64,000 nucleotides of DNA from Ornithodoros turicata (taxonomy: Eukaryota > Arthropoda > Arachnida > Ixodida > Argasidae). Where the stretch lies: assembly GCF_037126465.1 (NCBI RefSeq), contig NC_088207.1, positions 41,972,143 to 42,036,142 of the forward strand, written 5' to 3'. Every line of letters begins with the position of its first letter. Position 1 is the first letter of the stretch. The position numbers were made by a program, and so were the translations under genes. This document shows positions 1-64,000 of this stretch, in pieces. The notes beneath the pieces were generated by a model, which was not told the origin of the DNA, searched no databases, and saw nothing but the letters and a program-made list of their open reading frames with translations.

Positions 1-137
1 ACTGAAGAAAGCTGCACGACGATATCGATCCAGGTAATCGAATAGCTGTAGGCGTCAAGTGAGCTAGATGTGTTCATCTAGATCTTAAGTTGTATTGCCC
101 AAAACAGCAGTGGAGGTGGAGCATAGCCCTTCTATGC

Positions 138-337
138 CAGAGCAGCAGAGAATCTTGGCCCAATATTGGCTAGATATTGGTGAAACTGGACCAACAATGC
201 GCCTAGTTTCCCAATATTCCCCCAATAGTGGCTTCATACTGGGTATATTGGCCCAATATACCTAATATTCTGCCCATATTGGTTTGTGCCAATATTGGAC
301 CGATGTTGGGCTAATATTGGTGTGCTGCTTGTGTGGT
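138..337. repeat. Short repeat S built of CCAATATTGG half-sites
   Basis: About 200 bases in which variants of GGCCCAATATTGG recur on both strands. The right end reads GTGCTGCTTGTGTGG; its complement contains CAAGCAGCACA, also the end of repeat R at 26197. The left end (AGAGCAGCAGAG) is a weaker inverted match. No ORF. It looks like a short non-autonomous DNA element; class unknown. Confidence 0.45.
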
Positions 338-1204
338 GACAATAATACACTCGAAAACTCGAGCATTAAGTATAATGGCCGATATTACCATGGTCATGTA
401 TCTCACTTTCTTCATAATTTTAGTTTTTATTATTCCTAGACGCACACTCAGATATAGGAAAGATAATCATGTGGGCGATAAGACCGACATGAAAGAGAAT
501 CTCTGTCCTATTGCCGTCTGATGGACTGGTAAGATGGCTACGATTAGATCACACAACGGGAGTACAGTTCGCGAAAATCTGTGGCAGCAGCAAAATTACG
601 TCCTTGTTGCAACACATCTTTCAAGGACGCGCGGGTAATTGTGTCAGTAATTGTAAACATTTAATTGCAATTCCTCTTAAAGCTGTTTATCTGCAATATA
701 TCTGTTCTGGCGTGATACAAAGTCGTTGTGAAAATACTCCGAAGCAGTAACGGTGCAACAAAGACTGCAACCCCGAAATGTTTCGTGCGGCGTGGCTCCC
801 CTTGCACTGACGGGGACTGTCGTTCGCTTTCCAGCAATGCGGAGCCGCCATCTAGGGGACAGAGGCGAAAGTGGGAAGATTCAACTTTCGCGGGAAAGCT
901 TCGGGTCTGACGCACAGAGCATGCAGCACAACCTTTCGACGTGCCGTCACACTGTTAGGCGAGAAGGTCAAGTCGTGGTCCACCCTCTGTACTGCATTCT
1001 GCTTTCCTCAGACAGGTCGTGCTGGACAGTACAAGCACATGTCAAAGACAATGACCCCCATTAGGAAACGTGACCCCACAGAGCTCGAGGCACGCCTTTT
1101 TTCCGTAATCCATCTCATCCTTCTTTTACCGTTTGTTAATTTATCCTTTATTTCCTAATTCTTTTCTTTTCCCTGTAATTATTTTATTCTTCTTCTATTT
1201 ATTT
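338..1204. other. No recognised feature
   Basis: Several overlapping 60-100 codon frames occur on both strands at 660-1160, but none resembles a known family, has splice-site support or differs from the others. The segment ends in a T-rich run leading into a SINE fragment. Confidence 0.4.
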
Positions 1205-1312
1205 ATTTTTCATTTTTTTTTTTGCAGAATAGCAAGCCGACGTCCCGTTTGGCTGACCTTTCCTCCCATTTTTTTTCCTTTGTTCTAAATATATCCCCCC
1301 AATAGGAAAGCC
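1205..1312 (+). mobile_element. SINE body fragment
   Basis: Contains the body motif (A/G)AATAGCAAGCC, a 'GGCTGACCTTTCC' segment, a T/C-rich stretch and TATATCCCCCC. The same ordered motifs occur in the fuller SINE copy at 1415-1790 (opposite strand) and in fragments at 25733 and 43622. The tRNA-like head is absent, so it cannot be transcribed from its own promoter. Confidence 0.6.
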
Positions 1313-1414
1313 TCGGAAAATGACATATATATTATCATTAGGCATCTTATATGCACAAATATTTAGTTTATGCTATTAAAATTCGTCATCCCTGGCAAAA
1401 GTCTCCAATATTTT

Positions 1415-1790
1415 GATTCCGTGTTAGCCCCGCGAAGCAACTATGTCTATGAGCAGCGTACAGACATGGACAGATGGAGATAGAACAGCAGGAAGGAGTG
1501 GGGGGACAGAGGGGGTGGGGGTATATGTTTATCAAGAAAAAAGAAAGGAAAGGTTAGCCAGGCAAAGAGCAGGCTTGCTATTCCGGGGAAAAGGGGAAGG
1601 GGAAATAGTATGCGTCCTAGGCGGACTTCGGGAGAAAGCTGTGCCGACATTCGTCTGGAAAGTCTGCCGGAAAACCCAGGGAAAATCTCAGACAGCACAG
1701 TCGCTGGTAGGATTTGAACCCACTCCCTTACAGTCCTCAGCACGACCTTGCCTACCATCAACGCCCACTCGGCCATGCCGCTGGTTCAGC
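1415..1790 (-). mobile_element. tRNA-derived SINE, near full length
   Basis: Read on the minus strand, a tRNA-like head carries a perfect RNA polymerase III A box (TGGCCGAGTGG, complement of 1765-1775) and a B box (GGTTCAAATCC, complement of 1710-1720). The body follows (CCTGGGTTTTCC, GGAATAGCAAGCC, CCTGGCTAACCTTTCC), then CCACTCCTTCCTGCTG and a tail with GCTAACACGGAAT. The A-box form is typical of Leu/Ser-type tRNA heads. Organisation agrees with tRNA-derived SINEs described from ticks (Ruka-type), but identity with Ruka needs an alignment. The long plus-strand frame across it is an antisense artefact. Confidence 0.75.
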
Positions 1791-2700
1791 CTCCAATATA
1801 ACGTTAGCTGTCGGGATATGGGCGGTGGTGGCATGGCGTCATTATTACAGAGCTGCTTGACGAAATACGAGCACACGACCACAATGTCGGGTCCAGCAAG
1901 CGCCACCTCGATACAGAAGGCCTGCTTATTGTCTCCTCTCCCTCCTTCGCTACGTGGACGTATAAAGTCAGAATTCGTCTACTACTGCGAGTCGCCGTTC
2001 TCCGAATTCAAGAACTTGGAAATGATTGCAGCTAACTTGGAACCTGTAGACATGGATCTTTAGACGAGAAAGTGCAACACGCTTTCCAGAAAATCAGCCT
2101 TGAGACAGATATGAGATCGTTTTGCGCTTTATTTTAAAGTTTTCCCATTTAGTACGCGGGGACCTTTCATCATTACTCGCAGACGACGGTGGTTCGTCTC
2201 CATGGCTACGATCACTGAAAGCTCGTTCGTGATTGGCTACCGTCGTTGAAAACACGGTCCTGATTGGCTGACTCTTAGTTGTTACGTCACGTCGACGAGT
2301 AAACAGGCTTTCTCTATCTAGGTGGTGTTGGTCCAGCACCAACGTTAGGGGAGCGAGAGAATCGAATATTCCTATTCTCAGAGTCACGTGACCTCTTCCG
2401 TGGCCCCTACCCGTGAGTGGTGGACACGTAACACACGATGTCACCCTAACACTAATGTCAGTTCCATCAGTATGCTGATAGAATGCAGCATCCAGTATGC
2501 AGATCTTCAACGCGTCTATTAAGTCATTTGATGTACACGTTGATTTGCAAGTCGACATCGATGTAAAGAACGTCTGTCACATCCATCCAGTATAATATAT
2601 CCTTAGAGTGAAATGTCATGACCACATTAAGTAACCACCCTTAGCCGTATTCCCGATAGAACTCGATCATGTGGCGACAATAAACGAACAAAAACACAAA
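1791..2700. other. No gene recognised; shares a low-copy motif
   Basis: A 154-codon minus frame (2094-2558) has no recognisable domain. Two short blocks, CGTGATTGGCT near 2228 and CTAGGTGGTGTTG near 2318, recur in the same order near 5300 and partly near 44560. They may be an old dispersed repeat. Confidence 0.35.
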
Positions 2701-2940
2701 TAGACGAGTTCAGAAAATCCCAGTGCCCTTTGCGCACGCATTGCATCCTGGGCGCTTGCTGAGCGGGGGAACGAAGAATAATCCTTCACATTTCGCTTTC
2801 GCTGACCTTCACACGTCGTGGACAATGGACCGGTAGGGAAGAAATCGGAACAGTTTGGAGGCCACCCGATTCTTTCGTATTAGTAAACTCCCACAGTTCA
2901 AAGCGACGCTAAGCACTCTGGGATTTTCTGAACTCGTCTA
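2701..2940. repeat. MITE family G, copy 1
   Basis: Begins TAGACGAGTTCAGAAAATCC and ends with its inverted complement (GGATTTTCTGAACTCGTCTA), giving about 24-bp terminal inverted repeats with CCCAG next to them. It includes the family core TTTCGCTTTCGCTGACCTT, inverted relative to the copies at 5561, 59757 and 60783. No coding capacity. Flanking bases fit a TA target. Confidence 0.7.
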
Positions 2941-3021
2941 TTCACAGGACCAGTCGCAACTATCAACCGTTTACACTACTCCGTTCACTATCAACCATGT
3001 ATTATACTAGCACAAGAACAA

Positions 3022-3329
3022 ATAGGCCTCCCCCTGTTTGTCAACAAATGACGTCATAGTGTTCGACAGCGCCACCAATTTGGTAGACTTGAACTACGCT
3101 CGAAGCTAAGGGCGAACAAGGTCGCGCCCTAAAGCCACGATCTTGAGGGGATTACGATGGTCCCTGAATGGGACGCGACCTTCGGTCCTACTTTTCCTAC
3201 TACTACTGTTCTACTTCGGAGGCAGCGAACAAGTGCCCATTTGTGGAACCCAGCCCTCCCCTTCAGATTTGTTTCGGTTTCAGCCTGTCTACTAACGTCA
3301 TGATGACGTTTCTCGGGTAGAGGTCTATT
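3022..3329 (+). repeat. MITE family H, copy 1
   Basis: A 308-bp repeat whose second copy lies in the same orientation at 34444-34734. Shared blocks include GTGTTCGACAGCGCCACCAA, GAGGGGATTACGATGG, GGGACGCGACCTTCGGTCC and AACGTCATGATGACGTTTCT. The ends are short inverted repeats (ATAGGCCTC and GAGGTCTAT). The 88-codon minus frame inside it is incidental. Non-autonomous DNA transposon is the likeliest class. Confidence 0.65.
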
Positions 3330-4436
3330 AAGACCGCTAACAACAATCTTTAAACAACGTGCCACAAAAAGCACAGCACAGCACATTGACCCCATGACAG
3401 TATTGGACGAGAAGCAGGTTCAGTTGATCAACAGTGTTATGTGGTTAGGGTAACCGGTTTGTGTGTGGGAGGGGGCGAGAACTGTCCCTTGGTATGTTTT
3501 GAGGATTGCTCCTAGCAAGCTTCATTTGTTGCTGTGCCAGTTTAATAAGCGGTTGATACATACTTTCGAATGGTCCGGCGAATTGGTGTTTTGTTTGTTT
3601 GTTGTCGAATGTGATGGAGTTGGCCTACCCAATTATTACCTCACTGGGATAACATAACTGTTCTGAAGTAGTGAATGATCCCTCCACCAATTTTTCGTTT
3701 TTGGCTACAGCTGGCCATAGGACAAATTCCGTACGTTCTTGCGCAACACAACACAGTCAACAATACAAGAACAATAATGGCAGCTGATCTGTAGCCAGCG
3801 TAAGAAGTGTTTCATTTTGGACAGCGCTCTAGAAAAGAGTAAGAGAGAGACAGAAGTCACTTGGTGACGCTACAGGACACGATCAACGCCACCTATACAG
3901 AAAGCCCGCTTAAGGCGGACTCATGCGGTCCAGTTACCGTTTGCTTCCGGAGAGAGTTCGCTGCACCGTTTCAAATTTGTTTTCGTCGCTTTGCTTTCCT
4001 GCCGCGAAGGAATTAATGTAATCGGCGCCAGCATGTAGAACATGCTAGCAAACGACAAACTCATTATTTTCCTTCGCAGGGATCTGGAAAACTGCAGTAA
4101 GCTTGTCAAATTTGTTGATTGCAATCAATTCCCCGACTGTTACTGTAGGGAATTACATCACTTTGGCCCAAATGTCGCGGGCGGGCGTGCTCAGAGAAGC
4201 GATTTGGGTGCATCTCCCATAGACTCCCATGCACTGAAAATTTGACAAACTTTAATTCGCAAAAAAAAAAAGAGACACACAGTGGATCGCGTCAGGCCGT
4301 CAAAAATATGTCATTCCCTAGACAAACTCCGGGGGATCACGCCTGTACCTGTTTCGTGTCGAAATTTAGCTAGGTTTACGAGAACCTGCGAACAAAAATT
4401 CCCCATCGACTTTCTTGAAAAGTGAGCCCGCCTTAA
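3330..4436. other. No recognised feature
   Basis: Short frames only. A loose inverted pair (GGCTACAGCTG near 3702 and CAGCTGATCTGTAGCC near 3781) could be a decayed foldback. Poly-A run at 4261-4271. Confidence 0.35.
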
Positions 4437-4552
4437 CGCCTCAATTGAAAGATGGCAGTTTAGGAAAAGGCACCAGCAGTGAGATTCGAACCCACAACCT
4501 CTCATTGACAGTCAAAGATGCTACCAATTACACCATGCTAACTACCCTCTCT
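4437..4552 (-). mobile_element. tRNA-Asp-like SINE head or tRNA relic
   Basis: On the minus strand: a D-arm-like segment (GTTAGCATGGTGTAATTGG), an anticodon-loop-like CTGTCAA (GTC, Asp), and a T arm GTGGG-TTCGAAT-CTCAC whose stem pairs, with B box GGTTCGAATCT (complement of 4482-4492). There is no acceptor stem: the bases before the D arm do not pair with TGCTGGT after the T arm. It is therefore a tRNA-derived repeat rather than a working tRNA gene. It is a different SINE family from the one at 1415. Confidence 0.55.
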
Positions 4553-4784
4553 TCAACGTACCAAGACACGCTATAGGGAACACGGGGACACGCGCTCACC
4601 ATCAACACATTCTCTCTTACATTGTTGCCAGTGACTCCCACATTCACGCAGACGAACACACTCTCGGCGGGCGGCGTTGTGAGACTTGTGTTGTATTTCT
4701 CCATCCATGTTTAATTGTCTCATCTACTACGCTGCCTAATGCCTCATCTCACTCCTTCGCACGTAGACATGTGCAGTGAGCCAA

Positions 4785-5180
4785 GGGGGGGGGGGGGGGG
4801 TGATGGCAGGATAGGCTCGCCGTTGCTGGCCACACAGAAGTGGGCGTCGTCACGACTATAGCCAAAAAAAGAAAAGGAAAACGCATAGCAAAACAAAACA
4901 CAAAGGAAGGACGGACGGATGGAGGAGAGAGGAGGTTGAAGGATGGGGATGCGGTGAGGTGCACGAGTTCATCGGGGAGAGTAGAGTATTAGATGGGTCG
5001 ATCAGCAAGGCCTGTCTTCAGCAGGAAGAGAATGAGGTTTCTTGCTTTGGCGGAACGTTCGGCAGAAGAACCAGCGGGGTAGAGGATGTCTGCTAGCGAG
5101 CCCGAGGTGGAGCGAGGGAGATGTGTTTCGCGCGCAGAATGGTATGCTCGGCAGTCTCGCAGGATGTGTGCCAATCGCCG
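4785..5180 (-). mobile_element. I-type LINE, 3' end with UTR
   Basis: On the minus strand the frame ending at 4989 carries the last part of an I/R1-like LINE polyprotein: a 'HILRDCRAYHSARE' segment (the H-x4-C half of the C-terminal zinc knuckle), then 'SLADILYP' and 'LLKTGLADRP'. The upstream CxxC half is lost where a GCGGCGATTGG block is repeated (near 5160-5225). Downstream is the 3' UTR with TTTGGCTATAGTCGTGACG and GGCCAGCAACGGCGAGCC, then a 16-base C run (G16 at 4785-4800). The UTR recurs at 27354-27540. Badly 5'-truncated and dead. Confidence 0.7.
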
Positions 5181-5560
5181 CAGCCAGCCAAGATGCCAAC
5201 CAATCGCCGCAGACGGTTTTGAAACGCAGGCTCTCTGTGGCTGCCCATGCGGCTGGTGGCGGCTGGTCTCTATAGCTATGGCCGCTGAGAGGACGCTCGT
5301 GATTGGCTTTGTCTCTAGGTGGTGTTGACACGATGGGCGTGCAGAGCGGGTAGCTGACTCACGGTTGCTCGCTACGCTGCTCCTACCGTCATGTATCACG
5401 GCAGCATCAGAGCGTGCGGCGCCCCCAAGCTCCCTCTGCTTCGCACAGGGCTGAGTTTTGAGGTCGTTTCAAGGCAGTTTTCAAGGCCTATTCAACAGGA
5501 CAAATTGCCCTAACCCTTGAACGCACAGTGTGCCGGTGTGATGTGTTCCAATACCAGCAA
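5181..5560. other. No gene recognised
   Basis: Tail of overlapping frames from the LINE remnant. It contains the CGTGATTGGCT / CTAGGTGGTGTTG pair (5300-5325) shared with 2228-2330. Nothing else supportable. Confidence 0.35.
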
Positions 5561-5787
5561 TAGACGACTTCAGAAAATCCCAGAGAACTTAGGGTCCCTT
5601 TGAACTATGCGAACTTGCTGATAAACCAGGAGAAGGCGTCCAACATGTTTCAGTTCCTTCATCTCGACCAATTGTCGACGAGAAGTCAAGGTCAGCGAAA
5701 ACGAAACGTGAAGGACAATTTATTGCAGTAATCTCCCAGGATACAAACGCGTACGCATGGAGCACTGGGATTTTCGGAAATCATCTA
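5561..5787. repeat. MITE family G, copy 2
   Basis: Left end TAGACGACTTCAGAAAATCC, right end GGGATTTTCGGAAATCATCTA (imperfect inverted repeats). Internal blocks GTCAAGGTCAGCGAAA and AATCTCCCAGGAT match copies 3 and 4. Confidence 0.7.
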
Positions 5788-6929
5788 TTGCCAGTACTGT
5801 CTGCCGTCTTTCCTGGGATTTCCACCTACTATTTCGCCGCAGATACCGGTTAATCCTCTCCAGTGACTCTCCAGGGCGATCTCTCCCGGAAATGGGTACA
5901 CCACTAACGTGAGCCCTGGTTCGAATCATGTCGGAGATGATTTTAGTATGTTTGTTTAGCTGCCGTTTATCAGTATATGGTAGTTTACGTGCTTCTGATA
6001 ATATAACTGGAATAACCGTAAAGTCTGTTTCGTTTGTGGATATCTTTTGGACAGCTTGCAGTGTCTGCCATTTGTCATGCGATTGACATCTATGCTGGAA
6101 TCCGATAATTTGATAATTTTCCGCGCGCCTCGTTTTGGCCTTACGCGTTCTTCATTGCGTTACTTGGGAAACATTGTTTCTTGCCATGCCGTATATTTCC
6201 GCCATACGTTCCAGACGACAGGCAGAACGGTAACCTGGTGGCGCTAAAGTAATACTTAGGATGCTGCGGAGGTCCCAATAGCATTATGATGGGCGTGTGC
6301 CTTTGATTGGAATAGCCCAATGCCTGGCCTTGTTACATAAATCCTTCTCAGCCTCGCCCCTTTTTATGGCGCTCGCTCAAACGCCGACTTCTATTAGGCA
6401 AATATATAAGTACCTGACATTTACTTGCCTTTATGGATGCTTGTGATTATCCACAACGTCTCATTTACAACGTACGAAGTTGTAAATTAGACGTCTATGG
6501 CCCGGGATCGCCTGAAATACGAGGTATCGCAGTTTCCAGTGAACATCACTGACTGTTATATGTCGCTTCCGAGACCCCTGCCGATTTGCATAGCGGTTGG
6601 CCAACATTACCGAATTTGAGCCCTCCTGCTTCCACTCTTCTTTCTTTCGCCTAAGCTAGACTGAACTGAATTTTAGCAGTCTGGCTGCACTGAGCTTGTT
6701 TTTAGCGGAGAATGCTCTAGAGATTCTCTTCTCGGCGAGTTTCGTCTAAGAGAGAATGTCGGTGCCGCAGGGTTTTACAGACTAGAACGCAAACATGGCA
6801 CAACAAATCGGCCGCTGTGACCTCACGCGAACGCTAGGAATAATTAAAAACATGCGAGGGAGTTATTCCAGGTTCTCCCAGTCTCCCAGTGACCAACAAA
6901 TAGGTCTGATTCACGTAATGGCCTACATC
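5788..6929. other. No recognised feature (probable intron sequence of the PET gene)
   Basis: No frame with family resemblance. If the PET-LIM gene extends left of the window, this is intron. A GGTTCGAATC at 5922 resembles a B box but has no A box or tRNA fold. Confidence 0.35.
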
Positions 6930-8190
6930 AAGCACCACCTGTGGCGCCACCAAGCGTGCGACGTGTGGGTCTCTCGTTAAAGGGACGGTCTCGTACAGCC
7001 GGGGCGATTCCGAAACTTAGCCAAAACTCTCTTCACTAGTACTGTACACATACAACTGTCAAAGTTGCATTCAGAATAACTAAGTCGTTTTCGAGGAATT
7101 TGTCGCAACGCGCCGTAGTAGCAGACGACGAAACCTGCGTTCACACTCATGCAACGTCATGCATGACGTCGGCCTGCGGGTACGTCGCCGTTGTCATAGC
7201 AATTGGAACCTGCAGAAGGAACTTGGGTTGAGTTATCCCCTTTGCTGTCGAAATGGGGACACTTAGACATATATCTCTGCCAGCGGAGAATGTAACCCGT
7301 GCATTGACTGTGGGGTCTCCGACAATGTGGCGCATAATCGGATACGTGGAAGCTAAGTCATGTGTTTTCTTTCCGCGAGTATTTAATGCGCTTTTTTAAA
7401 TAAACAGGCACTCCTTCTCCATGTACGTCGTAAGCCACACTTCATTTCGAAACATGATCAGTGTATTACGGGGAGTGTAATGGAAGCGCGCGTAATATAT
7501 TTTTAGTAGACGCTATAATGCGACCGCGTGCGCCGATGGCCGGCGACTTCAGATTTGTGATTTTGGGTAGGGTTGTTCTGCGACTTTGAACTTGTCTTTG
7601 AGGATGAATATAGTTGTTCTAAACCACCATGTTGGCCACTTTTTAGAATGTGCGTTTTTCGCCTGAGAACTGAAAGAAAATGTACGAGAGTTGCCGCGGT
7701 CCCCAGTCACTTCTGAAAGTCGTCTGCTCACGCCGGTGCACTGGCGGGCGCTGAAACAGACGATTTCTGTATCCTATCACGGACTTTCCCGCAGGGCGAC
7801 ATGGCCGTTTTTATTGTTGCCAACAGAGATCGCGGCATGCTCTGCAATCTTTATCAATTTAATTCCGTTATTTAATAACCGTGACGTGCTTTGTCGGGTA
7901 AATTTGCAGCATTCCATTTTCACCAAAGGGCAATCGAATGGTACACTTTATGAGAGGGGCAGGGGGTACGAGACCGTCCCTTTAAAGAGCATTGAATCCA
8001 ATGCACCCTGAGAGGTTGTCACGTTACACGCTTGATGGCACCACGTGCATGTTCAATTGAAACCAATGACCATTTATGCACGTAGCGCCATCAAGCGTGT
8101 GACATGTGGACTTCTGAAACAGAATTGAATCTAATGCTCCCTGACAGGTTGTCACGTTACAATCTTGATGGCGCCACGTGCATGTTCAAT
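6930..8190. repeat. Repeat J: alternating palindromic arms, interrupted by K
   Basis: Arms of the form GCACGTGGCGCCATCAAGCG alternate in orientation: near 6940-6962, 8018-8048 (inverted), 8078-8103, and 8149-8181 (inverted). The spacer after 8103 (GAATCTAATGCTCCCTGACAGG) matches the sequence right of K (GAATCCAATGCACCCTGAGAGG). This shows that element K was inserted inside one J unit. Confidence 0.65.
6981..7981. mobile_element. TTAA-flanked non-autonomous DNA element K
   Basis: 1001 bp bounded by inverted repeats AGGGACGGTCTCGTAC (left) and GTACGAGACCGTCCCT (right), each followed outward by TTAA (6977-6980 and 7982-7985). TTAA duplication is the hallmark of piggyBac-type transposition. No transposase: frames of about 60-106 codons have no family resemblance. 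The host J unit supplies an empty-site comparison. Confidence 0.7.
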
Positions 8191-8331
8191 AGTTAATGGT
8201 TTCAATGATCATTGAACACTGTCCGTGTGACAGGGTAAAACTCTACCAATGCCATTAAGCATCACTTTGCTTTATATGTACTGTGGACCTTTCGATGTGT
8301 ACGTGTGTAACTGTGTACGCGTCGTACTAAC

Positions 8332-8565
8332 CAGCGTGGCATCAAGGGCATCCCTGACGTAGCCAATATCGAGGGCTATTTCGTTCCTTATGTTGACGAA
8401 GTCTTCGAATGCGCGGTGGTACTCCTGTTCGAGGAACTTGCAATAGGCGAGGGCCAAGTCCTGCTTGGGCAGTTGAACGATGAGCTGTTTGTCCCTGTAC
8501 TTTTCTCCTGGCGTACCCAGCCTTGGGACTTTGTGATTGGGTAGTTGTGCGAAGTACTCTTCAAT
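8332..8565 (-). CDS. PET-LIM protein (limpet/testin type), PET-domain exon
   Basis: This 234-nt exon encodes 78 codons in phase 0. It is preceded on the minus strand by a branch/acceptor sequence ending TTTGCAG and followed by donor GTTAGT. The peptide is the body of a PET domain: 'EEYFAQLPNHKVPRLGTPGE', 'KYRDKQLIVQLPKQDLALAY', then a helical stretch ending 'RNEIALDIGYV'. The spacing of the LP..KVP, GEKYR and QLP..D motifs is that of PET domains. The 'NEIALDIGYV' ending and lack of the prickle-type 'LFSxQRKRE' point to limpet/testin rather than prickle. PET domains sit N-terminal to LIM domains in cytoskeletal and adhesion-associated or nuclear scaffold proteins and mediate protein contacts. 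The LIM exons expected next are not found in the leftmost 8.3 kb, so the next intron probably runs off the window. Confidence 0.88.
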
Positions 8566-10003
8566 CTGCAAATCGAGATCGAATAGGAAATATGACCGAG
8601 GTATTGCACGAACAAATACTGTTTGTTATAGAAGCGTTGTACGGTTTGGTTACGGCACCAGTGCACTGCTAAGTGTTTAGTGCTAAGACATACCAAGCGT
8701 CATGGAGAAGCTGGTCGCACCAACGCGACGGACGTCTCCGTTTTTTCTTTTCTTTTTTTTTTTCTGTACCCATCTATCCATCTGGCACTAGGGACCCTCA
8801 ATAAGGCCACATCCATAAGAGACATATCCACTAGACACTCACATTTGACACGTGGCTGCATAGCCAATGGCCAACACACTTGCATTTATTTGCTTGCAGA
8901 ACAAGATGTATCTAATGTATACAACCACTTAATAAATAAATATTTCCCTCCATCTCTTGCACACCCTATTGCACCTGCAATCCTCCACCGCACACCAATA
9001 CCGCTTCAAACAACACCATCCCACGAAAAAGAAATATCTCTCGCAACACCAAAGGACCTAATGAAGGCCTTCACGAGAACGACGACGCTTATGTCAGACA
9101 TGGTTGCTATGTCGTATACCTTGTGCAGCCATTGGCCGAAAAAGAATTGTGTTAGGAGAAATGTATCCCTATAGCAAATAAACGGCCGGTCGCTCGGCCG
9201 TTCTGAGAATAGACGTTTATGAGGCCGTGGACGCTCGATAGACGGAAGGGTCACAAAGCGAGCGGGAGGAATGTGCCCAGGAACGATATCTCTCCAAAGG
9301 TTTTGTGTCACGGGGTAAAGCCAGAAGAAGTGAGGACCCTAATAGATTGATAATAAGCACGTATCATTCAGATAAATGATTTGAGACGCACACTCTCAAA
9401 AATGAACTTCACCGCATAGCACGCTCCTAGCCAACCATCCTCTCGAATGAAACCGTTATCTGCCCTGATTTGTTGAAAACGGGAGGCGTACGCCTTTTTT
9501 TGTGACACTTATGCTGTTCATAATTGTCACAAAAAAGGCGCCCGCCCACCGTTTTCAACAAATCAGAGCAGATAACGACATCATTACAGATGTTGGTTGG
9601 CTAGGAGCGTGCCATGAGGTGAAGTTCATTATTAAGAGTGCAGGTGTAATGCCATGATTTTTTGAGAATATTTAGTGCTGAATGTCGTGACACCCATGTA
9701 CCATTCCGTGCGAATTGGCTATTACTCTAAGGCATAAGTGTGCCAAAATTGTGATTGACTGACTTTGACTGAAGATGTGAGTCCCAACAAAGTCGGGAGA
9801 GACTACTCCAGACATGTAAAAAGAAGAGAAACCAAATACGACCCAAAGATATCCAAGAGATCTAACAAAAACAAGGATGGTCCAATTAATGAATGAGTCC
9901 AGTTAATCAGACAATAGTTCAAAAGTACGTAGAACAAATACACCAATGGCCCTCAACGCAGCAAACGTAGCAACAAAGTGTGTTGCATGTTCTTTGCACG
10001 TAC
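8566..10003 (-). other. Intron of the PET-LIM gene
   Basis: 1438-bp intron with donor GTACGT (complement of 9998-10003) and acceptor TTGCAG (8566-8571). It carries palindromic MITE A1 (9391-9640) and otherwise only short chance frames, including a 164-codon plus frame at 8680 with no family resemblance. Confidence 0.8.
9391..9640. repeat. Palindromic MITE, subfamily A, copy 1
   Basis: 250-bp foldback. Left arm begins CACTCTCAAAAATGAAC, then the clan end AACTTCACCGCATAGCACGC, a GATTTGTTGAAAACGGG block, GGAGGCGTACGCC and a T run. The right arm is its inverted copy, slightly decayed (GCGCCCGCCCACC in place of the GGCGTACGCC stem). The loop carries ACTTATGCTGTTCATAAT. It lies in an intron of the PET-LIM gene. 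No ORF. Confidence 0.85.
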
Positions 10004-10178
10004 TTTGGAGCTGGACAGGCCTGGTGGTACCCAGGAGTACCCTTCTCGTAACGTCTTCTCCTTCGAAATGTGTTTGGAAGGGTCGCACTTGATGCCGATG
10101 CGGTCCCGAACGTTAACGAACTCTTCGTGGTACACATCGTGGGACTCTCGGGGGCACTTGCAGTTATTGCACACTTTC
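10004..10178 (-). CDS. PET-LIM protein (limpet/testin type), cysteine-rich exon before PET
   Basis: This 175-nt exon follows a strong acceptor (TTTTCTTTTCAG) and ends at donor GTACGT. It supplies the last base of a split codon plus 58 codons: 'KVCNNCKCPRESHDVYHEEF', a middle part, then 'KEKTLREGYSWVPPGLSSSK', and joins phase 0 to the PET exon at 8565. The C-x2-C-x-C pattern is the second half of the N-terminal cysteine-rich motif that precedes PET in testin and limpet proteins. 'YSWVPPGL' is the conserved start of the PET domain. The first base (phase 2 entry) predicts an upstream exon ending in two bases of an Arg-like codon. I could not find that exon, so it may lie anywhere to the right. 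Confidence 0.88.
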
Positions 10179-12367
10179 CTGAAAAGAAAATGGTAAAGAT
10201 CAACATTCTGCTACACGGTGTTTGAACGATCCCCACAGATCACACTTCGATTATGCGTAAAATTCTACCGAACACAAAGTATTCTCTTTAAACGGTAATG
10301 TGTCATAACTGAGGTACCGGGGTACATACAAAGCAAGTAGCCAGATGCTTCAGGGCAAAAGCCTTCGCAGTTCCCCATGAAACCCGCCATGTATGTACGA
10401 TCTCCCACCAACCCCACCCCGTGCAGCATGTCGTCACGCCAGACAGAAAAGCAGCGACACGTACTACACCACCTCCATAACCACCACAAAATAGCCACCC
10501 TTTAAGGCAAAAGGGAGTAATTTTAATCCGTTTGGGGACAGATGCAGCGCCACAACTATTAGTCAATTTCAGGACTCAATCAATGTCACAGAGTGTGGAC
10601 TGCATTTCACTCATTTTCCTCACAGTCCTACGCACATTATTCATGCACATAAATGAAAGCACCTCGATTTTCAATTAGATGGATGTGTCAATTTACAAAA
10701 TATTGTGACATGCTTAGGGCACAATTTGTTAAGACAGAAGCACTAATTATTTCTTCCCCCGTGGGCAGAAAACCGCTTCACTACGTATTATATTGCAGTG
10801 TCCCTTCAAATTCTCGCAGAACACATATCTAAGTTGAATGTTGCATTCGGGGACCATTTGCGAAGTTCAGGGACTATTTACAGTGTGCCGAGAAGTAACG
10901 TTTCAGGGTAAAAAGACTAGATAGGAAGCAATCGTAATCTAGGGTACTAGAAGCAGAAATCACTCCTCAATTTCCTCCTCTCTGTGTTTTATTCATGTTC
11001 TGTTTTTTTTTTTTTTTCTTTTTTCATAGAGTGTAAAACCATTCAACGGCAATTCTCTCTGCATCTGCTATATGTAGTGGAGCTTTGCGATCGTGCAGTA
11101 TGGCTCGAGCAAAAAAGGCAATCAAAGGGCATTATGTCGCAACAAAGTTTAAACGGAGTAAAGCATGCGTCAGGCCTTACTAGGGCATTCGCGTCACGAG
11201 TAGGACAGTGGTAGAGATTGTGCTTTGGCGTTTGGCTGCCCTTCATGGGGAAGGAGTGGATCGTGTTACTTGTCACCATGGGGACGACAACGTTCAACAC
11301 GAAATGAAACAGGGCAGAGTGTGTTTAGCGCCTAGTTTTTGCAGCTTTGTGATTTCTTCTCAAAATCGGCTGATTTCCTTTTCTTTCTCTTTTTGCTCTT
11401 GTTGATGTTTTTAATAACGTGTATACTGAAACAAAAGCAAGGTAAGACTGGTATGAGATTCAATGTTTTATTACTGCGCATTCGTGTCTGGTTCCGTGCT
11501 CTGGATCCAGTAGAGCACTTAGTGACCGTGGCAGAAGAAGCAAGGGCTCGGAGGAAGGTAGCTGTAGCTGTGTTCTTGCATGTTAAGCGTGCAGAGAACA
11601 CAGTCAGTCACATCTACATGCACTTACTAGTGGATATTGAAGGAAAGGCGCCTTACACTCGCATCACAATCAGTGAAGCGTTTTTGTTCAGGATTCTTCA
11701 AACAGCGATTCTATTTCAGCGCCCACATAAAACTATTTTGTGCCATTGTCTATCCGCTAAAAAAAAACATCGCTGCCTTCATATTCCTTTCACTCTCTAG
11801 TTTCTGTCAGTTTGTTGCACTTCAACTAGCCACTGAACTTCAAAAGGACTGTAAAGTGTAAAAAGAAAATTTGGTTCTAGAGTTTTTGTCGCCGGAGGTC
11901 CCTTATTTCATAAAACAATAGAGCTAGTTACCGAAGGAGAAAAGATCTTCCCACCGCTCAATATCGCGCTTTGCAGGGACAGACAAGGAAGTTGCTTTCC
12001 TACACAAAGCAGTTTACGTTCACCACTTTTCTCTCTCTCTCTCTCTCTCTCGCAAGGTCTCCTGTTACGACATCGTAAAACGGTACGAGAAAATAGGGAG
12101 GACCTGCGTGATGCAGTAGAAGTCCGTACACGCGGTAACCATGGTGATTCTAAATATTTCCCCAATCAAGCGGAATTACGCGCGTACCGGGACTCTGTGT
12201 GCTCAACACGCTGTTTAATGTGTCTGCTACAATGCAACCCTCTTTAGGTCGCCACTCTGTATAGATAGGTAGCAACGATGCAAATATGGTCACACGGTTA
12301 AGATTATACTACGTATTACACTATACAGATAAAAAAATATTTTTTTTAAAAACGCCAACTCTACTGT
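10179..12367. other. No recognised feature (probable intron of the PET-LIM gene)
   Basis: Only short frames, poly-T (11007-11020) and a CT microsatellite (12031-12050). A GGAGTAATTTTAATCC segment near 10516 loosely resembles AGTAATTTTAGACC near 12554 and may be another dispersed repeat. Confidence 0.4.
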
Positions 12368-12462
12368 TTATTAGCGTAGAAGCTTTCATGCAGTGGACTG
12401 CATTTCATCAGGTGCTGCACCAGGAAAATGTAGTCCACTGCATGTGAGCTGTACGCTAGTAA
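12368..12462. repeat. Short imperfect foldback O
   Basis: TTATTAGCGTAGAAGC-TTTCATGCAGTGGACTGCATTT is followed, after a short loop, by an inverted copy containing ATGTAGTCCACTGCATG and GCTGTACGCTAGTAA. It abuts the left end of foldback F2. Confidence 0.5.
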
Positions 12463-12674
12463 AGAGTAGTTTCAGTGCGTGTGTTTCTGTGTCTTTTTAT
12501 CACTTGTGTTGACCGTATACTTGACTCCGATTATGCTTTACACTCTAAAAAAGTAGTAATTTTAGACCCTTTCGGGACTAACTGCATGGAACGTGGGAAT
12601 TATTTATGGGCGAATGAAACCATTCAAACTACGCTCTCCCTCTTCTCTCGTTTTTAAAAAGTGCGGCAATGCTA

Positions 12675-12920
12675 CACTCTAAAAACTTAACTCCACCGCA
12701 TAGCACGCTCTGCGCAAACCATTGCCACGAATGAAAGGGCTATCGCTTCTGATCCGAAGAGAGAGGGGGCGTACGCCTTTTGTGTCAATTTGGACACATG
12801 ATAAATGACACAATAAGGCGTACGCCTCCCTCTCTCCTCGAATCAGAAGCGATAACCCCATCAATCGTGGCAATCGTTGGCGCACAGAGTGCCATGCGGT
12901 AAAGTCCTGTCTTTAGAGTG
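12675..12920. repeat. Palindromic MITE, subfamily B, copy 1 (nested in F2)
   Basis: Flanked by TA on both sides (12673-12674, 12921-12922). Ends CACTCTAAAAACTTAAC and CTTTAGAGTG. Arms carry ATTGCCACGAATGA, CGCTTCTGAT and GGCGTACGCC. Inside the F2 left arm. Confidence 0.85.
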
Positions 12921-12949
12921 TATGCGGCCTCTCATTGGTCTGTTCAAAC

Positions 12950-13772
12950 CATAGGTGGGGAGTAACGCGTTACAAAGTAGTGCGTTACCGGTAACGCGTT
13001 ACATTCGAGTAGTGAAATATGGTAACGCATTACATTTGGGAGAAAAGTAATGAGTAACGTAACGTCATTACATTTTTAACAACTAACGCGTAACGGCGTT
13101 ATGCGTTACTACGTGTTCAGGAACTTGAAAGCTTGAGCGAGGACCGTGCCTGCAGAATCCGGGAAAATCCCCGATTTTTTCTATTCATCTTCAACAATGA
13201 CAAGAAGGTCACATCGACACCCACAAGGAACGCAAAAGAAGGGTTGTTGACCTACCCTGGTTGAGGTGTCACCTTTGTTTACCACCTCTGTTTTTCTTTC
13301 CCTCTGGTATTTTTCGGACGAATGGGGCAAAAGGGGCAGAAAAATAGCCTCTACCCTCTGAGATAAAAGGTCACCGTCTCTATCAACCTTGACAAGAAGC
13401 ACTCACTGGTCGTTAGGCGTCCTCTCAGCCCAACAGGCGAAGCTCACCGATGAAAATTTTGAACATCAACTACTTCTGCGTTGCAATAAATCGTACATGT
13501 AAGTTGTGTTCATGCGTGACCCTTGTTTGTGCCCAACATTGCTTGTATTGATTTGCGGAATGCACTTATGTGACTCAACCAAAAATGGTACATATTATAA
13601 GGACAACTGGTGAAGTAATGCAAAAGTAACGGCATTACTTATCAGAAGTAACGGCGTTAGTAACGCGTTACCTACTACCGCAACAGTAACGAATAACGTA
13701 ACGCGTTACTTTTCGAAAAAGTAGTGAGTAACGGTAGTGCACTACAAAATAAAAGTAACTTCCCCACCTATG
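12950..13772. mobile_element. Non-coding hAT element with 8-bp target duplication
   Basis: Flanked by identical octamers GTTCAAAC (12942-12949 and 13773-13780). Ends CATAGGTGGGGAGTAAC and GTTACTTCCCCACCTATG when both are read outward-in (right end shown on the complement as CATAGGTGGGGAAGTTAC). The 12-bp palindrome GTAACGCGTTAC occurs twice near each end (12962, 12991, 13660, 13698) with many degenerate variants, as expected of subterminal transposase sites. The interior (13110-13600) has no transposase frame. 8-bp duplications define the hAT superfamily. Confidence 0.85.
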
Positions 13773-13901
13773 GTTCAAACCATTTGTCCAGTCGCCTGCG
13801 GGAGGTCGTTTAAGTAGACCAATGACAGGCCGCTCCACATTGCCGCGTATCTTGGAAAGTAAAGAAGCGGAAAGCGTTCCTTTTGTATTGCTGTCAATGT
13901 A

Positions 13902-14139
13902 CACTGTTAAAACAGAACTTCACCACATAGCACGCTCCTAACCAACCATCATACCGAATGATATCATTCTGTGTCATGATTTGTTCAAAACAGGCGGGAG
14001 GCGCCTATCTGGGACAGATTATCTTGTCCCAGATAGGCGCCTCCCCTCTGTTTTGAACAAATCATGACACAGAATGTTATCATTCGGTGTGATGGTTGGC
14101 TGGGAGCGAGCTATGTGGTGAAGTTCTGTTTTAACAGTG
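13902..14139. repeat. Palindromic MITE, subfamily C, copy 1 (nested in F2)
   Basis: TA on both sides. Ends CACTGTTAAAACAGAAC and GTTCTGTTTTAACAGTG. Arms contain GATTTGTTCAAAACAGG and GGCGCCTATCTGGGACA around a tiny loop (GATTATC). Nearly perfect hairpin. Confidence 0.88.
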
Positions 14140-14194
14140 TAACGACATATTTCATCCCGCAAGAAGACACTTTTGCACTGAAGTACCACTTTAA

Positions 14195-14859
14195 TGGTAA
14201 AGTCGATAACCTATTCTACCATGAAGGGTTCCTATACGACGACGAACGACGCTTATTTTAAAAAATAGTGGAATCTAGACAGCCTCAACCGAAACCGCAG
14301 TCGACATGGGCGCTATGTTTACTTTTCAGAAGCCTAGCTCATATTTACTTTGCCTGTCAAGCTGTTTACCTCCGATAGTTTATGGCCTTTCGCAGTGTAT
14401 ACACGATTGCAAACACCTGTCTTTCACTACAAGGCCTCGTCAATACAGCTCTAACTAACACGTCCCGCTAACAAGCTCATCTTGATTGACGTCTGTATAC
14501 TCTATCATAAAATGACTACCGTATTTTGTCATTCATTTCCTTTTTTAAGCAAGTACGTGCTACGTCTACAAGAGATGTTCCGGTGAGTGATGTTGGGATG
14601 CGCAACAAACAGCTCCGATGGCCGTCCCACAAGTTCTCGGACTCGCCGTTCACAGAATGAGTGCGTAGTGCACCCAGACACGAAACTCTCCTACACTGAC
14701 GACAACAGAAATGGCGCATGCGCGTTACATGCAGGTGGCGACACGAGCTAAGATGGAGAACGTGAAAGTGCCTACGGTCGTCGAATATTTGTCTTCGATG
14801 TACTAACTCTGACTGGCATCCACAGGACATGGTGGCGACCTTAGGCGAAGACCCCCGTC
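14195..14859. other. No recognised feature
   Basis: A 139-codon minus frame (14516-14935) shows no recognisable domain and runs into element U. Nothing else supportable. Confidence 0.35.
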
Positions 14860-15015
14860 CAGAGGCGGATCCAGGATTTTTGTGAGGAGTGGGTCCAGCC
14901 GTGGACAGCATGCAACACAGGCGATCTAGGGCCAATTAAACACTATATGTGAAGACAGAAATTGAGGAGGGGGTCAGGACATCTGGACCCCCCCCTCCCT
15001 CTAGATCCGCCCCTG
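14860..15015. repeat. Short hAT-like MITE U
   Basis: Inverted ends CAGAGGCGGATCCAGG (left) and CAGGGGCGGATCTAGAGG (right, complement). This CAGRGGCGGATCYAG end is shared by many hAT-type MITEs across animals. No clear 8-bp duplication remains, so it is old or truncated at a flank. Confidence 0.55.
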
Positions 15016-15366
15016 GGCCGATCCTACAGCAGCGTGAAGAAGTCGGTGCTGTGTGATTCAAGCGAGGACAAGACAGCCTCGAAGACGATTCCAGTCCTGG
15101 CAAGACTGGGGAAGTGTCCGCACAATAAAATAATAACAGTATGCATGATGAGGTCGGGGCAGATCACTGAAGCCACATCCGAACCATCGCTCAAGTCACA
15201 GTCATATTCAAAAGCACAGTTTAGCGCGTCTTGTCCTGATTTCTTGACATGCACAAGGTATCTGCTGTATGGGTTCCAAGATAGTTCACGCCTGATCAAA
15301 AATGCGCGCTCTACACCACATGCAGGGTCAATCTCCAGCTGTTCAGAGCAGATCCCGCGGACTTCC

Positions 15367-15875
15367 ATTACAACAACAACAACAATAGCAGCAGATAAAT
15401 TAATGATGATGAATGGCGACATTCGTCACATGAGGTGCGGCCCACTACCCCAAGGCACAATGGCCAGGATCAGGTGTGTCCTGATGACGAGGCGATGAGC
15501 GACGCTGAATAGGGGTCGATAGTCAGTGGAGTGGGTGAGACAACATCAACAGAACGCTAGGCAGAAACATAACACACAAAGACACACACACACAGCACAC
15601 AGGTACGCAGACACATCATAGGGTAGAGAGGACGCCGGTGTCCCGGAGAAATATCTGGAAGTACTCAAGAGCTTGGTGGTGGTCGATCTAGTTAGACCAA
15701 GGGCCGAGGATGGTTGCCAATGTCAATGGTGCGGCCGCGATCGACTGCAGAGCTGCTCTTTGGGAGGTGTAAAGATGGCAGTCGAGAAGCACATGCTTGG
15801 TATCCGCCGACACAGCACAGCGAGAGCAGAGCATAGAGTATAGGAGCGGCCGATCAGATGCTTGAAATTACTTCC
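15367..15875 (-). mobile_element. I-type LINE, 3' end with zinc knuckle and (TTG)n tail
   Basis: On the minus strand a frame from about 15872 reads 'SMLCSRCAVSADTKHVLLDC', a complete C-x2-C-x8-H-x4-C knuckle as found at the C-terminus of I/R1-clade LINE polyproteins, followed by 'LTLATILGPWSN' and a stop (near 15689). A 3' UTR follows with CGCCATTCATCATCATTAA, and the copy ends in a TTG repeat (complement of 15366-15380). The frame is closed upstream by a stop near 15878. Dead 5'-truncated copy. Confidence 0.72.
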
Positions 15876-18727
15876 ATGCGAGGTTTGTGCTTGTGGATTA
15901 AACCTGGGCCCACCACTTTAAACCCGATAGCAAAGCCCAGTCCGAACAGTGGGAACATACTTCCTTCAGGAAAGGTGATGGCCACAGTTTTCTGGGATAT
16001 CCCAGAAAACTGTGGCCAGGCAGGCAGGCGTTTTATCGCATGCAGGATGCTATCAAGGCCAAACGATGCGGTATGCACCGGGGGGGGGGGGGGGGGGGGG
16101 GGTCCTGTACGTTCCATCAGGAGCTGCAGCGATCACTGCCATCCACACCGGCAGCCTTTCTGTGGCCAACAGCCCACCATACTCGCCAAGACTCGCCCTA
16201 TCGGACTTCCATATGCTCTCAAATATGAAAAAGGAACTCTTGGTTGTCCACTATGATAATGACGTCAATGATGCTGTGAGCAGTTTTTTTAGGACCAAAT
16301 ATCGAATTCTTTTTTTTTTTTCTTTTTTTCTTTTCACGAGGACCCAAGCACTTAAGAATCGTTGGACGAAGTTGTGTAGAAGTTGTCGGCGAATACAGCG
16401 AAAAGTGATGTTATGAAATAGTGACGTTACGAAAAGTGACGGCTGTATGAGAATATATGGGACGCCCCTCTGCAGATGTATCAACAAACCACAAATCCAC
16501 CGACATACAAGATCGTTCATCATGTCTGCACTCATGTGAGACAACACAAAACGATACATTCATATATCTATCGGCAGCAGTCATGAGGAGACAACGGTAG
16601 GTGCGAACAGTGGTGCACTCCAAAATTCACGCTCATACATAATTTCACTCGCGGAGGACGACATGTTTCACCAACTTGTTCACTGCTACCAGCCTGATTG
16701 CTTGCAAGTCATGATCCTATATTTATATTGCCTTGTACCCGGAGACATGCATAGCCTTCAGTCCTCCCGGAAACGTCAGATAACCTAGAAAACGCGGTAG
16801 AGCAGCGGCACAACGCTACGTGACTTGACATTCAAACTACATGTTTAAACGTAGCGCACGTGTAACAGCCTAAAGCTTCCCTTTCGCGAGTTTTATGAAA
16901 CGACTGCTAACGATGGTGCCATGTTGTGTTGTCTAAAAAGCACGAAGCAGACCAGCAACCAACTCTCACAAATGGGTAATGTTGACAAATTCAGAAATGT
17001 TGAGAAATGCAGAAATGTATAACTGACGCCATCCGACCACTTGGATGTGTGTGTAACAGAACTGTCCAACACGGGGCGAGGTGTACCAGAAACGTCTTTG
17101 TGTAGCATTTCATGCGGCGTGCAACGCCTGGTTTTGTTTCCAATGGTCACCGTGAAGTGGTCTGCACTTCATGGAGACACGACTACGATACGTTCTTTCT
17201 GTCTCTCCCGATCTCTTCCAGTCCTTTTATAAAGCGGTACACAGCGGTTAACAGGACGACTACTATAGACGTCTTTTCTCTCCCCCAATTTCCATCAGTC
17301 CTTTTATTGACCGACAGGGTACCAATGCTGACACACGCACACACACACACACACACACCTGTTAGCTTAGTAATACGAATACTTTTGTGGTAAGAAACGC
17401 ACAACATAAGAAATACTTTAGGTGATTCTGTAAGAAGCTTCGTTTCCGTGAAGAATCGCTTCGCAGCCATGATGTTGGAATCAGATGCCTTACCATAAGG
17501 TTATAAACATGATTTTTATGCAACTGGATCTTGTTCTAAATGTCTCGCTTGGGGTCGCGTTACTGACATCGAAACGTAAATAACGTTTTAATGTTCAACG
17601 TGTAACGACTCTGACGGTGATGCCAGAAGTGAAAGATGTATAGCTCCACTGAGTTGAGGGTTTATTCCTCTTCTTCGCTCCTTGTTGTAGTTTATATATT
17701 TTATGCGCATTATGTTTGTCTCTGAGATCCAAAGGCTATAACCGCCCCTTTGGTCTGCTATGTCCCATTGACGGCAATTGCGTTCACGGATATTCCCGGG
17801 ATATTCCCAGCGTTTGTGGCGCTTTTGGCCGGCACTTTTTTTTCTCTCTCTCTCTCTCTTCTTTTCTTGTTTTTTTGTTGTTGTTTTTTTTTGCAAGATT
17901 TCTGGGGGTGCAAGGAAGCGGGGTGCTGGGAAAATACCTGATTGCGTTGAACTCCACTGTTTCACGAAACCGACTGAATGACACGTGATGTCAAGGAGGC
18001 TTCTCATGGGTATATCTGGGAGCCGCCGCTTAACGTTAGGATCAAGTCGCGGCGACCAAGGGGAGATTTCATCAGTGGGCAACCTTTTGAGAACGAGGTC
18101 GGGGTCATTGATTACTGGGCAATGTTCCAGAAGACATTTTGATCTTTAAGCTACCATTTCGGCCTAGTGAGCTACACCTGTTGTGTTATCTCATAAAACA
18201 CACGCCCCTACGAAAAGTGCGCGCTTGATGTTGTAGACTACATTCTCGATATAGCTGCGTTAGGTGGCAAACTGGCGGATCGACCCAGAGTTTATTTATC
18301 CATATCAATGTGATTGATTAGCTTCGAGAAAGCCTCTTATGCAACTCAGAGAGAACATCCATCGGGCGTACTGACGCCCACAAACATTGGAAGTTACTAA
18401 GGGACATCTGGAGGATGCGTTTAAAAAATATGAGGGACAGGTCCCTTCCAATACACTGGCCGGTCCTAGATATCACTGCGTTCACGTTCAGACTACGAGT
18501 GCACGCTCTTCCTGCTCAAGTGCATTTTTTTGGTGCAGAATTTTGTCAGAATAAAGTCTCTAAAGTCATTATAAAGCATTTGTGCAGGGTATGCACTTCA
18601 GCACGAGCGCAAGATGCCTTTTAAACGGCTGAACGCCATTCAGACTACCTGCTTCCTGGACTTGGACTCGATAGCCTTTTTGTGTTTTGTCTGTTTCGAA
18701 TTTTGTCGTCCGATCATCTCCTTGGTA
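15876..18727. other. No gene recognised; palindrome and homopolymer
   Basis: Contains the perfect 40-bp palindrome at 15979-16018, a 23-base G run (16080-16102), poly-T tracts, a CA repeat (17336-17360) and CT runs. Frames up to 164 codons are low-complexity and overlap on both strands. The stretch just above 15876 may be more LINE sequence but shows no readable domain. Confidence 0.4.
15979..16018. repeat. Perfect 40-bp inverted repeat without a loop
   Basis: TGGCCACAGTTTTCTGGGAT reads into its exact reverse complement (ATCCCAGAAAACTGTGGCCA). There are no mismatches and no spacer. No terminal features of the MITE families occur around it. Confidence 0.9.
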
Positions 18728-18974
18728 CACTCTTAAAAATGAACTTCACCGCATAGCACGCCTCTAGCCAATCATCATCTCGAATGATATCGTTATCTGC
18801 CCTGATTTGTTGAAAACGGGAGGCGTACACCTTTTTTGTGACACTTATGCTGTTCATAATTGTCACAAAAAAGGCGTACGCCTCCCGTTTTCAACAAATC
18901 AGGACAGATAACGATATCATTAGAGGTGATGGTCGACTAGGCTTGCTATGCGGTGAAGTTCATTTCTAAGAATG
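18728..18974. repeat. Palindromic MITE, subfamily A, copy 2
   Basis: Left flank TA. Ends CACTCTTAAAAATGAAC and GTTCATTTCTAAGAATG. Arms nearly identical to the subfamily consensus, including GGCGTACGCC on the right and GGCGTACACC on the left. Loop in the same orientation as copies 1 and 4. Confidence 0.88.
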
Positions 18975-19939
18975 TCGTTCTCTACACCTGAATTGCCCTT
19001 TGGGATGGTTCAAATGATCTCACATGTGCTGTACATTAGAAGTCGTCGACTCGTAAAAGTTCCTTTTTTTTTTTTCCTTTTTATGTGACCCATCTTGTAT
19101 TTTGCTGCAATTCTGTTTCATATCGTGCCTTCGTTCGTATTCCTCTACTTCCCCGCAATATTTTTCATCATCTCCGCCTTTCTCTTCTCTACTTTTTTCG
19201 TCTTTCCTTGTCTTTCCTTTTTGAACTGATGACTGTGTTTCAACTCATTAAAGTTTCATCCCTGCCAGGAGACTAACGGCGGCTTCCGACGTGCATTCGA
19301 AGCAGACGACAGGGTAGCGTGACAGCAGTCAACTATACTGATAGTGCCCCTGCATATGCGGGAGTGCGCTATCACGTCATGCAGCCTCCGTTGGGAGCGC
19401 ACGGCAACAGCCACACGTGGAAACCGTGCACTCAAAGCACCGACGTGCACCCTTCTCCCCATATCTGAGCCGGCATATAGCCTGGCCATTGGATGAGAAA
19501 CAAAGGCATCGACTGTTTCCGCTCACTGGTCGTCACTGCCTCTTCTATAAATACCAGCGCTCATCCATTATGGCTGCATAATTCACGTGCTGCAAGGACG
19601 AAGAAGTTTGGGCTGAAACGTAGCATCCTATATAGGAGACTATGGCTGAAACTACGAGGACGAGCTATGATGCACCATAGTGTCGGGGGGGGGGGGGGGG
19701 ATATATACATTTAATAGAGGGAAAGGTCTGCCAGACCAAGGTCGGCATGATATTCCAAAAAAAAAAGAACGCGTTTCAGGGATACGCATCTCAGAGCTTG
19801 GTGGCCAGGCCAGTGCTCTTCAGGACTTGCAATAAAGCTCTTTTGACGGCCCATAGTGTAGGCTTCAAAACAGCTTGGCGATTCTCTGCTCCACACAGGC
19901 GTATTGTCTGACGCTGAAGAATCTTAGCTGCAATGATCA
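18975..19939. other. No recognised feature
   Basis: Short frames, T-rich tract (19063-19080) and a G run (19685-19700). No family resemblance seen. Confidence 0.35.
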
Positions 19940-21075
19940 AGTGATAAAAAGGTCTTAACGCCTGAACCGAGTAGTGAGCTGCTCATTTGCATACGCTCAT
20001 TAATTAGATAAACATCTTAACTTTTAACTTTTACTTCGCACGCTTACGGAACTTCTGTTTTACGCATCGTGACCTTCAGCGAAAAATATTGCACCGAAAA
20101 AAATTGCACCGTAAAAAAAAACGCGTCGAGGCTTAGTGATTTTTTCGAGGAATTTTTTTCGTTTTCGGTTTACATAGTTCTTGCGCGGAGCAGTGCACCA
20201 ATGCGCTCTTTGGATCAGCTACCCGGCTGTCAATTTCGTGTTCATTCGCCTGGTTGACACACGGGGTTGACGGAAGATTAGGAACAGCCGCAAGAGACGC
20301 TTTGATATTCCTTCTCAAAGCGACTGGTAAACAGCACTGCCGGTTCTATCGTTTTGTAGGTGAGATAGCATGCTGTTATCATGGATGATAACGAATGCGC
20401 CGCGAGCGCTGTGAGCTAGTCGGTACACTCTTAACAATTAACTACACCACATAGCACGCTCCTAGCCAACCATCATCCCGAATGACAACGGTCTCGCTCG
20501 ATTTGTTGAAGACGGGAGGCGAAGGCTTTCTTTTTGTCCTTATGTACGGCATCAGTGGCACAAAAAGAAAAAGAAAAAAAAAAGAAGAAGAACGGCGTAT
20601 GCCTCCCATACTTATCAAATCCACGGAGAGAACGTTGTCATCCGGCATGATGTTTGGCCAGGATAGTGCTATGTGGTGAAGTTCACTTTAAGCGTGTCGA
20701 GAGGGAGAGGGAACACCAAAGCGTCTCCTGCGGTATTGCGGCTGTTCTTATCTTCCGTTACCCCCATGTGTCAACCAGGCGGATGAACACGAAATTGACA
20801 GCCGGATAGCTGATCCAAAGAGCGCATTGGTGCACTGCTCCGCGCAAGAAATATGTAAACCGAAACCGATTAATTACTCGAAAAAATCACTAAGTGTCGA
20901 CGCGGGTTTTTTTTTTTTTTTTTGCAATATTTCTCGCCTAAGGTCACGATGCGTAAACCAGAAGTTCCATACACGTGCGAAGTAAAACTCCAAAGTTAAG
21001 ATGTTTATCTAATTATTGAGCGCATGCATATGAGCTGCTCACTACTCGGTTCATGGCCGATGTCCCAAGGATCTT
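19940..21075. mobile_element. Large foldback element T (about 365-bp arms)
   Basis: The left arm (to about 20317) and right arm (from about 20708) are inverted copies: TGAACCGAGTAGTGAGC, TTAGATAAACATCTTAAC, TTACGCATCGTGACCTT, GCGCGGAGCAGTGCACCAA, GGATCAGCTA and ACACGAAATTGACAG all recur in mirror order. Identity is perhaps 85-90%, so the arms have diverged. The loop holds MITE D3 (20426-20696). Outer boundaries are fuzzy. No transposase frame. Confidence 0.7.
20426..20696. repeat. Palindromic MITE, subfamily D, copy 3 (in loop of T)
   Basis: Left flank TA. Ends CACTCTTAACAATTAACTAC and GTTCACTTTAAGCGTG. Arms with CATCCCGAATGACAACG and GATTTGTTGAAGACGGGAGG. The inner right arm has been replaced or expanded by an A/G-rich run (20560-20595), so the stem no longer pairs at the centre. 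Confidence 0.78.
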
Positions 21076-22038
21076 TACCAGAAAGAAATTTCTACGATAG
21101 CGCCACCTGTTCACGAATTATTCAGCCGGAGGATTTTCGTGAAACACTCTGTATAAATATGCTAAATGCAGTGCGAGTGGCAAAACCTGTAGACCAAACA
21201 TATCCGTGCTCCTGGAGTTACTTACTTACATAGTTACTTATTGTTATCATTACTATTATTATTATCATTAGATTACCTTTCTTGTAGTTTCTTACAGGCA
21301 CTGAAGAAGCAATGTCAAAGCTGCATAGCCATAATTACTAATCAAGCAGTAGCTTCCGTGGCGTAATAGGGTCACGTGGCACTGTCATGTGCCACCACTA
21401 CGTCATCACCGGAGTGTGTTTGCTATACGCTGACCCTCTCCTTAAACATTAAAGGTAGTCCAGTAAAAGTTTAACAGCATCTCAAAAAGAGCTTCACCAA
21501 CCAATTTACGGCCAGCCGTTTGACACAATGCCCAAGATGCAGCCAATATTATTTTCACAGTTACGTACACGTTTTCAGTAGTGTTACGAAACGCGACTGC
21601 CTCTGACCCCTGCAATGTTACATTTGCCCTTCAAGGCGGCAAAGTCTGTCATGAAGGCTCTTATTGCACCTCCTACCGTATACTAAGTATGTGAACACAA
21701 CGTTCTCGACAGTAGCCATCGGTAATCGCATAATTAGGGCTGATTGAACCAGGTTACACATGTAGCCACGTCATGAAGGATTCAGGAGACAGTGGTGGCA
21801 GCGCTTTGCCCTGGATAATTTACTTAGAGCGAGGTCGAGCGTGGCAAGGGCGTAGGTAGGCGAGCTATGATTGGCTGGGTGGAGCTGTTGTCCGCACTGA
21901 GCAGTTTGACGTTCGCTCTCGTGACAGGTAGGACAGTATTATGTAATCCCACCGCCACATTTCATGTCAGACGTTCTTGCAGCGACGACTTCGGAGAACC
22001 GCCAAGCAAGCAAAGCAAGTTGCTTCGTGCACGAGGTA
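21076..22038. other. No recognised feature
   Basis: Contains a 'GTTTCACGA'-like end near 21135-21150 (AACACTCTGTATAAATA), a motif common at arthropod DNA-transposon ends, but no partner was found. Short frames only. Confidence 0.35.
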
Positions 22039-22287
22039 CACTTTTAGAAATGAACTTCACCGCATAGCACGCTCCTAGTCAACCATAATCTCGAATGATA
22101 TCGTTATCAGCTCTCATTTGTTGAAAACGGGAGGCGTACACCTTTTTTGTGACAATTATGAACAGCATAAGGGCGCAAAAAAAGGTGTACACTTCTCGTT
22201 TTCAACAAACCAGGGCAGATAGCGATATCATTCGTGATTGTGGTTGGCTAGGAGTGTGCTATGCGGTGAAGTTCATTTCTAAGAGCG
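22039..22287. repeat. Palindromic MITE, subfamily A, copy 3
   Basis: TA on both sides (22037-22038, 22288-22289). Ends CACTTTTAGAAATGAAC and GTTCATTTCTAAGAGCG. Loop AATTATGAACAGCATAAG, inverted relative to copies 1, 2 and 4. Confidence 0.88.
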
Positions 22288-22318
22288 TAGGGTAGATGGG
22301 GGTAGAGTATCGCCTGTA

Positions 22319-22564
22319 CTCTAAAAACTGAACTTCACCGCATAGCACGCTCTGCGCCAACCATTGCCAAGAATGATGCGGTTATCGCTTCTGACTCGAA
22401 GAGAGAGGGAGGCGTACGCCTTTTTGTGTCAATTTGGATATATGATAATTGACACAAAAAGGCGTACGCCTCTCTGTCTCCTCGAATCAAAAGCGATAAC
22501 CCAATCATTCGTGGCAATGGTTGGCGCAGAGCGTGCTATGCGGTGAAGTTCAGTTTTTAGAGTG
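22319..22564. repeat. Palindromic MITE, subfamily B, copy 2
   Basis: TA directly left; the first CA of the end is missing. Arms with TGCGCCAACCATTGCCA, CGCTTCTGACTCGAAGAG and GGCGTACGCC. Because both arms match, a nearly identical 60-codon frame opens on each strand; neither is a gene. Confidence 0.87.
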
Positions 22565-22670
22565 TGAGCGACAAAGCACACCGCTCAACAACTTTATTTG
22601 AATGATGGTAAGTGTGACAGAGCACACCAATCATCATGTTCGTCATCAAATTTCATTTTTGTTTGTTGTT

Positions 22671-22824
22671 CAGTCTAAAAACAGATGGTGGTGCTGGTCC
22701 CGAATGACATCGTTCTGCCTCGTAATTGGTTAAAAACGGGAGGCGTACGTTTTGTTGTTTAACATTTATGCAGTTAAAAAAGGCGTACGCCCCACGCTTT
22801 CTACAAATCGGGAGTGATAAAGCC
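22671..22824. repeat. Degenerate palindromic MITE of the same clan
   Basis: CAGTCTAAAAACAGATGG, CCCGAATGACATCGTTCT, AAAAACGGGAGGCGTACG and an inverted AAAGGCGTACGCC are recognisable, but both ends are eroded and the left TIR core is lost. Confidence 0.6.
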
Positions 22825-23311
22825 ACACTCCTAAAAATGAGTTTCACCACATAGCACGCTCCTACACTGTTAAAACAGAACTTCACCACATAGCACGCTC
22901 CTAGTCAACCATCATTCCGAATGATATCATTCTGTGCAATGATTTGTTGAAAATGAGAGGAGGCGCCTAGGCGGAGGGGACAGATTATCTTGTCCCAGAT
23001 TGGCGCCTCCCCCCTGTTTTGAACAAATCATGACACAGAATGATATCATTCGGTATGATGGTTGGTTAGGAGCGTGCTATGTGGTGAAGTTCTGTTTTAA
23101 CAGTGTAGCCAACCATATCATCCCGAACGACAACGTTCTCGCCCCTGATTTGTTGAAAACGGGAGGCGGAGCCTATTTTGTACCACTATGTACGTGTATA
23201 ATTGCTACAAAATAGTCCAGTTTTCAACAAATCAGGGGCGAGAACGTTGTCGTTCGGGATGATATGGTTTTCTAGGAGCGTGCTATGTGGTGAAACACAT
23301 TTTTAGGAGTG
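22825..23311. repeat. Palindromic MITE, subfamily D, copy 1, split by C2
   Basis: Begins CACTCCTAAAAATGAG and ends TTTTTAGGAGTG followed by TA. After GCACGCTCCTA it is broken by C2 (22865-23105) and resumes TAGCCAACCATATCATCCCG. Arms contain CGTTCTCGCCCCTGATTTG and GGAGGCGGAGCCTATTTTGT. Without the insert the length is about 244 bp. Confidence 0.87.
22865..23105. repeat. Palindromic MITE, subfamily C, copy 2 (inside D1)
   Basis: TA duplicated on both sides (22863-22864, 23106-23107). Ends CACTGTTAAAACAGAAC / GTTCTGTTTTAACAGTG identical to C1. Stem core differs a little on the left (GCGCCTAGGCGGAGGGGACA). Confidence 0.9.
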
Positions 23312-23313
23312 TA

Positions 23314-23374
23314 CCATTCTGAGCAATGGTTGGTCTTCACCGTGCTATGTAGTGGAGTCCCGTTATTAGAGTGT
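23314..23374. repeat. Remnant right end of a clan MITE
   Basis: GCAATGGTTGG, CACCGTGCTATGTAGTGGAG and ATTAGAGTG form a decayed subfamily-B-like right end; the rest is missing. Confidence 0.5.
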
Positions 23375-23383
23375 CGAAGCACG

Positions 23384-23500
23384 AGGCGGTCGCCCCCCTG
23401 TCCCCCCACTCCTTCCTGCTGTCCTCTCTCCATCTGTGCACGTCTGTACGCCGCTAAATAGCCACAGTTGCTTCGCGGCGCTAACACGACATTTAAAAAA
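23384..23500 (+). mobile_element. SINE 3' fragment
   Basis: CCCCCCACTCCTTCCTGCTG, then CTCTCCATCTGTGCACGTC, TAGCCACAGTTGCTTCGCGG and CGCTAACACGACAT with an A-run tail (23493-23501). This is the 3' part of the SINE at 1415-1790. 5'-truncated. Confidence 0.75.
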
Positions 23501-23889
23501 AAATGCGAAGCAGTCGCCAGAATTCGTCCTATATGGTGAGCTGGAAAGAGCACATCTCACGCGCGATATTGTGGTATCGTATCGCTTGAAGAAAGGTGGT
23601 CTGCTAGAGAGAGGGCGACAACGTGCCCAGAAGAGGAAAAGGAAAAAGGAAACGAAAGAAAGGAGAATGAATGTAGGTGGTCCCGTCTGAGACAGTACAA
23701 CTTTCACAAGGCTTTGACGTTGGACGTGTCGGGCAGTGGGAGTTTCGACACCGCCCTCACAAGACATACGCTCTAACAAACAAACAAAAATACTGGGGAA
23801 AAAAGTAAATTGCGGAGTAATTACAGCTTCTATTCACCCAGGTTGGACTTTCTCCCTATACTTTAGTCGCCTGACTCCGAAAGTTACTC
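23501..23889. other. No recognised feature
   Basis: Lysine-rich chance frames. It may include the 3' flank or LTR of the Gypsy remnant to the right, but no matching LTR pair was found. Confidence 0.35.
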
Positions 23890-24164
23890 CGCGGCGGCCA
23901 CGTTGTCTATGCCGCCTATTTGTACAACATAATTTGTGCCGGAATCCTCTGTAGCACTTCAACAGGACCTTCCCTGTCGACCTGAAGCTTGTTCTGCCTC
24001 CCTGTTCTCAAAATCAACACCCTGTCTCCAACATTAAATTTCCGCTCTCGCAGATTCCTATCATAGTACCTTTTCCCTTTTACTTGAGCATCTTTCATAT
24101 TTTCCCGAACTAAATTCTGCATGGAGTGCATGCGCTCCAGTAACTTCAAAATGTACTGCATCAC
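23890..24164 (-). pseudogene. Gypsy-type LTR retrotransposon, integrase C-terminus remnant
   Basis: The minus frame starts in the last helix region of integrase ('LLERMHSMQNLVRENMKDAQ'), continues 'KRYYDRNLRERKFNVGDRVL' and then 'EGPVEVLQRI'. This is the usual C-terminal segment before the small beta-barrel, with the 'FNVGDRVL' and 'GP.EV' motifs. The frame then ends early at 'MLYK'. A neighbouring frame continues the expected 'NYVVQIGG' strand, so a frameshift lies near 23940. No protease, RT or RNase H is found nearby. Confidence 0.75.
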
Positions 24165-24186
24165 TGTCGCAGTTTCCCCTTTTCCC

Positions 24187-24633
24187 TCAAAATATCTCTC
24201 TTAGCATTCTAGCGTGCGAACGAAGCTCACGGTCGGCTTCCCTGTTTTCACGTTCACTTTCTATTTTCCTGACTTCACTAGCTCCAGCTTCCATTTTTAT
24301 TCGGTGCTGCCGTTCCGAAAGTTCAACCTCCTTCTGTTCTTGCTCCTGCAGAAGTTCAAGTTCCTTCTGCCTTTTCGTTCCTGAACGTCCTTCCAACATT
24401 CTAAAAGCTCATATTCCTGCACTCCTGCAGTTTCAATAGTGATCAGCGATAAGCTCAGACTTCCTCGTGGAGCTGTCAGCCTTTATCCCAAATTCCTCAT
24501 TCAATAAGAAGAGGTCTGCTTTGAGCGAATATTTCAAATCCAGATGCTGAGTTAATTCAAAATCTGCTATGAAATCTATACCGTCAGCAAACTTCCGTGC
24601 ACTTTGTCCCGAAAGGGGACTAACATCACTCAT
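24187..24633 (-). pseudogene. Gypsy-type LTR retrotransposon, gag N-terminus remnant
   Basis: Two minus frames. 24633-24433 starts at ATG and includes 'LKADLFLLNEEFGIKADSST' followed by 'RKSELI', the N-terminal SAP-like segment of many tick and vertebrate Gypsy gag proteins. 24399-24187 is a charged coiled-coil ('KELELLQEQEQKEVELSERQ'), as expected next. A frame change separates them near 24415. Gag is followed within about 20 bases by integrase C-terminus (24164), so nearly all of gag-pol between them is deleted. Confidence 0.65.
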
Positions 24634-24639
24634 TTTATT

Positions 24640-24884
24640 TTATTTTTTATTTTATTTTATTTTTATTTCTTTGAATGTATGAGGTCGGTTTCCTTCCAGA
24701 ATAAAACACACGTTCTGTGGCGACGCAGGCATCTGAATCCATGAATCCAAATCTTTGTTCTGCAGTATACCTCGATACAATGATCAATATATTGATCGAT
24801 TACACAAATGAAATCGTTCGTATTTTATTTCCATTCTCTTCCCTTTTTCGCGGAGTCGCTGCATAGCTATTCTTATGGTATTCT
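24640..24884. other. A/T-rich linker between two Gypsy remnants
   Basis: TTTTATTTTA repeats (24634-24668) and a TGATCAATATATTGATCGA dyad (24781-24800). It may be LTR-derived, but no duplicate LTR is visible. Confidence 0.35.
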
Positions 24885-25238
24885 TCACGACATGAAGGTT
24901 CCTGTTACGCTAAAATGTTGATGATGATTATAATGCGTGGCTTTCCGTGGTGAGACACCGTCGGGTGAGATACCGAAGTCTAGTAGATCCGGCAGGCGAA
25001 TGTTGATATCATCCGCATGCACCCTGGTATCCTCAGTGGTAACAAGATAGGTTTGGCCCCCTAACGAGCGGATGACAGTGCCCCGAAGCCAGTGATTCTT
25101 TCGTGTCTTGTCCTTAACCGAAACCTCGTCACGATCAACAAAGCTTCTGTCCCGGGTGTGAGAATCGTAATCTCTCTCTCTCTCTCTTGAACGTCCCTCG
25201 CGAATGACGAAGGGTGTAAGCAACTCGCACCATGCCAC
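24885..25238 (-). pseudogene. Second Gypsy integrase C-terminal remnant
   Basis: The minus frame carries 'VSVKDKTRKNHWLRGTVIRS', 'LGGQTYLVTTEDTRVHADDI' and 'NIRLPD', a C-terminal barrel domain of a different Gypsy lineage from that at 24164. It lies upstream of the gag remnant on the same strand, so the two belong to separate insertions. Ends in unrelated sequence at 24885. Confidence 0.7.
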
Positions 25239-25732
25239 GAAATTACCTCGGCTGTTTTCAATACGTCATCAAATAGTGAAAAGCGTTTTGTACGAGCATT
25301 TCACAGTGTTCGTAGACACTGTGTGTAGTAACATTTTCCCTTCTTTTTCTTTTACGTTCCATGGAGGCCCTCCCAGATGAATATACGGCATATTGGCATC
25401 AGATAACGCAGTGGACAACGGTCTTTGGGCTGCCGCATCAAATCCATTGGAAGCCGTACGCAACAGTGCAAGCAGTACGTGTAGTGTAAGTCAAGTTAAG
25501 GTAATTAATGTCCGTGTGCTATACATATAGGTACGAAAATGCATGCCTATTCCCCTACGACCGGTGGTTGGCCTTCAATTTTAATGTTCAAAGGTTCCAA
25601 TCACACGCTGCGTGTCACATGACGTCTCAAGGAGAGTAATCGATACAATTAGGTAGCATCGGGAACGTGAATTTCTCATAATTTTCTGTGTCTCAGCTGC
25701 TTGTATCTTCTTTTGTTTGCTTGATAGCTTTT
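25239..25732. other. No recognised feature
   Basis: Short frames only; no repeat family identified. Confidence 0.35.
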
Positions 25733-25810
25733 GGGAATAGCAAGCCTACACCGTGGCTAACCTTTCCCTTTTTTGTTACTTTGCATTAAACATATTCCCC
25801 CCGGGAACGT
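25733..25810 (+). mobile_element. SINE body fragment
   Basis: GGGAATAGCAAGCCTACACC, GGCTAACCTTTCCC, ACTTTGCATTAAACATATTC and CCCCC: the middle of the SINE at 1415-1790, lacking head and tail. Confidence 0.6.
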
Positions 25811-26196
25811 GGGCTTCACTATTCCACCACACGCAGTACCACTCTTTGCTTGTGCGTTCATCGGTACCGGTTCCAGCGATGTCCAGTAGCAATGACATCG
25901 ACGCCAGCACACTTAGCATGCAGAAAACACTCCGTTCTACACGTAGCATATGGTTGCTAACGTTCTAAGTGTATCAATGGGGAGTTTTAGTACTTCGGAA
26001 GGTATTCACGATAACAGTTCCGAGAACATGATAAGCCAATCACCATCTTTCTTTGGAACGAGCGATATCACATTGCTAAGATTGGATTTGATAACTTCTT
26101 CTATCGTATGGTTTCCGTAGAATTCCTTCAATGTAACATAACCCCTATTGTGATACACCTTGAACGATAAGATACGTTTCTACTTACCCAAGCAGC
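25811..26196. other. No recognised feature
   Basis: A 71-codon plus frame (25753-25968) starts inside the SINE fragment and is not supportable as a gene. Confidence 0.35.
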
Positions 26197-26335
26197 ACAA
26201 TGTTCTGAAAGTCGCAATAGGGGTGGACGGGTAGGCTGAAGACCTTGAACAGGCTCGTGAAACTAAACAACATTGATAAGACGCATACCGTCCACCCCTA
26301 TTGCACTCGACTTTCAGTACATTGTGCTGCTTGGG
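26197..26335. repeat. Short palindromic MITE R
   Basis: 139 bp. CCCAAGCAGCACAATGTTCT at the left and its inverse (TACATTGTGCTGCTTGGG) at the right, followed inward by GCAATAGGGGTGGACGG and its inverse. Arms about 47 bp, flanked by TA on both sides. No ORF. Confidence 0.8.
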
Positions 26336-26744
26336 TATTTACGCCGTACGTCATTCACGTAAATTCGATGTAAGGCAAGAGCCTGTGTGCGTTTGATTCG
26401 CGGAAACGATGAAAACATGAGCTACGTGGACCGTATCGGCACAAAGAAACCTGATTGAAATACTTTGGGGTACGCGCTACACGCAGGATGTGGGAACATG
26501 TGGTTCTCATCCTGCTGCACATTTCCTGATGGCTGTTTGGGATGGGAAATGAAACTGAAAGCGCAACGGACGACATCCTAGAAGGACAACGTTAGTGGTA
26601 ATTTGCCTCTTGCTAAGAATTATCGTTTCCGCGTTTTTCTTGAACCCGTGGAATCATGATTTTCTTGATACGGACTTCTTCGCTTCACGGAGTTCGTCTT
26701 CTACAAGGAGCGTGACAAAATAGGTAAAAATTATTGGTCACCTA
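26336..26744. other. No recognised feature
   Basis: One 73-codon minus frame without family resemblance. Confidence 0.35.
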
Positions 26745-26993
26745 CACTCTTAGAAATGAACTTCACCGCATAGCACGCTCTTAGCCAACCATAATCTCGA
26801 ATGATATCGTTATCTGCCCTGATTTGTTGAAAACGGGAGGCGTACGCCTTTTTTGTGACACTTATGCTGTTTATAATTGTCACAAAAAAGGCGTACGCCT
26901 CCCGTTTTCAACAAATCAGGGCTGAAACCGATATCATTCGAGATTATGGTTGGCTAGGAGCGTGCTATGTGGTGAAGTTCATTTTTAAGAGTG
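26745..26993. repeat. Palindromic MITE, subfamily A, copy 4
   Basis: TA on both sides. Ends CACTCTTAGAAATGAAC and GTTCATTTTTAAGAGTG. Perfect GGCGTACGCC on both arms with a GTGACA...TGTCAC closing stem. Its outermost CACTCT reappears inverted at 27348-27353. Confidence 0.92.
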
Positions 26994-27082
26994 TACGCTA
27001 AGTAGCTGTATCTGATCATACACACTAAAAAGTGAACTTCACCACATAGCACGCTCTGCGCCAACCATGGCCACGAATGCTT

Positions 27083-27555
27083 CACTCTTAAAAACGAACT
27101 TCACCACATAGCACGCTCCCAGCTAACCATCATCCCGAATGACAACGTTCTCGCCCCCGATTTGTTGAAAACGAGAGGCGGAGCATATTTTGTGCCGTAC
27201 ATAATGGACATAAAGTAGGCTCCGCCTCTCGTTTTCAAGAAATCGGAGGCGAGAGCGTTGTCATTCGGGATGATGGTTGGCTAGGAGCGTGCTATGTGGT
27301 GAAGTTCATTTTTTAGTGTGTATGATCAGATACAGCTACTTAGCGTACACTCTAGTACACCTCTCACCCAGTGTGCTTCCGTCCCATCAGTACCGGTCAT
27401 CCTGCTTCTACATCACTTTGAAGTCCTCAACTCTCCTTTCTCCCACCTTCTTTTCATTTTTTTTGGCTATTGTCGTGACGATGCCCACTTGAGTGCGGCC
27501 AACAACGGCAAGCTACCTCGACACCCCCCCCCCCCCCCCCTCATTTTTTAGAGTG
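27083..27555. repeat. Subfamily D element (copy 2) with rearranged right side, inside B3
   Basis: A D-type foldback occupies 27083-27320 (CACTCTTAAAAACGAAC; CCCGAATGACAACGTTCTCG; GGAGGCGGAGCATATTTTGT). Its right end reads TTTTTTAGTGTG, the inverse of B3's own left end rather than of D2's left end. It continues outward into an inverted copy of B3's 23-bp left flank (27323-27345), TA and CACTCT. After a LINE UTR piece, the original-looking D end (TCATTTTTTAGAGTG, then TA) is found at 27541-27555. Confidence 0.72.
27354..27540 (+). mobile_element. I-type LINE 3' UTR fragment
   Basis: Matches the UTR of the minus-strand LINE at 4785-4980: TTTTTTTTGGCTATTGTCGT, GACGATGCCCACTTGAGTG, CGGCCAACAACGGCAAGC, ending in a C run (27524-27540). 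It fills the gap inside the rearranged D2 insertion. Confidence 0.68.
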
Positions 27556-27932
27556 TAGGGTTACCGCTACTGATTCGAGGAGAGAGGGAGGCGTACGCCT
27601 TTTTGTGTCAATTATCATTTATCCAAATTGACACAAAAAGGCGTACGCCTCCCTGTCTCCTCGAATCAGAAACGATAACCCTATCATTCGTAGCCATGGT
27701 TGGCGCAGAGCGTGCTATGCGGTGAAGTTCAGTTTTTAGAGTGTAGCGTGTTGGTTACGTGAAGGCCAGCAGCACCCAAACCGCCAGGTAAGTAGATGAT
27801 ATATAGCACAGGAACGTCTTTGCTCATTATAGGATACTGGTCAGATAAGGCAACTCGTCAAGTTTCGTAATCTAGATATTTCGCTTAGCATAATTGCAGG
27901 TTGTTAACGTTTTGTCCCGCGGAGTGAAACTA

Positions 27933-28181
27933 CACTCTTAGAAATGAACTTCACCGCATACCACACTCCTAGCCAACCACAATCTCGAATGATATCGTTA
28001 TCTGCCCTGATTTGTTGATAACGGGAGGCGTACGCCTTTTTTGTGACAATTATGAACAGCATAAGTGTCACAAAAAAGGTGTACGCCTTCCGTTCTCAAC
28101 AACTCAGGGAAGATAACGATATCATTCGATATGATGGTTGGCTAGGAGCGTGCTATGCGGTGAAGTTCATTTTTAAGAGTG
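27933..28181. repeat. Palindromic MITE, subfamily A, copy 5
   Basis: TA on both sides (27931-27932, 28182-28183). Near-consensus arms; loop orientation as in copies 3 and 6. Confidence 0.9.
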
Positions 28182-29908
28182 TACCTGGGAAAGCACGTGG
28201 TCGAACTCAGGTTGATTTGTCCATGTTGGGGGATCTAAATAATGATGATATGACCTTCTCAAACCAGGAAAGCGCTTGCTCTCCAATGATGTGCGGTGAA
28301 TTGACTTGTTCTGGTAGCCTTCGACCTCGAAAATGAAAAGCCGTTTCGCCATTTCAAAAGAAAATGAGTGACGCGTTGTACAGAGAAAGAGAGAGAGAGA
28401 CATGATGACGATGATATGGGGATGTCTTCCGCGTTGTACAACCAGCAGTATAAGTCCCCAATTCCTAAAGGGGGCACCATACATGTCCGTGGCCCCATGC
28501 TTGCTGAGAAATTAAGATAAAAACCGTTTGAAACATGGACATTTTTTTGTACTCTGTCTGTAGCTACCTTTCCAGGGTGGTCCTGAGAGTCATTCTATTA
28601 TGTCGTCCTGCCATCAGTCCTGTGCTCCTGTCAACGATGAAACACAAAGTTCGCTACCATCTCTTCTTTTATTGTGTTATATTTTTTTTATTATTATTAT
28701 TATTCTGTGTGGGCCCTCCATAATAGTACATTTGAACAACAGTGTTTTCTTAGGAGAGTGACACCGAGAAGAGTTTGTCAGATTTTATATCTTATATACG
28801 AAACAAATAGGTAAGAATATTTATCTTTATAACATAAAAAGTTGGAGCTCACCCTTCAAATACAGGGATGGAGACGTGTGGCAAGCCAAAAACCTAAAGT
28901 ACTGCGCAGTATCTGGAAATCTCGTCCGGACTAACACGTCCATGTTTTTCGTTTGTATGTCTAATCTTGTCTTGATACGAGACTACCAAAAAGTATCTTG
29001 CCTCAATACATTTCAGTCTCATCGAGCAGAACGTTTCTTTGTGTGTGTGTGTGTTCAACCTGAGTGCTCGAAGTCTGTACCTCTTCATTACAAACATTCA
29101 AACACACATTCAAAACAAACAGTGGGTGTCGACATTCCATGAATCACTGTCAGGATACTTCGCACTTAGAAGACTGATGATTTTTAGACCCCGTACTAGG
29201 CACCGCTAGCGGACACGTGCTTTTAACAAACGCGAGAAGAAACGAAAAGAAACGAACAGTTCTCGAAACTCAGCAGGACGCTCTCAAATTCATTGAACGA
29301 CTGCTATTCTGGCAAGCTTCACTTCCTCACTCATCATCGCGACACGTATATTTGTTGTCCTTGCTGCTGTCATCGCATAATTTCCACAGGGCATGGTGCC
29401 GCGCAGAGAAACGCTAGCATGAATAGACGCAGCAATAAAAACACTTCTTACACGTGACTGTCTAATCGCTTCCAGCGGGCAAGCATAACATTTTTCCAAC
29501 ACGCATTCTACGAGGCATCGCCTTCGAAAAAGCTAACGACGACTGAAGTCGAAGCAGGGAATAAGTGTCCCGCGTTGACAAATATAATACGAGCAACTCT
29601 GAAAACAACATTCGGGAACTCCCGTCACACGAGCACCGTACTGGAAGACATGGCACTTGGCCAACCCACTAAGCTGGGCTCTCCAAAAAAGAAGTCTAGA
29701 CTGCCACCGTAGGTCATGAGGCAGGGCATTTTTCTAACACACAAGATGGTACAAAGCACTGCACTAGCGCGTTCTCAAAGTCCAGAAGCTCCCAACGCCT
29801 TTACGGTGAGCTTCAAGACGCGTGCGAGAAACTGTGCAGGTGAGTGGCATTACATTCTAAGGCAAACTGAAGAGACAAAGCGAAACGGGTAATAGTGAAT
29901 GCCGTTAC
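28182..29908. other. No recognised feature
   Basis: Contains a GA repeat (28387-28400) and an ATT repeat (28688-28703). Short frames without family resemblance. Confidence 0.4.
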
Positions 29909-30120
29909 CTGCGGTTGGGTGTCTGTGTGCTTGCGGCCGTGCGGTGTCGCTGCATGCCTTGGGGGCCACCCCGAGAGCGTCGTTGACGCGTGTCGCGAAG
30001 TGGTCACGGAGCGCGAAGCCCCGACCCGGCGGCCCGAGCTCCTGCATCCGCTGCAGCGCTCTGTTTTTCCCCTTCCCCTCCCACGCGTCTTCCTTGCGCG
30101 CAGCCGATCGCGACACGGCA
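29909..30120 (-). CDS. Possible exon in a GC-rich island
   Basis: On the minus strand a frame with strong G/C third positions ends at a good donor (CCGCAG then GTAACG, at 29909/29908). It could begin after CCCATTAG (30121) preceded by pyrimidines, or at an internal ATG (complement near 30044). It includes 'MQELGPPGRGFALRDHF' and 'RVNDALGVAPKA'. No known domain. The same island also stays open in other frames on both strands, as GC-rich DNA tends to, so this could be a CpG island or first exon rather than an internal exon. Phase 1 at its end does not match the phase needed by the PET-LIM exon at 10178. Confidence 0.35.
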
Positions 30121-30179
30121 CTAATGGGATTCACCGGACAGGTATAGAGCGGAAAGTTGTCGTATACCTGCGCCGTGTC

Positions 30180-30600
30180 ATGTCTACGAGACGCGGCGGA
30201 TCTGATGGGAATCTTCTGGAAGTGGGAGGAAGTCCATTGGAAGGAAGTCCATTAGAAGACGGTCTGGTTAAAGTCGCTTTCTCTGTGGATAGGAGCATAG
30301 TGTTTAGGATGTATGGGCCGGATATCGAGGACAAAGTTTCTCGGGGGGGACACGGTTGCCAGAAGAGTGAGTAACGGGGCGGTATGGCAAGAATATGTAT
30401 ATGCCAGTGTGGTTAACCCTGATGAACTGCGCGACGAGAAGTTTGTTTGTCAAATCGGTGATTTATATGACTGTTTTTTCGCTCTTGTTGTAACTGAAAG
30501 GTATCAATCACAAAATGACTTGCGCGTAAGAAATGAACTTCAGGATATACTAACTATAAGAGGGGGAATATGTGTTTATTCGAACAAAGGAGAGAGGTAG
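30180..30600 (+). pseudogene. Unknown ORF with frame change at a G run
   Basis: From ATG at 30180 a frame reads 'MSTRRGGSDGNLLEVGG', a repeated 'GSPLE', then 'VKVAFSVDRSIVFRMYG'. It changes frame at a seven-G run (30346-30352) and the second frame continues 'RRVSNGAVWQEYVYASVV' to a stop at 30600. Composition is protein-like throughout, with no stops other than the frame change, but I do not recognise the family. It could be a transposon-derived or young gene, or a sequencing indel. Confidence 0.3.
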
Positions 30601-30872
30601 AAAAAATGGGTTAGGTCGAATTATAAGCGTGAGTTCTTCACCTAGGCTGTTACACATGAATTCTCTGACATTCCTCGAAGGCTTCTAACTCAGTAATAAT
30701 CAGCGGTTTTCGTACCCCAAACGGAGATTGTGTCTGCTGTAAGGATGCAGAATCATCTAACAGGTACCGAATCAGCAGACTACACCTACACTGACTACAC
30801 CTACATTCTTGTGTACGCTATCAGAACACATTTCGTTTTACAGGGCTATCCAAAGAATGTTATGTAATTGTC

Positions 30873-31016
30873 TTATTTTAAGAGAAGGAGGATGTTACGC
30901 AGTTTCACTTTATTAGCTGGGCTGTACATGTTTTTATACTTGTGAACGTGGTTGCCCGACCATAAAGGGAAACTATGCACATGATCACATGGCATCCTCC
31001 TTCCCTTAAAATAAGT
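30873..31016. repeat. Short foldback P
   Basis: CTTATTTTAAGAGAAGGAGG at 30871 and its inverse CCTCCTTCCCTTAAAATAAG at 30994-31013, about 100 bp apart. The interior has weaker symmetry. No ORF. Confidence 0.6.
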
Positions 31017-31477
31017 CCCATAAGAAGATAAAATAGGGAGGTTTCGCACTACATAACACAGCTGTGTTCTACACTGCCAGACGAGTCTCGACTCGCTGTA
31101 ACTAAACATCAACACTCTAATTAGCCGCACATTTGGCATACGTTCCTCTGCTTATGTGTGAACTAGCGTTGTCTGCCTGTTTCACTATGGAAGAAAGAGC
31201 TCTTTGCACTTGCCAGCCGCCCTATTTTAGCTCCTACCAGTGTGACATCACACACTTGTGACGCGATCTTGGCTTTGGAGCGAACACAGCGCTCGTTTGT
31301 CGAGAATGTCGTACTTGGAACGGCCGCCAGGACCGTGACGTTCAAGGAAAATATTTCCTCCATTGAGACGAGCTGGGAGCGTCAGAGGATCGGAGCAAAT
31401 GTGGAATGTAGTGTTTACGGCTGGCAACAAGGGAGAATAAAAGATGGCGGACTAGGAGCACCTGAAAAAGTAGCTGT
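31017..31477. other. No recognised feature
   Basis: Overlapping short frames on both strands (31163-31481), none with a known domain. Confidence 0.35.
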
Positions 31478-31481
31478 TTAA

Positions 31482-31922
31482 AGGATCACTGAAGCGCAAA
31501 GATTTCTCCTCGGGGAATATCAAAGATGGCGTTACCTTGACGCGAACACACAAGCAACGGGATATATCCATTGCGTCGTTCCGTGATTTATGATCGATAG
31601 AAAAAAAAACGCAATTTACACCTTCCCTCTCTCTCACTCCCTTCCTCAAGACGGCCGGCAATGCGGAGCGAGCTCTCATTGGTCCTTCTCAAACGATTTG
31701 TCAGATCATTGCAGGAGATCGTTTGAGGAGGCCAATACCAGACCTATCCACACTGTCGCGCTTATTGAGGAAGAGAGAAAAATGTTAAATTGCGTTTTTT
31801 TTGTTTTTTTGTTTTTTCTGTCGATCATAGATCACGAACTACGCAAAGGATTATTTCCGTTCCTTTTGTGTTGGCGTCAAAGTAACTGCATCTTCTATTC
31901 CACGAGGAGAAATTTTTGTACT
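31482..31922. mobile_element. TTAA-type foldback F, copy 1
   Basis: TTAA at 31478-31481 and 31923-31926. The left arm (AGGATCACTGAAGCGCAAAG, ATTTCTCCTCG, TTGACGCGAACACA, TTTATGATCGATAG, AACGCAATTTA) is mirrored in the right arm (TAAATTGCG, TGTCGATCATAGATCACG, TGTTGGCGTCAAAG, GAGGAGAAATTT). The centre is TCAAACGATTTGTCAGATC and its inverse. Uninterrupted reference for the heavily invaded F2. No transposase. Confidence 0.75.
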
Positions 31923-34443
31923 TTAAGCTTCCTTCACTCATCATATTGTGATGAAACGTAGGATTTGATTTGTTTTTGATCTGTTTCGATTTGTTTGAAA
32001 TTATTGGGCGCTTTTCTTTCAAACGTGTCATATTCTCGTGTTTCACAAAATACTGTGCCCACGTCCTTTCAAGTAGTCATGGCTTTAAGAGCCCGGTCTT
32101 TGTGTCCGGCAGGAAATACTGGGCGATCAATCTTTACTCTGTGGAACTTCAGAAAGCACTCCGCGTTTCAAGAGTGAGAGAGCACACAAGCAGTGTGGTA
32201 ACAAGCCACAAGCAGTACTGCACGGATACAGGACCTGCCTCTCGTCTTTAACCGTGGCAAACCATGGTCAATACCGGTATACGGTGCGTTTTCGAGCTTA
32301 CCACGCCAATTGGACGCCCTGCTTTCGTTTCGGAAGAACCTACCTCGTTTGCTAGCAGCCCCATGGATGCAGAGAAGCATCTCTCTGCCTGCCTAACCTT
32401 TTCCGCATATTCACCCGGCCCCTCTCTTCTTGTTTTACCTCTTTTATTTCTCTTTGCCCGTCGCAAAGGCCCTTTCTCATTCGCGTTCTTGTCGTCAAAG
32501 CCAAAGGCAAACATTATATCCGCCACACCTTATTGCCCATATACACGGTGCAAGAAGGGGGCTAGAGTGAACATTTTTTGCCTGTATAGGCAGGACGCAT
32601 TCTTCCAGCTTTTAGGCGTGTTTGCGGATGGGTCTGCAAGCGCGCACCACGCTCCGGACACTGATGGATGGCCCTGACTGATGCAACACGGCGCTAAAAG
32701 CGACACTTCTTAAACTTTCAGGGGCACTATACAATAAATAAAATAGCATAGACGCAGGCAAGCTGGTGAGTAAACTCTATGATGGGGACTGTCTGAGTGT
32801 CTCTTGTCGTCCATCTTCTCGTTCACCCAAGGCTTTCCCCATCATGTAAGTACAAGAGAGTTCGGGCTAATTTTGGAAATGATTCTTCGACGATGTCACG
32901 AAAGATCGGAATATGGCAGTCGACGAAAAATCTAGACAGCAGCGAGAGTTGAATCCGCACCTGTTCATTGCGATGCGGCTTGTGCTTGTGTTTTGTAGAG
33001 CTTATATGTTGTGTTTGTCATTTCGTGTGTTCCAGCACCAGAATGTAATTACTTTCCATCGTGAGCCACAGCATGAGATCAAGTAGGGCCGATCTTCGTG
33101 ACGCGCAGCAAATGTTTGCGTTGTCACCATGAAATGTCGCCATGGCAGAAGATATACAACCGTTTTCCAAAGCTTCTGCAAAACCTTGAAGACGAACCCT
33201 ATGTCGATACTGAACATTCCTAGAATTTCAACTGTAGGTACAATGTTTACGTATCGAGAAGAGTAACAGAAATACAGTGTGCCGTTACTGGAGGCATGCT
33301 GCAGATCATCAACGTGTGCAGCAGCAGCATTTGGAGAACAGCCATAGAAGCGCCTCCACCTGTCTATTGATAGTGCAGCCACCATCCAACGGCTAATTTC
33401 GCCTCTCGAACAAGTGATGGATAGCGGATCTTTCAACCTTCGAATAACAAATGGATTTCTCCCACGACGCCAAGCTTCAAAAATGTATATAAGTACCAGG
33501 ATGTCAGGTTGTACTACGATGTACCTGGTGTACCATCAGGTGTATGCATATTCAAAATTAACTATATGCTGCGTTTGTTGTTATAAAAGGTGAACCGTAC
33601 GACACTTGTCGTAAAGTGCATTCCTGCCACACCTCGTCCCATTGTACATTAAAATTATGTTTAAGGCTTGAGAGCAATAGGGAAATTAAAAAAAATGGTA
33701 TTTTTATCCATTCGCTCATACCAAGACGCAAATTATTCTGTCTCAGCAGCAAATACAAGAACAGTGTTAGACGAAAGTGCGGCAAGTAACGGCCTTGGAA
33801 ACAAAAATTTATATTGTTGTCGAGTATTACACTAAAAGAAAGCGTAGCTTCGCAATAAATGTCGGCTTGCGTCGCATACCGCAAGCAGTGTCCACGATAA
33901 GTCTGCGATGAGGCATCAAGCGCAATTTCCCATCGCCTTGACCTCTCCATTGTAGTACGGAAATAAGCTCCTCTCGGAAATTGCTCTATTTCCGTATAAA
34001 AGCCACTTGTCACGCCGAAGATATTCCTACGGTGATACGTCATTCGTTCCTTTTCGATTGCGCCGCAGCCAAGACTGTATATCTAGAAAGGTAGCAAAAC
34101 TCCCATATGCCCCTGCGTCCTCAGAATGACGCCATGATAGAGACCATCAGCGCCATCCATCCGTTGCGCGAACTACTACGATTGTAAATAAATTGCGTCA
34201 GATATGACGTCAGCAGTATGAATAATAAGCAGTGCATAATTAGCCATGGCGCGCTTACATTCGCGCACTTTGTTTGCGTTGTGTTCCGAATACCTGTAAC
34301 GGACATTCCAAACCCGTTGGCTCACGAGCCTAACTAAACTTTCCCCTTTCCTGACCGAACCATACCAATCGCCCAGGCCAACAATACGAGACGAGAACAG
34401 AGAAAAATAAATCATATCACAACTGGTTTAGTGGCACATGGCA
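31923..34443. other. No recognised gene
   Basis: Frames of 92-161 codons (32248-32526 minus, 32264-32677 plus, 33002-33436 minus, 33558-34043 minus) have no recognisable domains, no flanking splice signals I trust, and overlap on opposite strands. The 161-codon frame has a hydrophobic middle but no pattern I can place. Confidence 0.4.
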
Positions 34444-34734
34444 ATAGATCTGTCCCTGTTTGTAAACAAATGCCGTCATAGTGTTCGACAGCGCCACCAA
34501 TTTGGTAAACTTGAACTACGCTCGAACCTAGGGGGCGAACAAGTTCGCGCCCGAAAGCCACGGTCTTGAGGGGATTACGATGGGCCTTGAAAGGGACGCG
34601 ACCTTCGGTCCTACGTTTCTGTTAATAGAAGGCAACAAGTGCCCATTCGTGGAACCCAGCCCTCCCCTTCCGATTTGTTTCGGTTTCAGTCTGTCTACCA
34701 ACGTCATGATGACGTTTCTCGGGTAGAGGTCTAT
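34444..34734 (+). repeat. MITE family H, copy 2
   Basis: Same blocks and orientation as copy 1 (3022-3329): GTGTTCGACAGCGCCACCAA, GAGGGGATTACGATGG, GGGACGCGACCTTCGGTCC, AACGTCATGATGACGTTTCT. Ends ATAGATCTG and GAGGTCTATT. About 20 bp shorter in the middle. Confidence 0.65.
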
Positions 34735-37700
34735 TCGAAATGCATATAGTTATAACAGGTGTTGACAACTCCGAGCAGGACGGGAATCGTGATCACCACA
34801 CAGAAATTATGAAGGTTCACGTATGGTCCATTTCTCACCTAGAGCTAAATGTAGACGTAGTGATTAGCCGTTTGTATTCTTCCAATTAGTGGCACAATGA
34901 GTTCGTTGCAAAAGCGTGACATCGTTAGTGCACAGCCTGCTACTGCTCACGCCGGCACCATGGCGAAAGCTTTTTTTCGCGAGGCGTGCAACGGGGGTAC
35001 ATTGCATTCATCCGTTCACACGTGTTAATGTCGGCCTACAGACTCCGAGATGTAAACCATGCTTCCTCGTTAACCCAAAAAGTGTACTAACTCCGTATTA
35101 CGATGCACGGACACACGGATACAGGGATGCACGGATAAACAACCCACGGAGACACATGCGCGGAGAAGCAGCATACGGAAACTTACTTGTGCGGTCGAGT
35201 GGGGCTACAGATAGTTTTTCCTATATTGAAATGATGAATAGACTATTATTACACACAAAAACCATGCGCATGTCGTAAATATCTTTTGTTTACGCTCGTA
35301 CCTCAACTATGCCAACACGACCAGCACCCAGGATCGCTCGCGGCTCATGATAGCCGATGATAGCCGTGTCCATAGGTCTGATTTGGTATTCCCGCTGGCT
35401 TTCGCTACCAGTCTACATGTGTCTTGCCGCAGGTTTGCCAGACTTCCTCACCCCATGGGCCACATGATATGATATCCCTCTGCAGTCCTCCTCTTTTACT
35501 AGATCACGTGACCGTCTACGTATATCGTGTCCTGTACCGCCTACTTTTCCTTTTCGTTCAATCACGCCCAGCATCATGTCTGCTCCAATGAATATTTTCA
35601 TTATGCGGCCGAATTATTCCGGGCTTTGGTTTCAATATGTGTCACTCTTTGGAGTGATCGATCTCGATCTCCTTGCACTTCAAAGGGACTCTCAAGAGTC
35701 TTCTCCAGCACCCCAAGCGTCAGGTGACATTACCCCACGAATCGAAGAGAAAACGTCGAGTAAACCGCTTGTGAGCTTTTTACTGTCCCTTACGGGACGT
35801 TCCGTGTTTATTTGTCTTCCTTTCGTTTTCTTACGTTATGTAGGGCAGCTTGCCACCCTCTTCTGGTAGGCAGGTCACTAGTTTCAAACGTCACATCACA
35901 ACGTCACGATTTCACATGAAAACTGCTTTTTACTTTGGCATGGCAAATAATGTGAGCAACCATTGGTAAGCAAACAACCTGCTTTCGCTTTCTATATAAC
36001 CAAAATCACACTTACGTGCAACGCGCCAGCTGTGGCCTGTGACTGTGGCCACTCGAGCACCAGGTCACGAGATATGGAGCCGGTCGGACAAACCACTATC
36101 TGTTTGTAGGGGAGGACGTACACACATGTACAGGGGCCGTTACAACTGGCAAAAGGTCACCGCCAGACATATGCATTAAAAAAAAAGAAAGGCGTTGCTG
36201 TGGGACCGAGAAAGAAGCGTCTCCGTGCACGTATGCGCCCTCACCTGCAACCGGGCTCATATCGCGCCACCAGGTGTTCGAGTCTGTACAATCAGAGACC
36301 ATGGCTTGCGTTTTGCAAGTGAGTACACTTTTTCTTGTAGACTCTTCCTGACCATTAATCAACGTATCTAATGACTCTCTCCGCAGACTGTGACGAATTC
36401 AACCTCTCCTCATTTTTTTTTAACGCCAACATCAATATCAACATCCGCATATACTGTAGTGTTGCAAAAACTCGATATAAATACACGTAGCAGAGAACAA
36501 GGAATAGCTTGCATGCTTCACCGAATTTCACTCTCTCTCTCTCTGTCTTACTCTCACGATGTAATCAACATTAAGAGTCCGTGCTCGATTTAACTCGCAT
36601 TCAAGTCACCACGGCATCAGACGTACCACATGCCAACTCTGCGCATTCCCAGTTCCATCGACGAAAACAAAGCGCTGTTCAAAGAAAACGGGAGCATTTT
36701 CATCCCACCCTTTACGTAAACAGAGGCCGAGAGGAATGCTCTACTAAACAGACATATTTTAGGCGGAAAGAAGGAAATGATGCCACACGTCACTCGGCAG
36801 GAAAAGAGAATGTTGGAAGAAGGAGCCTGTCGTTGCAGATAATTGGATGTCTTTACAGCCCTTCCCTCAATCCCAAGGCTTTCTTTGAAGAGCCGCAGAA
36901 TATATGACGGAAACGGAGTCAGACCTTGAACCGCTTTCCGAAGTGTTCTAATTTCCATGACGTATTTATCGATATTCTACTTCTGTAACTGTTGTACACA
37001 ACGTAACGAAGGGCTCACAAAGAACGAGGGTATCTTTCCATTCTACGATGCCTTCCCACCGACATCCTTCAGGTTGAAGGCTCGCACTCGAATTTCGAGT
37101 GTGCATGCCAAAGAGGGGACTGTGACACGATACGCTAAGTATGCAAGTAGGTCAGCTGTCTGCGCAGCTCTCCTGCTTCCCTCTTTCCTCTATTGCCAGT
37201 GGAGCGACATAATCTCTCCATCGTGTGCCTAACATTTCAAAGTTAGGCACACGAGGTTTCTTCTGTGTATTCATGCCGGTCTACGAGTACCCCCTTATTA
37301 TTGCCTTGTGAGTGGACAGACACCTCGTCACGTGGTCTCTACAAACTTTACCCTCTCCCCTCTTCCGTTGAACGCAGCCGCAGATAGCGGGGTATCTCGT
37401 TTAGTGGAAGGAGGCGACCCCAGACGTCGAAAGCACGACGGCCTTACGAATGGAATAAGAAAGCGCTGGGGCTTGCTGACTTCAGAGAGCATATTCTCGT
37501 AATTTAGAATCCTTCTGAGTCGTGCAGATCCTGTAGGTCTCCTAACCAAAGCTTGAGCAAGAACGGACTTAATATACGTGTAATCCAAACCGAGTGCCTG
37601 CCTTTCTGTCAAAGAGTGTGTTGAACCAAAAGCAACAACCCTGCTGTTGCCGGATAGCAGTCTTTCGCGCATGTTGTCGGCAATAAATTTTCCTACAGCA

Positions 37701-38870
37701 AACAACTCGTGTCAACGGTAACATGTAAATAAATTTTTGTCGATCGTTTAACTGGTGCAGTTTCTCTTGAAGCACCATGCAGCCGAAGACTTCCAAGAGA
37801 GCAGTTGAACCATTGGATAGCACAGCTCTGCATTAGGCCCTGTCATGTTTATTAGGCCCTGTGGCCCCTGTACACTGGAGCAATTGTATACGCTGGTTGA
37901 CGTCCCATACATCCCAGAGGCTCTTTCACTGAAAGATGCTCCAAACGCTGTAGCCTAGTCTGCTTCCTCCAGGACACTGGTCTCACCCAAATAATTTGTC
38001 CCAATGTTTACTCGCCCACGGGACTTCTCACTAAGCCTAGCAGTGACTTTCACTTTACTTTAGTTTACAACTACCGCAACCAAACTTTACTTTACAACTA
38101 ACTTAACTAACGTGGCCAACAGGGGCAAGCTGGTCTCACCACAACCAGACTACCACCACCATAATAATACGACACATGTTTTACGACATGTTGTACGACA
38201 CACAAACAATTCTATGTTTGTTCAGTAAAAGGGTTGCTGTGTCTGAGATCGTGTGTGTTTCGTGTTTTCTTTCCCCTCTCTCTGGGTTCCCTTCGTATTA
38301 TCATGTACCAGCTCGCCTGCCCCCTTGCACTTCTTCCGTTACTACCACTACCATATTTTTTTTTTTTTGTCAGTGTCTTTGTCCTTTGATACGCCGTTCT
38401 GCAATATTCTCGAAAGTTATGTATAGCACACTTGGATTCGTGCACAGGATCCCTGTCGGTTCTCTTTCTGTTTTACTTCCCGTAGAATGAGGCTTCAGAA
38501 ACTGCAGGTTCATGGGAGGCCGATCGCCTCAAGGTCAAGTGAAGGTTAGCGTCACTTCCTTAGGTATATACCCTTAACGATAGGCGCTGTAGATAGCGCA
38601 CTCAAAAAGGAAGTGTTGGACAGATTCCGAAAGCTGCACAATGATCGTATAGCGGAGACGGAAGGAAATGGTTTCTGTTCAATTAGAGGTTGAGTTCGCG
38701 CAAAGATTTGGGGCGAGCAACAACTTCGTGAGCAGTTTGAAACTTATTTTCTTGGTGAAGTTTACTACCCCACTTGTGAACATGAGCAAGTGTTACCAGA
38801 GAAAAAGTTGACGAAGAAAGCCAGGTTTACTTAAGTCTCGGAGGCTTTAAGTCGTATCCCAGCAAACCAC
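34735..38870. other. No recognised feature
   Basis: Short frames up to 125 codons without family resemblance. A 12-bp hairpin (CGTGTGCCTAAC and GTTAGGCACACG) lies at about 37220-37250. CT runs at 36532-36545. A GGCCAACAGGGGCAAGCTGG near 38113 faintly resembles the LINE 3' UTR at 27500. Confidence 0.4.
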
Positions 38871-39075
38871 AGACGTCCTGTGGATATCCGTGTAATATCC
38901 CGGGGTGGAGTTTCTAATATCCCTGGGATATATGTAAATACCTAGGGACGTCCATGTGCCGCCCAGGAGACCTTATTTTACCCCTGATGTAATGATGTCC
39001 CACGAATGTCCACAGGAGATACACCTGTCAATAAAGGGATGCCCACAGGGCATCAGTAAAAACGCATATCCATAT
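38871..39075. repeat. Repeat of GGGATAT / GATGTCC dyads
   Basis: Begins CCCAGCAAACCACAGACG and contains many short mirrored words (CCTGTGGATATCC, GGGATATA, GACGTCC, GATGTCCC, CCCACAGGGCATC). Resembles repeat S in style: a half-site-rich short element, but with different words. Limits uncertain. Confidence 0.35.
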
Positions 39076-42000
39076 AGCGCTAGCAATAGATGTTGCACTA
39101 CGCTACCCAGTGGGATATGCCACACATTCTGATGGGATATATTAAGATGCTTTATTTGTCACTCCACCTATGGAGGTTTGTGGCAGACTGGCAGTACAAG
39201 ATTCATCACGGAAGAGCAACGCTGTATGACCAGCATAAACGCCGCACCCCTATACCCGCTTCGCTTAGGCAATGGGGGTGACCATAGTAACCTGTATTTG
39301 CGAATTGGATGGAACATATTCCGAAATACAAATAGTTCGGGCACGTGCATTAAGTGTAGTGGGGCGTAAAACGTTTCTAACGGTGACGAGGATGCGTTTT
39401 CGCAATTCCCGTGCACCTGCATCGAGTATATGTCTGTCCCCTCCAGGTGCCGTGTTTGTCAGATCGCTTTGCGTTATTTCCCTATTTCCCTTAATGATCA
39501 GTTATTCGGTGTGTTGCACTACGAAGACGATGCGTGCCCCTTGAACTCGACAGTTCCCCTGCTTAGGACATGATACTAGATACAGAAATAGTCAGCTTAT
39601 TCATACTAGCGGATATATCGATACAGTGAGCAAATCTAAGAATCTGCGCAACTCACAGCTGCCCAATAAATTCTTGGCCATGGAGTTGGAGTTGGCAACA
39701 GAGTTACTGTGATTACAACTCAAATTTTCAGCATCGGAATATTTCTCTCACGCAACCTTGGAAAGCAGCAGAGGTCCAGAAGCTTGTACTCCTGCCTGCT
39801 CACTGTCAGAAATATCGATATTTTGATGGCCAAAAGCCAAAGTACGGAGCGTGAAAGACAAAACGCACGCATTTCCCAGAAATAACTGGTAACAAACTAC
39901 AAGACCTGCAAGTACAAGGGCGCCCGCTTTTAGTACCTGTGAGGACAACGTATGGTCAAGAAGCTCAGGAACTGAACACATCTGTGATGCTCCAAATGGA
40001 AATTTCACCTGCTGCTCTAGAACAAAAAAGAGGCTTCTGCTCAGCTGATTTATTAAAGACCGCGGTCACGTGGATTATATTTGACGAATAAGGATTGGTT
40101 TTATTATTTTGGTTGGTTTTATTATTTGGTTCGTTATATTATGGTCTTCTCTATTGAGGGAAGGTTTATGCACTCCACTGTGCTGTTACATAATACCCAC
40201 AAACCTCAAATTTGCAACGTTGTACACTTGTTAAGCTCAGCGCGAAAAAAATAAAAGTCGACTGAGAGTGGCACACCAGATGTGTAAATGTCGATTTCAG
40301 CATAGTTCGGCTAATGACAATTTGTGGAATACAGCCCCGTACAGTACGGACTTTCGCTTTATAGCTTTATATATCGAACGAAATTATCCAGAAAATTTTC
40401 ATAGTGTCATACTTTGAACGCACCCGAGATAGCAGGGTTTGTGCAAGGGAAAGTATGTGTTAAACAAAGTAAAAATACTGAGAATTGCTTGGTAATGGCA
40501 CTGGTAACCTCTTCTCAGTCTTAGCACGCAAAGAAGGAGCCCGCATATTCGTGATGGCAGCAACTAAACATGAACTAAAAACTATCAAATGACAAACACG
40601 GGGTTGGGGGGATTGTTGCATGCGCGAAAGGGTGCATGCCTCCCAGAAAGCAGTTTGAAACCCTCATCATGTGATTATGTCATTTGTTGGCAGGTTAGGC
40701 GCGTTACCGAAGGACACGAATAGCACGTGTCAGTGAACAAGTGAACAGGGGTCTTCCGGTGATTTCATGGGTCGGGACGGCTAAATGAGTTTCCCGACTC
40801 ATGAGCATAGCTGCCTAAAAATACTCTCGAAGGGACTGTAGGCCGCTGAGCCCACGCATACTTTCGATCACATTGCATTATTGCAACTGACGCGTTCGAC
40901 CCACAAACCACGATGGGATGACGATAAGACAAAAGGATACAGAAGTTTTCACATCGGGAACTGTAGGAATTTCTCCTTCGACATGCTAAGTGGGGGGGGG
41001 GGGGGGGGGGGGGTACAGCACCTACTATCACATAGTATCTCCAACCGCCACAAAAAGATTAATCTAAATTCTTCACGTTATCCATTGCAACGGACTACTT
41101 TGACCACAACGGTTTTGCCAAGAAATTACTCGAGCCAATGCAGATAAGGTGAGGTATGGAGCTGAACAATTGGTATTAAATTTCACGGTGTCCTCACGGC
41201 AACGCACGACTACTGCATGCATGCACACAACCCTGATTGCATCGTCTTTGCCATAGAAACGCCCCTTTCTCCGTACGGTCCTTCCTTCCTTCTGCCGTGA
41301 CAACACAGTACTGAGAAGCTAAAGGGAGAGGAGAGAGTTAATATAAAGCACGAAACAATGACAAGTTTTACCATAGGGGCACGCAACGAAAACGATACGA
41401 TAGCCAAAGCTGTCAAATCTCGGCTCAGGAATGTGATGACAGAAACTTCAAAGATATAGCCCGATAGACCAACGGTGTTTTCGGAACCGTTATCGTGAAC
41501 GCCCTCCGATCGACCAAACCCCGTTAAACACTGTCCCAATGTCCCCCGTTGCTTACCCAGTGGTTGACAGCTCCACATCGTGAGTGATACAGGCACAGTA
41601 ACGGAAACGGGAAAAAAAAAGGGGGGGGGGGAAGAACTACAGACCAGTTAAATAACGAAACCGAAACTGTGACGAAACCACAACGAAACCCATTGTCCCG
41701 GTGGACAACAGGTTCCGTCACAAAAATGCAAATGAGCACTCAGGTACGCGCGCAAACAACGGGCACAATGAATGACAAGTTTGTTTCTTCGCCGCGTTGT
41801 TGTTGTTGTTTTTCTAACATGTTTTTGACACCGCAACTTTCTATAGTGATCCAAAAGCGCATGTAAGCACTTAACATCCCTAACGGCAAAACGCAAACAA
41901 ACAAAAAATCGACCACTTACTGCTTAACTTTCTTTCTGCGATACTTTCCTTTCACAAGAGATGTCATTTCGTACCCTGGAAAATGTGGGAGTTTCCACAA

Positions 42001-43621
42001 ACACACAGAGACAGGTGTAGATACGGGTCACCAGACGGGGCTGTGTCGCTAGAAACACCATTCACCACGAGGAGTTCGAACGCGCGATCCGCTTCAAAGT
42101 CTCTTGGCTCTCGACTTGAACGTCATGAGGGCCACCTTTCTTCCTCTTTGTTTCTCTTTCCATTTTATTCCTATCGCATCGGCGCCTAATTTTAGCCTGA
42201 GGAGGAGTGAGCATGAACTGTCGCCAACGCAGAAACGACGTACTACGTACGCCGGCATCACCGAATCAAAAGAGAAAGCACTCCGGCCCGGTGGTAAAAT
42301 AAACGAAGAAAGCGGAGCCCTGGGAAGACGGGTCTGCGAAGAAGGAAAGTGGGGGAAGATTTGTTTTTCGGTTGCCGGACGAATCTGTGTTGAGTCGGTG
42401 ACGATTTGAGCGACAGGTCTTTTGCAGGAGCAACGCGCAAGGAGGTGTCACCGGTTGCAGTGACGCGTGTTCCGTAAGGTCGACGTTCGGGGGGAGGGTA
42501 CTACCAAAAAGAGCCACATAGTTCTCGTTAGAGCACCCAGTTTTATTATATTTATTACTGTTTTACATTTATGTGCTCCAGAAACTATTCCTAGAAAAAT
42601 TATTGTTCGCAATTATTATGTTTTTGCAAAAATTATGTGTAGGAATTGTCCTTTTTGTTAATTTCTCTGGCACTAGCCGAGTCTTCATTTACTGGAATAT
42701 ACGGGTAGATGTCACTTAAATGATTTATTTGCATGTACGCAGTTCAGCATGTTCTAAAAAAAACATGGCTGCTTCTTTGGGCATTGTGCCAAACGCGTTC
42801 AAATGCGGCAGTTTTATGGGTTATCGCTGGTGGTAAATTTCTACTCGAAACGTTTGAAATGCTATTAAATTTTTATTGAAAGCATTTTAACGTTTCGTGA
42901 AAGCGTTTTTATTCTCAGTTATTTTATGTGTGTGTGTGTGTGTGTGCTCTTGTTGCTGCCGCGGTGACGCAATGGTGACGCAATTTTAGCGTTCCGCAAA
43001 CACAGACTGCCGATCACGTGGCGGAGGCACTTTCACGTGGTATCACCTATGTCACGTAGTGGCCCAATAACGCCACGGACGAACCTATACGGTGGTCGGC
43101 CATGTAAAGCTATTACTTTAAAAAACTTTACCCTTTAAACACCCAAGAAAACATCAATAGAGAGTTTTAGTTGTAGCGTATCGCATTTCGCACGCAAGGA
43201 GCGTGTTAACTCTGCGCACGCGCTATACGCACTGCAACGTTCTGCGCATGCGGAGTGCGCATCCGGTGTTTCATCGTGTACGCAAAATCATCGTGTAAAA
43301 TATTTCAATTAAATTCACAGCCAACTATTCATAAATAAATTTTATATAGGCCGCGTTTTCCTGCAGTGATGGGACTATCACTAACTTCCTGTTTCTCTTC
43401 TGTCAGTCTTTTTTTTTTTTTTTTTTTTTGAGGGGGGGGGGGGGGGTTCCGAAAAATTGGAGAAAATGGAAACAAACGCGGCTACTGCTGAGTCGAAGCA
43501 TTGCCGGCCAAGCCACAGCCTACAAACGCTAGAAATTTTCGTAGCATTAACCCTCTATTCATAAGTGCAGAGCAGAGCATCCCGTGAGACTGCTGTCTAC
43601 TCAGCGATAGGTAATTGGAAC
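39076..43621. other. No recognised gene; homopolymers and microsatellites
   Basis: G runs at 40992-41013 and 43432-43446 (the latter after a T run, 43409-43431), a GT repeat at 42928-42946, and T/G-rich tracts. Frames up to 128 codons overlap on both strands and show no domains. Confidence 0.4.
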
Positions 43622-43775
43622 AACCCGTCCACTCCGTTTCTTTTTCCTTCCTTTTCTTTTTCGTTTGCCCCTTCCCCCTTTTTTTCGGAATAGCAAGCCG
43701 GCTCTTTGCCTGGCTAACCTTTCCTTTCTTTTTTTCTTAATAAACATATCCCCCCCCCCCCCCGTCCACTCCGAC
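43622..43775 (+). mobile_element. SINE body fragment
   Basis: CGGAATAGCAAGCCGGCTCT, TTGCCTGGCTAACCTTTCC, TTAATAAACATATCCCCCCC and GTCCACTCC, in SINE order. Lacks tRNA head and CGGAAT tail. The segment TTTTTTTCTTAATAAACATA is the same as in the patch at 51939-51962 inside the LINE. Confidence 0.68.
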
Positions 43776-44282
43776 CAGAACTCCGACATTATGTGAACGC
43801 AATGGCGATCGCATGGAGCAGCCAGACGGAGCTCTAAGTTGGTGGTTGCTGGCGGATTAGAGGCACCTTAGGCACTGTTGGCGGGTTGGAACGCATCGAA
43901 GGCACGAAAATTTACATTTTTTAATTTTGTCGCCTGGAAATTTTGGGCAATTTTTCCGGAGACGAGGTAAAAAACCGAAAAAAACTGTTTTTTTTCCCCA
44001 AAATTTCCGGGTTTTTTCCGGGGCTTCGTATCTCTAGGTATAACGCACCGCAGAGGGAAAATATTTTGCAAGGTGACTCCCGGTGGCCAGCTTGACAGAC
44101 GAGGCAGGATTTCGAGCGATGTTAAATGTCACCTCATCGCTCCTTTAAGAGTCCGCAAATCACGACCGTGCTTTCGGCGACCGTAGCTATGGCAGCGAGC
44201 CGTCGTCAGCCGCATGAGCAGCCACTGGCATCCGCAGAAAGCCAATGTTTGAAATCGTCTACGGCGACTGGCTGAAGCAGAC
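43776..44282. other. No recognised feature
   Basis: A TTCCGG/TTTCC-rich stretch near 43940-44030 gives chance frames. No family resemblance. Confidence 0.35.
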
Positions 44283-44419
44283 GACCCCATGTAGTCGGCC
44301 CAGAACGCATACTAACCCCCCTGTCCCGCCACTCCTTCCTGCTGTCGTCTCTCCATCTGTCCACGTCTGTACGCCGCTCATAGCCACAGTTGCTTCGCGG
44401 CGCTGCCACGGAATAAAAA
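44283..44419 (+). mobile_element. SINE 3' fragment
   Basis: GTCGGCCCAGAACGCATACT, CGCCACTCCTTCCTGCTG, CATCTGTCCACGTCTGTACG, TAGCCACAGTTGCTTCGCGG and CCACGGAATAAAAAAAG. 5'-truncated, with the A tail preserved. Confidence 0.75.
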
Positions 44420-47400
44420 AAGGCAGACGACATGCCGACTTCATATGTCTGCGTGACGTGTTGTTTGTCCGGTCTCGTCGTCACCACCACCACCACCATC
44501 ATCATATGTCTACGTGGCGGAGGAGTGAAAGGACGTATTAGGGAGGCTTTCTGTACCTAGGCGGCGTTGTTCTAACAGCCGATTCGAAACAAGCCTTATG
44601 CTGATTATGTTTTATCACATCTCAAAACAGTCCTCAATCACGATTCTCTGGGTTGCACACTTATGTGACGTCGCCAATTCGTGGTAGCCCAATGCTTACT
44701 AAAAGCTTGGCTAATCAATCCTTACGTCACCGTGACACCGAAACCAAATGCTAACATGCCGTTCGTCCTTCTTATTTATCTCAAAACCTACGCCCCTCTG
44801 CTGGATAAAATCTTGCATTTGGAATGCAACTACGGGGTCACTACAACTCTAATCTCAAAATCACAGTAAACAACTCCACACTGTGTCCCTTTAAGTGTCT
44901 TCTGATGTAAACAACGTGGTGCTGTCGTATTGCATATTAACATGAGACTTGACTGAATACGTGCGAAAGTGTTTTATGAATTTTATGAATTCATTCTGCG
45001 AATGATGTCTTCATCTCTTATGTCAGTGGGGGCAGAGGTAAGGAGGCACAGCGCAATGTGTTATACGCTAAATGAATATCACTGGAATATCCCGACTGTC
45101 AGAATAGGATACGGAAGATGTTAGCATATAATGTCGATGGTGATGATGATGATGATGATGTTCCTCGTATCTTAAACACTTAGGGGAATGGGTCACCCAC
45201 CAGTATTCACGATGCCGAAGACAGCGTTGAAATACTTCTTTGAAATACTTCGTTGAAAAAATACTTCGTGGCAATGTAAAATTAGATATTGTCTTCAACT
45301 ACGTAGCTTTAATACGATGTTTGCGATTGCTGATATCTGCAACTTTTTTTTCTTTTTTTTTTTGTAATTATTCATGTTTGCAGTGTATTACTTTTGATGC
45401 TTGCGAATTTCCTCATTCTTCATCAGCAACTTATCTGGGTTGTTGTTGGCAAGTGATATCTGAAATTGTGTAATGCATGGATTTTGTTGCTATTGATGTT
45501 GGTGTTGGTCAAAAAAAGGGAGAAATTAAATTTATCATACGCTGCCAGTGCTGTAGTGCCAAGGGTACGGGTGTATCACGGTACCCTATGAAGTTTTTCT
45601 CTGTTCCTCGTTTTCTCTTGGAAATAACGGATAAAAAGATGTTCTTTCTCGCTCCATCAGCATGTGTCGTATAACGACTTTGAAAGAATCTGACTTTTTA
45701 TTACAATGGTCCCCGATAGCACTCAACCTGTTACAGATCTACATTCAAACATTATTCATGCCCCTTCGTAACGCGTGTGTGCTTCATGTTGGCTGCATAA
45801 TATTCGAGAACCTAAGCGTGCGTAACAATGTCATTCTTCTTAATGATGAAGCACAAGCACCGCATATGATGCGCCGTGCGTTCATTCTGTAACCCGAGTG
45901 CACAGCGAAAATGTACTATATACGACGAGCATATAGAAGAAACACGTCATATTCCACACGTACAAAACGGGTCATCTTTACTTTTTTTCTTTTTTAGTTT
46001 TGCATAGGAAGGTACACAGTAAATTGCGAGTGAAAAGTACTGTTGATGTTGACGAATAGGGAGAGACTGAATTCATTTGAGAAGTACTGTGTTGATGCTC
46101 TGTCTGTTGAACCTTTATTGACCGCATTTACCTTGCGATAGTGTCGCTTCTGGACGGTTTCTCTTTTTCTGAATTTGTCAAAAACACAGAAGCGTTTCCA
46201 ACGAACATGTGAATTCTGGAAAATTTCGAATTTTGGTACGGTAGACTGCCTGTCGAATGTTTCTTAAATGTAGGCAGGTGTTTGACGGAAGAAACGCTGC
46301 CGGGACTACCTAATTTTGATTGATTTTCCGGGCCCCTGAATTTGATGCCTCGACCCTGGGGATGACGTTATCTGCAGTGCGAAGTGTGCAATATTTAGCC
46401 ATAGCCACTGACTTCCACATCACCACTCGTGGCTATGTGATGTTACAACTATACAACCATCTCGTGCATCACTTGATCAGAGCAGTAACCCGTTTAATGG
46501 CGGGACTCGTATTAGCAATGCTACAGAAGGGACTCATCGACACTGCTAAACTATACCTCCCTATACGGAGCCTAAATGTGATTCCTCAATGCAAAAGCGT
46601 CAGCGTTACCGAGAGGCGAAGCCGACTAGAATATTGAAAATATCTGAGTGGATCGCTGCTATATAAGAGCAATATTTTCAATGGGCAACACTTTACTAAC
46701 GGGACCTTAGTGTTGCACTAATAAAAACTACGCTCATTGCAGGCGAAAGAACGCATGGAGAGTAATAAATCGTCCCTGCGTCATGGGGTTATACCTACAC
46801 GTAAGCGCTGGCACTTCGGAATTGACGGGAATATAATGCGCATTACACGAATTATTTCAATTACTGGACAGCTCCGCTGTCCCTCCTCGCAATGAAGGTG
46901 AAAACCAACTCACTCAATCAGATCGTCGACACGCTCTTGCTGAGTAGTCCTGGACATTTTGAGATCAGACGACGAAAGCATTCAATTCCATTTTTATCCT
47001 TCGAAAACACGCACAACACCGGGAGAGCATCAACGCTGTACGTCGTTAGATGAGTGTGCAATCAGACGTAACACGTAACGTTTCATCTCGCACAGCCGCA
47101 GCAGTAGCGGTAGCAGACGACGCGTTTGCTGGCAGACGATATGGCAGAAGGAAACGGATGAGGAAGGCTGCCTGTAGAGAGAGGAAAGGGCTTATTTCCC
47201 GTAGCACGCAAGAGAGACTGTGTACAGCCTGTGTCAGAGACACGCGGTATATGGGGAAGAGATTACCTATCTCTATTGGTTCGCCGCAAAACAAGTGGGG
47301 AGATTGAGTAACAGCTTGCGCGGCTCTCACATTGTGTGAGATATAAATATGCGGTATTGTGAAGTGACAGGCACATCGATAAAGCGTTGCGAGATTGTTT

Positions 47401-48201
47401 TGATGGAACGTATCGAAGATGTGTATACGAGTTCAGTACGATAAATCGGAGAGGGTTTGACCATTAGGTGAGAAGGACGAATTTGAAAAGGTATGAAGAC
47501 TATGAATGAAAAATGCCTCCTTTTCGTGCTGTCATATATTGTAGTGGGAGAAGGTGCTCTCTTCCGCCTATAAAGATAAAACAAGAGCCCTGAGTGGTAT
47601 ACTATTCGTGGTCGTGTGGGGCTGATGAAGGCATATATATACGCCGCTATACGCTTACGTTGTTGTTCTGCTTTTGAATGTTCTATCTTCTTGCACGCTC
47701 ATGGGCTTGAAGGATCCATGTCACTCGAGGCCCACAGAGAGTCCCATTAAATTTTTGCAACGTTCCCATTCGACTGGGCAACACCGCTCTCATGAAGGGC
47801 TTTTGCATTCCAGAAGGGGAAGTCGGCAGAGCAAGCCTGCAAGACACAGTCGACACGGAGGGAGTCAAGGAGAATGTCGAAACTACCCAGCTGATGTAAT
47901 GATGCCTGATACTTCTGGAGTTGACGGCCATGGACGCATCACGCTATCCCGAACAGATCCACATCGCCACACTAGTTGATGTGATGATAAGCAGTAAGGG
48001 GGAAACACGTCAGTGGTGGTCATGACGATAGGCGGCTCAGAGTGACAAATACACAAACTACAAGGCCCAATTCAGTAAACATCGTCTCCAGAAACCGAAG
48101 CATATTTCTCGAAAGCTTGCTAATGCGTCGCATTGTAACATTTATTCCTCACTGTGGACACGTTCTATCCAACGCTTCTGTGGAAGTATTTCCCCAAAAG
48201 T
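44420..48201. other. No recognised gene
   Basis: CCACCATCATCAT repeat (44482-44502), GAT repeat (45139-45160), T-rich tracts. Frames of 76-105 codons lack known domains. CTAGGCGGCGTTG near 44559 matches the low-copy motif at 2318 and 5316. Confidence 0.4.
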
Positions 48202-48697
48202 AGTGGTAGCCAAGATCGTGCAGAAGACTGCACTCTTAAAAATGAAGTTCACCGCATAGCAGGCTCCTAGCCAACCATCATCTCGAATGATATCGTTATC
48301 TGCCCTGATTTGTTGAAAACGGGAGGCGTACGCCTTTTCTGTGACAATTATGAACAGCATAAGTGTCACAAAAAAGGCGTACGCCTCCCGTTTTCAACAG
48401 ATCAGGGCAGATAACGATATCATTCGAGATGATGGTTGGCTAGGAGCGTGCTGTGCGGTGAAGTTCATTTTTAAGAGTGTGGGAGGTGGCAGGTTCGAAT
48501 CCTATCACGGGCTGTACTGCGCGCGATTTTCTCTGGGTTTTCCCTGAGTCTTTCCGGATAAATGCCGGCGCAGTTCCCCCTGAAGGGAACACCCCGTCCC
48601 GCGCCACTTCCTGGTGTCCTCTTTCCACCTGCCCACGTCTTGAACGCCGCCCTAGCCACAGTTGATTCGCGGCGCTGACTCGGAATCAAAAACAAAA
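48202..48697 (+). mobile_element. tRNA-derived SINE split by a palindromic MITE
   Basis: The left piece AGTGGTAGCCAAGATCGTGC (48202 onward) corresponds to the head just after the A box. After MITE A6 the SINE resumes GGAGGTGGCAGGTTCGAATC with an exact B box (GGTTCGAATCC, 48492-48502). It continues with CTGGGTTTTCCCTGAGTC, CCACTTCCTGGTGTCC, TAGCCACAGTTGATTCGCGG and CTCGGAATCAAAAACAAAAA. The A box itself is not visible, so the 5' end is truncated as well. Confidence 0.7.
48231..48479. repeat. Palindromic MITE, subfamily A, copy 6 (inside a SINE)
   Basis: Ends CACTCTTAAAAATGAAG and CATTTTTAAGAGTG. Flanks read TG on both sides instead of TA, which fits a mutated duplication or a TG target. Arms nearly identical; loop as in copies 3 and 5. 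Confidence 0.9.
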
Positions 48698-49739
48698 ATT
48701 TCTCCAGTGAGCGAAACGTTTACAGTTCCGTTTATTGCGTTACCCCTAACCTGGCGTGGCGGAGAATGAACGTCTAAGTTACAACAGCAACAACAACAAC
48801 AACAAGTAAGTAACATCTTTCACATTTCATATTGTGTGTGTGTTGCAATTCTAGCAAGGGGATCAGAAACTGTTTCGCAACGCCCCATGTATTTCAACTT
48901 CGATCCTACAACCTGCTTAAACTGAAACCAAAGCTCCACAAGCGCAGACAAATTATTTTTTCCTCAAGAATGCACCTTTGACGGCACAAGGGCACCCATA
49001 CGCACAACGGCGTTACCGGTGACTTGCGCCAGTTTTCGTGCTGATGTCCACACGAGGCTGGCGGCTTAGACTTGGCAACTGTGACAATATCCGGCACTTA
49101 ATATTCCCACCGGAATCTCAACCTGCGCAACCTTCTTCGGGACGGTTCGAAGAATTTCGCCGATCTATTTTCTGTATTGACTGTTTAACATGCGGAGCGA
49201 GCGCTGCGCAAGTTGGAGCTAGGTACGCATCGCTGAATAAGTTACATGAAGATAAATGTTTAAGGACGTCAATAGGATTACAGACTCTGGGGCACGTACA
49301 CGTGTAAACTTCAGATACAAACCGGAAAGGACGCCATTCTGCGATTTTAGATGCGCACAACGAATCTCTACTAGCCTGGGTATTAACCACGAGCAACCAG
49401 CCAGCTAAAGAAGTGTAGATTGCGTATGTACGGCCAAATTGTGTTTCAGACACTCGACCCGTCAGCGTTGAGAAGGTAGTGGGGACTTGGCTAAAGGAAT
49501 GCCGACAACCAATGTGGTGTGCCCTGGAGAGCTATCTCCATAAGGCCCATAAGGTCAATAAGGCTCAATAAGCCCCATACGAGCCCACTGCTCGACATTC
49601 AGTCCTCAACGCGTACCAACCGCATTTGAGGGGGGGGGGGGGGGTCGCCCCGGTACGACTTGCATCTTTTTCACTCTCTCTCTCTCTCTCTTTCTGCATT
49701 TATGTTGAGTTTGAGTTTGATTATAGAAATTTATATTAT
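48698..49739. other. No recognised gene
   Basis: CAA repeat (48783-48806). A 111-codon minus frame (49118-49453) is cysteine-bearing but matches no pattern I know. G run 49629-49642, CT run 49675-49691. Confidence 0.35.
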
Positions 49740-49747
49740 GTTATGTT

Positions 49748-50810
49748 TAGGGTTCGTGGTTTTCGGCATTTTCCGAAAAATGCCGGAAAACACCCCCCGA
49801 ATGATTTTTTTCAGATACGGAATATTCCGAAAAAATCCGAATTTCTCGTATCTTGACAGCTGCCATTCCTGGAACCGCAAAGGGAAATCCCCTTGGAATC
49901 TCCTGTTGTCGACTATTTCTCGAGCGTGGCATTATCTTCAGGCTGTGCCCTTGTTTCGTTGTGCTTAAGCGGTTATAGGAGGATGACCTCAGCTCTGTTG
50001 TGCGGTCGGTGACACACCTATCTTTAGTGAATTTACTATTCAGAACATTTGTGGTCTGTTGTTGTCGGGTTAAAATGAGATCACCAGTGTACGGAGTTCC
50101 CAAACGGTTTCAAAAGCCGATCGCTGATCCCCTGCCCTAGCCTTCTTGTTCATTTTTGTGTTCTTTGTATTCCTCTATCTACTCCCTTCCAGTTACGACT
50201 TGGAGTGACCCTTGTTTCCGTTCGTGAGGCACTTCAAGGCACTTCGAGGCACTTCACTGTATGAGGACTAATTCTTATTTGTTCTACGAGATGAATCTCG
50301 TATGGATGATATAAAGCGCGAGTTTTTCGAATATGCTGTATGCCCTGCCCCTCAGGTGGATATATCTCCTATTCAGTTTTGGACGGCCCGTTGCAGCACA
50401 TGGCCTTTGTTATCGCAGTGCGCCTTAAGCATACTGGCTATTCTTGTTTCTAGCGCTAATGTTGAGCGCGCGTTCTCTAAACTGTGTGTTATTAATCGCA
50501 AGGAGCGAGCCGCTATGACAGACGACATCTATTACAACAAGAGGTAGTCTCCTTGTTTGCTGGTTTGGCACAGGCAATACAAGACATTGTTAATGAAACC
50601 ATGTATCGATTCACTTCTTTTCGGTTCGTTGTTAGTTCGCGCGCAAAATAGGCTTTCCTTCATGCGAAATAAATAGATGCCCGTATTCGGGCATTTATTT
50701 TTTGGGTGGAATATAGATGCCGAAAAAATCCGATTTATAGTCCCCATATAAATGCCGATAAACGCCCCCCGAATTGGGTTGAAAATAAATGCCGAAAACC
50801 ACAAACCCTA
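49748..50810 (+). mobile_element. hAT transposon, internally deleted
   Basis: 1063 bp bounded by perfect 8-bp duplications GTTATGTT (49740-49747 and 50811-50818). The terminal inverted repeat is TAGGGTT(C/T)GTGGTTTTCGGCATTT. Words of the type AAATGCCGA and CCCCCCGAAT recur near both ends, as expected of transposase-binding subterminal repeats. Only the C-terminal part of a transposase remains (50285-50547). Confidence 0.88.
50285..50547 (+). pseudogene. hAT transposase, C-terminal dimerisation region only
   Basis: The frame ends at 50547 after 'SPIQFWTARCSTWPLLSQCA', 'ILVSSANVERAFSKLCVINR' and 'KERAAMTDDIYYNKR'. The FW....WP.L pattern and SSANVERAFS are the signature of the hAT C-terminal (dimerisation) domain, which ends the transposase. 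Full hAT transposases run to about 600 residues and contain BED zinc-finger and RNase-H-like catalytic regions; both are missing, so it cannot catalyse transposition. It is in the element's own orientation. Confidence 0.82.
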
Positions 50811-50818
50811 GTTATGTT

Positions 50819-51275
50819 TCAGAACAGTGCCTGTTCTTCCCATCCAACCCACGCAAGGCCCCGCACTGAACCGTTCTACGTCTTATTTGTTACAAGGAAT
50901 ACTCCATCAAATACTTCGCGCAGATTTACTCCTCTGCATGCAGAGACTCGAAATCGGCATTGCAGTGCTTCGTCGATACAGAAGGCTAATTTCGTCTGAG
51001 AACGCCAATGTTCGATGGATAACGTATATACCTCGTTGTCTTACTTTGGAGAAAGTTGGAGAAAGTTGGAGAAAGTTTTTGGGAAAGTTTACAGTTGGAG
51101 AAAATCTTGGTATCAGGGTGCAACGAGGACGCGAGCCACATAGGAGGCACGATGCCGTGTCGTTGCTCGTCGCGTTTTTAAGAAGAGATCACCCGCCTCT
51201 GGTAACAGCTGTGGGTTCCGGTAAAATTCATACCCCAGCATCCAGCGCGCATTCCCTCTTGGGCTCTGCTAACGC
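50819..51275. other. No gene recognised; small tandem repeat
   Basis: A TTGGAGAAAG unit repeats about three times at 51046-51080. A chance 178-codon frame (50827-51363) runs into the LINE in the wrong frame. Confidence 0.4.
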
Positions 51276-51686
51276 CTCCCTGTTGTTTACTCCGATATCC
51301 TTGAAATACTCGATAACCTTGCAGCAAAAATCAGGGTGCCGCCAATCTCAAAGACTCCTGTAGAAGCATATCACAGGCTCCCAACAAAATCTACAAGTAA
51401 AGCACCAGCCATCCTAGTGCGGTTTAAAGAGAGGCATGATGTTCAAGCCTGGCTCAAAGCAAGAGTTGAAATGAAAAAACTATCCAGAGAAGCGATGTAT
51501 AAAGATGTATTCATCTGTGAAAACCTGACTCGTCAAAACAAAAACATCCTGAGACTAACAAAGGAGCGATCTAAAGAGCTCGGGTACATGTACATATGGG
51601 TAAGAAATGGTCGTGTCTTTGCCAAAAAGAATGAGACAAGCCAACGTATCTGTGTTGAACATGAGAGCGATCTCAAACGGCTGTAG
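51276..51686 (+). pseudogene. LINE ORF1, C-terminal part
   Basis: The readable frame starts mid-protein ('DILEILDNLAAKIRVPPISK') and continues 'TPVEAYHRLP', 'PAILVRFKERHDVQAWLKAR', 'ENLTRQNKNILRLTKERSKE' and 'LGYMYIWVRNGRVFAKKNE' to a stop at 51686. This is the nucleic-acid-binding C-terminal module, similar to the baculovirus FP25-type domain, that ends ORF1 of many arthropod CR1/Jockey LINEs. The N-terminal coiled coil and any zinc finger are missing through truncation, so the particle-forming function is lost. Confidence 0.75.
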
Positions 51687-51773
51687 GGCGGACGATTCAC
51701 TTCACTTTAGCCTTCTTCGTTCCCCTCCCGATTTTCATTTTGTATTGACTTTCTTTGACTGGCATAACGACCT

Positions 51774-54686
51774 ATGTCATTACTCTCAGTTGATCATTTT
51801 TGTAATGTTATTCAATCTTGTGGTTTTGGTGCTGCGCATCTGAATATACGCAGTCTAAATAAACATTTTGACGACGTAAAAATGCTGCTCTCGTCATCTA
51901 ATGTAAATATACTTGCGTTATCCGAAACGGGATAACGCATTCTTTTTTTCTTAATAAACATATCCCCCCCCGAAACGTGGCTGAATGATCAGATTTCACA
52001 CTTTTTTGAAATTGATGGGTACTCGGCTGCTTTTTGCAACAGGTTAGGGCGAGATCATGGGGGTGTTTCACTATATATAAAAGATTGTTTATCGTTCAAA
52101 AGGCGCCCCGATTTAACCATTGATGTGCCCTTGTGCGAAAGCCTGTTTGTTGAGTTGCTTGACTTCCCTGGCGACGTTACATTTCCTTACAAAGGTTCTC
52201 CGCTTATCATTGGTGTGGTCTACAAATCACCATCTGTCAACACCATGATGTTTTTAAGAGAATTTGAAGTTGTTTTGCACTCACTATGGTCAAGGAAGTC
52301 GAATGTGTTAATTCTGGGTGATTTTAATATCGATTGCTTGAAACAAGACTCAATTACGAGTGCCTATACGGAACTGCATATGGGCTACGGTGTTAGTCAA
52401 CTGGTGAGGGTCCCAACTAGGTATGCAAATGATAACCCTCCTACCATTATCGATCATATTCTAACTAATGCTGATGAAAATAATATCACTTCTGGTGTAG
52501 TAGCAACGGGCATAACAGATCATGAGCTTATCTTCATATGCTACAAATCCAGCTGTCGTCAGCAAAATACTATGCGACAGAAGAGTATTATTGATTATGA
52601 TTTACTTGAGACAAAACTACAAAATATACAGTGGGAATTCCTTGATGATGAAGATTCAATTGATATCATGTTTGAAGGTTTTCTATCAAAAATAAGGACA
52701 GCGGTACAAACTGCGACGAGGACTGTCCATGCTAGCAAAAGGAGCACTATTAGAAAACCGTGGGTAACCAAAGCTCTTCTCAAAAGTATCAAGCACAAAA
52801 ATAATTTATATAAAAAGGTACGAATGAGACCTGATGATATCGAACTTAGAAATCGCTATTCATCTTACACATCTGTTCTTCAAAGAACAATCCGCCAAGC
52901 AAAAATGATGTTTTTTCAAAAACAAATTTCATCGGCGGCTGGAGATAGTAAAAAAATATGGGATACAATTAATTTGGCACTGAATCGAAGAACTTCTAAA
53001 AAAGAAATATCCTCCTTATGCGATTCCTCTGGGAACCTTATCACTGATAAGCGAGATATCGCCGAAATGTTTAACGAGCACTTTGTTAACAGTATTATCA
53101 GCTGTCAACATGATGGTCACGGGTTAGAATTGATGCTCCCTTGTCGTAATCCAAATTCTTTCTTCCTTGCTCCAGTTAACGCCATGGAATTAGAAAACAT
53201 AATTAAAAACCTAAAAGATACAAGATCTGCTGGAGATGATGGTATTCCGGTTTCTATTGTGAAAAGGTATAAACACCTACTCTCCAGTCCACTAACAAAG
53301 TTGATCAATCACATGTTTGCGGAAGGTGTGTTTCCTGGGCAGTTGAAAATTGCAAAGGTCACTCCTGTTTTTAAGAAGGGTGACAAGTTATTAGTTGACA
53401 ATTTTCGTCCAATATCGTTACTCTCAATTTTTAGTAAGATTGTTGAGAAAACCATTCTAACCAGGCTTCAAGAATTCTTTATGCGAGAAAATTTGCTCTC
53501 GATTTCACAGTATGGCTTCACAAAAAAGAAGTCTACAGAAATTGCTTTGGTGGATATAGTTGAATACCTGAAACAAAACATTGATAACAAAATTCTAACC
53601 CTGGGTATCTTCATCGATCTAACAAAAGCATTCGACCTAATTGATCATACAATTTTATTAAAGAAGCTTGAGTGCTATGGAATTCGTGGTCCTCCGCTCG
53701 ACTTTTTGCGAAATTATTTAACGGGTAGAAAACAGTATGTCATAATTGATAATGATTACTCATCTTCAAAAAATGTTACGTGTGGCGTACCACAAGGCTC
53801 TATTCTGGGCCCATTCTTGTTCCTAGTGTATGTCAACGATCTCGTTGAGGTACTTTCAACCACTACCATATTATATGCGGACGACACAAACATATTTGTT
53901 GATGGCATGTCAATAAATGAAATTTTTGAAAAGGCAAACCTAGTTCTTAACAGGCTTTCCCTATGGATGGCGACAAATAAGCTGAAAGTTAATTTAAAAA
54001 AGTCGTGTTATATGGTCTTTCACCCCAGGCAGAGGAGGATTGCTCATCAAAATCTTGACATTTGGTACTGTGGCACTCGGCTACAAGCAGTAGATACAGT
54101 AAAATTCTTAGGGTTATATCTAGACCCGTGTTTAACATTTCAACCTCATATAAATTTCGTTCGAAAAAAAATCTCACAAGGGTTGTTTGCGTTGTCCCGC
54201 CTAAAATATTTAGTTCCTATCAGTGTATCGTTAAATGTTTATTTCGCTCTTATCCATAGTCATATCTCTTATTGTATCGAAGCATATGGTATTACATACA
54301 AATCAAATCTTACGCCGCTGTATCTGCTTCAGAAAAAAGCTTTGAGAATTATAATGGGTCTTTCACCATTTGACTCAATTACCTTCGCCTTTCAATTTCT
54401 TAATGTTAAAGATGTTTTCTCATTAGTCGAGTACAAGTGTCTTCTCTTGATGTATAAACTTCTTCATAACATGGTTAAATCCTCATTAATCTCTATTAGT
54501 TATTGCACAGGCCCATATACGTTAAGGAATAACGATTATTGTATTCAACTTCCTCGTCCACGTTCTAATTATGGTTTACATTCATTTAGATATTTCGCAG
54601 GCAAAAATTGGAATGAACTTGCATCTGAGGTTAAAAAAGCGACTAGCCTTCATATTTTTAGAAATATGCTCTCAAGCAAGATGTGA
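51774..54686 (+). pseudogene. LINE ORF2: APE endonuclease and reverse transcriptase
   Basis: The frame starts at ATG 51774 and is open through 'HLNIRSLNKHFDDVK' and 'NILALSET'. It is broken by a 42-bp insertion (51930-51971) that contributes a stop, then resumes in the same frame at 'TWLNDQIS' and is open to 54686. Endonuclease motifs: SETWL (split by the insert), 'VVYKSP', 'LILGDFNID' and 'ITDHELI'. RT motifs: 'PVFKKGDKLLVDNFRPISLL', 'GFTKKKST', 'IDLTKAFDLIDH', 'GVPQGSILGPFLF' and the catalytic 'YADDTNIF', then a thumb ('VKFLGLYLD'). There is no RNase H or end knuckle. Apart from the patch the frame is intact, so the copy is young. It makes the enzyme for target-primed reverse transcription only if the patch is ignored. 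Confidence 0.85.
51930..51971 (+). other. 42-bp templated insertion inside ORF2
   Basis: Bounded by GAAACG on both sides (51924-51929 and 51972-51977). It starts GGATAACGC, the exact inverse of the adjacent target GCGTTATCC (51915-51923). It then continues with SINE-body sequence (TTTTTTTCTTAATAAACATA, C run). It adds 48 bp with the duplication, keeping phase but creating a TAA. Confidence 0.85.
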
Positions 54687-54881
54687 GCTAACATATTTTT
54701 GTTGTGACTGACACTGTTTCTTCATGTAGGACTGTACTTACAATGTTGTTACTTTTGTTTTGCTCATCTATATATTTAATTTGTATGCACATTTAGCATT
54801 ACATCAGATTTGCGGGACCGCAATACAGGTTCGCCTAGCGGTCCTACCAAATAACTTGTACACACTGATGGATCAATAAAA

Positions 54882-54885
<4 letters not shown>

Positions 54886-54920
<35 letters not shown>
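54886..54920 (+). repeat. CT microsatellite tail of the LINE
   Basis: About 17 CT units directly after the AATAAAATAAAT end of the 3' UTR. CR1 and related LINEs end in short tandem repeats instead of poly-A. Confidence 0.85.
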
Positions 54921-54921
<1 letters not shown>

Positions 54922-55079
54922 CAATGCCTTCTCATGCAGCTCGCTACTGCCCCCTACTTGACGATGCTGAAACGTCGATTTTACTGTGGCCATTCGGGGG
55001 TATCTCATATCTCCTGCCTGCGCTCCATCTGTGCTCCTAAATGCTCAAAAAGCCGAAGTCTCGGCACGGGGGAAAACGA

Positions 55080-55626
55080 TTACTGTATATGTAGTAATTT
55101 TCGCGAGGAACCAATTTTCGCGAAATTCGCGAGCGCTCGCTTCTTCGCAAATTTAAAGTTCCGCGAAATATTCGAACCAATCACAGGAAAATACGAGAAA
55201 GAAATACGTGAGAAATTTGGCCCAGGACGCTGAGGGAAACCATGTACGCGGTTTGTTGCACTACGGCGTTGCCTCGTTCTTTGCAAATGGAGTCTTCACG
55301 CATCCCGTGATTCCAGTTCATTGTGATCCTGGATCATCCAGCCAGCATGTATATGCGTTCAAGCACATTGCCACGCGGATGGGCCTTTATAAACGTTACC
55401 GAATCACTATCGAGTGACAAGAATGACGGGAGCCAGGGCAATTCGGCAATAACTCAAGCCGAGTGAGGACCCCCTAATCGCAGCCGTCAAATGCGCGGAA
55501 GACAAATGCGACAAATTCGGCCACCGCGGTAGCGCGAATTTAAGGTTCCACAAATTATTGCCAGATTCTGGCTCCTCACAAAGTCGCGAATTATTGAGCC
55601 GGCGAATTGAACCACTTATACAGTAC
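55080..55626. repeat. Possible DNA element Q
   Basis: Left end ATTACTGTATATGTAGTAAT with TTTTCGCGAGGAACC; the right end complement reads AGTACTGTATAAGTGG with CGGCTCAATAATTCGCG. Both are followed inward by TTCGCGAATT-like words. The inverted ends are imperfect and no target duplication is clear. A 69-codon frame inside has no known domain. Confidence 0.45.
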
Positions 55627-58209
55627 TGATAATACATACTGATAATATATGCCATATTATCAGTCCCCCTGCGGTGTACGAAGCGAAGTGCATCACATTG
55701 CCATGAAATGAATCAACAGGGGCCAATTGTCGTGAGAGCTCGTATGCAGCATATTGACCATCGCTCTCTCAGCATTGCGAAACTTCTAAGCCCTTCTTGG
55801 TCCAATACAATGCACCCGGTACAAGGTTCTCACGCTTTAGAAGACTCCATGTCGGGTACTGGCCAGGTGACCGAGCGAAAGTTTCAAACCGAAAACGGCG
55901 CAGCTGGCCGCCTAACAGCGCTGAAGAGCCATCACCTATCATCATCCAATGCATTTGCATGCGTTCGCTACGTGCTGCGAGTAAGTTAACCTTTAGCCCA
56001 ACGACGCTTATACAGCACGTCACATTCATGTAATACCAAGCGGCTACTCATTTTACCTTGTTGGTTTTGTATATGTAAATGTCATGTACTCACGTCCGCT
56101 CTTACGCATACACGTGCTACTTCCCACTTCCGGAAAAGTACAGCGAAATTATTACACTGCCGTACTGCAGGCCAATGATTCTCTTTTCGCGTAAACATTT
56201 TCTTGTGGACTTCTGGATTTGTACTGTTTTAAATGAAGCCGCGGACAGCTGTGCTCATCGCAGCATGATCCTTTTGATATTCGTAAGAAAATGAAAGACG
56301 ACAACATAAAGAATTGTACAGTTCCACGCAGGACACATATAGTCATGGGGCAGGTGTTACTTTTCTGCTCTGTGTCGTTCGACCGCCGGACGTCCAGCCT
56401 TCCGGTAGATGGTGCCGTGGTGCCTTACAGGGTAGGGTAGGGTGCACCCTATTACAGAGTTATTGTGAGTTGACACAGCCACGCAGTTGAACGTCCAAAA
56501 AAGGGTGCGAAGTAAGGTGAAAAGGGTAGGAATTCCTTTGTGTCGTTCTGAATGAAGGCGGTTGATGATTCTGTAATTATTCATTCGCAGTGGAGCCCAC
56601 ACGGCAAGCTGGCGTTTGTCACACTGCGAAAGTTTGTGGTGCCATACTGCTGAAGCAAATAGAGTGTTACTCACCCGTAGGAATTAAGATATCCTCCTTC
56701 CTCCGTGTTTGTGCTACGTTCTACCACGGGTTACGTACAATTACCAGCTACACCACCTGAAGACCCTATAGTAACCCGTAGTGCTCCACGGATCAATCAG
56801 TATTCCCGAATGGAAATCAATTGAGATATCAACACCTCAGCGTTGTTGGGTACAAGTCGTCGTCATTGGAAGTGCCACCTATACATAACATCACCTACCA
56901 TGAAGCGAGCCATATCACTGCTTACCTCCATAGATGAGGACTGAATCCTGGACATTTCTCCTTGCAAGTAAGGCACGGTTGTCCTTCGTCTACTTCATGT
57001 ACTAGAACTCCCTGCAATAATTTAAACTGGTGTTAACAACGCATAATAACGTCAAGATATACGGCACTCTACAGTGTTTTGTTTATTAATTTGTAGTGTG
57101 TGAAGGAAGAGACAGAGACAGCATGGCTGGAATTCTCTTCAGGGTATATTGATTGATTGATTGAAAGGAAGTAAAAAAAAAAAAAGAGAGAGTAGATTTA
57201 CACGTGAGGTGAGTCAGCCTATTTGTGTGGCGACATGCCGCACGTGCCGCGGATAATTTCGACCACCTGGGTTTCTTTTGACGCGCGCCGGAAAAGAAGT
57301 AGACGCTCTCGCGCTTGTAGGATGCACTGTCTGCGGTAAACAGATCGTTCAAAGCAGCTGTTTTGTGCTCTTTCGTCCCACAAAGTCTACCGTGCACTTT
57401 GCCGTGCCGACATGCCGCGCTGACTAATTACTCAATGTAGGTAGATCACTCAGATGTCTGCATGAAAAGCTATGAAAGCGATTCGATCCTGGCAAATTTC
57501 AAAGTGATTGAGCATCGCGGTGCATATAGTGAAAACGCGAAGAGTACGAATCTCGCATTCGATACAGCGAAAATGGCCGTGTTGCGAAGAGCATACAGTG
57601 AGAAAACGCTCCGCAGACGCACAACACTTGGCTGTTATTGCGGGACAACTTACTGCGATCCCAGCCGCTTCAGTGTTGTGAGTCACGTCGCCGCCTGGGG
57701 AGCAGTGTCATAACTCCTCTTCGCATCACCACCATATGGAGTTCGTATACATGTCGCATTATAGCTGTAAGCACTACAACGCGCAGTCACTTTGTTTCAC
57801 GTGATTGGTTGAGCGATTTTCGCAGTGGCCACACCCAGAAGCAGAGTATCAACGCAGTATTTTGTATCAGTCTCGGTAAAACAATTACAGACATGAAGTA
57901 CCACTTGAGCCGTGTTCACCTCAGTATGTGAACTTCGACGTGTTTTTGTAATATGTTTTTCAGCAGGTGTCTAAGTACCATCTTTTACTATGGTTCATTT
58001 TGTTTGTGTGTGATTGCGACAGCTATCCCGGGTAACAATCCGCTCGTAGCATCCGAAATAGGGTGTCAAGAGCGCTAGATAAAACGTGTACACAAAAAAG
58101 GTAGCGCTAATGCGACGAAAAACATGAAGAAGTGGTGCCCGATAAGACTGACGCCCCAGTTCAAACACTCGCTCAAGGGGTCACCACTCGAAGGTAACTT
58201 GGAAAATGA
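55627..58209. other. No recognised gene
   Basis: Frames of 60-105 codons on both strands without domain resemblance. A GGTAGGGTAGGGT micro-repeat lies near 56430. A-run at 57173-57184. Confidence 0.4.
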
Positions 58210-58470
58210 AGCGCGCAGGCCATGGCAGGTGTTCAACCACAGATTTATGTTCGTCAAACCATTCTGTCACCAGTCCTATTTTGCGTGCACGGGTGCGTTA
58301 TCATCCTGAAACAAGTAACTGAATTCTGTATTCAATGTTCGTATTATTGGGTACATGCGATCCACCAGAATGGACCGATAGTCCTTGGCACTGAGCTCGT
58401 GAACAGTTAGAGAGCAGCACGACATAATGGATCAAATCATTACTGATCCACTACCGTGCTGTCGTAAGCA
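58210..58470 (-). pseudogene. Tc1/mariner-type transposase remnant
   Basis: On the minus strand, in order: 'GSGSVMI' (the strand leading to the catalytic core), an in-frame stop, 'HELSAKDYRSILVDRM', 'YLFQDDNAPVHAK' (region of the second catalytic aspartate), a stop, and in a shifted frame 'VTEWFDEHKSVVEHLPWPAR'. The order and spacing are those of the DDE/D domain of Tc1-like transposases. The first Asp block and the final D/E block are absent, and there are at least two stops and one frameshift. No terminal repeats were found around it, so it is an old fragment. Confidence 0.78.
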
Positions 58471-58615
58471 GGTTGCGCCGTCCATAAGCATGTGAAGAGC
58501 GTCTCTACACGTGTGCCCCCCCTCCTCGCCCAACCTTATGTGGCAAAGACAGTCATGGTGGACTCATGGGAGAATGTTGCAAGTTAAACATCATCCAAGC
58601 TTTAAAGGGGTTGCG

Positions 58616-59007
58616 ACAGGTCACCCCAGGTTATCCAAGATAAGCGTGAAAGACTGTTCTTTACACCGATGTGAACCTTCATTGAAAGTTCCACAGCGAA
58701 GAGGGTCATAGAAGCGGAGAAAATGGGCACCGCGAATACCGAAACTCATGCGGCTCTGACATCACACCCCTCACCGCCGCCAGTGAGGGAGCGCACAAGA
58801 AGTCACGAACTTACGGCTCCCAATGGGAATGGACGCAGCTCTGAGCTCTGCGACGACTGCGCTTTGCTCGGGAGTATGTTCGAGGGCCAGTGTCTCGCTA
58901 AGTACGACACGTACAAGCATAATTCTTTTTTTCCTCAGCATACTTGCGGGCAGGACAATGCGTCCATTGTGTAATGTGTCCACATCTATGAAAGTGTCCC
59001 AACCCCT
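58616..59007. mobile_element. TTAA-flanked MITE N
   Basis: 392 bp with ends AGGGGTTGCGACAGG and (complement) AGGGGTTGGGACACTTTC, each next to TTAA (58612-58615 and 59008-59011). A pair of opposite 70-83 codon frames inside is incidental. piggyBac-like target choice. Confidence 0.65.
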
Positions 59008-59134
59008 TTAAGGTTTGTGCTGCTGGCACCACAGAAGTCGATGCGCGGCATGGCCACTAGTGACCAACGGTTTGTCAATAGTGGCCCGGCAGTGAATATT
59101 CACCCTGCTGGGTTCGAGACTAGCAAGTTTGGTG

Positions 59135-60160
59135 TAACAGGTGAGTTTGTAGATGCGCATTCAATTGTGCAGTGACTTGGGCAGCTGCGGGCTTAACCTT
59201 TCTGGATACAATCGTGTCAGGACTTAAACATGTCTTTCTGACAGCTTTCTCTTGCCACGGCACGTGCTCCTGGATTGGATTGGATTGGAAAAGAAAGAAA
59301 AATATGGAGAGGTTAGTCCAGAACCAGTCAGAACTGGCTGCTCCAAAACGCGTTTGTGGGTGAAAAAATAGAGCCTACTGTGTGGTTTTTGGCCCGCTCT
59401 GTGGTGTGCCGATTCCGTATATCCCACGACCCTGGGTACGCTCCAAACAGGTGCTGCTTGGTCACGGTCGCACCGTGAAGACGCGTTTCAACAATATATC
59501 GCCTTTTAAACTTTAAATCGACTCCCATTATGCCGTGCGGACTGTACCACATAACATACAGCCCTACATACTGCTCGTCTAATTCGAGGTCACATTCTGC
59601 CCTTCCTTATCAAATGCCAGCCAGGAAAAGTTTTGAAAAAGCCAGCAGGTAGCGCGCACATCGACCTTCAACCAGGGTGGCCAGGCAAAATACCGAAAAG
59701 TCGCCAACGGGCCCTGAAAAAGCCAAAAGTAGCCAATTTCCCGTGTATGTAGCCATTAGACGACTTCAGAAAATCCCTATGGGAACTATGGGAACTTGCT
59801 GGTGACAGAGCAGGAGAAGGTGTTTAGGTTTCTGCTTTTTCGGCCGATTGTCCACGAGGAGTCAAGGTCAGCGAAAGCGAAATGTGAAGGACAGTTCTCT
59901 CTTCCTCATTCCAGTAATCTCCCAGGATGCAAGGCGTGCGCAAGGAGCACTGGGATTTTCTGAAATTGTCTATTGCGTAGCCAGCGTTGTATAACAACAA
60001 CAAACAAACAAAATTACCAGGGTCGTGTCGACACGATTCACGTTCCACGCGAAACCTGACCAGAGAACGAAACATAACCAGCCGAGCGACCAGTGCCTAA
60101 CCAAAAATAAGGGTTGTGATAAATCGTATAGTGACAAGTCATGAGGGAACTATATGACCA
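59135..60160 (+). repeat. 1026-bp direct tandem duplication, copy 1
   Basis: The whole unit recurs immediately at 60161-61186. All frames, the GATTGGATTGGATTGG word and MITE G are the same in both. The only difference I saw is C at 60158 versus T at 61184. No gene lies inside it; the repeated 60-83 codon frames show no domain. Confidence 0.92.
59757..59972. repeat. MITE family G, copy 3
   Basis: TAGACGACTTCAGAAAATCC ... GGGATTTTCTGAAATTGTCTA, with core GTCAAGGTCAGCGAAAGCGA and AATCTCCCAGGATGCAA. Part of the duplicated unit. Confidence 0.72.
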
Positions 60161-61186
60161 TAACAGGTGAGTTTGTAGATGCGCATTCAATTGTGCAGTG
60201 ACTTGGGCAGCTGCGGGCTTAACCTTTCTGGATACAATCGTGTCAGGACTTAAACATGTCTTTCTGACAGCTTTCTCTTGCCACGGCACGTGCTCCTGGA
60301 TTGGATTGGATTGGAAAAGAAAGAAAAATATGGAGAGGTTAGTCCAGAACCAGTCAGAACTGGCTGCTCCAAAACGCGTTTGTGGGTGAAAAAATAGAGC
60401 CTACTGTGTGGTTTTTGGCCCGCTCTGTGGTGTGCCGATTCCGTATATCCCACGACCCTGGGTACGCTCCAAACAGGTGCTGCTTGGTCACGGTCGCACC
60501 GTGAAGACGCGTTTCAACAATATATCGCCTTTTAAACTTTAAATCGACTCCCATTATGCCGTGCGGACTGTACCACATAACATACAGCCCTACATACTGC
60601 TCGTCTAATTCGAGGTCACATTCTGCCCTTCCTTATCAAATGCCAGCCAGGAAAAGTTTTGAAAAAGCCAGCAGGTAGCGCGCACATCGACCTTCAACCA
60701 GGGTGGCCAGGCAAAATACCGAAAAGTCGCCAACGGGCCCTGAAAAAGCCAAAAGTAGCCAATTTCCCGTGTATGTAGCCATTAGACGACTTCAGAAAAT
60801 CCCTATGGGAACTATGGGAACTTGCTGGTGACAGAGCAGGAGAAGGTGTTTAGGTTTCTGCTTTTTCGGCCGATTGTCCACGAGGAGTCAAGGTCAGCGA
60901 AAGCGAAATGTGAAGGACAGTTCTCTCTTCCTCATTCCAGTAATCTCCCAGGATGCAAGGCGTGCGCAAGGAGCACTGGGATTTTCTGAAATTGTCTATT
61001 GCGTAGCCAGCGTTGTATAACAACAACAAACAAACAAAATTACCAGGGTCGTGTCGACACGATTCACGTTCCACGCGAAACCTGACCAGAGAACGAAACA
61101 TAACCAGCCGAGCGACCAGTGCCTAACCAAAAATAAGGGTTGTGATAAATCGTATAGTGACAAGTCATGAGGGAACTATATGATCA
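60161..61186 (+). repeat. 1026-bp direct tandem duplication, copy 2
   Basis: Second copy, joined to the first without spacer. The outer flanks and the junction all share TAA (GTAACAGG left, CATAAGCG right, CATAACAGG junction), so joining used about 3 bp of microhomology. Confidence 0.92.
60783..60998. repeat. MITE family G, copy 4
   Basis: Identical to copy 3; it arose by the tandem duplication and not by transposition. Confidence 0.72.
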
Positions 61187-62152
61187 TAAGCGAGACTACA
61201 ACGTAGTGTCGGTGGGTTAATTTCATCCAAACCGGGGGTTTTCAACAAGTAGCCCCAGCGCGCGAGAACTAAAACTGTACGAATTACGTCATCCCGACTG
61301 AAAGAAGGCTTATTATCGGGAGGTTGAGGGCTCACATCTCCATATTTTTCTCCTACCATCATCATCATCACCATCATCAACGCAATATGTGTATGTACTT
61401 CGGCATTAGATGTGTTGAAATGACGAAAACTGTTCCGTTGTACATGCACAGAAGTCTCAATGCAGCGCCAAGAAGTATCCGCAAGGTAGCCAGAAAACAG
61501 CCAAGTTGCCATTGGCCAAATTTCGGCGCCACAACAACCAGAAAGTATAGCGAATTTGGCGCAATGTAAGCCAGATATGGCAACACATTAGTAGTGGTGT
61601 TCAGCATATATGAGCTGCTGGGCGGCAACATAATGAACAGTCGACGCGTAATTAGTCTCCTGATGCGCGTCCTGAGGAACGGCAGCCTCAGAACTGAATA
61701 CATTGTCTTTCTTATCTGTTTACTATACAGTCGACGACATTGAGTCTCCGGATGTAGTTAGTTTGTCCGAACCACCTCACAGAAAGCACACCACAGCTGC
61801 CAAGCCTCCTGCCACATATGCGCCACTCTGCAGAAGTTACTCTATGTTTTTTGTGTAAATACATCTAAACGCGCTTCTGTTAACGCTTGAAATCGTTATA
61901 CGACGTGCAGACCGTTTACAACACCTGCGCACCAAAAGAACCTTGATTTGTTTTCGCGACTCGATCGTTTTTCTTCCGCCTGTCAGCTTCCCCTTTAAAC
62001 GCAGAGTATTCCATTCATAAAACATCCCATGACATCATCGTTCACCCAAGTAGCACCTCAAAATGTAGCCCAAGGAACGTTGTTTCTAAACATGTTCACC
62101 GCAGCACAACACCTCTATATTTCTCATCCAGAACTGAACTTTATCCTAACCG
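61187..62152. other. No gene recognised; 3' flank of the minus-strand gene
   Basis: ATCATC repeat (61358-61380). Opposite-strand frames (61324-61703) lack domains. No convincing polyadenylation signal directly follows the stop at 62153; an ATAAAG lies near 62140. Confidence 0.35.
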
Positions 62153-63496
62153 CTAGGTACGAACTAAACCCGAAAAAAGTAACTGGAAAGTAACAATTCT
62201 AGGCCCTGAATTTAATATTTTATCGCACAAAGTGTCTAAATGCCATGCCGCTGGCGTTTGCAATGGTAAAACCGCACCCACCGAATTACTAAGGCTCCAC
62301 GACAACTGTCCACATGTTGCTTGAACCCACTGAGCGCCGCTTGTCAACGGCCAATTGTAACGGCATTCCGAAGAGCGTTGTGACGCTGACCTTCGAAGCA
62401 GCGATTTCGCGGGGTCTTTCTGTGCGTCAGCTTCTGGAAGTGAATCGCATCTGTGCCGAGAAATGTCCCGCAATAAACCAGAAACCCTGCCACAGAACGA
62501 GCAATCTACGTCCATTAATCCCGAATGGCAGTACGGACAGCTTGGAAGTGGTAGGAGTGATGGCGAACATTGCCCTTGTGGTGACCTGGCAGTCTGCTTG
62601 AGCGCTTTGCTGTTTCCCTGTGCCTGCGTTGGTTGCTTAGGCTTAGCACCGCTCCCTTCGTAAGGGTCCTTGTTCACACACAAAATTGTACCTGCTGTCT
62701 GTAGGGCAGTAGCAGGTGTAGCGCCCGTGATATTCGCCCCAATGGCTACGTTGGACAGTTCCTTGGCAACTGGCTGTAGCCAGTGTTTGCTGTCAGAGAG
62801 TAACGTTTTCGTTGGAAAAACTCTTCCTGTCCGCACACAGTTGTCGTGTTTTGTGGAAGTCGAAGTGGCATTTGGAATAGTATTTCTTACAGTTGCAGCG
62901 CAATCGCTCTGACTTTGAACCGTGTGACGTCCCCACGAAGGCGAGGAGGCCTCCAGCGCTTTGGAACACTGCTGTTCCTTGCGCTGTCCCTGCCATAAAA
63001 CCGGCGATGGCTGCCTTAAAGTTGCAACAGGCACCGTTTCTACTGCCGTACTGCTGATTACTGTCACAGGTGATCTCGACAGTTCTCTTTTTCGCTCACC
63101 GCTCTCTGTCTTTTTGAATCCACCAACACCGCCGAGCAATGGAGACGATGGACTAGACGAATGCGGAGTGAGCCTCGGCGATCCACCACAAGAACTTGCA
63201 GGGGAAGTAGGAGAGTGTCTGTCTCGTTGGCGAACCCCAAGGAACAGACGCACTTCTTCGTCTTCGTCGTCAGACGTCGTGGGCTGCGGGCTACAGGATC
63301 TAGCATGACGAGTTCGCCGAGTAGGTGCAACGCGTGGTTGAGGTGTTAACGGTGAACCAGGTTGACGCCGCTCGTTGCTGCTTGGCCAGATAGAAATAGG
63401 AGACTTCTTAACGTTCCCTGCTGTATTGAAAGACTGAGATGGCGGCTTAGGCCGTCGCCAGAAAGACTTTGATTCTGAGCTTCCTGCACGCGACAT
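62153..63496 (-). CDS. Unrecognised Ser/Pro-rich protein with two CxxC pairs
   Basis: Open frame of 447 codons on the minus strand. I chose ATG 63496 because it has a good eukaryotic context (ACC before ATG) and an in-frame stop lies about 40 bases upstream. N-terminal third: basic and Ser/Pro-rich ('RRPKPPSQSF', 'RRTRHARSCSPQ'), with an acidic 'TSDDEDEEVRLFLGV' and Ser-rich runs. Middle: low complexity, Thr/Ser/Ala-rich. Near residue 330, 'SCPYCHSGLMDVDCSFCGRV' gives two CxxC pairs 8 residues apart, like a small zinc ribbon, then 'RHRC'. The tail is not recognisable. Most of the chain is predicted disordered by composition. Codon use is G/C-rich over the first two thirds. It may be one exon of a larger gene; a possible donor (GAAG then GTCAGC) lies after the CxxC part. 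Function unknown. Confidence 0.55.
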   Translation of the reverse strand: MSRAGSSESKSFWRRPKPPSQSFNTAGNVKKSPISIWPSSNERRQPGSPLTPQPRVAPTRRTRHARSCSPQPTTSDDEDEEVRLFLGVRQRDRHSPTSPASSCGGSPRLTPHSSSPSSPLLGGVGGFKKTESGERKRELSRSPVTVISSTAVETVPVATLRQPSPVLWQGQRKEQQCSKALEASSPSWGRHTVQSQSDCAATVRNTIPNATSTSTKHDNCVRTGRVFPTKTLLSDSKHWLQPVAKELSNVAIGANITGATPATALQTAGTILCVNKDPYEGSGAKPKQPTQAQGNSKALKQTARSPQGQCSPSLLPLPSCPYCHSGLMDVDCSFCGRVSGLLRDISRHRCDSLPEADAQKDPAKSLLRRSASQRSSECRYNWPLTSGAQWVQATCGQLSWSLSNSVGAVLPLQTPAAWHLDTLCDKILNSGPRIVTFQLLFSGLVRT

Positions 63497-64000
63497 GGTC
63501 TCCAAGGGTAGCAACAGTGCAGACAGTAATTACGTTGTTCGCGTGGCGATACGAAAACGGAAGACGTGTAGGATTGCAGGGACAAAGATGTGTAATTCGC
63601 GTAAGACACTATTGGCTGAAATCGGATGCTGTCTCGTAGTTCCCATGATCCTTCACACTGTTCGTACAGCAGGTCCCTCACACTTTGCACGCTTTTCTCA
63701 AGTAACTCAACGTATCACAGGAGACTCTGAACAGGTGTGTAGAAGATTCCTTTTTGTAGAGATATGCTCGTAGAAAAGTTACTTGGTACTCACAGAAATT
63801 ACGTATGTGCGTGTGCCATAATCGGGCTCGCCCAGGCACGTCAACTACATTTCCACCGGCTTGTCAACCTTACGCACACGCCGCCAGCTCACACCACATC
63901 GCACTCTTGCCTACAATACCAGCACGCCAACAGTGAAGATCACATTCACACACTCGTAATCCGCTGCTGTGGCACAGACGCACGGCACCAGGATCGCGTG
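63497..64000 (-). promoter_or_regulatory. Probable 5' region of the 447-codon gene
   Basis: A strong donor-like GTGAGT (complement of 63788-63793) and an acceptor-like CACACCTGTTCAG (ending at 63727) could bound a 67-bp 5' UTR intron. A short overlapping frame (to 63690) has 'VRDLLYEQCEGSWELRDS', but a stop closes it and it is not in frame with the gene. No TATA box is convincing. Confidence 0.3.

Follow-up and report, generated by a model that had tools for sequence, protein, structure and literature searches.

TRAS1 is placed in the R1 clade of LINEs, and Tx1L sits in Tx1D. For R1, excerpts of one study (PMC2718515) describe target duplications of ~14 bp whose end varies, and a 5' junction with either extra bases or 1-5 bp of microhomology; for R2 they propose that second-strand synthesis begins after a few nucleotides of the cDNA have paired with the cleaved top strand, and that extra bases arise when this pairing fails. 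The abstract of another paper (PMC6895275) calls the later half of LINE integration very poorly understood. Transposons figure among the LINE targets listed in part of a third (PMC4640811), and an excerpt of a fourth (PMC8869645) cites the Tx1L endonuclease paper; our own literature search, thin on subscription papers, found none by title or abstract on a LINE targeting MITE ends or other transposons, and we make no claim to a first report. In yeast, according to part of a further study (PMC11724301), an imperfect 10-bp inverted repeat close to a broken end primes fold-back insertions, and inserts measure 10 to over 150 bp. Among the polymerase theta products covered in an excerpt of PMC5068794, snap-back synthesis has a small share.

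The locus that we compare with these systems lies in a 64,000-nt stretch of DNA, the whole of which we call the window (C7:41972143-42036142 in a 1.07-Gb assembly of 379 contigs). It consists of a MITE (B3) split by a second, D-type MITE, whose right tip in turn carries the 3' end of a LINE together with an inverted copy of the DNA that separates B3 from a neighbouring MITE (A4). Its features, in window positions, are these:

26745-26993, no strand: MITE A4, A-type, a near-perfect palindrome, with TA at 26743-26744 and 26994-26995
26988-26993, plus strand: right tip of A4, AGAGTG (reversed, CACTCT), the 6-bp microhomology with the LINE
26996-27018, plus strand: F, the 23-bp spacer from A4 to B3, as the native copy of the flank
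26994-27024, plus strand: template for the extra bases, made up of TA, F, TA and B3 bases 1-4, and matching the reversed 27317-27347 at 31/31 positions
27021-27080, plus strand: left part of MITE B3, with its private CACACT tip
27083-27316, plus strand: D-type MITE as far as the LINE insertion point
27306-27316, plus strand: left copy of the target-site duplication TCATTTTTTAG, an 11-mer found twice within the window
27317-27347, minus strand: extra bases at the LINE's 5' junction (inverted B3 tip end, TA, F, TA)
27348-27540, plus strand: LINE 3' end, 5'-truncated, from CACTCTAG to the C-run, sense on the plus strand
27541-27551, plus strand: right copy of the target-site duplication TCATTTTTTAG
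27552-27555, plus strand: the final 4 bases of D, AGTG, then TA at 27556-27557
27558-27743, plus strand: right part of MITE B3, then TA at 27744-27745

The A, B and D elements show the terminal inverted repeats and TA duplication of TA-MITEs; the arms of A4 measure 123 nt and are 94% complementary, and the left TA of D reads TT in the window. D-type elements are nested in B-type ones elsewhere too (L012, L013 and the 3' flanks of L010 and L061), apparently near the same TA as in B3, which may be an insertion hot spot. At window positions 22826-23311 a D-type MITE itself holds a nested C-type MITE, with a truncated element alongside (~22682-22825), and the window also contains a 300-bp direct repeat, 100% identical and 1026 bp apart (59135-59434 and 60161-60460). 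The MITE tip pattern had 0 matches in the public collections viral_contigs and genome_contigs.

A preliminary description of this DNA had proposed that B3's flank recurs inverted within the composite, and alignment of the two regions bears this out: they share an exact 44-bp inverted repeat (26988-27031 and 27310-27353) and, past one mismatch (27032 G versus 27309 T), the match continues to 27056/27285 via the shared MITE tip. Among pairs within 3 kb of each other in the window, this is one of two exact inverted pairs of at least 40 bp outside the listed MITE bodies. The second belongs to a foldback element (19960-21057) whose arms of ~350 bp are in part exact over 44 bp and whose loop contains a D-type MITE (20424-20697). 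The right end of D was said to mirror the left end of B3 rather than its own, and it does, since the AGTGTG variant at the aligned end position is private to these two among the 27 MITE tips compared. Position 27309 carries D's base where the mirrored B3 tip differs and 27317 carries B3's, private letters that place the change from D to B3 within 27310-27316; because B3-type and D-type sequence are the same across that interval, the right-hand limit of the left duplication is tied to the point of the switch. The perfect match of the extra bases to their template compares with a best score of 8 in the LINE or in the locus read in direct orientation, and it supports the early proposal of a switch between homologous palindromic tips with copying outward through B3's flank to the tip of A4.

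In a genome search, the F sequence was found at two places, native F and its inverted copy, both at this locus (a third match covered query bases 28-63 only, that is, the B3 tip part); as the search skips very common words, absence from it is no proof of rarity. That these are the sole two places found agrees with a single event, as had been suggested, rather than a mobile unit. The inverted segment is entered by ~30 nt of tip homology and left by the 6-bp microhomology CACTCT, and it has the marks of template switching or fold-back: a reverse-complement copy of nearby DNA from inverted homology, with microhomology at the return. The hexamer at the start of the LINE is both the next six bases of the template (the A4 tip) and the LINE's own sequence, which at that point reads ACCACTCTAG in the seven other aligned copies. 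Of the preliminary view that 27348-27353 are the last six bases of A4, the identity of the letters stands; the same letters are, however, the LINE's own in 7/7 other aligned copies, so we take them for 6-bp microhomology rather than a clear piece of A4.

The inserted piece is indeed LINE sequence, as had been recognised and as genome copies and the domains of a longer copy (L061) confirm, and the alignment of genome copies sets its extent at 27348-27540. A query of 26986-27743 was matched over its full length at one place, the window; about 15 others matched from where D begins to roughly the TA behind the LINE, with 78-89% identity. The seven best of these others, aligned with the window, share one layout: a MITE leads through a junction whose length varies into the same LINE 3' end, which spans CACTCTAG to the C-run and is followed by a MITE tip of the form TCATTTYTAAGAGTG. 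Longer copies have a common, continuing sequence upstream of CACTCTAG. Across 27354-27518, identity to other genome copies reaches 99%. L061 is a 3.7-kb copy with a 15-bp duplication, TCATTTTTAAGAGTG on both flanks, and with an endonuclease ORF separate from the reverse transcriptase/RNase H ORF (domains Exo_endo_phos_2, RVT_1 and RNase_H). Against PDB, the sole match of its endonuclease ORF at E 0.001 was TRAS1 (E 2.8e-07), and the best matches of the reverse transcriptase ORF were R2 and L1. A constant 3' end, variable 5' truncation, a target-site duplication and endonuclease plus reverse transcriptase in longer copies identify a LINE of the type that integrates by target-primed reverse transcription (TPRT). 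A narrower delimitation of the LINE, to 27465-27540 with a 9-bp duplication TCATTTTTT at 27454 and 27541, was overturned by the alignment of genome copies, and so was the reading of 27354-27452 as unrelated filler, all of 27348-27540 being LINE; CTTTTCC followed by a T-run (in the window, CTTTTCA) is internal to it. A related LINE 3' end lies on the minus strand at window positions 4785-4881 (86% over 93 bp), where the C-run is followed by no MITE tip recognisable by eye; nearby, the C-terminus of ORF 4989-5399 (minus strand) resembles the L061 LINE by eye, and another reverse transcriptase ORF occupies 52125-54686.

To counter the MITE bias of that selection we used a query of LINE sequence only (27354-27518), which gave 1364 candidates, of which 40 were scored and 30 read; 10/40 scored matches were absent from the loci read, L019 among them being read in another set. 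A tip was called where the sequence immediately behind the C-run differed from one of three tip types by no more than 4 mismatches. It was present in 21 of the 30 matches read from the 40 scored of 1364, the window included, compared with a background of 338 of ~128000 window positions on both strands (0.26%) in a window that is MITE-rich. In a larger set of 54 rows, drawn from mixed, biased queries and in part redundant, two or more rows being repeats (L011 is the same copy as L061, and L066 appears in two rows), one tip type at 4 or fewer mismatches followed the C-run in 39/54 rows, or 38/52 copies. The nine of 30 without a called tip make the LINE's targeting a preference: L034, to judge from its left flank and an 11-bp duplication after MITE-like GTGAAGT, seems to sit in a tip of MITE type too, L049 differs from a tip by 5 mismatches, the flanks of L044 and L047 look MITE-like by eye away from the usual point, and no tip was recognised at L042, L043, L051, L052 and L054. 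The LINE family is thus mostly located in the tips of TA-MITEs, and this preference rests on many loci. In the tip insertions read the LINE is directed outward, its C-run adjoining the tip's TCATTTTT. D-type copies that lack the LINE have a single tip in all five shown, and the window's flanks, joined across one copy of the duplication, take the same form. One locus (L059, G000:C7:36589000-36597500) holds two LINE 3' parts head to head, an inverted G-run piece adjoining the left MITE tip (CACGCTTAAAAATGA) and a sense copy adjoining the right tip, which might reflect hits on the two tips of a single MITE, or else a 5' inversion.

Duplication length was taken as that of an exact prefix, and a row counted when this reached 6 bp, extra bases numbered no more than 35 and the flank differed from the tip at 5 positions or fewer; shorter or mismatched duplications were left out. 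By this measure 20/54 rows have duplications of 6-18 bp, the rest being too short upstream, rearranged or below the cut-off; nine of the 20 have no extra bases at the 5' junction and 11 have 1-31, the 31 of the window, beside its 11-bp duplication, being the longest. Tip variants match on both sides of an insertion (TCATTTCT occurs twice in L004 and L019, TCATTTTT twice in L003 and L007), and both the 5' truncation points and the tip variants vary between LINE copies. A local inverted copy as the source of the extra bases was found in the window only and in 0/9 other rows with at least 5 extra bases, four of which are too short to tell (5-7 bases) and one of which (L030) is mostly LINE sequence. 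Next longest among the 20 rows are the 29 extra bases of L016, which is truncated exactly at CACTCTAG, and the 27 of L058, in each case behind a complete MITE tip; in the assembly, a second source was found neither for the former (1 match, itself) nor for the latter (besides itself, a match of query bases 1-31, 25 of them tip). With no local inverted copy in the other rows and no source for these two, fold-back capture rests on one locus. At L004 and L053, CTATCTGGACGGGAC directly follows the left duplication and may represent the 5' start of the LINE, retained through an internal jump.

Given the MITE-tip context, the varied 5' truncations and the duplications, the simplest reading is that the LINE inserted into the tip of D, not that a gap in D was patched. 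We consider it probable that TPRT into D's right tip was followed by fold-back of the 5' junction onto the tip of B3, with the cDNA annealing at CACTCT. A LINE that strongly prefers TA-MITE tips and encodes an APE-type endonuclease would have entered the right tip of D, nested in B3, by TPRT, with a bottom-strand nick expected at CACTCTTAAAAATGA^CTTCACC and a top-strand nick about 6-18 bp away. The 11-bp tip sequence was duplicated and, as comparison with other copies shows, the LINE is 5'-truncated at CACTCT. Instead of priming directly on the LINE cDNA, the nicked 3' end of the top strand (...GTGGTGAAGTTCATTTTTTAG) would have folded back onto B3's homologous left tip, ~290 bases upstream, and been extended outward from the B3 end through the 23-bp flank into the A4 tip as far as CACTCT, where the extended end may have annealed to the LINE cDNA by six bases and primed the second strand. 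The opposite direction would leave the same letters, a cDNA end (...AGAGTG) moving to the A4 tip, rightward into B3's tip and then pairing with the tip of D. The 3'-terminal base of D stays paired on B3's tip and on none of the other three tips tested. Predicted pairing of the D 3' end is -47.0 kcal/mol with B3's left tip, nearly as strong with the left tip of A4 (-45.8 kcal/mol, last bases unpaired) and -42.2 kcal/mol with the left tip of D itself, where mismatches lie close to the end. Fold-back would explain why the LINE is truncated where it is, as well as the duplication and the extra bases. Whereas insertion and duplication are plain from the alignments, the timing and direction of the fold-back are our inference, and had the template switched between tip and LINE at a later time, independently of the insertion, the letters would be the same.

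Such a sequence of two steps, in which a longer LINE first entered D's tip and a later switch ran from the D tip to the B3 tip, F and A4's CACTCT and back to the LINE, deleting the LINE bases in between, is an explanation that we regard as possible but rather unlikely. It would fit a four-point template-switch model, as set out in part of PMC7954356, the A4 and D hairpins are strong (-134.9 and -116.7 kcal/mol with DNA parameters), and 6 bp of microhomology mark the return point; yet it requires two rare events at one junction, whereas extra bases at the 5' junction are frequent for this LINE (11/20 rows). We see far less reason to follow the preliminary description in having a gap in D repaired by synthesis that switched to B3's tip and was closed with LINE-derived filler. 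The letters at the switch are the same under that account, but it predicts neither the 11-bp duplication, a direct repeat on which the preliminary description had not remarked, nor the recurrence of the same C-run end beside a MITE tip in 21/30 copies read. Gap repair is not supported, nor is LINE DNA as filler that completes a repair: in the alignments the LINE is a site-preferring insertion that duplicated its target, built like many other copies, and the copied flank lies at its 5' junction. Fold-back chimeras are a known artefact at palindromes, and fold-back priming during library construction or assembly might be suspected here; a normal LINE insertion with its duplication and correct continuation on both sides, which a simple fold-back read would lack, makes this very improbable. 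Scarcely credible is a transposase-moved unit of MITE, captured LINE and F, for although composites of MITE and LINE are frequent, and many retain TA on either outer side, the copies are truncated at different points and bear different tip variants, and F was found just twice in the genome, both times at this locus. Many copies of the composite were originally to count as a sign of an ordinary transposable unit, and on this the outcome is divided, MITE plus LINE being common and MITE plus inverted flank plus LINE being found once.

Returning to fold-back of the top strand during LINE insertion, the junction is readable because template, primer and exit each carry private marks, and it fits a model in which the nicked 3' end of the top strand serves as primer. 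This suggests that a nearby homologous transposon tip can divert the top-strand primer. As MITE tips are abundant and palindromic, tip-to-tip annealing might even be an alternative route of second-strand priming in a LINE lineage that has settled in the terminal inverted repeats of a MITE superfamily, a route that carries host DNA between neighbouring MITEs and lengthens inverted arms. We offer this generalisation as speculative and on balance doubtful; if true, such lengthening would be a way in which foldback elements grow. With its many copies (1364 first-look candidates, 40 scored), the MITE-tip LINE potentially provides a large collection of marked 5' junctions from one genome.

Compared with R1-type LINEs (Drosophila R1, TRAS1), the element shares an APE-type endonuclease, a multicopy-repeat target, a constant 3' junction and 5' truncations, but its target is a MITE tip rather than rDNA or telomere repeats, its duplications measure 6-18 bp and it has an RNase H domain. 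Its likeness to the R1 clade lies in the preferred insertion sequence and the TRAS1-matching APE endonuclease. With Tx1L of Xenopus it has in common that a LINE targets another transposon, a likeness in the kind of target only, the target itself being different. Yeast foldback insertions at double-strand breaks, as part of PMC11724301 describes them, likewise have a 3' end that folds on a nearby inverted repeat, extends and joins the other side, although here the break is most simply an intermediate of retrotransposon insertion and the other side LINE cDNA. Short-range template-switch mutations, in the excerpted account of PMC7954356, also place a reverse-complement copy of nearby sequence between two switch points, while in our case ~30 nt of transposon-tip homology open the switch and the strand comes back to an element that has just inserted. 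Both the preference for tips and the junction formed by fold-back are variants of kinds already known.
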